DNA from: an uncultured Flavobacteriaceae bacterium
GTDB taxonomy: Bacteria > Bacteroidota > Bacteroidia > Flavobacteriales > Flavobacteriaceae
Assembly (NCBI GenBank): GCA_947494205.1
Contig: CANLUH010000030.1
Coordinates: forward strand, 1-41,848
Length of the DNA stretch: 41,848 bases
Direction: 5' to 3'
Under the pieces are notes generated by a model. That model did no database searches. It saw only the letters and a list, made by a program, of their open reading frames with translations, and was not told the origin of the DNA. Below, piece by piece: positions 1 through 41,848 of the stretch. The translations under genes were made by a program, and so were the position numbers. Position 1 is the first letter of the stretch, and each line of letters opens with the position of its first letter.

Positions 1-588
1 AAACCAAGGAAGAATTATACAAAAACAACCCATTCTAAACATTGGTTAAGGAAATACCCAAATCTAATGAAAGATGTTACACCTGTAAGGCCAGAGGAAT
101 ATTTTGTAAGCGATATTACTTATATTAAAAGTAGGGAAAGAACTCATTACCTATCTTTGGTAACAGATGCTTATAGCAGAAAAATAATGGGATATCATTT
201 AAGTAATGATATGAGTGCAGAAAATGTAGTAATGGCAATCAAGATGGCTACAAATAACAGGATAACTTCTAAAGAAATCATACATCATTCTGATAGAGGT
301 TTACAGTATTGTTCTTCAGTATATCAAAATGAATTAAGAAAATCTAATACCATACCATCTATGACAGATGGGTATGACTGTTATCAGAATGCACTAGCTG
401 AACGTATAAACGGTATTCTAAAAGGAGAATTCCTTATCAATAAATGTAATACAGGAAACGAATTAAAACAATTAATCAAAGAATCTATTAAAACTTATAA
501 TAATAAAAGACCACATTTGAGTCTTAATATGAAAACACCTAACTTTATACACAACAAAAAACCAGAGCTGTTAAATGCTCTGGTTTAA
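1..588 (+). CDS. IS3-family transposase OrfB, C-terminal part (5' truncated by window edge)
   Basis: This is the DDE integrase (rve) domain that cuts and joins the ends of an IS3-family element. The frame is open from base 1, so the gene starts outside the window; the ATG at 67 is internal, because residues before it (RKYPNL just upstream) continue the family's typical sequence. The catalytic triad is visible: D in VSDITYI, D in HHSDRG, and E in ALAERINGILKGE, with the spacing expected of a DDE domain. The C-terminal YNNKRPHLSL motif is also characteristic. In this family OrfB is usually made by frameshifting from OrfA, which cannot be seen here. Nothing in the visible part is broken. Confidence 0.93.
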   Translation, partial: KPRKNYTKTTHSKHWLRKYPNLMKDVTPVRPEEYFVSDITYIKSRERTHYLSLVTDAYSRKIMGYHLSNDMSAENVVMAIKMATNNRITSKEIIHHSDRGLQYCSSVYQNELRKSNTIPSMTDGYDCYQNALAERINGILKGEFLINKCNTGNELKQLIKESIKTYNNKRPHLSLNMKTPNFIHNKKPELLNALV

Positions 589-626
589 TTTATTTTAAAT
601 CTGTCAACCTATTTTAGGACGACTCA
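1..626 (+). mobile_element. Right end of an IS3-family insertion sequence (left part outside window)
   Basis: The element enters from the left edge. It holds the end of an IS3-type transposase gene and finishes in a terminal inverted repeat at 602-626 that ends in the IS3-typical 5'-CA-3'. The repeat contains TGTCAACCTATTTTAGGACG, and its reverse complement would start with TGAGTCGTCC, as expected for an IS3-family tip. The left repeat, OrfA and any target duplication lie outside the window. The element ends 13 bp from the stop codon of the next gene, which reads towards it. Confidence 0.85.
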
Positions 627-638
627 TATAATAGAAAA

Positions 639-2213
639 TTACTTCCCTATTTTTTTAAGTATCATTTCTATCTGCGATTTCATCGCTTTATTTTCTGCTT
701 TTAAAACTTCTAATTCTTTTTTAGTTGTTTCTAAAGCCGCCTCTGTATCTTGTAATTGTTTATTTAATGCAGAATTGTTAACTGTATCTGCTGTTTTTGC
801 TCTTAAAGCATAAGGTACACTAACAAACTGAGTTGTTCCTACATTTTGAAAAACAAAACCACCATCTGCATTTAATTCTACAGACAAAAAGTAGTTATCT
901 GCACCCCAATCGATATCTCTAAATAAAGAGCTTGCAGAACTTCCGTTACCTATTTGAAAACTTACCATTCCTAAATCGGATGTTGTAACCTGGTGTAATT
1001 CGCTGTAAACAGACTGACCTGTAGCTCCTCCTTTTAATACACTCATTTTAAAAGTTACAAATTGATTTGCTAACACAGCTCCACTTGCATCTTTTACAAC
1101 AGATTGATAGTTTAGTAATTCTGGTACTTGACCAGTTCCCATAGACTGTGCATTTTCTAATGCATCCAATCTAGCTTCAACATCCGCTAAAATTGGTGAT
1201 AAATCTACATCTGTTTGGTTTGCGTTATTATCTAACGATAATGATAAGGTTTGATCATTCAACTCAAAAACATCTGCACCTTGCGCATCTTCTCCTGCTA
1301 CAGCAACCCAAGCAGTCCCATTCCATGAATACGACATGTTTGTTTCGGTATCGTATACTAACATTCCGTTTTCAGCAACGGTTAATGTACCACCAAATGT
1401 TGTACGTTCTGCTGTTGTCATTCTATTTAATAAAATACCTCGTGTAGTGCTTGCTAAATCTAAAGATGCATTAGCGTTTGGAGTTGTAGTCCCCACTCCT
1501 AATTGATCTTGTACGTAAGCATTTCCTTTTAAAGAAGCATTTCCATTAACCTCTAATTTTTCATCTGGATTTGTATCTCCTAAACTAACATTACCATTTG
1601 CAGCGATAAAAACAGCATTATCTGGTGCTCCTGGCTTTATTTTAAATGGTAATTTACTACCATTGGTAACATCTCTAATAAAAAAATTGGTTTCGTTACC
1701 TGCTACATCCCAAGTCTGAGGTGTCCAGCCATTAGCTCCATTTTGTTCTAAACGTAGTGTTGGGCTATCTCCATCTGTTACTTGTAACTCTACAACTGGC
1801 GCATTGGTTCCTAGACCTACATTACCTCCAGAACCACTAATATATAATGCATTTGCTCCAGCTCCGGCCATAATTCTAAAAGGATTACTCCCTGCAGTGG
1901 CATCATCTATTCCAAAATAATTACCTCCTCCATTACCTGAATCGTTAATTGTAATTCTCCAATCGTTTCCTGGAAAACTGGCACTTGATGAAGTATCATC
2001 GAAATGAATTCTAAGGTTATTTTCTTTCATTCTAAACGTATCGAAGCCAAAGTTTTCACTACTTGTGGCATCTATACCAATAGCTAAACTTCCTACTGCA
2101 ATTAAATCGTCGTTAAATACTTGTGCTCCAGCGACAGGAACATCTTGATCGGACTGTGCGAATGCACCTGAAGTCACAATCATAAATAATATAGCGCTTA
2201 TTATTTTTTTCAT
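639..2213 (-). CDS. Secreted surface protein with tail-fibre-like repeats and C-terminal coiled coil
   Basis: A signal peptide (MKKIISAILF..., cleavage after AFAQ, about residue 19) sends this 524-residue protein through Sec. The middle carries repeated short beta-rich units of the type GNVGLGTNAP / VSLGDTNPDEKLEVNGN / QLGVGTTTPN, which are common in Bacteroidota tail-fibre-like and adhesin-like proteins. A conserved block follows (GILLNRMTTAER ... GMLVYDTETNMSYSWNGTAWV), then a beta-rich domain, and the last 40 residues are a heptad-rich coiled coil (QLQDTEAALETTKKELEV...). Proteins of this type often end in an S74 self-cleaving chaperone, but the coiled coil takes that place here. No T9SS tail is seen. 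The likely role is a trimeric extracellular or outer-membrane-associated fibre; this is inference from architecture. The function is unknown. Confidence 0.75.
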   Translation of the reverse strand: MKKIISAILFMIVTSGAFAQSDQDVPVAGAQVFNDDLIAVGSLAIGIDATSSENFGFDTFRMKENNLRIHFDDTSSSASFPGNDWRITINDSGNGGGNYFGIDDATAGSNPFRIMAGAGANALYISGSGGNVGLGTNAPVVELQVTDGDSPTLRLEQNGANGWTPQTWDVAGNETNFFIRDVTNGSKLPFKIKPGAPDNAVFIAANGNVSLGDTNPDEKLEVNGNASLKGNAYVQDQLGVGTTTPNANASLDLASTTRGILLNRMTTAERTTFGGTLTVAENGMLVYDTETNMSYSWNGTAWVAVAGEDAQGADVFELNDQTLSLSLDNNANQTDVDLSPILADVEARLDALENAQSMGTGQVPELLNYQSVVKDASGAVLANQFVTFKMSVLKGGATGQSVYSELHQVTTSDLGMVSFQIGNGSSASSLFRDIDWGADNYFLSVELNADGGFVFQNVGTTQFVSVPYALRAKTADTVNNSALNKQLQDTEAALETTKKELEVLKAENKAMKSQIEMILKKIGK

Positions 2214-2530
2214 GATATTAAGTTTTTTGCTAAATTATTTATTTCACTGCAGTTATATTGATTTTCACTAGGGTTTGTAACGGTGTTATTTTGCGTTATA
2301 TCGAATATTATAAAAGACAATTCTAAATCTTATTCTATAAAAATTCATTTTTAAGGCCTAGTATTTTCTTTTCCCTTGCCAAATCTAGCAAGACCTTTAT
2401 TTAATGCGATAGATTACAACAAGTACATGTAAGCCATAATAAAATCAATACTTCCCATTATTCCGTTTTAGCCTCCATTTTTCAGCTTCAACATATTTTA
2501 ATAGTATTAAGGTGCTTTTCTAAACTTTAT
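2214..2530. other. Divergent intergenic region with a weak promoter candidate
   Basis: This roughly 320-bp region separates two divergent secreted-protein genes. A TAnnTTTG match (TAGATTTG) lies on the minus strand at 2380-2387, inside a small inverted repeat (CTTGC at 2375-2379, GCAAG at 2388-2392). No TTG lies at the usual spacing upstream, so the promoter call is weak. I see no convincing small ORF or RNA gene. Confidence 0.3.
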
Positions 2531-2566
2531 TTGCAGCAACAAAATAAAACGAATTACAAAATTAAA

Positions 2567-3952
2567 ATGTTTAGAAAAATGAAAAATAGAATTTTATCAA
2601 TTGCAGTATTAGCATTAATGAGTTTAACCTCTTGTAGTAGCGATGATGACGCTGCTGTTATTAATACCAACGGAAACAACAATGATCAGTCTAGAACCTT
2701 TAGATTAACTTTAAGAAACGCTATAAATTATTTAAACGTTAAAACAATAGGAGATGGGCCTTTAACAACTACTGGAGCATACCACGAGGTATCTTTTAAG
2801 GCAACAAAAGGAACATATTTAAGTTTTGCCAACATGTTTGCTCAAAGTAACGATTGGTTTTTTGGAACCAATAGTCAAGGTATTAAATTATGGGATGGAG
2901 ATACACCAAGAACGGGTGATATCTCTAACGCTGTAAAAGTATGGGATGCTGGTAGCGAACAAGACGAAAACTTTTTAACAGATTTCCCAAACACGTTATA
3001 TACAGCGCCAAACCAATCGTCTCCAGATTCGGGTCCAGCAGATAGTGATACTTCTGTAAGAGATACAGGACGAAATATTTTAAACTACTTGTCTGCTTAT
3101 TTATCGTACGATGCTGCAACAAAGTATTTTACATTAAAAATTGTAAAAGCTAATAGAGAAACATTACACAACCCTGGATTTATTACACCTGGAATATTAG
3201 TTGTACACACCCAAGATAATGCTTTATTTGAAGCTGGTGCACCTTTAAAAGCTAACGGATTAGAAGCTTTAGCAGAAGATGGTTCGCCAATGGCTATTTA
3301 CCAATGGTTTAAAAAAGAAGGAAATGCTGGAGCTCCACTACGTTTATCGTCATCTATGTCTGTATTATCTCCTGCCGTAGCTTATGTACACCAAGGGGAA
3401 CAATCGCCATTATTTACTAAAGGGGAGACTGCAGTTGCTACTTCTGGATTAAAGGAATTAGCAGAAGACGGTGACCCAAATGTAGCTTATAATTACTTAA
3501 ATGGTTTAGAAAACGTAACGGCTTTTAAAAGTGATAATGGTGCTGCTCCTGGAGAATATATTTCTTTTGAGGTACAAGCAAGACCTGGATATAGATTAAA
3601 TTTCGCAACTATGTTTGTATCGTCTAACGATTGGTTTATTTCTAACAACCAACAAGGTATTGAGTTATTTAACGAAGATGGTACAGTAAAAACAGAATTT
3701 ACAATTAATAAAAACTACTTATACGATTCTGGTACAGAAGAAGACCAAACTGTTGGTTTAGGTAATGGACAACCAATGAATGGAAATGCTAGTGTAGGCA
3801 CAGATAACGATACTACTGTAAGGCGCGTAACTGCCTTAGAAGATGTACAGTTTGGAAAAGGCACTATTAGTTCTGCTGCTGGTGTTACTCAAAAATACGA
3901 AGAAAGAGGTGGCTATAATTTAATAGAAGTTACTGTTGAAGAGATTAACTAA
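2567..3952 (+). CDS. Lipoprotein with two spondin domains
   Basis: An exported lipoprotein of about 461 residues. The signal peptide ends in the lipobox LTSC and is followed by SSDDD, the acidic motif linked to surface export of Bacteroidota lipoproteins. Two copies of a spondin_N-like domain follow. Each has the matching core (F.A..FA.SNDWFF..NSQGI.LW in the first, FATMFVSSNDWFISNNQQGIELF in the second), then a V.D.GSEQDE / YDSGTEEDQ acidic stretch. The family is usually one such domain in secreted bacterial proteins of unknown role. The frame could start upstream at a TTG (2531), but ATG 2567 or ATG 2579 gives a normal lipoprotein signal; 2567 is used here. The gene converges on the next one across a strong hairpin at 4009-4042. 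Confidence 0.82.
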   Translation: MFRKMKNRILSIAVLALMSLTSCSSDDDAAVINTNGNNNDQSRTFRLTLRNAINYLNVKTIGDGPLTTTGAYHEVSFKATKGTYLSFANMFAQSNDWFFGTNSQGIKLWDGDTPRTGDISNAVKVWDAGSEQDENFLTDFPNTLYTAPNQSSPDSGPADSDTSVRDTGRNILNYLSAYLSYDAATKYFTLKIVKANRETLHNPGFITPGILVVHTQDNALFEAGAPLKANGLEALAEDGSPMAIYQWFKKEGNAGAPLRLSSSMSVLSPAVAYVHQGEQSPLFTKGETAVATSGLKELAEDGDPNVAYNYLNGLENVTAFKSDNGAAPGEYISFEVQARPGYRLNFATMFVSSNDWFISNNQQGIELFNEDGTVKTEFTINKNYLYDSGTEEDQTVGLGNGQPMNGNASVGTDNDTTVRRVTALEDVQFGKGTISSAAGVTQKYEERGGYNLIEVTVEEIN

Positions 3953-4008
3953 CCTGATGCTGTTCCCAATAGGCATCACATAGCATGTTTTTTACGCATG
4001 TTAAAACC

Positions 4009-4042
4009 AAAAAAGTGCACCTAAATTTAGGTGCACTTTTTT
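4009..4042. terminator. Bidirectional intrinsic terminator
   Basis: A perfect inverted repeat (AAAAAGTGCACCTAAA / TTTAGGTGCACTTTTT) has an A-run on the left and a T-run on the right, so it can end transcripts from both convergent neighbours. Confidence 0.88.
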
Positions 4043-4062
4043 ATTTACTTTATAATAGTATT

Positions 4063-4647
4063 CTATTGTACGTTTACTCCTGTAAAAGTTACTTCTATAT
4101 CTGTTTCTCCACCTGCATTTGTAATATCTCCATCGCTTACTCCAGTTGCCGATTTATTTGGCTCATGACGTAATGTAATAGTTAAATTACCTGTAGCAGC
4201 TGTAGTTGTAGTTACTGTAAATGTTAATCCTACAGGATTACCATCACCATCCATATCTGTATAAGCTATAGTTCCAATGTTATTAGTAGCCGAAAAGAAA
4301 AACTGGTGTTCATCGTCCTCTGCTTGTACTTCTGCTGTAATATTGTCTGCAGGATCTTCCAATTCGTTTAATAACGCTAATGAACCATTATACACTGTAT
4401 TAGCAGCTAAATCTCCACTTACAGTGATTACTGGTGCATTTGGCCCATCACCATCTAAATCGCGAGTTTGCATTGTTATAGCTGCTCCTCCTCCTTGCGG
4501 TGTTAACGTTGCTGTAAGTGTTGTAATTACTTCTTCAGCATTTACTGGTGCTGGCGTACTATCGTCATCGTTAGAACATGCGCTAAATACTACTGTTATA
4601 AGTACTAAAGTTAAAATTTTAATTGTTTTCATTTTTAAGGTTTTCAT
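4063..4647 (-). CDS. Small periplasmic/surface lipoprotein of a metal-uptake operon
   Basis: A 194-residue lipoprotein: signal peptide with lipobox FSAC followed by SNDDD. The body is beta-rich and acidic, with two DxDGDG-like patches (RDLDGDGPN, YTDMDGDGNP) that could bind a divalent ion. Similar small proteins lie directly downstream of TonB-dependent receptors in Flavobacteriaceae and are usually annotated only as a 'type 1 periplasmic binding fold' lipoprotein. The start is 2 bp after the stop of the upstream TonB receptor, so the two are co-transcribed. An alternative ATG at 4632 gives a slightly shorter signal peptide. The role is inferred: helper or substrate-binding partner of the receptor. 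Confidence 0.72.
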   Translation of the reverse strand: MKTLKMKTIKILTLVLITVVFSACSNDDDSTPAPVNAEEVITTLTATLTPQGGGAAITMQTRDLDGDGPNAPVITVSGDLAANTVYNGSLALLNELEDPADNITAEVQAEDDEHQFFFSATNNIGTIAYTDMDGDGNPVGLTFTVTTTTAATGNLTITLRHEPNKSATGVSDGDITNAGGETDIEVTFTGVNVQ

Positions 4648-4649
4648 TT

Positions 4650-7049
4650 TTAATAATTAATTTTTAAAGATACCATTACATTCCTTCCTAAATCGTCTGC
4701 AAAGTATCGTAATCTATTTAAATACTCTCTGTAAGAGGTATTAAGTATGTTATTTACATTTAAGCCCAATACAATAGGCATTTTTTCAGTTTTATTTAGG
4801 CGTATACTACTATTAAAGTGCAATACATGGTATGCACTTGGTGGCGTACTTATATCTACTAAAACATTAGTACCCGTACTAGCAATAAATTGCTCAAAAT
4901 TATTATTTGGATAACGCGACTGTCTAGCTACAAACTCGCTAGAAAGACTTGCTTTTAAATCTTTCCAATCACTATTTTCGTAACTTAATGTAGTCACCGT
5001 TTTAAACGCAGGTATATCTATTAGCGGACGATTATTTTTAGTATCGTCTCCTTTTATATAAGACATTATATTACTTAAACCCCAGTGTTTACTAATAATA
5101 TATCCTAAAGTTATATCTGCTCCTAATAATGTTGCATTCGTTTGTTTATATTCCCAAACAGGGAAAGCGCCTCTAATCGTTTGCTCTGTTCCCGACGGTT
5201 CTATATACACAAAATCGTTAATAGCGTTATAATATCCTTCAACTGTTGCTGAAAACGTGTTATTAGTATAGGTAAATGTTCCAGAAAGTCTATGGGACTG
5301 TTCTTGCTTCATTCTTAAATCTCCCAACTCTATCCTAGCGGCAGAGTGGTGTAATCCGTCGCTAAATAATTCTGAAGGATTTGGTGCTCTATTCGATAAG
5401 CTATAATTAAACAATACCGTTGCATTTGTATTTACTGTATGTTTTATGCCTGCCGATGCTGATATATTATGGTAATCGAATTTAGGATTCACTAATAATT
5501 GTGTTCCTATGTCCTCAATAACTATGTTTGCAAAATCATTATCGTAACCACGCTCTATCCAACGGCTTTCTATATAAAACTTCTTAGCATCTATACTATT
5601 AAAGTCGTAACGTAAACCTGCATCTAAAATAGTCTGCTCATTAAGTTTCCACTCGGTAGTAACAAATGCGCCTAAATCTATTTTTTCGTAATCCGGAATT
5701 AAACGTCTAACGCCAGTTTCTGGGTTTGCAAAATTGTCTTGATATCTAAACAATACACCTACATTAAATTTTCTATTAATATTAGAATCGAACTTAAAAT
5801 CTGCTAATACCGATTGGGTTTTAAGTGTTAAATCTACAGCAGGTTTATCTCTATCATCACCCACACGCCTATCAAACTCAAAACGTTGGTTGTTTTGGTA
5901 ATCGTATTGTATGGTTAACTTCCCTAAACTTTCAAAACGCTTATAAAACTTAGTTTTTAATAAATGATGCGTTACATCTTGTTTTGGGTTGTTAATTGTA
6001 TAACTAAATTCATCTTCAAATAGAGGCATATTGCTATTAATAGCGTTAACTAAATCTACTATGTTACCAATATGTGATGCTCTAAGAATTCCTGTAGTAT
6101 TGTTAATATAACTGTAAAATACATCGAAGCCTTTTTCAAATTGTTTAAATCCTCCTCTAATGGAAAATGCTTTAGCGTCTAGTCCTGTATTCGTAAGATT
6201 ATAATCTGGCGCTTCAAAATCACCAAAACGCTTATAACTTCCTTGTCCAGAAACAAACCATCCTTTTTTAAAGGTTTTTGTTAAAGTAGAACTTGCACTT
6301 CCACCTCTTCCATTAGTTTGTCCATTAATAATGGTCTTTCCAAATAAAGTATCTTTACTAATTGTTTTTACAGGGTTAAGTACAACTACCCCTCCAATAG
6401 CATCGCCACCGAATGCTAACGCTCCAGCTCCTTTTATAACAGAAAGACTTCCTGAAGCATTAATATCTATGTTTGGAGCATGTTCTATTCCCCATTCTTG
6501 ATCTTGCAAACGTACGCCATCTGTAACTATAAGAATTCTACTACTGTGTAACCCGTTAATTACAGGTTTTACAATAGCATTTCCTGTATTAATAGAAGAT
6601 ACGCCACTTATTTCTTTTAAAGCATCTCCTATAGAACCACTACTGTAAGCCTCTAATGTTTCTGTTTTTAAAACAGTCTCTTGGGCAGTAGTTGTTGTTT
6701 TCGAAGCAGATTCTCCTTGTACAGTGACCTCATTTAATTCTTCGGAGTGATGCTCTAATTTAATAGTACCAAAAGTATCTCCAGCAATTGTAACTTCTAC
6801 CGTATTAGTTTCGCAACCAATATGAGAAACAACTAAGGTTACATTACCATTACAAAGGTTTTCGAATTTAAATTTCCCATTAAAATCTGTAGATACGTAT
6901 AAGTCTTGCGTTTTTAGATGTACAGTTGCCCCTGGTAATGGTGTACCATCATGAAAATCTTTTACTTCTCCTACATACGTATACTTACAATCTTGGCTAG
7001 ATGCAAACTGACAAATTACAGCTAACACCAATACCATACAATATTTCAT
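4650..7049 (-). CDS. TonB-dependent outer-membrane receptor, ZnuD-like
   Basis: A 799-residue TonB-dependent receptor. After a signal peptide (cleavage near ASSQ) comes a carboxypeptidase D regulatory-like domain (about residues 24-100), as in many Bacteroidota receptors. The plug follows (about 115-225), and the rest is a 22-strand-type barrel ending in ...VMVSLKINY with a terminal aromatic residue. In the plug, the motif KPVINGLHSSRILIVTDGVR ... WGIEHAPNIDI matches receptors of the ZnuD group, which import zinc or haem-linked metal in Neisseria, so zinc or another transition metal is the likely substrate. It sits between a His/Cys-rich small protein upstream (33 bp gap) and a small lipoprotein downstream (2 bp gap). 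The metal cannot be read from the sequence. Confidence 0.85.
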   Translation of the reverse strand: MKYCMVLVLAVICQFASSQDCKYTYVGEVKDFHDGTPLPGATVHLKTQDLYVSTDFNGKFKFENLCNGNVTLVVSHIGCETNTVEVTIAGDTFGTIKLEHHSEELNEVTVQGESASKTTTTAQETVLKTETLEAYSSGSIGDALKEISGVSSINTGNAIVKPVINGLHSSRILIVTDGVRLQDQEWGIEHAPNIDINASGSLSVIKGAGALAFGGDAIGGVVVLNPVKTISKDTLFGKTIINGQTNGRGGSASSTLTKTFKKGWFVSGQGSYKRFGDFEAPDYNLTNTGLDAKAFSIRGGFKQFEKGFDVFYSYINNTTGILRASHIGNIVDLVNAINSNMPLFEDEFSYTINNPKQDVTHHLLKTKFYKRFESLGKLTIQYDYQNNQRFEFDRRVGDDRDKPAVDLTLKTQSVLADFKFDSNINRKFNVGVLFRYQDNFANPETGVRRLIPDYEKIDLGAFVTTEWKLNEQTILDAGLRYDFNSIDAKKFYIESRWIERGYDNDFANIVIEDIGTQLLVNPKFDYHNISASAGIKHTVNTNATVLFNYSLSNRAPNPSELFSDGLHHSAARIELGDLRMKQEQSHRLSGTFTYTNNTFSATVEGYYNAINDFVYIEPSGTEQTIRGAFPVWEYKQTNATLLGADITLGYIISKHWGLSNIMSYIKGDDTKNNRPLIDIPAFKTVTTLSYENSDWKDLKASLSSEFVARQSRYPNNNFEQFIASTGTNVLVDISTPPSAYHVLHFNSSIRLNKTEKMPIVLGLNVNNILNTSYREYLNRLRYFADDLGRNVMVSLKINY

Positions 7050-7082
7050 GTGTATTGTTTATTTGTTTATGTATAATTACTT

Positions 7083-7424
7083 CTATGTATATACAGAAAC
7101 TGGAGGCCCTCTTAAAGAAAAAGATAATTGTTTATGATTGTATAGGAAGGAATATAAATGATAACTATTCTCTAAAGTATATTCTGTTTTTACTAGCTTA
7201 TAGTTTATTGCTAAACTGTGATATTTTGTGTTAAGTTTAAATAAGCATAAATCGCACTCCTTTTCTAGTTTATGGAAGTGTGTTTTAGAATGGTTATCGC
7301 AGGATTCAAAACTATGATCATGTTCTAAATCGTGAATAGCTTTTAGAGTGGTAGGCACAAGAATGCTCATTACCAAAGTAACAGCTATTAATTTGTAAAT
7401 GATATGTTCTTTTAAATGAGACAC
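7083..7424 (-). CDS. Small His/Cys-rich exported or membrane-anchored protein, first gene of the metal-uptake operon
   Basis: A 113-residue protein with one N-terminal hydrophobic segment (about residues 10-28; signal peptide or anchor). A His/Cys-dense stretch follows: HDLEHDHSFESCDNHSKTHF, then a CDLC pair. It ends with the RGPPV motif seen in small proteins encoded next to metal receptors in flavobacteria. The His and Cys pattern suggests metal binding, but no family with a known activity is recognised. The start is GTG at 7424, since there is no in-frame ATG before the -7 box at 7445-7452 and the predicted transcript start lies only about 14 bases upstream. It heads a three-gene operon with the TonB receptor and lipoprotein. 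Confidence 0.68.
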   Translation of the reverse strand: MSHLKEHIIYKLIAVTLVMSILVPTTLKAIHDLEHDHSFESCDNHSKTHFHKLEKECDLCLFKLNTKYHSLAINYKLVKTEYTLENSYHLYSFLYNHKQLSFSLRGPPVSVYT

Positions 7425-7444
7425 GTTATTATACCTATTGCTCG

Positions 7445-7470
7445 CAAATATAACAACTTTATTAAAACAA
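7445..7470 (-). promoter_or_regulatory. Promoter of the metal-uptake operon, with overlapping inverted repeat
   Basis: TATATTTG on the minus strand (7445-7452) matches the Bacteroidota -7 box TAnnTTTG exactly. A TTG at 7468-7470 is a possible -33 box, although the 15-bp spacer is shorter than usual. The box lies in a loose inverted repeat (GTTATA ... TATAATAAC) that could bind a Fur/Zur-type repressor; that part is inference. Confidence 0.45.
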
Positions 7471-7597
7471 CTGCATTACATATTAACAAATACTTAACTA
7501 TAAAGTAGTGTTTTAATAAGTTAAAATAAACATACCGGTTATAAATTAATAAGTCCGATTAACAATAATATAAATATATCTTAGGTATAAAAATAAA

Positions 7598-7631
7598 AAA
7601 AGCTGTATTCAAAATAAATTATACAGCTTTT
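7598..7631 (-). terminator. Intrinsic terminator of the double-glycine peptide gene
   Basis: An 11-bp stem (AAAAGCTGTAT / ATACAGCTTTT) with a 12-base loop. Read on the minus strand it lies 8 bases after the stop codon at 7639 and is followed by a long T-run, a textbook terminator. Confidence 0.85.
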
Positions 7632-7638
7632 ATAACGT

Positions 7639-7794
7639 TTAATTTGGTGTAATTCCAGATACTTCTAATAAAAAATGATACGACCCAAAAAGTTCTTCGG
7701 TAGCACCACCATTTACTGCTATTAGCTCTTTATCATTTAACTCTTGAATGTTTTTTTTATTAGATAAAATTGTTTGTTCTGTTTGTTTTTTCAT
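7639..7794 (-). CDS. 51-residue bacteriocin-like peptide with double-glycine leader
   Basis: This short gene encodes MKKQTEQTILSNKKNIQ, then ELNDKELIAVNGG, then a 21-residue core from ATEELFGSYHF to SGITPN. The leader (residues 1-30) fits the double-glycine consensus cut by C39-type peptidase ABC exporters at every key place: Leu at -12, Glu at -8, Leu at -7, Val at -4, Gly at -2 and -1. The core is short, without cysteine, and mixed acidic/hydrophobic, so it is not an obvious lantibiotic or disulfide bacteriocin. The gene stands alone, with a strong terminator 8 bases downstream and a 15-bp palindrome (7854-7868) 60 bases upstream. No exporter, immunity gene or modifying enzyme is nearby, so these would have to be encoded elsewhere. 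Function unknown; signal or toxin are options. Confidence 0.75.
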   Translation of the reverse strand: MKKQTEQTILSNKKNIQELNDKELIAVNGGATEELFGSYHFLLEVSGITPN

Positions 7795-7853
7795 ATTTAA
7801 AAAATTAAAGATTACTATAAACTTAAAGATAATAAAAACGAGTTTTTTTCTTC

Positions 7854-7868
7854 TTAAGATTATCTTAA
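7854..7868. promoter_or_regulatory. 15-bp palindrome upstream of the double-glycine peptide
   Basis: TTAAGAT-T-ATCTTAA is a perfect palindrome with a one-base centre, 60 bases upstream of the peptide ATG. It could be an operator, but the AT richness of the region means chance is possible. No exact TAnnTTTG box is seen; TATCTTTA-like variants lie between it and the ATG. Confidence 0.3.
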
Positions 7869-7973
7869 TTAAAAAAAGCTTTTTTATTGTAAGTAAAGAA
7901 AATGATTTTAGAGCTATAAAATGTAAGATAGTAACTAGTTATTTTTCGTTTATACTAAAATACAGTATACAAA

Positions 7974-8001
7974 AAAAGCTTCCCTATTTAGAGAAGCTTT
8001 T
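7974..8001 (-). terminator. Terminator of tRNA-Leu
   Basis: Stem AAAAGCTTC (7974-7982) / GAAGCTTTT (7993-8001), with a T-run on the minus strand just after the tRNA 3' end. Confidence 0.8.
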
Positions 8002-8012
8002 ATCTTTTGTTG

Positions 8013-8094
8013 TGCGGGCGGCGAGACTCGAACTCGCACACCTCGCGGCACTAGATCCTAAGTCTAGCGTGTCTACCAATTCCACCACGCCCGC
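8013..8094 (-). tRNA. tRNA-Leu (anticodon UAG)
   Basis: The minus strand folds as a class II tRNA of 82 bases. The acceptor stem is GCGGGCG/CGCCCGC, the D-loop contains AATTGGTAGAC, and the anticodon stem-loop CTAGA-CTTAGGA-TCTAG gives UAG. A variable arm (TGCCGCGAGGTGT region) is followed by the T-loop GTTCGAGTC. The discriminator base is A, and CCA is not encoded. It reads CUA and other CUN leucine codons. Confidence 0.97.
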
Positions 8095-8104
8095 AAAAGA
8101 TTTA

Positions 8105-8157
8105 GTTACATTTCTGTAACGAGGATGCAAATATAGTTAAGAATTTTAATATAACAA
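8105..8157 (-). promoter_or_regulatory. Promoter of tRNA-Leu
   Basis: On the minus strand a TTG (8155-8157), a 19-bp spacer and TATATTTG (8128-8135) fit the Bacteroidota consensus well. Between the predicted start and the tRNA lies a 16-bp inverted repeat, GTTACATTTCTGTAAC (8105-8120), of unknown role. Confidence 0.7.
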
Positions 8158-8648
8158 CTAACTGCTAAAAAAAAATGGCTTTTTAATTAACCTGAAGTAT
8201 CATTATTAAATTACACGTTATTAAACTTAATGAGGCAGTAAGTAATACCGCCACGAAAAAATGGGATAAATGTTTTTTTATCATAGGTTATATGTTCTTT
8301 ATTGCAGTTTGTGTGAAGTATTTCGTAATAGCACATTATGTAATCAACAACACTAAAAAATGCAATGTATTTTTAATACTAAAAGCTATAAGGCTTTTAT
8401 TTTGGGGTTTTTAAGAATGTTATCCTATTGTAATAGCAACTTTTTTAACTGTAGAATGCACATTTCTCTTTTTCTATATTATAAACAACTTAGAAACAAT
8501 ATCCCCTACCATTAATTTCCGTTTCTTCTCTGAGTAGAGTACATTTTAACATTATAAAATTAATAACTCGATTTATATCAAACAGTTAATATTTATATGA
8601 AGTTTCTATGACATTGCTTACTTTTAGAAAAAATTTATATTCACAACT
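8158..8648. other. About 490-bp intergenic region, no gene seen
   Basis: No convincing gene or RNA is visible. A small hairpin, AAAAGC-TATAAG-GCTTTT (8381-8398), followed by ATTTT could be a weak terminator but has no clear upstream gene. TACTTTTA near 8621-8628 is a weak -7 candidate for the dipeptidase gene that starts at 8649. Confidence 0.3.
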
Positions 8649-10037
8649 ATGAACACTATCAAAGATTACATAGAACAACATAAAGACCGTTTTTTAAACG
8701 AACTTATAGAACTTCTTAAAATACCGTCTGTTAGCGCGGACTCTGCTTATAAAGATGATGTTATAAAAACAGCCAATGAAGTAGCCTCTAGCTTAAAAAA
8801 AGCAGGCTGTGATATTATAGAAATATGCGAAACCGATGGTTACCCTATTATTTATGGTGAGAAAACAATAGACAAAGACTTACCAACTGTATTGGTTTAC
8901 GGACATTACGATGTGCAACCCGCAGACCCATTAGAGTTATGGGATTCTGCACCTTTTGAACCAGTTATTAAAAATACTGAGTTACATCCTGAAGGGGCTA
9001 TTTTTGCACGTGGCGCATGCGATGACAAAGGTCAAATGTACATGCATGTTAAAGCTATGGAATTTATGACCTCTACAAACCAACTCCCTTGTAACGTTAA
9101 GTTTATGATAGAAGGTGAAGAAGAAGTAGGAAGTGTTAATCTCTCTAAATTTGTAAAAGAAAACCAAGAAAAATTAAGCAACGACGTTATTTTAATTAGC
9201 GACACTGGTATGATTGCTAAAGATGTGCCGTCTATTACTACTGGGCTACGTGGGTTGAGTTATGTAGAAGTTGAAGTTACTGGACCGAATAGAGATTTAC
9301 ACTCAGGATTATATGGTGGTGCTGTAGCAAACCCTATTAATATTTTAACTAAAATGATTGCCTCTTTACACGATGAAAACAATCATATTACTATTCCTGG
9401 GTTTTATGATAACGTAGAGGAGTTATCTAAAGAAGAGCGTGCAGAAATGGCAAAAGCTCCGTTTTCTTTAGAAGCTTATAAAAAAGCATTAGATATTAAT
9501 GCTGTATATGGTGAAGCTGGTTATACTACAAACGAACGCAACTCTATTAGACCAACATTAGATGTAAATGGTATTTGGGGTGGTTATATAGGTGAAGGTG
9601 CAAAAACAGTTATTGCTAGTAAAGCTTATGCAAAAATATCTATGCGTTTAGTACCTAATCAAGATTGGGAAAATATTACGCAGTTATTTAAAACTCATTT
9701 TGAAAACATTGCACCAGATGGTGTTACAGTAAAAGTGACACCTCATCATGGCGGACAAGGTTACGTAACACCTATAGATAGCATTGGTTACCAAGCTGCC
9801 TCAAAAGCTTACCAAGACACCTTTGGAAAAACACCAATTCCACAACGTAGTGGTGGTAGTATTCCTATTGTTTCACTTTTTGAACAAGAACTAAAAAGTA
9901 AAACTATTTTAATGGGCTTTGGTTTAGATAGTGATGCTATACATTCACCAAACGAACATTTTGGAGTTTGGAATTACCTAAAAGGAATAGAAACTATCCC
10001 TCATTTTTACAAGCATTTTACGAAATTATTTAAATAA
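8649..10037 (+). CDS. M20-family metallodipeptidase
   Basis: A 462-residue cytosolic zinc peptidase of the M20/CNDP dipeptidase type, which cleaves dipeptides (the carnosinase-like branch is the closest by motif). The two-metal site is visible: H86 in YGHYDVQPAD, D125 in RGACDDKGQ, E157/E158 in EGEEEVGS (catalytic base and ligand), D185 in ISDTG, and H432 in IHSPNEHF. The dimerisation ('lid') domain lies between about residues 200 and 330 and contains the conserved NPIN and Arg-rich stretches. There is no signal peptide, so it acts in the cytoplasm. The length is normal for the family. It is probably monocistronic, ending in a convergent gap shared with the secreted M28 peptidase. The exact dipeptide substrate cannot be told. 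Confidence 0.92.
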   Translation: MNTIKDYIEQHKDRFLNELIELLKIPSVSADSAYKDDVIKTANEVASSLKKAGCDIIEICETDGYPIIYGEKTIDKDLPTVLVYGHYDVQPADPLELWDSAPFEPVIKNTELHPEGAIFARGACDDKGQMYMHVKAMEFMTSTNQLPCNVKFMIEGEEEVGSVNLSKFVKENQEKLSNDVILISDTGMIAKDVPSITTGLRGLSYVEVEVTGPNRDLHSGLYGGAVANPINILTKMIASLHDENNHITIPGFYDNVEELSKEERAEMAKAPFSLEAYKKALDINAVYGEAGYTTNERNSIRPTLDVNGIWGGYIGEGAKTVIASKAYAKISMRLVPNQDWENITQLFKTHFENIAPDGVTVKVTPHHGGQGYVTPIDSIGYQAASKAYQDTFGKTPIPQRSGGSIPIVSLFEQELKSKTILMGFGLDSDAIHSPNEHFGVWNYLKGIETIPHFYKHFTKLFK

Positions 10038-10100
10038 TAGTCCGTTTATTTCGTATCATTTACAATGATGAAACGCCATAAACAACAATTAATTCATGCC

Positions 10101-10164
10101 GTATTGAGAGCAGTCGACATTTTGATAATTTCAAAATCAAAGTACTTCGACTGCGCTCAGTGTG
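10101..10164. repeat. REP-like nested palindrome
   Basis: Outer arms GCAGTCGA (10110-10117) and TCGACTGC (10147-10154) enclose an inner inverted repeat ATTTTGA / TCAAAAT (10119-10135). The right side continues GCTCAGTGTGACATT. Strings of this TCGACTGCGCTCAGTGTGACA type are familiar to me as dispersed repeats between flavobacterial genes. Here it lies between convergent genes, is more GC-rich than its surroundings, and may also act as a bidirectional terminator (TTTTTT at 10171-10176). Confidence 0.6.
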
Positions 10165-10167
10165 ACA

Positions 10168-11538
10168 TTACTTTTTTATAAATTTTTGAATTACTTTTTT
10201 AGTATCTACGGTAATTTCTATAAAGTATACACCATTAGCAATAGCTGCAATAGCTACCTCTTCTGTTTTATTTTTAATGATACCATTTAAAACCTCTTGC
10301 CCGTTAATGTTATGAATTTTATAATTTGCGCTGTTATGCTCTGGTAACTCAATAAATAAAGTAGTACTCACTGGATTTGGATAAAGTGTAACATTAGTAA
10401 GTAAATCGAATTCAGTAACACTTAATAAATCAACGGTAATACAAGCACTTGTTTCAGTACAAATAGCGTTTGTAATTTCTACAGCATAATTTCCTGTTGT
10501 AGTTACCATATAAGTCTGACTGGTTTCTCCTGCTATTGGCATTCCTGTATTGCAATTTATCCATTGGTAGGTTGCTCCTGTCTCGTTTGCCGTTAAACTA
10601 TTTGTATTTACTGTTACTAAATTATTAATAGCCGTTAATCCTCCTTTAGTAACCATGTAGCCCATAATTAACTTTGTTAATTCATGATAATAAGGTAAAT
10701 TTAATGTACTAAAACGATCTCCCGATGAGTGATAAAATGGTGTCTGGTCGTTTGTTTCCCATGACTCGCCAACTAGAACAGCAGGAAAGCCTCTATTCCA
10801 AAAACTAGCGTGATCACTTGCAGAAGTCCCTGGGTTTACCACATTTACATTTAATGTAAAATTATAAGCTGGTGTGTTTAAAATAGCTACAATATCATCT
10901 CCCATTGCTATAGAAGATGCATCTCCTTGCCTTACATCTATATCAAATTCATTATTATCATCACCATCGTATCCCATCATATCTATATTTAAAACCCCTA
11001 GAATATTATCATTATTATTTTGTGCTAAATTGGCATAAAAATTAGAGCCTCTTAACCCTATCTCTTCTTCATCCCATAGCGCATAAACAATAGTATTATC
11101 TAAACATTGTTCCGATAAAATTCTAGCAATCTCTAAAACAGCCGTTGTACCACTAGCATTATCGTCTGCGCAATAATTAGCAACAGAGTCGTAGTGCGCA
11201 CAAATTATATAAATATCATTAGGATTAGTGTAACCTAATTGAGTCGCAACAATATTTCTTCCATTAGTATTAAAACTTTGATCAACTACTGTTATATTAT
11301 TAAATTCTTGAAATTTCTCTACTAAATAATCTGCAGCCAAATCATTATTGGCTTGTTGTCTATTTAAAATAGTTACTAGATTTCCATTAACTTCTGTTTC
11401 AACTTCTCCTGAAAACTCGCGAATAGTCAACGTTAATGAGTCTATGTCTACTTGGTTAATAATATCCTCTATGGTCTGACTATTAACAGTAATAATCCCT
11501 ATAAAAAAACAAATAAACACCCCTATACTATTTTTCAT
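10168..11538 (-). CDS. Secreted M28 aminopeptidase with T9SS sorting tail
   Basis: A zinc aminopeptidase exported to the surface or medium by the type 9 system. The signal peptide is MKNSIGVFICFFIGIITVNS. The M28 domain (about residues 60-310) shows the metal ligands H115 in CAHYDS, D126 in ADDNASG, E157/E158 in WDEEEIGLRGS, D186 in NIDMMGYD and H270 in YHSSGD. A PKD/Ig-like module with a CNTG...C pattern follows (about 325-375). The last 75 residues are a type A T9SS signal (TLYPNPVSTTLFIELP ... NGVYFIEITVDTKKVIQKFI). The frame is open up to 11598, but a TATATTTG box at 11556-11563 puts the transcript start near 11550, so ATG 11538 is preferred; it also gives a normal signal peptide. Confidence 0.9.
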   Translation of the reverse strand: MKNSIGVFICFFIGIITVNSQTIEDIINQVDIDSLTLTIREFSGEVETEVNGNLVTILNRQQANNDLAADYLVEKFQEFNNITVVDQSFNTNGRNIVATQLGYTNPNDIYIICAHYDSVANYCADDNASGTTAVLEIARILSEQCLDNTIVYALWDEEEIGLRGSNFYANLAQNNNDNILGVLNIDMMGYDGDDNNEFDIDVRQGDASSIAMGDDIVAILNTPAYNFTLNVNVVNPGTSASDHASFWNRGFPAVLVGESWETNDQTPFYHSSGDRFSTLNLPYYHELTKLIMGYMVTKGGLTAINNLVTVNTNSLTANETGATYQWINCNTGMPIAGETSQTYMVTTTGNYAVEITNAICTETSACITVDLLSVTEFDLLTNVTLYPNPVSTTLFIELPEHNSANYKIHNINGQEVLNGIIKNKTEEVAIAAIANGVYFIEITVDTKKVIQKFIKK

Positions 11539-11555
11539 TTTCACAATTTTTCTCC

Positions 11556-11576
11556 CAAATATACTACTAATTAGTA
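11556..11576 (-). promoter_or_regulatory. Promoter of the M28 peptidase, with palindrome
   Basis: TATATTTG on the minus strand (11556-11563) is an exact -7 box. A perfect 12-bp palindrome, TACTAATTAGTA (11565-11576), sits just upstream of it, where a regulator could bind. The -33 box is poor. This site decides the start codon of the peptidase. Confidence 0.5.
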
Positions 11577-11699
11577 AATTAAATACGTTATAAAACATCC
11601 GTTTTTATTTTACTATTCTTCATTTATTTCATTCTATACACAATTAAAAATCACAACTCTACGTTATTAATTTCAACTAACTAAACCACTACTTTTACA

Positions 11700-12962
11700 A
11701 TGGTATTTACTCGCGAAAAAAGAGAGCACTGGTCTTTTTGGAATAAATTCGGTCTTGCATTTTTATTTTCTTACATTATATTTTATGGCATTACTATATT
11801 TAAAGGCTCCCTGTTAAAACCCATTATTTATTGGGTAGGCAAAAATATCTTGAACATTTCTTACGAGTTTTCAAATATGGGCTATGGTAGTGGGGATACT
11901 ACTTATGCTTATATTCAAGTTTTAGTTTTATTATGTATAGCTCTTTTATCGGCAATAATTATCTCTCTAATTGCTAGAAAAAAGCAGACCAGCGAAACAT
12001 ATAACATTGCACAATGGGTACTTACTATAATAGTACGGTTTGTACTTATATATTTTTTAATTGTATATGGTTACTCTAAAGTATTCTATTTACAATTCTC
12101 TGCTCCTAGCCTATCACGATTATTACAACCTGTGGGAGATATGTCTCCTATGGGATTAGCATGGACTTTTATGGGCTATTCCAAAACCTATACTATTTTC
12201 TCTGGTTTAGCAGAAGTTATTGCAGGTTATCTACTAATAAGTAAACGCACACAAACCCTAGGCGCTATCTTTACAGTTGGAGTTATGGGTAATGTATTTA
12301 TGATGAATTTGTGCTACGATATCCCTGTAAAACTATTCTCTTTACACCTACTATTAATGGGAGTTTTTCTATTGCTTACCGATTTTAAACGATTATTAAA
12401 CATACTATTATTTAATAAAGCGGTAAAACGAACTCAGTACTTTTCACCTTATTTAAAAGATAAAGATGCGGTAAAAGCCATAAGAGGTTTAAAACTAATT
12501 TTTATAGTAGGACTCTCTGCACTTTTTATATCTAATAGTTATTCTGGACAAAAAAAGTATGGAGAAAACAGAGAAAAACCTGCTCTTTATGGCATCTGGG
12601 AAGCACAGTATTTTATTAAAAATAAAGATACCGTAGTACCTTTAATAACAGACAATAGCCGTTGGCGTTACTTAATAGTAGACCGTAAAGATCGTGCTAA
12701 AGTAAACTTAATTAATGGTACCGTTGAGCGTTATACTTTTAAAACCGATACTTTAAAACAAACCATTACTTTACATATAGAAGATTCAGTTTTAGAAGAA
12801 CCTAACTTTACTTTTAAACAACCTAACAAGGACCATTTAGAGCTTTTAGGAACCCATAATACCGATAGTCTGCACGTTATTTTCAAACGTAAAAATTTAG
12901 ATGACTTTCTATTAAGAACAAGAGGTTTTAATTGGATAAACGAAAGACCTCACAATAAATAA
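11700..12962 (+). CDS. DoxX-like multi-pass membrane protein
   Basis: A 420-residue inner-membrane protein with about seven or eight hydrophobic segments between residues 15 and 285 (for example FGLAFLFSYIIFYGITIF, YIQVLVLLCIALLSAIIISL, FVLIYFLIVYGYSKVF). The GYSKVF ... LAEVIAGYLL layout is that of DoxX-type proteins, some of which take part in redox or sulfur chemistry, though most have no known role. A soluble C-terminal domain of about 130 residues (from YGENREKPALYGIW) is beta-rich and predicted to face the periplasm or cytoplasm; I do not recognise it. The gene is divergent from the M28 peptidase and is followed directly by the BlaI-type promoter, so it is likely a separate unit. Confidence 0.7.
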   Translation: MVFTREKREHWSFWNKFGLAFLFSYIIFYGITIFKGSLLKPIIYWVGKNILNISYEFSNMGYGSGDTTYAYIQVLVLLCIALLSAIIISLIARKKQTSETYNIAQWVLTIIVRFVLIYFLIVYGYSKVFYLQFSAPSLSRLLQPVGDMSPMGLAWTFMGYSKTYTIFSGLAEVIAGYLLISKRTQTLGAIFTVGVMGNVFMMNLCYDIPVKLFSLHLLLMGVFLLLTDFKRLLNILLFNKAVKRTQYFSPYLKDKDAVKAIRGLKLIFIVGLSALFISNSYSGQKKYGENREKPALYGIWEAQYFIKNKDTVVPLITDNSRWRYLIVDRKDRAKVNLINGTVERYTFKTDTLKQTITLHIEDSVLEEPNFTFKQPNKDHLELLGTHNTDSLHVIFKRKNLDDFLLRTRGFNWINERPHNK

Positions 12963-12988
12963 AATTATTTTTTTCAATAAAAAAACAC

Positions 12989-13052
12989 TTCTACATTTGT
13001 AGAATACATATTTTAATTCTACATTTGTAGAGTTAATTCTAAAAACGTAGAA
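12989..13052 (+). promoter_or_regulatory. Promoter with three BlaI-type operators for the 13056-16246 operon
   Basis: Three 16-bp inverted repeats of one type: TTCTACATTTGTAGAA (12989-13004), TTCTACATTTGTAGAG (13017-13032) and TTCTAAAAACGTAGAA (13037-13052). Their core TACAnnTGTA is the half-site type bound by BlaI/MecI repressors. The promoter is built into them: TTTG (12996-12999, inside site 1), a 20-bp spacer and TACATTTG (13020-13027, inside site 2) form a full Bacteroidota -33/-7 pair. Site 3 covers the start of the transcript, up to 3 bases before the ATG. A bound repressor would block RNA polymerase at every step, giving autoregulation. Confidence 0.85.
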
Positions 13053-13055
13053 CAA

Positions 13056-13421
13056 ATGCGCCTTTCAAAAACAGAAGAAGATTTAATGAACCACCTTTGG
13101 AAACTGGAAAAAGGATTTATGAAAGATCTTTTAGAAGCTTATCCAGAACCAAAACCAGCAACAACAACTGTAGCAACCTTATTAAAAAGAATGACAGATA
13201 AGGGGTTTATAGATTATAAACGCTTCGGAAACTCTAGAGAATACTTTCCACTGGTAAAAAAGAAAGACTATTTCTCGAAACATGTAAATAGCTTAATTAA
13301 AAACTTTTTTAATGATAGTAGTTCGCAATTTGCTTCTTTTTTCACTAAAGAAACTAACCTAAGTAAAGCGGAATTAGAAGACTTAAAAGCCATTATAGAT
13401 AACGAAATTAAAAACAAATAG
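13056..13421 (+). CDS. BlaI/MecI/CopY-family transcriptional repressor (system 1)
   Basis: A 121-residue winged-helix repressor (penicillinase-repressor family). It is a dimer in known members and is inactivated when cleaved after its partner peptidase senses a signal. Features include the N-terminal SKTEEDLMNHLWKLEKGFMKDLLEAY helix-turn-helix region, the TTTVATLLKRMTDKGFIDYKR recognition helix and wing, and a C-terminal dimerisation helix pair. The length is typical. It is the first gene of a two-gene operon: its stop is followed 2 bp later by the ATG of the M56 peptidase. Three operators in its promoter indicate autorepression. The term BlaI here names the family; no beta-lactamase is present. 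Confidence 0.92.
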   Translation: MRLSKTEEDLMNHLWKLEKGFMKDLLEAYPEPKPATTTVATLLKRMTDKGFIDYKRFGNSREYFPLVKKKDYFSKHVNSLIKNFFNDSSSQFASFFTKETNLSKAELEDLKAIIDNEIKNK

Positions 13422-13423
13422 CC

Positions 13424-16246
13424 ATGCTTTTATACCTGTTAAAATCCAGTGCTTGTTTGGCTATCTTTTTAATATTCTATAAACTATTATTAGAAAAAGA
13501 AACCATACATAACTTTAAAAGGTTCTTTTTATTATTAGCGTTACTTGTATCGTTTATAATACCAGCTATTACTTTTATCGAATATATAGAGCCAACAACA
13601 ATTATAGACACATTTGTTCCCACTTTCGAAGTGACTCAAAACACACAGAATATACCTATAGAAGAAGACATTAATTACCTACCAATATTGCTTTGGTCTC
13701 TATACGGATTGGGTGTTTTAATTTTTGGACTAAAGTTTTCTATTAACTTATTTAGAATTACTAAAAGAATACAACGCAACCCTAAATACAAAAACAGAAC
13801 CTATACTAATGTTTTACTATTAGATTTAATAACACCACATACTTTTTTCAACTTTATCTTTTTAAATAAAGACAAATTTGAAACACAACAAATTCCTGAA
13901 GAAGTATTATTGCATGAAGAGGCACATGCAAAACAGAAACATAGCTTAGACATTATATTTATAGAGCTCTTACAAGTTATATTTTGGTTTAACCCTTTAT
14001 TTTATTTAAGTAAAAAGGCTATTAAATTAAATCATGAATTTTTAGCAGATAGAGCCGTTTTAAAACATGGCATTAAGCCGTCATTATATCAACAACTATT
14101 ATTAGCGTTCTCATCAAACGCTACAGAACCCACTTTGGCAAATGCCATTAATTATTCATTAATCAAAAAACGATTTACAATTATGAAATCACAAACATCA
14201 AAAAAGGCCATTTGGCTTAGAAGCTTATTATTGCTTCCCCTTTTAGGAGGGCTACTCTTTAGCTTTAGTAGTACACAACAAATTGAAAAAGAAATGGATT
14301 CTGTGTTTAGCAATCCAGATTCATCAAATGAGCTTATCATTACATTAAAACCAGATGGGCAATTTTCACATAATAACACTATTGTAAGTATTAAAGATAT
14401 AAAAGCGCTCATAACATCAAAAACAAATACTATCAGTATTATTCCAGATGGTGTAATAGAAGAAAGTATAAGAACAAAGGCCATTTTAAGTATTGGCAAA
14501 TTAGGTGTTAAAGGTTTAAACTATGGTTCTACAAATGCTGAACACGCGGAATACATTAAACAGAAAAAGCACCTTAAGAATGATACTTATAAAGAAATAA
14601 TAACACCATCTCCATATGAAAGAGTTAAAGAATCCTTTACAGATGCAATTAATGACAATGTCGTTTTAGAAGTAAAACAAGAGCCTTTACGTTTAAAACT
14701 AAACGGAAAAACAACTAGTTTAGAAACTTTAACAGAAGACTATAAAACTATTGTTGGAGAGCCAAGTGACCTTAGAATTTATGTTAAAGGCGGTATTAAG
14801 ATGACGCTTATTAATGCTATCCGTTCAAAATTAAAAGATTATGTAAATAAAATAAATTTATCGCAAGGTGGACATATCATTGGGGATACAGATGATAATA
14901 ATACAGAACTGATAACAAGAAAAGACGAAAAAACTATACCTGTTGTTAATGGTATTAAATGTGATGGATGCACATTATTTCTTTCTAAAACAGGTGTTGA
15001 GAAATTAATCCTTTCAACAACTACAAGAGAGCCTATTACAAAGTTTTGGATAAAATTCCCAGGTAAGCGCTCGGTTATTGTTAAAGGAAATACTGCCAAC
15101 AACAATAAAGAGATAGAAACTAACGTTAAAAACGCCAAAATAGGTGACGTAGTACAACTTTTCGAGATTAAAACTAAAGACGAAACATTAAAACCTGTTA
15201 TAATAAAGCTTGTAGACAGAAACAATCCTAAATATTCTAAGTCTCCTCAAGTTGTAAAAGCTGATAATGCTGAACCATCAGACTTACCCCCACCACCTCC
15301 GCCACCAGCGCCTATATATGTAAAAAAAGGGCACAGAACTCTAAATGAAGTTATAGAAAGCACTCCTAAAGGGCTAAAAACAGGCTATAAAACTATTAAT
15401 GGAGAAAGCCATTACTTCATTACTTACAAAAATGGGGTAACTGTATATTACAATAAATTTGGGGTTGCCGTAAACAAAAACGGAAAAGAGCTACCTCCTC
15501 CTCCTCCGCCAAAACCTGTTAATGTTAAAGAACCCAAACATGCTCCTAAAAAAATAGCTGAAACTAAAATAAATACCGAGTCTATTGAAGCTATAAATAA
15601 AAGAAATTTAAGAAAGCAAATCTTAGAAGATAGAAAAATAGCCATGTTAGACAATAAAAAAGAAGCTATAAATAAAAGACAAATTGAATTAGATAAGAAA
15701 ATCAATTTAAGAAAGCAGCTATTAAAAAAGAGAAAAACTGCAAAAAAGGAAGCTTTAAACAAAAGAAGAGCAGAACTCGAAGAAAAAAGAAACAGACCTA
15801 AAGAAATGGCTGAAGCTGAGATTAAAACAGGCTATTTAGATATTAATGGTAAAAAACATTATTACACTACTGTAGACGGAAAGACAAGATATTTTAATCG
15901 TTATGGTGTAGAAACAGATAAAAAAGGAAAAGAATTAACTCCTAATAAACAAGTAAGTTCGGACCAAGTATTACCAAATAGTAATATTAGTAAGGTGTAT
16001 TTTGACGATAAGGTAGTTAGCGAATTTAAAACCTCCAATCAAGCCTTGGCAGAAGCTATTCCAGAAACTCCTAGTATGCTAGGTCTAAAAAATAAAGGTG
16101 CTATTTTTTATTACGAAGGTGAAAAAATAACAGGTAAAAAAGCTATTGACTTAGTAGACAATAATAGAGATTTGAATATACTTATTAGAAGCATAAATGC
16201 TAAACAACCTATTGTTAAGCTCTCCACAGCACCCATTAGATTATAA
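13424..16246 (+). CDS. Large M56 (BlaR1-type) sensor peptidase with unusual C-terminal extension (system 1)
   Basis: A membrane metallopeptidase that in BlaR1-type systems turns an outside signal into repressor cleavage. TM segments lie near residues 5-20, 34-53, 87-105 and 263-282. The zinc motif HEEAH (164-168) and the downstream NHEFLADRAV lie in the cytosolic M56 domain. At 940 residues it is much longer than the usual 300-600. The extra part contains ExbD-like stretches (about 310-365, ...IIPDGVIEESIRTKAILSIGK and on), two proline runs (about 621-632 and 687-693), a Lys/Arg/Glu-rich coiled coil (about 710-795), and two copies of a 45-residue unit (about 650-690 and 797-838; KTGYKTINGESHYF / KTGYLDINGKKHYY). 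There is no penicillin-binding domain, so the signal is unknown. Confidence 0.88.
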   Translation: MLLYLLKSSACLAIFLIFYKLLLEKETIHNFKRFFLLLALLVSFIIPAITFIEYIEPTTIIDTFVPTFEVTQNTQNIPIEEDINYLPILLWSLYGLGVLIFGLKFSINLFRITKRIQRNPKYKNRTYTNVLLLDLITPHTFFNFIFLNKDKFETQQIPEEVLLHEEAHAKQKHSLDIIFIELLQVIFWFNPLFYLSKKAIKLNHEFLADRAVLKHGIKPSLYQQLLLAFSSNATEPTLANAINYSLIKKRFTIMKSQTSKKAIWLRSLLLLPLLGGLLFSFSSTQQIEKEMDSVFSNPDSSNELIITLKPDGQFSHNNTIVSIKDIKALITSKTNTISIIPDGVIEESIRTKAILSIGKLGVKGLNYGSTNAEHAEYIKQKKHLKNDTYKEIITPSPYERVKESFTDAINDNVVLEVKQEPLRLKLNGKTTSLETLTEDYKTIVGEPSDLRIYVKGGIKMTLINAIRSKLKDYVNKINLSQGGHIIGDTDDNNTELITRKDEKTIPVVNGIKCDGCTLFLSKTGVEKLILSTTTREPITKFWIKFPGKRSVIVKGNTANNNKEIETNVKNAKIGDVVQLFEIKTKDETLKPVIIKLVDRNNPKYSKSPQVVKADNAEPSDLPPPPPPPAPIYVKKGHRTLNEVIESTPKGLKTGYKTINGESHYFITYKNGVTVYYNKFGVAVNKNGKELPPPPPPKPVNVKEPKHAPKKIAETKINTESIEAINKRNLRKQILEDRKIAMLDNKKEAINKRQIELDKKINLRKQLLKKRKTAKKEALNKRRAELEEKRNRPKEMAEAEIKTGYLDINGKKHYYTTVDGKTRYFNRYGVETDKKGKELTPNKQVSSDQVLPNSNISKVYFDDKVVSEFKTSNQALAEAIPETPSMLGLKNKGAIFYYEGEKITGKKAIDLVDNNRDLNILIRSINAKQPIVKLSTAPIRL

Positions 16247-16255
16247 TTTTTTACT

Positions 16256-16282
16256 AAAGCCTCGACATTCGAGGCTTTTTTA
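16256..16282 (+). terminator. Intrinsic terminator of the BlaI-M56 operon 1
   Basis: Ten-bp stem AAAGCCTCGA / TCGAGGCTTT with a 3-base loop, followed by TTTTAT, 10 bases after the M56 stop codon. Confidence 0.92.
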
Positions 16283-16337
16283 TGTAACATTTTTTAATTT
16301 TTAGCGTTCTATAAGTCTATCAATCAAATCAAATGTT

Positions 16338-17438
16338 ATGCTAAAACAATTTTTCATTATCTGTTCTGGTGCAGATACCGATATTTTAAAGGACTCGTCT
16401 ATTGGAGAACAAAATAAATATGCAGGTATTGGTGCTACCGTATTTTTTACCGCATTAATGGCTGCCATAGCATCCAGTTATGCACTTTACACTGTTTTTG
16501 ATAATTACTTTGCTGCCATAGGTTTTGGTCTTGTTTGGGGACTATTAATTTTTAATTTAGATCGCTTTATTGTGTCTACAATTAAAAAAAGAAACAATAT
16601 TATAGACGAATTAATCCAAGCCTCACCACGTTTATTACTAGCTGTAATTATAGCCATTGTAATCTCTAAACCTTTAGAATTAAAGATTTTTGAAAAAGAA
16701 ATTAATCAGGTACTTTTAAAACAGAAAAATGAATTAACCTTAGCAAACAAAGATCAAATAGCTGAACAATATACACCTAAAACAGAAGCTCTAAAACAAA
16801 ACATAACAACTTTACAAGCCGAAATAACAACTAAAGAAACAGAAGTTAATGCACTTTACGATGTTTATATTAATGAAGCTGAAGGTACTGCAGGCACTAA
16901 CTTATTAGGAAAAGGACCTGTTTATAAAGAAAAACGAGAAAAACACGATGCTGCTTTAGCCGAATTACAAACTTTAAAACAAGATAATAAAGCTAAAATT
17001 GAAGCTACTGAAGCAGAAATAGCAGCTTTAAAAACAGATTACGATACAAAAATAGCTACTTCGCAACCTATAATTGATGGGTTCGATGGTTTAATGGCTC
17101 GTGTTACTGCACTGGGTACGTTACCTTGGCTACCTTCCTTTTTTATTTTCCTACTATTTCTAGCCATTGAAACGTCTCCTATTTTCGCGAAACTATTATC
17201 GCCTAAAGGTGAATACGATTTTAAATTAGAAGATCAAGAAACGGCTATAAAAACAATTGTAGAGCAGAAAAAAGAAGAACGCAAACTTATTCTTAAAACA
17301 GATTTTGCGGTTAATGATAAAGTTTACGGTGACATTGCCGAAGAAGATGAACTCTATAATTATAAACGTAAGAAAGCTCGTGAGTTAATGCAAGCTCAAG
17401 CTGATGCTTTTTACAAGAAACAGCAAAAGCTGTTATAA
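16338..17438 (+). CDS. DUF4407 membrane protein
   Basis: A 366-residue protein matching the DUF4407 pattern. The N-terminus is FFIICSGADTDIL, followed by paired TM segments (about residues 32-52 and 57-76, with the conserved GLLIFNLDRFIVSTIKK) and a third at about 93-110. A long coiled coil rich in K/E/T (about 120-240) comes next, then a TM at about 250-275 and a charged cytosolic tail. The coiled coil would lie outside the cytoplasm if the topology is as drawn. The biochemical function is unknown. It lies alone between a terminator and a convergent gene, so it has its own promoter, which I cannot place. Confidence 0.82.
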   Translation: MLKQFFIICSGADTDILKDSSIGEQNKYAGIGATVFFTALMAAIASSYALYTVFDNYFAAIGFGLVWGLLIFNLDRFIVSTIKKRNNIIDELIQASPRLLLAVIIAIVISKPLELKIFEKEINQVLLKQKNELTLANKDQIAEQYTPKTEALKQNITTLQAEITTKETEVNALYDVYINEAEGTAGTNLLGKGPVYKEKREKHDAALAELQTLKQDNKAKIEATEAEIAALKTDYDTKIATSQPIIDGFDGLMARVTALGTLPWLPSFFIFLLFLAIETSPIFAKLLSPKGEYDFKLEDQETAIKTIVEQKKEERKLILKTDFAVNDKVYGDIAEEDELYNYKRKKARELMQAQADAFYKKQQKLL

Positions 17439-17504
17439 TTATTTAATTTTACTTTTAAATACTAGAATCTACTCATAGAGCATAGAGTAAAAAAACACGT
17501 TCTA

Positions 17505-18752
17505 TTAAAACCGTCTATCCGGAGAAAAAGGGTCTAGATTTAAAGTTGTTTTTTTATCAGAAATAATTTCGGAAACCAGTTTACCTGTCGCAGGACCTAA
17601 ACTCCAGCCCATCATGGCATGGCCAGTAGCAATGGTTAGATTTTTACATTTAGAAGATTTCCCAATATAAGGTAACCCATCTGGCGTACACGGTCGCAGT
17701 CCGCTTTGTGCCTTGTTCTTTTCTTCAACAGAAATCTCTAAATCCTTGTAATACGCTGCTGCCGCATCTGCAATAGCATTTACTCTTGTTGTATTTATAC
17801 GATTGTTAATACCTGCTAGTTCCATAGTCCCTGCAAACCGTGTAAAGCCTTCCATAGGCGTTACGGCTACTTTAGCTTCACATAAAACACCTGGAATTGT
17901 AATGTTTGTTTCTCTATTTATATTAATAGCATAACCTTTCCCTGCCTCTACAGGAATTTTTATTCCTGTTTTCTTACTTAACTTGCTACTCCAGCTTCCG
18001 GCTGCCAAGATAATTTCGTCTGCTTTCAGTTCTTGTTTGTTCGTGATAATTTTAGAGATGCTATTATTAGAGGTTATAATATCTTCTACACTTTCATTTT
18101 TAAAAAACGTAACACCTTCAGCCTTTAAATAACTTATTATTTCAGTCATAAAGCTAGCTGGAGTCATATGTGCATCAGAATCGTAATAAATTGCACCTTT
18201 AACATCTAAATTCACATTGGGTTCTATGGTTTTTATGTCTTCAAACGATAGATTTTTAACGTTTAAACCTTCAGTTATACCACGTTGTCCAATAGCCCAT
18301 TCTTCTTCTCCAACAGCATCACTTTTATAATACATTAATAAGCCTTTACGCTCATAATGAAAACTAAAGTCTTTTGATTTTTTTATATCTTCATATAAAT
18401 CCCTACTCAACAAATTTATAGCCTTTATAACAGGAATTGCTTTTTCAACTTTAGATGCTGTAGCTGATTTTTTAAAAGCCCAAGCCCATTTTAAAAATTC
18501 CGAATTTAATCTTGGTTTTACATAAAAAGGACTTGAAGGATTAAGCATCCATTTTAAACCTTTAGTAATCATTCCCGGAGCAGAAAATGGTACAAAATGA
18601 CTAGGTGTAATATAGCCTGCATTAATGTAAGATGCTCCAGTAGAACTATTCGACTGATCCACAATAGTGACATGATGTCCTGCTTTATGCAAATAATATG
18701 CAGAACACAACCCAATAATTCCACCACCAATAATTATGACTTCTTTTGACAT
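17505..18752 (-). CDS. D-amino-acid dehydrogenase family FAD enzyme, probable cis-4-hydroxy-D-proline dehydrogenase
   Basis: A 415-residue FAD oxidoreductase of the DadA/DAAO family. The dinucleotide-binding motif IIIGGGIIGL is at residues 6-15. The substrate/FAD region ends with SGLRPCTPDGLPYIGK and GHAMMGWSLGPATGKLVSE, the family's C-terminal signature. It oxidises a D-amino acid to the imino acid, passing electrons to the membrane quinone pool in known members. In this cluster the substrate is inferred as cis-4-hydroxy-D-proline, product of the adjacent epimerase, giving 1-pyrroline-4-hydroxy-2-carboxylate. It is the last gene of the four-gene hydroxyproline operon, 29 bp after the epimerase. 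D-proline or other D-amino acids are the alternative. Confidence 0.85.
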   Translation of the reverse strand: MSKEVIIIGGGIIGLCSAYYLHKAGHHVTIVDQSNSSTGASYINAGYITPSHFVPFSAPGMITKGLKWMLNPSSPFYVKPRLNSEFLKWAWAFKKSATASKVEKAIPVIKAINLLSRDLYEDIKKSKDFSFHYERKGLLMYYKSDAVGEEEWAIGQRGITEGLNVKNLSFEDIKTIEPNVNLDVKGAIYYDSDAHMTPASFMTEIISYLKAEGVTFFKNESVEDIITSNNSISKIITNKQELKADEIILAAGSWSSKLSKKTGIKIPVEAGKGYAININRETNITIPGVLCEAKVAVTPMEGFTRFAGTMELAGINNRINTTRVNAIADAAAAYYKDLEISVEEKNKAQSGLRPCTPDGLPYIGKSSKCKNLTIATGHAMMGWSLGPATGKLVSEIISDKKTTLNLDPFSPDRRF

Positions 18753-18781
18753 TTTAATTCTATTCTCTAAATATTTTCAAT

Positions 18782-19792
18782 TTAAATAACTTGAAAACCG
18801 TGTGCGTACGGATCGTCTTCATCATCTATAATAATAGCATTATAACCGTACACTTTTGCCCAACCTTTAATACTAGGTATTATTGCTAGTTTTCCATCTA
18901 AAGTTGTTTCTTCTTCAACGCATCCAATAAATTGACTTCCAATATAACTTTCATGTATAAATTGTTCTCCTTTTTTAAGTTTTCCTTTAGCGTGTAGCTG
19001 CGCTAATCTTGCAGATGTTCCTGTTCCACATGGGCTTCTATCTATAGCTTTATCTCCATAAAAAACGGCATTTCTTCCAGAGGAATTTGGATCTATCGGA
19101 CTCCCAGTCCAAAGCAAATGCGTTACATCTCTTATGGTTTCATTCTCAGGATGAATAAATAGACTTGGATAGTTTTCATTAATACGCTTTCGAACGTCTT
19201 GGGAGTATTGTATTATTTTACTTGCAGTAAAGTCCTGTATTCCCGAAAAATTTTGCTGTGGATCTATTATAGCATAATAATTTCCGCCATAAGCTACATC
19301 GAAAGTAAGTTCTCCTAATTCTGGACAGTTTACTGTTAAGCCTTCTGTCGCTAAAAAACTTTTAACATTAGTTAGTTTTACCCAATCTACTTTTTTTCCC
19401 GTTTGTTTGTATTCTATATCCACCAAACCCGCAGGTGCTTCCATTTTAATTTTACCTGGTATTTTAGGCGTTACTAAACCTTCTTCTATTGCTATTGTAA
19501 TAGTACCTATTGTACCATGTCCACACATGGGTAAACATCCTGAAGTTTCAATAAATAAAATTGCAAAATCATTTTCAGGATGGTGAGGTGGAAATAATAT
19601 GCTACCGCTCATCATATCATGTCCTCTAGGCTCGAACATGAGTCCTTTTCTAATCCAGTCGTATTCTTTTAAAAAATGTTGTCGTTTTTCGCTCATAGTT
19701 GCCCCATGCAAATTGGGGCCTCCACCAGCAACTACTCTAACTGGGTTTCCACAGGTATGAGCATCTACACAAAAAAAAGTTTGACGCGCCAT
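18782..19792 (-). CDS. 4-hydroxyproline 2-epimerase (proline racemase family)
   Basis: A 336-residue enzyme of the proline racemase family that interconverts trans-4-hydroxy-L-proline and cis-4-hydroxy-D-proline. Both catalytic bases are cysteines: C90 in PMCGHGTIG and C255 in DRSPCGTGTSARLAQ. A Cys/Cys pair marks racemases and epimerases, while trans-3-hydroxyproline dehydratases have a Ser or Thr in the first place. The N-terminal VDAHTCGNPVRVV is also typical. The neighbours (dehydrogenase, deaminase, semialdehyde dehydrogenase) make the 4-hydroxyproline role much more likely than proline racemase. It lies 3 bp downstream of the aldehyde dehydrogenase gene, so the two are co-transcribed. 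No signal peptide: cytosolic. Confidence 0.92.
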   Translation of the reverse strand: MARQTFFCVDAHTCGNPVRVVAGGGPNLHGATMSEKRQHFLKEYDWIRKGLMFEPRGHDMMSGSILFPPHHPENDFAILFIETSGCLPMCGHGTIGTITIAIEEGLVTPKIPGKIKMEAPAGLVDIEYKQTGKKVDWVKLTNVKSFLATEGLTVNCPELGELTFDVAYGGNYYAIIDPQQNFSGIQDFTASKIIQYSQDVRKRINENYPSLFIHPENETIRDVTHLLWTGSPIDPNSSGRNAVFYGDKAIDRSPCGTGTSARLAQLHAKGKLKKGEQFIHESYIGSQFIGCVEEETTLDGKLAIIPSIKGWAKVYGYNAIIIDDEDDPYAHGFQVI

Positions 19793-19795
19793 GTT

Positions 19796-21379
19796 TTAAA
19801 TTTTTGCTCTCGTTTTTACCGTATCTATTGCTCTTAATAGGTTTAATGGATTATCGTCCTTTAATGCATCTGGCAATAATGCTTTTGGCCAAGACTGAAA
19901 ACTAAATGGTCTAGCCCAACGTTTTATAGAGTTAACGCCTACGGCAGTAAATCTAGAATCTGTAGAGGCTGGATATGGTCCTCCATGTTGCATAGAGGCA
20001 CATACCTCAACACCTGTTGGGACTCCATTAAAAATAATTCGTCCTACTCTATTTTGTAATGCCAAAACAATATTTGTATTTGCAGATAATTCTACATCAT
20101 TCGCAATAATTGTTCCTGTAAGTTGCCCTTCTAAATTGTCTATTACTGTTTCTAATTCTGATGTGTCTTCACATTCTACTATTAAAGAAAATGGTCCAAA
20201 AACTTCTTCATGCAATGTTTCATTTTCTAAAAAATCGCTTCCCTTTACTTTAGAAACCGTAGATTTTGCATAATTAGGTTTAGTCGCTTCTGCATAGTTA
20301 GCTACAACGTTTAATTGTGGTTGTTCTATTGCTTTTGCTTTATTGGCTGTATAAGCCTTAGCAATGTTAGGATGTAACATACAAGAAGGTTCTATCTTTA
20401 CAATTTCTTCTGCTAATGTATTAGTAAATTGTGTTAATGCTTCTCCTTTAACACCTAATAATAATCCTGGATTAGTACAAAACTGTCCAGTTCCTAATGT
20501 TATAGAACCTGCATACGTTTTTGCCCAATCTCTAGCATTACTTTCTAATGCTTTTGGAAGTAATACAACTGGATTAATACTCCCCATTTCTGCAAAAACT
20601 GGTATTGGTTCTGGACGCGTTGCTGCTAAATTATAAATAGCCCTTCCTCCTTTTATACTTCCTGTAAACCCCACTCCTTTGATTTTTGGGTGTGTTACAA
20701 GTTTTTGCCCTACTTCTATACCACTACTATTTATATTAGAAAATACGCCATTAGGCATTCCTGTTTTCTCTGCTGCCTTAACAATAGCAGAAGCTACAAG
20801 TTCTCCTGTTCCTGCATGCATGGGATGCGATTTTACAACTACTGGACATCCTGCTGCTAATGCCGCAGCTGTATCTCCGCCAGCAGTTGAATACGCTAAC
20901 GGAAAATTAGACGCACCAAATACAACAATTGGTCCTATTGGTACTAACATTTTACGCAAATCTACTCTAGGCATAGGTTGCCTTTCTGGTTGTGCTTGAT
21001 CTATACTAGCCTCTACCCAAGAGCCTTCTTTTACATAATTAGCAAAAGTTCTTAATTGTCCCAACGTTCTCCCTCTCTCTCCTTTTGCTCTGCCTTCTGG
21101 TAATCCTGTTTCTGCTTGGTAGGTTTTAATTAAATCGTCTCCTAATGCTTCAATTTCATCGGCTATAGCGTTTAAAAAAACAGCTTTCTCTTCTCCTGTC
21201 TTATTTCTATATTCTAAATAGGCTTTAGCTGCTAAACTTGCTGCTGTTTCAATTTCCTCTGGAGTTGCTTCTGTAAATACAGACGTGTTCTCTTCATTTA
21301 ATTGTGGATTAAACGTTTTATATGTTGTATTTCCTTGAGCAGATAGTGTGTTTCCTATATAATTTTGTCCTGTAATCAT
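19796..21379 (-). CDS. 2,5-dioxovalerate (alpha-ketoglutarate semialdehyde) dehydrogenase
   Basis: A 527-residue NAD(P)-dependent aldehyde dehydrogenase. Catalytic residues are in place: N158 in GASNFPLAYS, K183 in VVKSHPMHAG, E264 in FAEMGSINPV and C301 in GTGQFCTNPG. This motif set and length match the KGSADH subgroup that oxidises 2-oxoglutarate semialdehyde to 2-oxoglutarate, the last step of hydroxyproline (and some sugar acid) breakdown. It feeds the TCA cycle. It sits between the deaminase (69 bp gap upstream) and the epimerase (3 bp gap downstream). Cytosolic. Cofactor preference is not readable, although homologues often prefer NADP+. Confidence 0.93.
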   Translation of the reverse strand: MITGQNYIGNTLSAQGNTTYKTFNPQLNEENTSVFTEATPEEIETAASLAAKAYLEYRNKTGEEKAVFLNAIADEIEALGDDLIKTYQAETGLPEGRAKGERGRTLGQLRTFANYVKEGSWVEASIDQAQPERQPMPRVDLRKMLVPIGPIVVFGASNFPLAYSTAGGDTAAALAAGCPVVVKSHPMHAGTGELVASAIVKAAEKTGMPNGVFSNINSSGIEVGQKLVTHPKIKGVGFTGSIKGGRAIYNLAATRPEPIPVFAEMGSINPVVLLPKALESNARDWAKTYAGSITLGTGQFCTNPGLLLGVKGEALTQFTNTLAEEIVKIEPSCMLHPNIAKAYTANKAKAIEQPQLNVVANYAEATKPNYAKSTVSKVKGSDFLENETLHEEVFGPFSLIVECEDTSELETVIDNLEGQLTGTIIANDVELSANTNIVLALQNRVGRIIFNGVPTGVEVCASMQHGGPYPASTDSRFTAVGVNSIKRWARPFSFQSWPKALLPDALKDDNPLNLLRAIDTVKTRAKI

Positions 21380-21448
21380 GTTATTTTTTTAAATGTTTTT
21401 TTTCAAATTTACTGGTTTGTAAACTATTTTTTTTAATACTCGAAAGGC

Positions 21449-22405
21449 TTAACCTATTAAGTCCAGAACTTCAAGTCTTTCTTTTGTCAGAATATATCTT
21501 GCACGGACATCGTCTATTTGTTGTTGAGTTAATTTCTTACCAAAAGTACGAAGTCCTCCAGCAACATCATTATGATGAATTCCCATAGCAAGCTTAAGGT
21601 ATTCCATAAGCAACGGCTGAGCATCAAGGTATGATAATGAATTTAAAGCCTGAGAAATTTTGCTTGCCTCAGCCCATTCTCCATTTAAAACATACTCCTG
21701 CATAGTAACACTTGCTTTTGGGAATATAGTACCTACACCTGTAATCCCACCACTTGCTCCAGCTAGTCCTGCATATACAGTGACTGTGTCTACTCCTGCC
21801 AAAACTTTTAAATCTTTGTTCTCTAACACCAAGGTTTCAATAATTGAAACATCTATAGTCGATATTTTAAGAGCAGCTACCTTAGGAAGAACAGAAAGTC
21901 TTTTAAGAAGGTCTATTGAGAGCGGATGATAACCAGCTGCATCAGGATTATTATAAGGCATAATTGTTACGCCTACATCTTTTGCAGTTGCTTCAGAAAG
22001 TGCATAGTACTCATACATTTCTTTTTCAGAAGGAACCGCCTTAGTTTTTGGCGGCATGACCATAACTGTATCAACTCCAACTGCTGCAAGTCCTTCAACG
22101 ATTTTAGCAAGTTCTTCCTTAGTTTCTGATGCTGCTCCGCTAATCAACGGGACATTGTATTCTTTAGCAACCTCAGAAAGGGATTTAAGTAAGGAAAGAC
22201 GCTGCTTGGTGCTTAGGTAGCTATTCTCTCCCAGAGTTCCAGAACCGACAAGTCCGCTCATTCTGCTTCCGCCCTTTCCTTGAGCTTTTAAAATACCTGC
22301 TGCCTGTTTTTGTGTTGCATCAAGGTCAATCTCAAGAGAACCTGATTTTGACTCTTTCAACCATGTAAACACGGCAGGCATAACGCCTTTCCATTCTATG
22401 CTCAT
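21449..22405 (-). CDS. 1-pyrroline-4-hydroxy-2-carboxylate deaminase (DapA family), atypical codon use
   Basis: A 318-residue class I aldolase-fold enzyme of the dihydrodipicolinate synthase family. The Schiff-base lysine K180 is in AALKIS, the proton-relay tyrosine Y151 in MPYNNP, and GSGTLGE is the substrate loop. In this operon it should deaminate and dehydrate 1-pyrroline-4-hydroxy-2-carboxylate to 2-oxoglutarate semialdehyde and ammonia; a DapA role is less likely. It is the first gene of the operon, divergent from the AraC regulator. Codon use differs from its neighbours: in about the first 105 codons, Leu is mostly CTT (8 of 14) and only 2 are TTA, while the adjacent genes use TTA for nearly all Leu; GGC and AAG are also more common. 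This suggests later acquisition by transfer. Confidence 0.9.
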   Translation of the reverse strand: MSIEWKGVMPAVFTWLKESKSGSLEIDLDATQKQAAGILKAQGKGGSRMSGLVGSGTLGENSYLSTKQRLSLLKSLSEVAKEYNVPLISGAASETKEELAKIVEGLAAVGVDTVMVMPPKTKAVPSEKEMYEYYALSEATAKDVGVTIMPYNNPDAAGYHPLSIDLLKRLSVLPKVAALKISTIDVSIIETLVLENKDLKVLAGVDTVTVYAGLAGASGGITGVGTIFPKASVTMQEYVLNGEWAEASKISQALNSLSYLDAQPLLMEYLKLAMGIHHNDVAGGLRTFGKKLTQQQIDDVRARYILTKERLEVLDLIG

Positions 22406-22455
22406 AAATTCTAATTGTTTAAAATGTAAATGTAGCTCTGCTATTGTAATTTTAA

Positions 22456-22529
22456 TATTGGATTTTTATCCAATACGCATACTATATTATCCATTTAATA
22501 CTTTTAAATAGTATTTATGAATAGTATTT
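22456..22529. promoter_or_regulatory. Operator region between the hydroxyproline operon and its AraC regulator
   Basis: The 153-bp divergent gap holds a 20-bp inverted repeat, TATTGGAT-TTTT-ATCCAATA (22456-22475), and a direct repeat AATAGTATTT at 22507-22516 and 22520-22529 (13-bp offset). AraC-type regulators bind direct repeats, so the latter suits this regulator; the palindrome may bind another factor. A near -7 box (TACATTTA) lies on the minus strand around 22427-22434, with the palindrome just upstream of its -33 position, as for an activator site. Confidence 0.5.
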
Positions 22530-22558
22530 GCTTAATTTTATATTTTAGATTCCAATAA

Positions 22559-23398
22559 ATGAAAGTTTTACCTTTTAAAATACCTAAACCAGAGCATGAT
22601 GCGCTTATCTATCAAGAGGATATTGGCCCTGTTTTTTATAACAAACTACATCAGCATGAAGAAATCCAGATTAGTTTTATTGTAGAAGGTCAAGGCACGC
22701 TTATTGTTGGAGACACTGTAAATGACTATAGTAAAGGAGATCTTTTAGTAATAGGAAGTAATTTACCGCATGTTTTTGAAAGCGATAGTCATGCCTCTTC
22801 ACAATCGCAAATGTTAAGTTTGTTTTTTACCAAAACGGCTTTTGGTTCTCATTTTTTTAATCTTGAAGAGTTAAAAGAGTTAGATTCCTTTTTTAAACGT
22901 GCTACTTATGGATTTAAATTTATTTCTGAATCTGAAGTCATTAAATCTATTTTTATAAGCCTAAAAAAAGGGTCTAAACTAGAACAGTTTATGTCTTTAC
23001 TAAAGCTTTTAAAATTAACTTCTGAAGGTGAATATAAAAGTTTATCGTCTTTTATTTATGACAAGAAATTCAATGCTATTGAGGGTAAAAGAATGCAGGA
23101 TATTTTTGAATATACTATGAAACACTATACTAAAGAGATCACTCTAGATACTATTGCAGATGTGGCGACTATGACTAAAACTGCTTTTTGCAAATATTTT
23201 AAAAAACGTACTAATAAAACATACTTTAGGTTTCTAAGCGAGCTTCGCATTGAATATGCTTGTAAATTGATTGAAGGTTCTCAAGAACTTTCCATTCTAG
23301 ACATAGCGTACCGTTCTGGTTTTAAAAATATTTCGAACTTTAATAGACAGTTTAAAACCATAAAGCTTAAAACGCCTTCTACATATAGAAAAGACTAG
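22559..23398 (+). CDS. AraC-family regulator of the hydroxyproline operon
   Basis: A 279-residue regulator. The N-terminal cupin domain (about residues 15-100; HQHEEIQISFIVEGQGTLIV then GDLLVIGSNLPHVF) should sense the small molecule. The C-terminal AraC DNA-binding domain (about 180-279) has two helix-turn-helix motifs: ITLDTIADVATMTKTAFCKY and LSILDIAYRSGFKNISNFNR, ending FKTIKLKTPSTYRKD. It is divergent from the hydroxyproline genes and shares a 153-bp control region with them, so it most likely activates them in the presence of hydroxyproline or a pathway intermediate. The ligand is inferred. The ATG at 22559 is preceded by an A-rich stretch, normal for this group. It is probably monocistronic. 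Confidence 0.9.
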   Translation: MKVLPFKIPKPEHDALIYQEDIGPVFYNKLHQHEEIQISFIVEGQGTLIVGDTVNDYSKGDLLVIGSNLPHVFESDSHASSQSQMLSLFFTKTAFGSHFFNLEELKELDSFFKRATYGFKFISESEVIKSIFISLKKGSKLEQFMSLLKLLKLTSEGEYKSLSSFIYDKKFNAIEGKRMQDIFEYTMKHYTKEITLDTIADVATMTKTAFCKYFKKRTNKTYFRFLSELRIEYACKLIEGSQELSILDIAYRSGFKNISNFNRQFKTIKLKTPSTYRKD

Positions 23399-23443
23399 AA
23401 AAAAAATTTGCTCGCCTTTGTATTATACTTTATAATGATTGTG

Positions 23444-24022
23444 TTATAGCTTCTTAACGTAATCTGTAATAATTACTATTTGTGTAGGCCCAACTTTACC
23501 TTCTATATATTTTTCATTTTCATGATCTAAAGAAATACGTCTTACAGCTGTTCCCTGTTTGGCCACCATACTTGAACCTTTTACTTTTAAATCTTTTATT
23601 AAAACTACAGAATCTCCTGCTTGCAGCACAACACCGTTAACATCTCTGTGGATTAATTTTTCTGGATCAGCTTCTCCTTCTCCTGTTGCTTTTGCAAATT
23701 CTAGAACTGACTCTTCTAAATACATCATATCTAGTAAATCTTGCGGCCATCCTTCTTTTCTAAGTCTAGAAAGCATTCTCCATGCAGCTACTTGTACAGC
23801 TTCATGTTCGCTCCACATACTATCGTTTAAACACCTCCAGTGGTTAGCATCTGTAGTCTCTGGATTGTCTATTTGCTCAATACAGGTTTTACAGGCTACT
23901 AAGGACTTTTTTAAGTTTTGATCTTTATGTGGTGCTAAAGTGTAGATTTCTAAATGCTCATCATTTCCACATAATTCACACTTATTATCTGCTCTTTTTT
24001 TTAGTTCTCTTTCTAAACTCAT
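23444..24022 (-). CDS. PhnA-family zinc-ribbon protein
   Basis: A 192-residue protein with a zinc ribbon at the N-terminus (C15-x2-C18 in NKCELCGN and C44-x2-C47 in ACKTCIEQ), a middle helical part (WRMLSRLRKEGWPQ) and a C-terminal SH3-like PhnA domain (GDSVVLIKDLKVKGSSMVAKQGTAVRRI...). Despite the name, these proteins are not shown to be needed for phosphonate use, and no phn genes lie here. The length is normal for the Bacteroidota version, which has an extra N-terminal part compared with the short E. coli protein. It converges with the AraC gene and is 80 bp downstream of the YjbR-family gene, so it may be a separate unit. Confidence 0.88.
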   Translation of the reverse strand: MSLERELKKRADNKCELCGNDEHLEIYTLAPHKDQNLKKSLVACKTCIEQIDNPETTDANHWRCLNDSMWSEHEAVQVAAWRMLSRLRKEGWPQDLLDMMYLEESVLEFAKATGEGEADPEKLIHRDVNGVVLQAGDSVVLIKDLKVKGSSMVAKQGTAVRRISLDHENEKYIEGKVGPTQIVIITDYVKKL

Positions 24023-24103
24023 AATTACATTTTAAGACGTAAAGATAGTTTTATTATTCATTATATTTAATGAAGTTATCTTCGCTTTTCGAATAAACAA
24101 AAA

Positions 24104-24472
24104 TCACGAAGACTTCAATGTATCTCTAACCTTCTTAGGCAATCCTTTTACAACCATATCGTAAGAATGATCTATCAATTGTATTATAAATTGTGGTTGT
24201 AATTCTCCTTTGTGTATGTAGACAGAGTTCCAGTGTTTTTTACTCATATGCCAACCTGCATCTATACTTTCGTATTCTTCTCTTAACTCTAAAGCATAAT
24301 CTGGGTCGCACTTAAGATTTACAGATGCTAGGCCTCTTTCCCATTTTTCTAATGGTGCTAAAAGGAACATTTTTCCTGCAACTTTAAAAACTAATGTATC
24401 CTGATCAAAAGGAAATGTCTCGGTAACCTGAGCTTTATTTAGGCAATAGGTTCTTATCTGTTCTATATCCAT
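24104..24472 (-). CDS. MmcQ/YjbR-family protein
   Basis: A 122-residue single-domain protein of the MmcQ/YjbR (CyaY-like fold) family. The N-terminus IEQIRTYCLNKAQVTETFPF leads to DTLVFKVAGKMFLLAPLE, then SVNLKCDPDYALELREEY, then WNSVYIHKGELQPQFIIQLIDHSYDMVVKGLPKK, which is the family's standard run of motifs. Members are proposed to bind DNA, but evidence is thin. The start follows the stop of an upstream 49-residue gene by 18 bp, so the two are probably expressed together. Confidence 0.92.
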   Translation of the reverse strand: MDIEQIRTYCLNKAQVTETFPFDQDTLVFKVAGKMFLLAPLEKWERGLASVNLKCDPDYALELREEYESIDAGWHMSKKHWNSVYIHKGELQPQFIIQLIDHSYDMVVKGLPKKVRDTLKSS

Positions 24473-24490
24473 TAAATAAATGTAATAAAT

Positions 24491-24640
24491 TTATTTAATA
24501 CGGTCTTCAGATATTTTTTTGGTTGACGGTTTCGCTTTTCTTTTGGGTAGGCGATGTAATCCGTGATCTGTCGGTTTAACAATAGGCGGAATATCCAAGC
24601 TCACCAAAACTTCATTAATGTAAAGTAATACTCTATTCAT
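24491..24640 (-). CDS. 49-residue small basic protein
   Basis: An ORF (ATG 24640, stop 24491) encoding MNRVLLYINEVLVSLDIPPI, then VKPTDHGLHRLPKRK, then AKPSTKKISEDRIK. It has a short hydrophobic amphipathic N-terminal part and a Lys/Arg-rich tail. No family is recognised. Reasons to accept it: it fills an otherwise empty gap, codon use is like its neighbours (TTA, AAA), it has an ATG start with an A-rich leader (AAAAAAAAGC), and its stop is 18 bp before the YjbR-family start. A 16-bp palindrome lies 35 bp upstream. Confidence 0.6.
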   Translation of the reverse strand: MNRVLLYINEVLVSLDIPPIVKPTDHGLHRLPKRKAKPSTKKISEDRIK

Positions 24641-24674
24641 GCTTTTTTTTATAGGGATTATTGATTTAAACTAC

Positions 24675-24690
24675 TTAATAGTGCTATTAA
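24675..24690. promoter_or_regulatory. 16-bp palindrome upstream of the 49-residue gene
   Basis: TTAATAG-TG-CTATTAA is a perfect inverted repeat with a two-base centre, 35 bp upstream of the small gene. It may be an operator, but no exact -7 box is seen beside it. The rest of 24641-24788 is A-rich and shows nothing further that I can name. Confidence 0.3.
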
Positions 24691-24788
24691 TAAATAATTT
24701 AGTCAGAGGGGAGAGGGACTAGTAATATACTAAAAAAAAAAATAACACAGAAGTAAAAACCTAAATACTAGATGTATAGCACTTCTCA

Positions 24789-25403
24789 CTAACCTTTTAA
24801 TGCTTTCTTATCGGTGTTATCTTCAATTTTTAATGTAGAATAATCTAGAGTCCAACCTATAGTTTCCACTATGTTTTCTATTAACAATATAGATTCTAAG
24901 GCTTCTTTTTGTGCGGCTTGGAATAATCCGCTTTCTGGTACTTTATCTCTTATGTGCTGTTTTGCTTCGTTATGCAAACTGGTTAAATCGGTAGCTTCAA
25001 ATTTGTTAAAGAGTCCATCTTTTTTATCGTAGTAATCTATGTTCGTTTCAATAGATAGTATTTCGGCTTTAGGAAAATGGTTTAATACTAAGGTTTTTGC
25101 TTTCGTATTGGCTTTCATATCTACTTTCGCTAAATCGAACCCTACATAGGCTTTTGCATTAACAACTACTAATGCTTTCTTTTTACTTGATACTAGTTTT
25201 AAAAAGCGTTCTTTTACGTCTTCGTAATGGTATATTTCTGCAAAATCACCTTCAACAGTTATGAATTTACAGACTTTTTTTATTTTGTCTAATAACACTG
25301 CAGACTGGTAATTAGCCAATTGCTTAGCCTTTATGTGTTTTATATATGTGAAGACTCCTAGTGAAGCTAGAGCTCCAAATATGGTTGCTAATAGTGTTTC
25401 CAT
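24789..25403 (-). CDS. DUF4230 membrane-anchored protein
   Basis: A 204-residue protein with one N-terminal TM helix (METLLATIFGALASLGVFTY), then a positively charged segment and a soluble domain fitting DUF4230 (about 40-185: KKVCKFITVEGDFAEIYHYED ... KALVVVNAKAYVGFDLAKVD ... LNHFPKAEILSIETNIDYYD). Members are widespread single-TM proteins without assigned function; the fold is SPFH-like in some predictions. It is the last gene of the minus-strand operon, overlapping the cyclase gene by one base. No strong terminator is seen after it. Confidence 0.8.
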   Translation of the reverse strand: METLLATIFGALASLGVFTYIKHIKAKQLANYQSAVLLDKIKKVCKFITVEGDFAEIYHYEDVKERFLKLVSSKKKALVVVNAKAYVGFDLAKVDMKANTKAKTLVLNHFPKAEILSIETNIDYYDKKDGLFNKFEATDLTSLHNEAKQHIRDKVPESGLFQAAQKEALESILLIENIVETIGWTLDYSTLKIEDNTDKKALKG

Positions 25404-26149
25404 TACTCTACTTTATATAAAACAGGTTTACTTGGTGTTGCATCGTTTTCAAAAGGTGCAATTTGTAGATTTAAAATATAGTCTCCGTCTTTAATTTTAT
25501 TAGCTACATATACAAATTCTGTAATAGTAGCTTCGGTTCTTATGTCTCCATCTACATTCCAAAAGGCTTTATGTGCTAATAGTTTCCCATCGTCTTTTTC
25601 CTTATCTACACTTGGCAAATCTATAAGTAAATGTTGTATACCACAATCTCTAATATAAGCTGCTGCGGCTTCAGTTAAATATGGCCAATTGGTATTTGAG
25701 TATTGTCTTGATTTTTTGTCTTTTGTATTGGGCATGGTACGAATTACCAATGCTTCTGCTTTTTTATTTTTGATTAAAAACTGAATTTGATTTTTAGAAA
25801 TCACGGCATCTTCTCCTATTAATTCTGGAGCAACAGAAATAACTTCGGCTAAAAAAATAAACCGTTTTAAGCATTTATTTATACTATAAAAATCTTCTGT
25901 AATATGACCTACACATTCTGTATGTGTACCATGTGCATGGGGATTAAAGGCTATATTATTAAAGTTTACAGAGGCACCTTCTTTTACGTTTGCTACCCAA
26001 TCTCCTATTTTTACAGGCTCTATCTTAGGTTCGTCAATGTACCATGCATTGGCATTACTTTTCGATGCTTTTAATGTTATAGAAATATCTAATGGTTTAG
26101 ATAAATCTATGGTATATTTTTTATTGTCTATGGTTATTATTGTATTCAA
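25403..26149 (-). CDS. Cyclase-family metal-dependent hydrolase
   Basis: A 248-residue member of the cyclase/kynurenine formamidase-like family (PF04199 type). The metal motif appears as FNPHAHGTHTECVGH, near residues 72-86, where the family has HxGTHxDxPxH; the Asp position is Glu here. A second typical stretch is HLLIDLPSVDKEKDDGKLLAHKAFW. Substrates in this family range from N-formylkynurenine to isatin, so none can be assigned. There is no tryptophan-degradation gene nearby. The gene overlaps hemW by 4 bp (start inside hemW's end) and DUF4230 by 1 bp, so it is tightly coupled to both. Confidence 0.82.
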   Translation of the reverse strand: MNTIITIDNKKYTIDLSKPLDISITLKASKSNANAWYIDEPKIEPVKIGDWVANVKEGASVNFNNIAFNPHAHGTHTECVGHITEDFYSINKCLKRFIFLAEVISVAPELIGEDAVISKNQIQFLIKNKKAEALVIRTMPNTKDKKSRQYSNTNWPYLTEAAAAYIRDCGIQHLLIDLPSVDKEKDDGKLLAHKAFWNVDGDIRTEATITEFVYVANKIKDGDYILNLQIAPFENDATPSKPVLYKVE

Positions 26150-27279
26150 TCGTCGTTAATTTTAAATAAATCTGATGCGATACCATCACTTAAAAACTTT
26201 CCTTTCTTTCTAACTAACAATCTATTGTCTTCAATATACAACAATTGTTCTGTTATATGCTTTTTAGACACTTTTAATAGGTAGTCTTCATAAGGTTTAC
26301 CAAAATCGTGCCTAACTTTTTCTAACGATACTCCCCACACAGTTCGTAAGCCCGTCATTACATATTCGTTGTATTGATCTGTAGTGGTTAAGGTTTCTAT
26401 TTCTGCTGGGAGTTCTTTATTATCTAATGCTTTAATGTATTTTGAATTGTTCCGTACATTCCAACTGCGCTCTTTTCCATTAAAAGAATGTGCCGATGGA
26501 CCAATACCTATATAAGATTTCCCTTGCCAATAGGCTGAATTGTTCTTACTAAAAAAACCTTCTCTACCAAAATTAGACAATTCATAATGTATAAAATTTG
26601 CCTCTTTTAAGGTTTCTATTAATATATGAAATTGCTCTTGCGCCTTAGCATCATCTACATTAGCAATAATACCTTTTTCCACAAATGAAGCTAATGCTGT
26701 CTTGGGCTCTACAGTTAGTGCATAACTTGAAATATGATTAATCCCAAAAGATAAAGCAGTTGCTATATTTTTCTCCCATTGGGTGTTTGTACTTCCTGGA
26801 ATACCATAAATTAAATCTAGAGATATATTGTCGAAATATTGTGTTGCCAGTTCTAAACATTGCAGAGCTTCTTCTGCATTGTGCGCTCGATTCATGAGTT
26901 TTAAATCGGCTTCAAAAAATGATTGAATACCAATGCTTAATCGATTTACTGGGCTTTTAGATAACTCAATGATTATATTCTTAGACAAGTCGTCTGGATT
27001 TGCTTCAAGCGTAATCTCTGGGTTATCAGAAACTTGATAATGCGTATACACTGCATTAATAATTAATTGTAACTCTTCTAGCGTTAATAGACTTGGTGTA
27101 CCACCTCCAAAATAAATAGTTTCTACAGCTGTTGTTTTAAACTCGTCTTTACGCAGCTCTAATTCTGTTATTAAAGCCGTTACTAATTCATCTTTCTTTT
27201 TTAAGGATGTTGAAAAATGAAAGTCGCAATAATGACAGGCTTGTTTGCAAAACGGTATGTGGATGTATATTCCTGCCAT
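26146..27279 (-). CDS. hemW: Radical SAM haem chaperone HemW
   Basis: A 377-residue cytosolic protein that binds and delivers haem to membrane targets. It is often mis-annotated as an anaerobic coproporphyrinogen III oxidase (HemN). The [4Fe-4S] motif C11-x3-C15-x2-C18 lies in IPFCKQACHYCDF; the family's fourth position is Phe, so the extra Cys of true HemN is missing, in favour of HemW. Other marks are IYFGGGTPSLL, EANPDDLSK, RLSIGIQSF and LIYGIPGST. A C-terminal HemN_C-like domain follows (SAYWQGKSYIGIGPSAHSFN...). It overlaps the TPR/LRR gene upstream by 1 bp and the cyclase gene downstream by 4 bp. Confidence 0.93.
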   Translation of the reverse strand: MAGIYIHIPFCKQACHYCDFHFSTSLKKKDELVTALITELELRKDEFKTTAVETIYFGGGTPSLLTLEELQLIINAVYTHYQVSDNPEITLEANPDDLSKNIIIELSKSPVNRLSIGIQSFFEADLKLMNRAHNAEEALQCLELATQYFDNISLDLIYGIPGSTNTQWEKNIATALSFGINHISSYALTVEPKTALASFVEKGIIANVDDAKAQEQFHILIETLKEANFIHYELSNFGREGFFSKNNSAYWQGKSYIGIGPSAHSFNGKERSWNVRNNSKYIKALDNKELPAEIETLTTTDQYNEYVMTGLRTVWGVSLEKVRHDFGKPYEDYLLKVSKKHITEQLLYIEDNRLLVRKKGKFLSDGIASDLFKINDD

Positions 27280-29006
27280 TATATTTTACGTTTTCTTCCT
27301 TTTACAAGCTTTCTAGAATCTTCTCTAATTACTCTTAATTCTGGATTTACAGATTTAATAGTTTTAATATTCTCATCTGTAATAATTTCATGGTCTATTA
27401 ACAAATGGGTAAGCTTTGGTAAGTTTGCTACTTCTGCTGGAATTGTTTTAAAACCATTATTATGTAACCATAAATTCTGTACATTTTTTAAACCTAATAC
27501 TGGCTTAGGAAACTCTTTAAATCTATTATACGACAACCCGCAATAGTCTAATTTTTTAAGCTTTGAAAATGATTTTGGTAACACTTCTATATCATTGGTT
27601 CCTAAAGATAACTCTTCTAAACTAGACAAGCCGCCTATAGAGTTTGGGAGTGCTATTATTTTATTTGCGGCTAAATTAAGATGTTTTAAATTAATTAAAT
27701 CTCCAATATCTTCAGGTAATGTTTTAATTGTTCCAGCATTTGCCACTATACTAACCAACTCGCTACAATTCGCTAATTCGTCACGTAACCGCCTCATACC
27801 ATTAGGAGAGATATCTAACATTTGAAGACATCTTAAATCACCTATTGATTGCGGTAAATCTCTTAATTTCCCATTACTACCAATGTCTAAATATTTAAGC
27901 TTTGTTAGCGCTCCTATATTTTCATTTAATTCTCTAAAATCATTGAATGTTAAACTAAGCATCATTAAGCCTTTTAGATTTTTAATGTTATCTGGCAATG
28001 CTCTCAAATAACATCTATTTAATTCTAAAATTTTAAGATTAGGGAGTTTTGCTAAATCATTAAAAAGTTTCTCTTTATCTTTAAAACGGTTTCCAGATAA
28101 ATTTAAATATTCTAATTTCTTAAATTGAAGTAAGGTTTCTGGTAATTCTTTTAAATTAGAATAACTTAAATTTAAGGAGTAAACTTCCACTTTAGTTTTT
28201 AATAGACTATCTAAATTTTTAGTTTTTTCTAGACGGAAAAAACGATTTATTAATGCTGATTTGAAATAAATACCGTCTTCAAAAATATTTACATCAGAGC
28301 AATAATTTTTTATAGCCTCTTTAATATCCGACAATGCAACATCCGGCACCTTAAAATCTGCAAGTTCATTGAAATCTAACTGATCTTTTTCTATAGATTC
28401 TAAAAACGGTCTATCTATTTCAAAACCTCTTTCTTGTAATGCAGCAGCCTCCCACATTGCGCTTTCTTTATTTCCTCCAAAATATTTAGAAAGCACCCAA
28501 TAGTAATATGTATTTCTTAAATCTTCATAATCCCCTTCTAGTGTTAATCTTTCTTTATAGGATTGCTCTGCAATATCAAACTGTTTATTTGCAAATGCTA
28601 TATTTCCTTTCCAGGCTAGTAAATAAGCATTTTCTCCTTTAGAAGCTATAACTTCATTAATACCTTTTAATGCTAAATCTAATTTATTATCTAAAAAATA
28701 GGCTTGTACTCTTACTGTTTTAATAACATCGTCATTAGGGTATTTAGTTAAATACAAACTTAAATCTTCTACTACTTTTATTAGGTCTCGATTTTCTGTT
28801 TTTGAAGCAATTAATGCCCTAGATAAGTGCAATTCTGCACTATCTGGATTACGTTTTATTATTTCGTCTATAAGAGGTTTTGAGTTCTCCCAATTACGGT
28901 TATTGTATGCAGTATTATATCTTTCTTGCAGTTCTTCATCACTTAATAAATTTGAGCATGAACTTGCACACACACATAACAACAAAGCCATTATAAGTCT
29001 TATCAT
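27279..29006 (-). CDS. Lipoprotein with TPR and leucine-rich repeats
   Basis: A 575-residue lipoprotein. The signal peptide has the lipobox ASSC (C17). The first half (about 20-200) is a TPR-like helical part (ELHLSRALIASKTENRDLIKV ... YLLAWKGNIAFANKQFDIAEQSY). From about residue 270 there are roughly twelve LRRs of the 22-24-residue plant/bacterial type (LEYLNLSGNRF, LKYLDIGSNGKL, LKHLNLAANKIIALPNSIGGL). It ends in a basic tail (RKLVKGRKRKI). LRR-TPR fusions act as binding scaffolds, but the ligand is unknown. It sits between ruvC and hemW, housekeeping genes with an unrelated role. An untranslated-looking remnant (29021-29148) lies just upstream, so the locus may have been rearranged. Confidence 0.8.
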   Translation of the reverse strand: MIRLIMALLLCVCASSCSNLLSDEELQERYNTAYNNRNWENSKPLIDEIIKRNPDSAELHLSRALIASKTENRDLIKVVEDLSLYLTKYPNDDVIKTVRVQAYFLDNKLDLALKGINEVIASKGENAYLLAWKGNIAFANKQFDIAEQSYKERLTLEGDYEDLRNTYYYWVLSKYFGGNKESAMWEAAALQERGFEIDRPFLESIEKDQLDFNELADFKVPDVALSDIKEAIKNYCSDVNIFEDGIYFKSALINRFFRLEKTKNLDSLLKTKVEVYSLNLSYSNLKELPETLLQFKKLEYLNLSGNRFKDKEKLFNDLAKLPNLKILELNRCYLRALPDNIKNLKGLMMLSLTFNDFRELNENIGALTKLKYLDIGSNGKLRDLPQSIGDLRCLQMLDISPNGMRRLRDELANCSELVSIVANAGTIKTLPEDIGDLINLKHLNLAANKIIALPNSIGGLSSLEELSLGTNDIEVLPKSFSKLKKLDYCGLSYNRFKEFPKPVLGLKNVQNLWLHNNGFKTIPAEVANLPKLTHLLIDHEIITDENIKTIKSVNPELRVIREDSRKLVKGRKRKI

Positions 29007-29020
29007 ATTAAAATATTATT

Positions 29021-29148
29021 CTATAATTTTTTGTTTCCTATCTGTATTGGTGGAATCAAACTAGGGCTTCTATTAAATTTATACAAGTTATTTAAAATTG
29101 AATCTTGTAATGGTTTTAATTCTTCTTCATTAAAAAAGTCTACTTCTT
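29021..29148 (-). pseudogene. Possible coding remnant between ruvC and the LRR gene
   Basis: In one minus-strand frame, about 41 codons run without a stop from just after the end of ruvC to TAG at 29021-29023. The translation is protein-like, with no low-complexity run: DFFNEEELKPLQDSILNNLY, then KFNRSPSLIPPIQIGNKKL. There is no ATG or good alternative start, and the upstream in-frame codon is a stop (TAA inside ruvC). Either this is the 3' end of a decayed gene or a chance open frame. Confidence 0.35.
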
Positions 29149-29694
29149 AACCCGCTTTTCATTCTGCTTTACAAAAGCACTCCAACCAGAGTAACTTTTA
29201 CCAATCTCAACACGACCTTGGTTATAAAAATGACAAACAGCAGCTCCCAATCCATCCATAGAATCCAGGTTTTTTGGTAAGGTTTTTATCCCCAACATGC
29301 TTTGTAGCATTTTTGCAACTTGCTCTTTACTAGCATTACCATTTCCTGTAATGGCCATTTTAATTTTTTTAGGTGCATATTCAGTAATTGGGACTTCTCT
29401 CGACAATCCTGCTGCCATAGCAACACCTTGTGCACGACCAAGCTTTAACATACTCTGTACGTTTTTACCAAAAAAAGGCGCTTCTATTGCTATTTCGTCT
29501 GGGTGATGTGTGTCTATTAATTCTATAGTGCGTTCAAAAATGAGTTTTAGTTTAAGGTAGTGGTCACTGTATTTTTTTAAGTCTAACTCATTTAATTGCA
29601 GAAAATGCATTTTTTTATTGACCACTTTTATGAGTCCAAACCCCATAATGGTAGTCCCAGGATCTATCCCTAATATTATTTTTTCTTCTGCCAT
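29140..29694 (-). CDS. ruvC: Crossover junction endodeoxyribonuclease RuvC
   Basis: A 184-residue Holliday junction resolvase with an RNase H-like fold. The four acidic metal-binding residues are present: D11 (LGIDPGT), E71 (IAIEAPFF), D144 and D147 (KNLDSMDGLGAA), matching D7, E66, D138 and D141 of E. coli RuvC. The arginine/aromatic loop FFGKNVQSMLKLGRAQGVAM is conserved. In Bacteroidota ruvC is normally separate from ruvAB, as here. It starts directly at the stop of the upstream beta-barrel gene. The C-terminus ends with the basic tail QNEKRVKK, and the stop is just after it. Cytosolic. Confidence 0.96.
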   Translation of the reverse strand: MAEEKIILGIDPGTTIMGFGLIKVVNKKMHFLQLNELDLKKYSDHYLKLKLIFERTIELIDTHHPDEIAIEAPFFGKNVQSMLKLGRAQGVAMAAGLSREVPITEYAPKKIKMAITGNGNASKEQVAKMLQSMLGIKTLPKNLDSMDGLGAAVCHFYNQGRVEIGKSYSGWSAFVKQNEKRVKK

Positions 29695-30327
29695 TTAATC
29701 GTTACAAGTTCTACATCCGCTTAAAGAAAATGAAACGCCTACAGTTGCTGTAAATAAATTTCCGTTAAAGGAACCAAATCCTTTTGTTAAAGGATCAAAC
29801 TCGCTTGCAAAACCAAAAATATACGATGTATCTAAATATATAGAAACCGTACTTGCTATTTTATAATGAAACTCTAAACCTCCCATAACATTTAAAAACG
29901 AGATGTTATTATCTTTAAAATCTCCCAAAGGTTTTATTATAGAATAGCCTGGTCCTACATGCCCTACTAATGCTATTCCTACTGGTAAAAAAGTAATATC
30001 ATTGGTAGCATCGTACACAAACTGTGCATTTATTCTTGTATAATTTACTTTAAATTCTGGTGTATTATCATCATTAGCTATTCTATTATATCCGAAATCT
30101 AATTTCGCTCCTATTTGCGGTTTAAACATACGTTGTATGCCTAAGTTTATAGTAGGGAAATTAGTTGACTTTGCAACAAATGGTCTTACTAAACCATCTT
30201 GAGCTGGGCTATTTAAACCCACAGCAATTTGGGCTTTCCATCTGCTGGTTTCTATTTGAGCAAATGTGTTAGTTAATCCTAATAATAAAAAGGCAAAAAG
30301 GCAAAAGTATTTTATTGGGGTCTTCAT
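29695..30327 (-). CDS. Outer-membrane beta-barrel protein
   Basis: A 210-residue secreted protein with a signal peptide (cleavage after TFAQ, about residue 24) and alternating beta-strand pattern through the whole length, typical of a small 8-stranded barrel. The strand set (WKAQIAVGLNSP, NLGIQRMFKPQIGAKLDFGYNRI, SVSIYLDTSYIFGF, NLFTATVGVSFSLSG) resembles the N-terminal barrel part of flavobacterial OmpA-type proteins, but the peptidoglycan-binding OmpA domain is missing. The C-terminus GCRTCND has two Cys, an uncommon end. Its stop abuts the ruvC start, so they share a transcript. Role unknown; probably structural or porin-like. Confidence 0.75.
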   Translation of the reverse strand: MKTPIKYFCLFAFLLLGLTNTFAQIETSRWKAQIAVGLNSPAQDGLVRPFVAKSTNFPTINLGIQRMFKPQIGAKLDFGYNRIANDDNTPEFKVNYTRINAQFVYDATNDITFLPVGIALVGHVGPGYSIIKPLGDFKDNNISFLNVMGGLEFHYKIASTVSIYLDTSYIFGFASEFDPLTKGFGSFNGNLFTATVGVSFSLSGCRTCND

Positions 30328-30332
30328 TATAA

Positions 30333-30340
30333 TATATTTG
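30333..30340 (+). promoter_or_regulatory. -7 box of the flippase-like/glycosyltransferase operon
   Basis: TATATTTG fits TAnnTTTG and would start transcription near 30346, 50 bases before the ATG at 30397. No good TTTG lies at -33; a TTG at 30315-30317 has a short spacer. Confidence 0.4.
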
Positions 30341-30396
30341 ATTTAATTTGCAACACGTAATACACCAACTTGTTTTACGCATGACATTATGTTATT

Positions 30397-31368
30397 ATGA
30401 ATAGTACGTTACCATACAAAACTAAACAATTCTTTTTTATACTCATTAAATTGAGTATTGTTGTTGGCGCGTTTTATTTTATATACAATAAGTTAGTTAA
30501 TAATGGAACTTTAGATTTTCCTGTATTTATTGAAATTGTATCTAAAAATAACGTGTTTTCTATTAAAAACGTATGTTTCTTGTTGGTTTTAACGGGATTT
30601 AATTGGTTTTTCGAAATTATAAAATGGCGACTTTTAGTATCTTCTATTAAAAAAATTACTTTTAAAAATGCTTTAGAACAGAGCTTAGGCTCATTAACAG
30701 CTTCGCTTTTTACGCCTAATAGAATTGGAGAATATGGTGCTAAAGCTATTTATTTTTCTAAAAACAGTAGAAAACGAATACTCCTTTTAAACTTAATTAG
30801 TAATCTCATGCAAATGAGTATTACTGTTATTTTGGGTTGTATCGGTTTTTGGGTGTTCTCTAATATTTATGCTATAACAATAGATTACCTAAAACTATCC
30901 AAAGGCATTATTGTTATCCTTATTGTTATTAGCTTTTTCATTCTAGGTATTAAACAGAGTAAATATAAAATTAAAGGGCTTTCTATTGAAAAAATTAAAC
31001 AGTTTATTTTTAAATTGCCTTTAAGAATTAAAGTTCTTGGGGTTCTATTGTCTTTAACTCGTTATGCCGTTTTCTCATTTCAGTTTTATGTATTATTAAA
31101 ACTTTTTGGAGTGCCATTCTCTTATTTTGAAGCGATGACTATTATTACATCATTATATCTACTCTCATCTATAATTCCGTCGTTATTTATTTTTGATGTC
31201 ATTATAAAAGGTAGTGTTGCTGTGTATTTATTTTCTATAGCTGGCGTTAATGAATTAACTATTTTATCTATTATCACATTAATGTGGTTACTTAATTTTG
31301 TAATACCAAGTGTTTTTGGAAGTTATTATGTTCTTAACTTTAACCTCCCTAAAGAAGACCTTATATGA
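30397..31368 (+). CDS. Flippase-like/lysylphosphatidylglycerol synthase TM-domain protein
   Basis: A 323-residue multi-pass inner-membrane protein with about eight TM helices. The conserved GEYGAKAIYF motif (near residue 111) and the position of the charged residues fit the LPG_synthase_TM/UPF0104 family; this version has no catalytic synthetase domain. Family members are thought to move lipid-linked substrates. It overlaps the following GT2 gene by 4 bp (ATGA), so the two are translationally coupled and may act together on a lipid- or sugar-linked product. That is inference, since no other envelope polysaccharide genes follow. Confidence 0.75.
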   Translation: MNSTLPYKTKQFFFILIKLSIVVGAFYFIYNKLVNNGTLDFPVFIEIVSKNNVFSIKNVCFLLVLTGFNWFFEIIKWRLLVSSIKKITFKNALEQSLGSLTASLFTPNRIGEYGAKAIYFSKNSRKRILLLNLISNLMQMSITVILGCIGFWVFSNIYAITIDYLKLSKGIIVILIVISFFILGIKQSKYKIKGLSIEKIKQFIFKLPLRIKVLGVLLSLTRYAVFSFQFYVLLKLFGVPFSYFEAMTIITSLYLLSSIIPSLFIFDVIIKGSVAVYLFSIAGVNELTILSIITLMWLLNFVIPSVFGSYYVLNFNLPKEDLI

Positions 31369-32492
31369 GTTTACTTTTTATATGTATAACATTAATTTAC
31401 TTAATATTAATAGGTAGTTTTATTATTGGTTTTGATAAGGTTGAATCGTTTACCGTTGCAGACTTAAAACCAAAAACTACATTTTCTATTATTATCCCCT
31501 TTAGAAATGAAGCTGAACACCTTCCCGAGTTATTAGCGTCTTTGATGCATCTTAATTACCCTAAGCATTTGTTTGAAGTGTTATGTATTGATGACGATTC
31601 TAATGACAACTCTGTAGCACTAATCTCTGAATTTTCCGAAGCTCATCCTGAATTCCAAATTCGTGTTCTAAATAATATAAGAACCTCAAATTCTCCTAAA
31701 AAGGATGCGATTACTTCAGCTATAAATAGTAGTCAATATCATTGGATTATAACAACTGATGCAGATTGTATACTTCCAAAATACTGGCTAGACAGTTTTG
31801 ATGCTTTTATTCAACAAAAAACAAAGGAATTAATAATAGCACCTGTTACTTATACTGATATTAATTCTAGTTTAAAACGTTTTCAATTACTCGATTTTTT
31901 AAGTTTAATGGGCGCCACCGTTGGTGGGTTTGGTATTAAAAAACCTTTTCTATGTAATGGCGCTAATTTAGCATACAGCAAACAATTATTTAATACCGTA
32001 AATGGTTTTAAAGGCAACGATACGATTGCTAGTGGCGATGATATTTTTTTATTGGAAAAGGCTTTAAAATTGAATAAAAACAGTGTTGGGTATTTAAAAT
32101 CGCAACATGCTATTGTACAGACTAAACCTCAACCCAATTGGAACAATTTAATTGCGCAACGTAAACGCTGGGCAGCAAAAACATCTAGCTATAACTCTTT
32201 ATTTGGGAAATTTACTGGATTAATAGTTTTAGCCATGAACGGCACATTAATTTGTGCTTTAACCTTAACGCTTTTAGGATTATTTAACCTTAGACTATTT
32301 CTTTATTTGTTTATTATAAAATCTGGAATCGATTTTTTATTACTATTTAAAACAAGCCAGTTTTTTAATCAAGAGCGTTATTTAAAGTCCTACATTATAT
32401 CTAGTATTGTTTATCCTTTTTTTAGTGTATATATCGCATTTATTTCGCTATTTACTACCTATAAATGGAAAGATCGAACATTTAGCAAATAG
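31365..32492 (+). CDS. Membrane glycosyltransferase, family 2
   Basis: A 375-residue GT2 enzyme. After one N-terminal TM (about 3-22) comes the GT-A domain: SIIIPFRNEAEHL (41-53), CIDDDSND (74-81), the metal motif TDADC (131-135) and the acceptor-side QRKRW motif, as in processive-type GT2 enzymes. C-terminal TM helices are at about 285-305, 310-328 and 340-365. It adds sugars from nucleotide-sugar donors at the cytoplasmic face; donor and product are unknown. It is coupled to the flippase-like protein by a 4-bp overlap. The stop codon is next to a hairpin at 32492-32510 that ends this unit. Confidence 0.88.
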   Translation: MSLLFICITLIYLILIGSFIIGFDKVESFTVADLKPKTTFSIIIPFRNEAEHLPELLASLMHLNYPKHLFEVLCIDDDSNDNSVALISEFSEAHPEFQIRVLNNIRTSNSPKKDAITSAINSSQYHWIITTDADCILPKYWLDSFDAFIQQKTKELIIAPVTYTDINSSLKRFQLLDFLSLMGATVGGFGIKKPFLCNGANLAYSKQLFNTVNGFKGNDTIASGDDIFLLEKALKLNKNSVGYLKSQHAIVQTKPQPNWNNLIAQRKRWAAKTSSYNSLFGKFTGLIVLAMNGTLICALTLTLLGLFNLRLFLYLFIIKSGIDFLLLFKTSQFFNQERYLKSYIISSIVYPFFSVYIAFISLFTTYKWKDRTFSK

Positions 32493-32525
32493 CGAATTCT
32501 AGTTATTCGCTTAAAATTTTTACTT
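32492..32525 (+). terminator. Probable terminator after the glycosyltransferase
   Basis: Stem GCGAAT / ATTCGC (32492-32497, 32505-32510) followed by TTAAAATTTTTAC. The stem starts at the stop codon. It is modest in strength. Confidence 0.55.
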
Positions 32526-32552
32526 TTACAGTAAATCCAAATCCCAAATACA

Positions 32553-33422
32553 ATGAAAAAATTAGTCGTTTTATTAGCTTTCATAGCCTTTAGCAATCTG
32601 GCTTTTTCCCAAGAAACCTACACTATTAACAACGAAACTCTTGAGTTAAAAACTGAAGTCGATGGTACTTTAGACTTACTTTGGAATACGTTTAACGGGC
32701 AATATCGTTACTTTGTTAGAACAAATGATGGAAATATTAGTGAATTAAAAAACACCAAAGGGGCTGATAACAGTTACCAAGAAGAGTACAAAAAAACACT
32801 TAGTGATTTAACGGCCCAAGACGCCTCTAAGGTTAAATTAACTACGTACAGTTTAAAATCTTTTATTAACGATTATAATGTCTCTGCAGATGCTAGTTAC
32901 ACGAGTAATGATACTAAAACTAAATTAAAACTTAGGTTAGGTGTTTTTGGCGGATTAACTAATAATCCTTTTGTAAACAACCCTAATAATGAAACTGTAC
33001 CACTTTTTGGAGCAGAATTAGAATTAGTATCTGATGCTGATTTACCTAAACAAGCTGCTTTTTTAAATATTAGACATAGCACAGATAACGATGCTTTTAA
33101 ATATTCTGCAACACAATTTGCTTTAGGATATCGTTATAGAGTCATTAATAAAACTGGATTTAATATTTATGCGCAAACCAAAGCCGTAACCTTTACATCT
33201 GCTAAATCTACAATAAGCTATGTAGATGCAGAATCTAATGTTATTACAGAAGAATCTTCTGGTACTAGTTTCGATGCGCCTTTTGTATTTGGAATTGGTG
33301 CAGATATTAAATTAGGAAATGGTTATGTAACGCTAGTTTACGATTCTTTATTTGCTGTTTTTATAGACAATCAAGGTAATTTCTCTACAGATTTTGCTGT
33401 TGGTTATAAATTTAACTTATAG
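32553..33422 (+). CDS. Secreted protein with predicted outer-membrane beta-barrel C-terminus
   Basis: A 289-residue protein of unknown family. The signal peptide is MKKLVVLLAFIAFSNLAFSQ. The N-terminal half (about 20-120) is a mixed soluble domain containing WNTFNGQYRYFVRT. From about 125 onwards there are regular amphipathic beta strands (KLKLRLGVFGGLTNNPFV, FGAELELVS, FALGYRYRVINKTGFNIYAQTKAV), ending in FAVGYKFNL with a terminal aromatic/leucine typical of OM barrels. Its stop overlaps the GTG start of the BI-1/YccA gene by one base, so the two are an operon. Role not known. Confidence 0.7.
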   Translation: MKKLVVLLAFIAFSNLAFSQETYTINNETLELKTEVDGTLDLLWNTFNGQYRYFVRTNDGNISELKNTKGADNSYQEEYKKTLSDLTAQDASKVKLTTYSLKSFINDYNVSADASYTSNDTKTKLKLRLGVFGGLTNNPFVNNPNNETVPLFGAELELVSDADLPKQAAFLNIRHSTDNDAFKYSATQFALGYRYRVINKTGFNIYAQTKAVTFTSAKSTISYVDAESNVITEESSGTSFDAPFVFGIGADIKLGNGYVTLVYDSLFAVFIDNQGNFSTDFAVGYKFNL

Positions 33423-34156
33423 TGCGTGCGCTAGATAAAACGTCTAATCCTGTCTTTACAGGCTACTTTTGGGATGACCCCAAAGATTCGCAACGTAAAT
33501 TAACTGTTGGCGGTATTCTTATTAAAACGCTGTTCTCATTAGCAATTATAACTGCTATTGCTGTTGGTATATGGAAACTACATAGTACAGGTACCAATAT
33601 TAAATGGTACACCACAGGAGGTATGTTAGGCGCTATAGTTATAAGCATTATTATTTCTGTTAGAAAGCACTGGGCACATATTTTAGTGCCTCTGTATGCT
33701 GTAGCTAAAGGCTTTATGCTAGGTGGTATTACGGCTTACGCCCACGATAGATTTCCAAATATGCCTTATCAGGCTATTGGCGTTACTATTGTTACCTTTT
33801 TTGTGGTTTTAACCTTATATCAAACACGTATTATTGTGGTTACAAAAAAACTAAGAAGCGTTATTATTACTGTTTGTGCTAGTATTTTTGTTGTGTATAT
33901 TATCTCGTGGATTTTAGGCTTTTTTGGTATTAAATCTTTTATCTGGGGTACCTCTTGGATCGCTATTGCTTTTAATATTGTTGCTGCTACTTTTGCAGCT
34001 CTGTCTTTACTTTTAGATTTCGATTATATAGAACGTCAAAAAAATCGTGCGCCAAAATATAACGAATGGCTTGCTACTTGGGGACTTTTAGTAACTATTG
34101 TTTGGTTATATGTAGAAATTTTGAGGTTAATGAAGAAATTGTCTATTCGTTTTTAG
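33422..34156 (+). CDS. Bax inhibitor-1/YccA-family membrane protein
   Basis: A 244-residue inner-membrane protein with about seven TM helices. The N-terminus SNPVFTGYFW is the family's start motif, and the last TM region has DFDYIERQ, which fits the conserved acidic motif of the BI-1 family. Bacterial members act as pH-dependent calcium leak channels or interact with the FtsH protease (YccA in E. coli). The start is GTG, overlapping the previous stop codon by one base; no upstream ATG fits the family N-terminus. It is the end of a two-gene unit, converging with a small lipoprotein gene on the other strand. Confidence 0.88.
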   Translation: MRALDKTSNPVFTGYFWDDPKDSQRKLTVGGILIKTLFSLAIITAIAVGIWKLHSTGTNIKWYTTGGMLGAIVISIIISVRKHWAHILVPLYAVAKGFMLGGITAYAHDRFPNMPYQAIGVTIVTFFVVLTLYQTRIIVVTKKLRSVIITVCASIFVVYIISWILGFFGIKSFIWGTSWIAIAFNIVAATFAALSLLLDFDYIERQKNRAPKYNEWLATWGLLVTIVWLYVEILRLMKKLSIRF

Positions 34157-34188
34157 CATACAGACAGACACATTAATTTTTAAAATTC

Positions 34189-34665
34189 TTAATTTACAGC
34201 AATTACAATAGGTAATTTAAATTCTGTCTTTACTGGTTTATTACGTTTTAGCGCGGGATGTATTTCGGGAAGTGCTTGTAGACTATTAGATAGTAATATT
34301 TCTATATTTGGAATTTCCACTCTGGTTATAGAGTCTACTTTCATGCTTTTTAAATCTAAAACTCCTGATTCTGAAATTTGAATTTCCAACACTATGGTAT
34401 CATTAATATCTTGAGTTACAATTATAGTCTCGTTTGCTAAACTATTTGTTATGTAGGAAGACAGTGTGTTTTCAAAACAGTGTTTTCTATCTTCTTTTTC
34501 AATAGAGTTTTCACAAGATGTAAAAACAGGATATGCATCTACTTCGTTCCAATTAAAGGTTCTTAATTCTTCCTCTAAAATATCTTCCGTTGCTATTTTT
34601 TTAGCATCGAAATAGTTACACGATGTAAAACTTAATAATATTAAAAAGAAAATGGCCTTTTGCAT
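34189..34665 (-). CDS. Lipoprotein with a TonB_C-like domain
   Basis: A 158-residue lipoprotein (lipobox FTSC, C16). The body has the layout of the Bacteroidota TonB_C-type domain: a YPVFTSCENS...RKHCFENTLSSYITNSL segment, then a beta hairpin around IVLEIQISESGVLDLKSM, then SLQALPEIHPALKRNKPVKTEFKLPIVI. The same order (YPGC...KKCF..., then LLPKLAPGEYDGK, then LPIKFEI) is found at the end of the M56 peptidase at 35918-37537. It lies 43 bp downstream of the TPR gene and reads in the same direction, so it may be the fourth gene of system 2. It could compete with or titrate the M56 domain; that is speculation. Confidence 0.68.
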   Translation of the reverse strand: MQKAIFFLILLSFTSCNYFDAKKIATEDILEEELRTFNWNEVDAYPVFTSCENSIEKEDRKHCFENTLSSYITNSLANETIIVTQDINDTIVLEIQISESGVLDLKSMKVDSITRVEIPNIEILLSNSLQALPEIHPALKRNKPVKTEFKLPIVIAVN

Positions 34666-34708
34666 AACTTAATCTGAAGTTGAAAAGTACAATTTTTTTA
34701 TTTAATTT

Positions 34709-35917
34709 CTATTCTTGCTTCTTTTCTTCTCCTTTTAAAAACTGTTCTTTTTTAAGTTTAGACAAACTTTGCTTTGCCATATTAAGAAATGGGCTTTTAG
34801 CATTATGCTTAATAAAGTTTTCGTATAACTTTATTTTAGCATCCGTATCCTTATAATAATCTGCTTTTGTATGCACTATTAAAAATCCCGCATATACATT
34901 GTTAGGATTTTCTTTTAAAGCATTTTTATAGGCTTTAATAGCCTTCTCTGGCTGTTTTAAATAATTATAGACTCTAGCTAAATCTGTATACTCTTTATCT
35001 AATGGATAGTTTTCTAATGTTATAGATAAACTTATGTATTGCTCTGCTTTTTCATAATCTTTTTCCTTTTCATATAATAATCCCAAATTGTATAGGTTTA
35101 CGGTATCTTCATTATCAAACTTTAACGCTTTTTTTATATAGGCTATAGCTTCTTCATTTCTATACGTTTTTGCATAACAATCGCTTAATTTCTCGTAAAT
35201 AAATTTAGAAGACTCTCCTAGACTCAATAATTTTTCGAACCATAACACGGCTTTGTGGTATTTCTGTTGATGAAAAAAACCTTGTGCTTTTAAACTTATT
35301 AATGCTGCATTATTCTCATAACTATTTAAACCAACATTTATATATTGTCTTGAAGTTTCGTAGTTTCTTTTTACTAATTGAAATTTTGCTAACTTGAAAA
35401 TAGCTTTTTGATGGGTATTATCCATTTCGTATGCTTTAAGAAAATACGCTTGTGCCTTATCTCTATTATCTAACTGTTTTTTAACAGTATCTATTTTCTC
35501 TTTTGACATTTTTTTAATGTCTCGTATTTGTTCTGTTGCTAGGCCTAGCTCGTAATAATAATTTGGGTTTTTAGCATCTAATACTATTAATGCTTCAAAT
35601 AGTTTTGAAGCTTCTTTATACTTTTTAGTTTTTGCTAAAAGTTTAGCGTATTCATATTTTATAAGCAATTGCTCTGGAAAAGCTTCTGTTGCTAATTTAT
35701 AATTCAATAAGGCATTATCGTAACTTCCAATACCTACATACGCTTTTGCTAATTTTACGTATACATCTTCTTTTGGATTGTGCAATTTATAATTTTCTAT
35801 AGCTTTAGTAAAATTACCATAAGTATACAAACTATCTGCAATGCGTAAAACCGAAGACTGTGCTTCGGCTTTACATGAGAGAAGTAGTAATATTTGAATT
35901 AAAAAAAACCTTCCCAT
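34709..35917 (-). CDS. Secreted TPR protein of BlaI-M56 system 2
   Basis: A 402-residue periplasmic protein: signal peptide MGRFFLIQILLLLSCKAEAQ, then about nine TPR units across nearly the whole length (AIENYKLHNPKEDVYVKLAKAY, EAFPEQLLIKYEYAKLLAKT, AYIKKALKFDNEDTVNLYNL, KAIKAYKNALKENPNNVYAG). The C-terminal tail is Lys/Glu-rich. TPRs of this kind hold protein partners. Its ATG directly follows the stop of the M56 peptidase (no gap), so it is translationally coupled and probably works with the sensor's periplasmic or TonB_C domain. The substrate is unknown. Confidence 0.82.
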   Translation of the reverse strand: MGRFFLIQILLLLSCKAEAQSSVLRIADSLYTYGNFTKAIENYKLHNPKEDVYVKLAKAYVGIGSYDNALLNYKLATEAFPEQLLIKYEYAKLLAKTKKYKEASKLFEALIVLDAKNPNYYYELGLATEQIRDIKKMSKEKIDTVKKQLDNRDKAQAYFLKAYEMDNTHQKAIFKLAKFQLVKRNYETSRQYINVGLNSYENNAALISLKAQGFFHQQKYHKAVLWFEKLLSLGESSKFIYEKLSDCYAKTYRNEEAIAYIKKALKFDNEDTVNLYNLGLLYEKEKDYEKAEQYISLSITLENYPLDKEYTDLARVYNYLKQPEKAIKAYKNALKENPNNVYAGFLIVHTKADYYKDTDAKIKLYENFIKHNAKSPFLNMAKQSLSKLKKEQFLKGEEKKQE

Positions 35918-37537
35918 TTATTTTATTTCAAATTTTATTGGCAAATAATACTTAGTACTTGCTGCTTTACCATCGTACTCTCCAGGAGCAAGTTTAGGTA
36001 ATAACTCCATTACTCGTCTAGCTTCGGCTTCAAACTCCTTGTATTCAGCTCTAAACCTTAAATCATTTACAATACCTTCCTTATCTATATTAAAGAAAAC
36101 AGAAATTTTATGTTTCCCAACTTCACCAAAAGCCTCTAGTTTTTTAGTGTCAAAGTTCTTCATTACCAATTGTGCTATTTTATCGCTAAAACATTTTTTA
36201 AGTGCTTCGTTAGACATTGATGCATCACATCCTGGGTACGTAGGTACTTTGTCCAATTGTACAAAAGCTATTGACCCATCATCAATAGGTTCTGTTTTTG
36301 GCATATTTTTCCCGTTCATTTTAATAATATTTACTTTTGCTATATCTCCAGAATTCAAATACCTGACCCCTTTTTGTGTGTATTTAGAAATTGTAGTCCC
36401 ATCTGTAAATGTTATATCAATTTGATTATTATAACTTTCTGGTATCGCTTCACTTTCAGCATGTACACTATAAGTCGTTACTTTTGTTGCTCTATCAAAA
36501 GAAACTCGAATATTATAATCTTCACTATTAATTCTTACAAACTTCTCTGCTTCATTGTGTAATTCTTGTTTTTCTTCTGAAATAACTTCATTTTCTTCTA
36601 GAGTAACTGTGTAGCGTTCTAAATTTTTATTTACTGTTACAACATCTTCTTTTACAGCATCATCAGAGCAGGATGTATAAAATAACATTCCTAATACCAT
36701 AGGCATTAATAAAGCATACTTAATTAAATTAACTTGTTTTGATTTCGTTTTGTTTAACATAATAATTCGTTTTTTGATTAATGATTTTTTAAAAAATGGG
36801 TTGATGAAGGATACCTTTTTCGTTTGAAAAACTTGAGCTAATAAATTTTCATAATAGGCAGTTTTATTAATCTTTACAGCTTCAGAATCGGCAACAAACT
36901 CATGTATATCTGCTATTTTTCTTTGGTACATGTAGATCAAAGGGTTAAACCAAAATAGAATGCGTAGTACTTCAAAAAACAACAAATCTATGCTATGTTT
37001 TTCCTTAACATGTACTTCTTCGTGAGCAATTATAGCTTTCTTTTCGTCTCCCTTTATCTGTTCTCCTATAAAAATATAGTTGAAGAATGAGAACGCCAAT
37101 TCACTATTTAATAGCTGAACTAAAACCGCTTCTTTAAATTTTGTTTTTGGGTTTTTATAGGCTAAAAATAGAATTCTAGATAATTTATATATAAATAATG
37201 CTGCTGCTACAATGCATCCCAAATAGAATACAATATCCCATGCAAAAAAAGATTCTGAGTTAGTATTTAATGTTTCTAAAACCGGTCTATTTGCATCATT
37301 AACAACTTCATTTGCACCTCCATTTAATACTATTTCAGAAAGCCCTATGGTATATTCTACGGGGATTACTGTTTTAAAAGATTCTATTTTTATAAAAGGT
37401 AAAGTAATAGATAACAGTACAGATGCTAATAAATAGAACCTATTCCAGTTAAAGAATGTTTCTCGTTTTAAAAACAAATCGTAAACCATTAAAAAGAACA
37501 ACTGAAATACGATGGTTTGTATAATATAATGTAACAT
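35918..37537 (-). CDS. M56 (BlaR1-type) sensor peptidase with TonB_C domain (system 2)
   Basis: A 539-residue membrane metallopeptidase. TM helices lie near residues 5-22, 34-50, 98-118 and 270-287. The HEEVH motif (172-176) and the downstream DIHEFVADSEAV give the zinc site. After the fourth TM there is a periplasmic region, and the last 110 residues are a TonB C-terminal-like domain (VPTYPGCDASMSNEALKKCF ... FFNIDKEGIVNDLRFRAEY ... YYLPIKFEIK). This M56-TonB_C fusion is common in Bacteroidota and may link the sensor to the outer membrane; the signal is unknown and there is no penicillin-binding domain. It is 2 bp after the repressor gene and abuts the TPR gene. Confidence 0.9.
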   Translation of the reverse strand: MLHYIIQTIVFQLFFLMVYDLFLKRETFFNWNRFYLLASVLLSITLPFIKIESFKTVIPVEYTIGLSEIVLNGGANEVVNDANRPVLETLNTNSESFFAWDIVFYLGCIVAAALFIYKLSRILFLAYKNPKTKFKEAVLVQLLNSELAFSFFNYIFIGEQIKGDEKKAIIAHEEVHVKEKHSIDLLFFEVLRILFWFNPLIYMYQRKIADIHEFVADSEAVKINKTAYYENLLAQVFQTKKVSFINPFFKKSLIKKRIIMLNKTKSKQVNLIKYALLMPMVLGMLFYTSCSDDAVKEDVVTVNKNLERYTVTLEENEVISEEKQELHNEAEKFVRINSEDYNIRVSFDRATKVTTYSVHAESEAIPESYNNQIDITFTDGTTISKYTQKGVRYLNSGDIAKVNIIKMNGKNMPKTEPIDDGSIAFVQLDKVPTYPGCDASMSNEALKKCFSDKIAQLVMKNFDTKKLEAFGEVGKHKISVFFNIDKEGIVNDLRFRAEYKEFEAEARRVMELLPKLAPGEYDGKAASTKYYLPIKFEIK

Positions 37538-37539
37538 AA

Positions 37540-37899
37540 TTATTCTTTTTTATTAATTTCTTTTAATACAGATTCTAATTCGTTTAGATTGATATCATTT
37601 TTTTTCATAAAAAAGGACACCATACTTTTAAAGGAACCTTGAAAATAATTATCCACCAATTTATTTATAGACTGGTTACTGTACTCATGCTTTTCTAGTA
37701 AAGGGAAATAAATATGTCCTTTTCCTTTTTTCTCATAGTCTACAAAGCCTTTGCTTTCTAAAATCCTAACAATTGTAGACACTGTATTATAAGCTGGTTT
37801 TGGATCTGATAACTCTTCTATTATCTGCTTAACATTTGCTTTTTTTAGCTGCCATAATACCTGCATTATGTCTTCTTCTGCTTTTGTTAATTGTTTCAT
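37540..37899 (-). CDS. BlaI/MecI/CopY-family transcriptional repressor (system 2)
   Basis: A 119-residue winged-helix repressor, paralogous to the one at 13056 in layout: LTKAEEDIMQVLWQLKKANV, then YNTVSTIVRILESKGFVDYEKKGKGHIYFP, then a C-terminal dimerisation part. It should bind its own promoter as a dimer and be released when the M56 peptidase, 2 bp downstream, is triggered. The recognition region (PKPAYNTVSTIVRILESKGF) differs from that of system 1 (PKPATTTVATLLKRMTDKGF), in line with different operator sequences. No antibiotic-resistance gene is present nearby, so the role is probably envelope-stress or nutrient signalling. Confidence 0.93.
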   Translation of the reverse strand: MKQLTKAEEDIMQVLWQLKKANVKQIIEELSDPKPAYNTVSTIVRILESKGFVDYEKKGKGHIYFPLLEKHEYSNQSINKLVDNYFQGSFKSMVSFFMKKNDINLNELESVLKEINKKE

Positions 37900-37904
37900 T
37901 TTTT

Positions 37905-37972
37905 AACTAAGTTTTTAGTTCAACCACATTACAAATATAACTAAATATTTAGTTTGAACTAATTTTTTAGTT
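37905..37972 (-). promoter_or_regulatory. Promoter with three operators for BlaI-M56 system 2
   Basis: Three 16-bp inverted repeats share AACTAA-N4-TTAGTT: AACTAAGTTTTTAGTT (37905-37920, near-symmetric, beside the start codon), AACTAAATATTTAGTT (37939-37954, perfect palindrome) and AACTAATTTTTTAGTT (37957-37972). The -7 box TATATTTG (minus strand, 37932-37939) touches the middle one, and TTAG at the third stands in for the -33 box. The start codon lies 6 bp from the first operator. The plan mirrors that of system 1 with another core sequence. Confidence 0.82.
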
Positions 37973-38022
37973 TAAAATGTAACATTTTTTTTATTTGTGC
38001 GTCTTATTGATAAATGTTTTAA

Positions 38023-38520
38023 ATGGATATTCTTTTAACCGTTTTTGGTTTCTTATTTATTTGTTTTGGTTTAATAGGTAGTATTGTACCTGTATTACCT
38101 GGCCCTCCATTAAGTTGGATTGGACTTTTATTATTACACCTTACAGATGCCATACCAAACGATTGGTTATTTTTAACAGTAACGCTTTTAATTGCACTAG
38201 CAGTATTTGCTCTAGATTATATTATACCTGCTATTGGCACTAAAAAGTTTGGAGGTAGTAAGGCTGGTATGATTGGCACCTCTATAGGTTTAATTGTTGG
38301 TATAATTGCCCCTATTCCTTTTGGAATAATTATAGGCCCTTTTGTTGGTGCGTTAATTGGGGAATATACTAATAAGGCTGATTCTGCTACAGCAATAAAA
38401 GCAGCTTTTGGTTCTTTTCTAGGTTTTATAACTGGTACCTTTTTAAAGTTTATTGTTGCTGTTATTTATTTAGGATTATTTATTAAAATATTTTGGGACT
38501 ATAAAAGTATTATCTTTTAA
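38023..38520 (+). CDS. DUF456 membrane protein
   Basis: A 165-residue protein made almost entirely of TM helices (about 5-25, 28-40, 48-68, 85-108, 112-125 and 138-160). The Gly/Pro-rich first part GSIVPVLPGPPLSWIGLLLL and the middle GLIVGIIAPIPFGIIIGPFVGALIGEY are the signature of DUF456, a small-membrane-protein family with no known activity. The motifs are complete and the length is normal. It is divergent from BlaI system 2; its own promoter is not clear. It is followed by the possible small-RNA region. Confidence 0.88.
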   Translation: MDILLTVFGFLFICFGLIGSIVPVLPGPPLSWIGLLLLHLTDAIPNDWLFLTVTLLIALAVFALDYIIPAIGTKKFGGSKAGMIGTSIGLIVGIIAPIPFGIIIGPFVGALIGEYTNKADSATAIKAAFGSFLGFITGTFLKFIVAVIYLGLFIKIFWDYKSIIF

Positions 38521-38534
38521 AACCAAACTGTACT

Positions 38535-38644
38535 AAAAGAAGAAACCTTATGGCTTTCCGTGTGAGAAAACCATAAGGCTAGTGTAAATGTGCTATTACC
38601 AACTAAATTCTATCGAGGGACTGAATTGAGTTAATGATTGTTGA
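38535..38644 (-). ncRNA. Candidate small RNA or short transcript in a convergent gap
   Basis: A -7 box TATCTTTG on the minus strand (38650-38657) would start transcription near 38644. The transcript then runs about 100 bases without a real ORF to a strong hairpin: CCTTATGG (38546-38553) / CCATAAGG (38571-38578), with an inner 4-bp extension around a 7-base loop. Read on the minus strand it is followed by TTTCTTCTTTTAG, a terminator-like end. Only an 8-codon ORF (MVFSHGKP) lies in the hairpin. Alternatives: the hairpin ends the response regulator mRNA reading through from 38804, or all are chance in AT-rich DNA. Confidence 0.4.
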
Positions 38645-38649
38645 TGATT

Positions 38650-38719
38650 CAAAGATAAAACTTATTTCTCATGTCGGTTACGGCTTTTACCGTAACAGCA
38701 TTACGGTTTTTCCCGTAGT
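38650..38719 (-). promoter_or_regulatory. Two tandem 20-bp inverted repeats upstream of a -7 box
   Basis: GTTACGGCTTTTACCGTAAC (38677-38696) and ATTACGGTTTTTCCCGTAGT (38700-38719) share TTACGG-N-TTTT-N-CCGTA, and their offset is 23 bp, close to two helical turns. Relative to a start near 38644 their centres fall at about -42 and -65, where activators that touch RNA polymerase bind. The -33 box is absent and lies inside repeat 1, as in activator-dependent promoters. The response regulator encoded next door is a possible binder, unproven. Confidence 0.5.
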
Positions 38720-38803
38720 ATTTAATTATACTCTTACATAAAAGGCTGTGAAAAAAAATAAAAAAAATAAAATTTTAACATTTAGAGGCACAAAAAGTGC
38801 AGA

Positions 38804-39484
38804 TTAGTTTATAAAACCTTTAGATCTTGCCTCTTGTATTAGTGTTTCATCTTTACCATCTTCTATATCAAAAAGTTCTTTTAAGTGCTTTTTACGCTTT
38901 TCAATCATACTTAAAGACAAATCTATATGATTTCTAATATCTTTTGTTTTTATACCTTTAGATAGTAAATGAAGTATTTGATGATTAATTTCATCTAATT
39001 CTATAGCACTAGAAATAATGTTCCTAATCACATTATTTACAGTTCCACTATAAAATGGTGGGTTATTTAAAACAGCCTTGAACGCACTTGCTAATTCGCT
39101 AGACGTTAAATCACTTTTTATTAAAAAACCATCTGGGTTTATATTTTTAATAACACTATGTATTCTATAAGGTTCATCGAACATAGTTAATAACACAACT
39201 TTAGAATGTGGTAAATTTAATCTAACAAACTCGGCTAAGTCTATACCAGACTTAAATTTATTATCTGAAGACGCAGGAATACTTACATCAAAAAAGAAAA
39301 CATCGTAAGGCTGCTCTATAGCTATAGATTTATTAATTGCTTTTATAGATTCATCACAATTGGTTGCAATGTCTATAATAAGTTCTTCATTTTCTTTTTT
39401 TGTAGCTATAAGTGTGTTTTGATACCCTTCTATAATCATAGGGTGATCGTCTGTCATTAATATTCTAATGCTTTTTTGTTGCAT
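38804..39484 (-). CDS. NarL/LuxR-family response regulator
   Basis: A 226-residue DNA-binding response regulator. The receiver domain (about 5-128) has D12/D13 (MTDDHP), the phosphoacceptor D66 (FFFDVSIP), T100 (VVLLTMFD) and K123 (GFLIKSD), all conserved. The C-terminal LuxR-type HTH (about 160-225) reads INHQILHLLSKGIKTKDIRN then LSMIEKRKKHLKELF. It starts 18 bp after the kinase gene stop, so the pair is an operon. Once phosphorylated it should bind DNA as a dimer to inverted repeats. A weak hairpin (GCAC-AAAAA-GTGC, 38788-38800) followed by T-rich DNA on the minus strand lies just after its stop. Confidence 0.93.
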   Translation of the reverse strand: MQQKSIRILMTDDHPMIIEGYQNTLIATKKENEELIIDIATNCDESIKAINKSIAIEQPYDVFFFDVSIPASSDNKFKSGIDLAEFVRLNLPHSKVVLLTMFDEPYRIHSVIKNINPDGFLIKSDLTSSELASAFKAVLNNPPFYSGTVNNVIRNIISSAIELDEINHQILHLLSKGIKTKDIRNHIDLSLSMIEKRKKHLKELFDIEDGKDETLIQEARSKGFIN

Positions 39485-39502
39485 TGTACAGGATAAATTA
39501 AA

Positions 39503-41524
39503 TTAATTGGGGACTCTTATTTCTATTGTTGTTCCATGCGTAGCTTTGGTTTGTATATTTAGCACACCTTTTATCTCCTTTACACGAGATTTCATATTTT
39601 TAAGACCTATTCCTTTTTTGGTCTTATTTTCATCGAAACCAGAACCATCATCTTTTATTGCTAAAGATATTAAATTATTTTGTTGTTTGAATAGTATATC
39701 TACTCTTGTTGCATTAGCATGCTTATAAATATTTTGCAACGACTCCTGTATTATTCTATAAAAGTGAATTTTTGTTTTGTTAGATATAGCATCCCAATTA
39801 ATATCCTGATCTGCCTTAATACTGCTTTTTAAATTATAAGCTAGTGTCTGTGTTTCTACTAAAGTTTCTATAATATCTAGGAATCCAGAGTGTGCTATAA
39901 AATCTGTATTAAGGTCATGAGACACTTTACGAATGTCTTGTTCTATTACTTTAAGCTCATTAATATAATTTCCTCTATTGGCAACAGCTTCTTCTGTTTT
40001 ACTTAGGTTTAAACTGTCTAAACTTAATCGTGCACCAAAGAGCCTCCCCAAAATGCCATCGTGTAATTCTTGAGAAATACGTTGTTTTTCTGCAGCTCTA
40101 GCCTCATCCATTTTGTCTTGCTGCGACAACATTAAGTTATAGATTTCCTCATTAGCTTCTTGCTGTTGCTGTGCTAATTGTAATTCTTTATTTTTTTCGC
40201 GTTGCGATTTTATAATGTATAAAAAGAATAGTGTTACTAATAGAGCTATGGAGGTGATAATTAACCATTCGTTTTGTTTAGAAAATTGATTTCTTTCTTT
40301 TCTAATTTTATCAGTTTCTAGATTAATTCGAGCAAATTTATTCCTGATAGAACGTTCAGCTAAGACTAAACTATCATTTAATTTAATGTGCTTATATAAA
40401 TATTTTTTTGAAGAATCTCCAACCTCTATTTTTGATTTAAGTATTAAAGTATTTAAAATAGTCTGATTTGCTATTAATTCTTTTGCTAAGTTATATGAAA
40501 GATTGGCATAATACGAAGCTGAATCTTTTTTATTTATTTTTAAAAAATATTCTGAAAAGTGCTCACTAGTATTCATTATTTCAAAATTATCTTTCTCATT
40601 TTTGGCTGTTTCTAGTGCCTCTCTGAATAGCGCTTCTATCTCATTATATTGTTTTTCGTTATTTAACAATTTACAATATGCTAAACTAGATAATAAAGAC
40701 GAATAGGTACTTGGGTCTTTATTTTTTATAGATTTATCAGTTAAAATTTTCAAAAATTCTTTGTTAGCAATATTGTAGTCTCCTTTTCTTCTATAAAGTA
40801 TTGCTATGTTTGTTTTAGAATAAAGATTTAATAAATAGTCGTCTTTAATTTTTTTACTAAAAACTAAAGCCTTATTATGATATTCAATTGCTTTATCATA
40901 TCTACCTATCTGACCAGAAATAATACCAATTAAATTATTAAATTTCCATAACTCTCCATATACATGATCATTTTTAGGTAATTTTTCTAAAATTCGTATT
41001 CCTTCTATCGCGTTAATTTCACTTCCAATAAAATCTCGTTCACCTCTTTGTATTCTAGCCATATTAGACAAAACATCAGCTTCAAGTTTTTTTTTATTAC
41101 TTAACCTATAAAATTTTCTTGCTTTATAATAATAATTATACGCACTATCTAGCTTGTTTTTTATTTCATCAAAATAATATCCTAGATTATGGGAAATATA
41201 TCCCATTTTTAATGTGTCATTCAACTTAGCTGCTAACTTTAAATCTTTATGATTAATACTATACAGCGAATCAATATCATTATTTATTAGAAACAGGTAT
41301 GACAAAACTCTATTACTAGCTAAAATGGTACTATCCCTTCTCATATTCTTGGACATTTTCACAGCTAATCTGGCATAATCAAGTTGTTTTTCTATTCCTA
41401 GTGATTTATTATTAGCTAAATCTCTTAACGTCTGAATACTATCAAAACTCTCAAAATCTTTATTTTGAGCAAAAATATATTGTGAAAATATAATTGAAAA
41501 AAAAAATATTAAAATAACTCTCAA
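39503..41524 (-). CDS. TPR sensor histidine kinase (HisKA_3/NarX type)
   Basis: A 673-residue kinase. The signal peptide (MRVILIFFFSIIFSQYIFAQ) puts a large N-terminal TPR region (about 50-390) in the periplasm. One TM (WLIITSIALLVTLFFLYII, about 423-442) follows, then a cytosolic coiled coil (KELQLAQQQQEANEEIYNLM). The HisKA_3 box has the phosphoacceptor H488 in RISQELHDGILGR, and the ATPase domain carries NIYKHANATRVDI, DDGSGFDENKTKKGIGLKNM and THGTTIEIRV. TPR-sensor kinases of this layout with a NarL-type regulator are typical of Bacteroidota; the stimulus is unknown. A -7 box at 41550-41557 drives the gene. Confidence 0.93.
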   Translation of the reverse strand: MRVILIFFFSIIFSQYIFAQNKDFESFDSIQTLRDLANNKSLGIEKQLDYARLAVKMSKNMRRDSTILASNRVLSYLFLINNDIDSLYSINHKDLKLAAKLNDTLKMGYISHNLGYYFDEIKNKLDSAYNYYYKARKFYRLSNKKKLEADVLSNMARIQRGERDFIGSEINAIEGIRILEKLPKNDHVYGELWKFNNLIGIISGQIGRYDKAIEYHNKALVFSKKIKDDYLLNLYSKTNIAILYRRKGDYNIANKEFLKILTDKSIKNKDPSTYSSLLSSLAYCKLLNNEKQYNEIEALFREALETAKNEKDNFEIMNTSEHFSEYFLKINKKDSASYYANLSYNLAKELIANQTILNTLILKSKIEVGDSSKKYLYKHIKLNDSLVLAERSIRNKFARINLETDKIRKERNQFSKQNEWLIITSIALLVTLFFLYIIKSQREKNKELQLAQQQQEANEEIYNLMLSQQDKMDEARAAEKQRISQELHDGILGRLFGARLSLDSLNLSKTEEAVANRGNYINELKVIEQDIRKVSHDLNTDFIAHSGFLDIIETLVETQTLAYNLKSSIKADQDINWDAISNKTKIHFYRIIQESLQNIYKHANATRVDILFKQQNNLISLAIKDDGSGFDENKTKKGIGLKNMKSRVKEIKGVLNIQTKATHGTTIEIRVPN

Positions 41525-41549
41525 GATTATATATATATTATGCGTTTAT

Positions 41550-41557
41550 CAAATTTA
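41550..41557 (-). promoter_or_regulatory. -7 box of the kinase-regulator operon
   Basis: TAAATTTG on the minus strand is an exact TAnnTTTG match. It puts the transcript start near 41544, with a 20-base leader before ATG 41524. No clear TTTG is found at -33. Confidence 0.5.
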
Positions 41558-41848
41558 TAATAATTTTAACTAAAAAATAAAATTCTTTCATCTCATCAAC
41601 GAATCATATTTTATACTCTAATACAGAATTCTTGTCAAGTTAACACAATTAATTTTCACTATTTCATGACTCGATATATTTTTCATAATTCCGGATTATT
41701 TAGACTATTTTCAATAGTCCAACTGATTAAGAACTAATAAATAATGTAGGTTTAGAATTCATAATTAATTATTTTTAGCCTTGTGGTGGTATATTTGCGC
41801 CTTTTTCTCGCTCAGTAAATGCTGTTAATTTAACTTTCGATTGTTTCA
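41558..41848. other. Right-end intergenic region: hairpin and a plus-strand -7 box
   Basis: No gene is seen. A 7-bp hairpin, GACTATT-TTC-AATAGTC (41703-41719), could be an operator. TATATTTG (41793-41800 region) in GGTGGTATATTTGCGCC is an exact plus-strand -7 box that would drive a gene or RNA beyond the window edge. Confidence 0.35.

Follow-up and report, generated by a model that had tools for sequence, protein, structure and literature searches.

The window, by which we mean the whole stretch of 41,848 bases that was analysed, comes from a marine flavobacterium and encodes a two-component system on its minus strand. The sensor histidine kinase (39503 to 41524, minus strand) has TPR repeats, a HisKA_3-like region and a HATPase_c domain; in Pfam, TPR_12 (3.4e-12) and HATPase_c (9.4e-10) lie above the cut-off and HisKA_3 (1.7e-4) just below it. 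The adjoining gene (38804 to 39484, minus strand) encodes a response regulator of the NarL/RcsB type, the candidate activator of the RNA described below. A profile of 14 regulator homologues matched RcsB (3.3e-13), VraR (1e-7) and NarL (9.4e-7) in the PDB over nearly the full length, and D12, D13, D66, T100 and K123, which we take to have the roles of the receiver residues, are invariant in these homologues. The protein thus has the make-up of a NarL/LuxR-type response regulator (a receiver and a LuxR-type helix-turn-helix domain), an assignment for which Pfam alone is too weak (Response_reg scored below its cut-off and no LuxR-type helix-turn-helix family was returned). Convergent with this unit, and outside it, is the gene for a DUF456 membrane protein (38023 to 38520, plus strand; Pfam DUF456 7.3e-41). 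Beyond it (35918 to 37899) are genes named, from their translations, as a BlaI-like repressor and a membrane peptidase-like protein.

In the gap between the regulator and DUF456 genes, where the program-made scan of the window gives no open reading frame of at least 80 amino acids, we predict a small-RNA gene with a product of about 110 nt (38534 to 38645, minus strand; 5′ end placed to within about 3 bases). An earlier reading of the letters alone (the sequence-only reading) had proposed, in this gene-free convergent gap, a transcript of about 110 bases ending in a strong hairpin with a T-rich tail, and the predicted fold agrees with it. A 131-nt stretch has a folding energy of −30.2 kcal/mol, compared with a shuffle mean of −16.1 (z −5.4; none of 200 shuffles was as good). 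We built a covariance model (R1) from an alignment (A1) of twelve copies of the RNA alone, with the promoter left out. R1 matches 100 of 397 Flavobacteriaceae genomes, at 102 places (E ≤ 0.001), so the covariance search in relatives that the sequence-only reading had suggested returned a widespread family. Every one of these places was examined along with its flanks, and counts of RNA copies and RNA places below refer to these 102.

The 5′ domain of the RNA (38597 to 38645, minus strand) is predicted to be a loop enclosed by a 6-bp closing helix (AUCAAC with GUUGG and UA). The loop carries a C-rich motif, UCCCUC (38615 to 38620, minus strand), which is a candidate target-binding site. A single-stranded linker, UAAUAGCACAUUUACACUA (38580 to 38598, minus strand), separates this domain from an intrinsic terminator hairpin with a U-rich tail (38534 to 38579, minus strand), the arms of which (38566 to 38579 and 38544 to 38559) are followed by TTTCTTCTTTT. 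The T-rich tail occurs on the minus strand only, and thus the terminator suits transcription of that strand rather than the DUF456 gene, which is convergent. The loop motif UCCCUC is present in 92 of the 102 RNA copies (CCCUC in 95), and the linker motifs AAUAGC and UUUACA in 97 and 65; UCCCUC and AAUAGC are the most constant unpaired parts of the RNA.

Covariation points to the terminator in particular, as 12 of its 13 pairs have changes on both sides among the 102 aligned copies, and two inner pairs are unpaired in more than half of them. The whole structure scored 0.414, compared with 0.207 for shuffles and 0.044 to 0.130 with the pairing partners slid, in an alignment that had been fitted to the structure being tested; RNAalifold kept 10 terminator pairs from the same alignment. 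The closing helix is almost without variation (98.3% of cells paired) and so receives scant covariation support; it stands as a prediction. The terminator hairpin contains GAGG, able to pair with the CCUC of the loop, in 52 of the 102 copies, and the hairpin in the window is without it.

Two perfect TACGG-N6-CCGTA palindromes, with 16-bp cores at 38679 to 38694 and 38702 to 38717, lie 23 bp apart ahead of the RNA. We treat them as a proximal operator, GTTACGGCTTTTACCGTAAC (38677 to 38696, no strand assigned), which adjoins the expected position of a −33 element, and a distal operator, ATTACGGTTTTTCCCGTAGT (38700 to 38719, no strand assigned). With up to one mismatch allowed, these cores are the sole two matches in the window (shuffle mean 0.23), and at least two matches arose in 2 of 100 window shuffles. 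The palindromes were not listed by a repeat search at default settings. Across the host's own genome, TACGGN6CCGTA has 10 sites and the reversed control pattern 4. The tandem repeats had been noted in the sequence-only reading at about −42 and −65 from a predicted start, and their centres do fall near these positions if the 5′ end is taken at about 38645. The minus-strand promoter box postulated in that reading is also present, as TATCTTTG (38650 to 38657, minus strand), of the form TAnnTTTG, the −7 type promoter box of Bacteroidota. The box alone is no evidence, because the window holds 69 boxes of this type and 73 are expected.

Conservation among relatives is a different matter. An exact TAnnTTTG was found at 87 of the 102 RNA places, compared with 1.0 in base shuffles, and a box starts 9 to 11 bases ahead of the RNA model start in 93; the exact box is absent at 15 places, including all three copies in one genome (G138). 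Every place has one operator or more with no more than a single mismatch to TRCGGN5-6CCRYA, a consensus derived from these same 102 promoters (base-shuffle mean 0.3). A pair, with the second site 21.5 to 23 bp from the best, occurs at 72 (0.1 in shuffles). The promoter region played no part in finding the RNAs, and its conservation is therefore separate evidence. A TTTG element at the −33 position is not conserved among the 102 RNA places, which would fit an activator-dependent promoter.

A DNA search of 199 genomes of the family found the same layout in other genera. The hairpin and the repeats are both conserved beyond the genus of the window. The RNA follows the regulator gene in 76 of 80 named loci (80 of the 413 relatives found), which include Xanthomarina, Lacinutrix, Algibacter, Formosa, Hyunsoonleella, Flavivirga and Tamlana; no RNA match was obtained in the other four (L291, L292, L325 and L330). 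Among the matches listed, the closest named regulators come from two records of Bizionia, one for an uncultured isolate and one for a MAG (92 and 91% identity). When 196 genomes of the order were searched with a second model (R2), 11 had a match at E ≤ 0.01, and four of these (G000, G125, G154 and G157) are true members. The other seven matches (L180 to L191, E ≥ 2.7e-4) have no regulator nearby and look like plain terminators, and were rejected. No convincing match outside the family was found in these 196 genomes.

The RNA is closely linked to the two-component pair. A homologue of the regulator (55 to 100% identity to that of the window) lies upstream on the same strand at 101 of 102 RNA places, the lone exception (L148 in G278) being at a contig end, and a sensor kinase homologue is present at 101 of 102. 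At 97 of these 101 places the distance from the regulator match to the RNA behind it is 72 to 176 nt. Homologues of DUF456 are present at 87 of the 102 places and of the BlaI-like repressor gene at 73. Counted from the other side, the regulator was found at E ≤ 1e-79 in 115 of 397 genomes (a hand count), 98 of which match R1. Loci of the remaining 17 were fetched and searched with R2. Fourteen matched, 11 of them at E ≤ 4e-5 and three (L205, L194 and L196) weakly, at 0.015 to 0.023. In two others (L193 and L195) a diverged copy with operators, box, a TTAATAGCATTTACATTTACAC stretch and hairpin was recognised by eye, and in one (L192) no unit was recognisable by eye. Thus, of the 115 regulator-bearing genomes, 112 have a model match (three weak), two a diverged copy and one none. 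Outside the 115, R1 matched in G278 (the contig end) and in G292, where the regulator stretch has 55% identity. In G292 (L155) this stretch has three in-frame stops, and the RNA is still present 526 bp downstream. Across many relatives, then, the RNA gene travels with the sensor-regulator pair, which probably switches it on.

Some loci carry the RNA in several copies. The largest array (L295) has eight tandem copies, 276 to 298 bp apart. An exact TAnnTTTG box accompanies every copy, as does an operator-like palindrome, which is degenerate in the first, second and eighth. Three copies with boxes and operator pairs are present in L201, three with operators and without the exact box in L032, and two in L284, the first with a degenerate operator.

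The same operator also precedes protein-coding genes (loci L046 to L053 in the own genome and L235 to L266 in relatives), as a genome scan proposed in the sequence-only reading was meant to find. In all five regulator-bearing genomes compared (G000, G195, G363, G091 and G294) it precedes four shared neighbourhoods. One is lepA together with the gene opposite, and another is a lipoprotein-like gene whose product was read as a secreted protease. The third has a gene for a secreted protein next to one for an ABC transporter, and the fourth a gene for a short secreted peptide (47 to 64 amino acids) near tsaE. Homology among these neighbourhoods was tested and is weak where the gene for the secreted protein is itself concerned (E 8e-12 to 4e-4). 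An OmpA-like pair behind the operator is common to the three genomes of the window's genus. The functions of genes behind operators are named from translations, with no domain search.

A pattern with a T core, TACGGNTTTN{1,2}CCGTA, has 116 sites in 21 genomes with the regulator and the RNA (control 20) and 14 sites in 21 genomes without the regulator (control 22). These genomes were chosen by hand, and the pattern was made stricter once looser ones had shown no such difference. Here "without the regulator" means no match at E ≤ 1e-30, or a best match no better than about 1e-49. Forward counts with a looser operator pattern gave 90 sites in 15 regulator-bearing genomes (control 91) and 138 in 17 others (control 177). 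Another loose count gave 52 sites in five bearing genomes (control 39), and the looser patterns showed no general excess in regulator-bearing genomes. Together with the linkage at 101 of 102 places, the T-core excess supports the adjacent NarL-type regulator as the candidate that would bind the repeats, as had been suggested.

At two of these operator loci (L240, 1501 to 2200, in G294, and L247, 600 to 1150, in G091) a unit occurs twice in tandem, at a spacing of about 340 bp; each has the same operator, a box-like site and another candidate RNA of about 200 nt, which in L240 ends in GGTTAATAGCGG and a terminator. A motif like TTTTCGATGAAATACAC or ATTTCATCGAAAAA occurs about 30 bases after the operator at several of L240, L048, L251, L253 and L256.

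The observation made in the sequence-only reading is thus correct and its interpretation mostly holds; beyond it are the wide spread of the RNA, its tandem copies and the protein-coding genes behind the same operator. Our preferred reading, to which we give a probability of about three in four, is that the adjacent two-component system activates the promoter of a standalone small RNA gene, the product of which acts in trans, independently of Hfq. Its predicted features are those of response-regulator-activated small RNAs: a promoter of its own with regulator-type sites, a non-coding product and an intrinsic terminator. The TPR-type sensor kinase would phosphorylate the NarL/RcsB-like regulator, dimers of which would occupy the two palindromes, spaced by about two turns of the helix. 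The proximal palindrome may stand in for the missing −33 element and bring RNA polymerase to the TAnnTTTG box. The resulting transcript of about 110 nt would consist of a 5′ domain presenting the UCCCUC loop, the single-stranded AAUAGCA-UUUACA linker and the terminator, and would most likely pair with mRNAs in trans without Hfq. The RNA would then form the post-transcriptional arm of the regulon, and secreted and envelope proteins may be among the direct targets, which have the same operator. The sequence itself shows the conserved RNA, operators, box and terminator, the linkage, the tandem copies and the lack of an Hfq match; transcription, binding by this regulator, activation as opposed to repression, action in trans and targets are inferred.

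The Hfq family PF17209 has no match in the own genome (99.78% complete), in a search that was positive in 5 of 14 control genomes. The lack of an Hfq match in the host speaks against an Hfq-dependent small RNA. Searches for antisense sequences gave no convincing conserved target. A 15-mer antisense to the linker, with one mismatch, had 60 matches in 20 genomes (20 of these being the RNA genes), compared with 37 for the control; this is not beyond the control and so gives no target signal. A 14-mer antisense to the loop had 146 matches (19 being the RNA genes), compared with 53 for the control, about 2.4-fold. Part of this excess consists of paired hits 261 bp apart that recur in several genomes. 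Of the 30 loop-match loci returned, thirteen were inspected; each match fell within a coding gene, the same one in two cases, or in an unrelated gap.

The loop motif could alternatively serve in a decoy, or sponge. The UCCCUC loop would mimic a motif in the leaders of regulon mRNAs and titrate a shared RNA-binding protein or antisense RNA, much as CsrB and RsmZ titrate CsrA. Amplification in tandem would suit titration. Among 31 leaders that follow the shared operator, six contain ATCCC (L050, L255, L239, L236, L048 and L266), a count that carries no chance expectation. However, the other 25 leaders lack ATCCC, each RNA has one motif rather than many, and no partner protein is known, so we regard a decoy as unlikely. 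As to a sponge of the CsrB/RsmZ type, inspection by eye found one UCCCUC per RNA among the copies listed.

In another unlikely reading, the RNA would be the 3′ untranslated region of the regulator mRNA (its terminator and what is left over), perhaps processed into a small RNA. With a regulator match so close upstream (72 to 176 nt at 97 of 101 places, both on one strand), read-through transcripts may well stop at the terminator of the RNA. However, this reading does not account for the conserved operators and box directly ahead of the RNA, nor for the extra tandem copies, eight in L295 and three in L201 with operator-like palindromes and exact boxes, and three in L032 with operators and no exact box. 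Copies with a box and an operator-like palindrome of their own make a mere mRNA 3′ end improbable. The sequence-only reading had set such an origin against its own proposal. As with the conservation of the repeats and the hairpin, the outcome favours the proposal, since the box and operator are kept and as many as eight repeats of the unit occur, each with a box and an operator-like site of its own. A 3′-UTR-derived small RNA, processed and with no promoter of its own, is likewise at odds with the conserved box, operators and tandem units.

It is similarly improbable that the regulator represses the RNA, with the operators as a block. The direction of control is not readable from the sequence and the proximal site lies near the promoter, but the sites end upstream of the box, and the missing conserved TTTG −33 element fits an activator-dependent promoter. 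A small peptide gene in place of the RNA is very improbable, since 45 of the 102 copies have no ATG, the 57 that have one contain frames (up to 32 amino acids) of very uneven length, and copies among those listed often differ in length by a number of bases that is not divisible by three.

The RNA family appears to be new. In Rfam 15, window positions 38000 to 39600 gave no family at gathering score (best match 24.6 bits, cut-off 50). This sub-threshold match, to the 23S-methyl motif (38539 to 38640, E 0.37), is most likely due to chance. Loci from 13 relatives gave none at gathering score, and four more gave only PhrS (20.3, cut-off 37), away from the RNA. No paper describing the RNA was found in searches of the open-licence PubMed Central literature, and the available part of a Riemerella two-component paper (PMC5399024) names no such RNA.

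The type of circuit is known, as in CiaR and the csRNAs or RcsB and RprA. In streptococci, according to the available parts of the reports, the two-component regulator of CiaRH drives several similar csRNAs, which were sought as a regulator site plus a terminator in intergenic regions and two of which are in tandem in one species (PMC8186281; PMC4507080; PMC3091779). The flavobacterial locus resembles these in having a two-component regulator site and a terminator around a small RNA, and in its tandem copies; it differs in phylum, regulator family and RNA sequence, and in that the RNA gene is directly behind its own regulator gene. CiaR is OmpR-type. RcsB, the best solved relative of the regulator, activates rprA; RprA is Hfq-dependent and is not known to be linked to rcsB, whereas the RNA here is regulator-linked, matches no Rfam family and has a host without an Hfq match. 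In gammaproteobacteria, GacA with RsmY, RsmZ and CsrB likewise combines a NarL-family regulator, an upstream palindrome and a small RNA output. Unlike those RNAs, the flavobacterial RNA has no repeated loop motif among the copies listed. The Qrr1-5 RNAs of vibrios are also multi-copy small RNAs driven by a response regulator, LuxO, but LuxO is of the sigma-54 type and Qrr requires Hfq.

Post-transcriptional control in Flavobacteriaceae is little explored, and Rfp18 of Flavobacterium psychrophilum is the one functionally studied flavobacterial small RNA found in these searches of the open-licence PubMed Central literature. The available part of its description presents a conserved small RNA with a strong predicted structure, deletion of which lowers two metalloprotease mRNAs (PMC9723704). 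Compared by description only, Rfp18 is predicted there to pair via its third stem-loop (PMC9723704), and two hairpins are predicted for the RNA here; the two might still be one RNA. The conserved family described here offers a good way in, as it is linked to a single two-component system, its operator can be read and further genes lie behind that operator. Cultured, non-pathogenic marine strains make it possible to test the signal, the regulon and the RNA-chaperone question (the host being without an Hfq match), and the tandem copies are natural dosage variants.

More distant regulators raise a further, tentative possibility. No R2 match at E ≤ 0.1 was obtained in 23 such loci (L209 to L231). 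A small RNA behind the regulator gene may be a fixed, ancestral output of the two-component system, which can be amplified (up to eight copies) or, in relatives with regulators of about 47 to 55% identity (e.g., L209, L213, L216 and L221), replaced by an unrelated RNA under the same operator; we consider this possible rather than likely. Among 15 loci with a regulator of 45 to 55% identity (L209 to L223), six (L209, L213, L216, L220, L221 and L223) have, by eye, a single palindrome with a TAnnTTTG-like box downstream of the regulator, and a candidate RNA that is longer and of a different sequence. Two (L211 and L219) have the palindrome only, and nothing was seen by eye in the other seven. No Rfam match was found in the searched loci with longer candidate RNAs. 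The candidate RNAs of L213 and L216 share TTAATTGTTGGGGGGCCAACAATCAACGGTGAAG.
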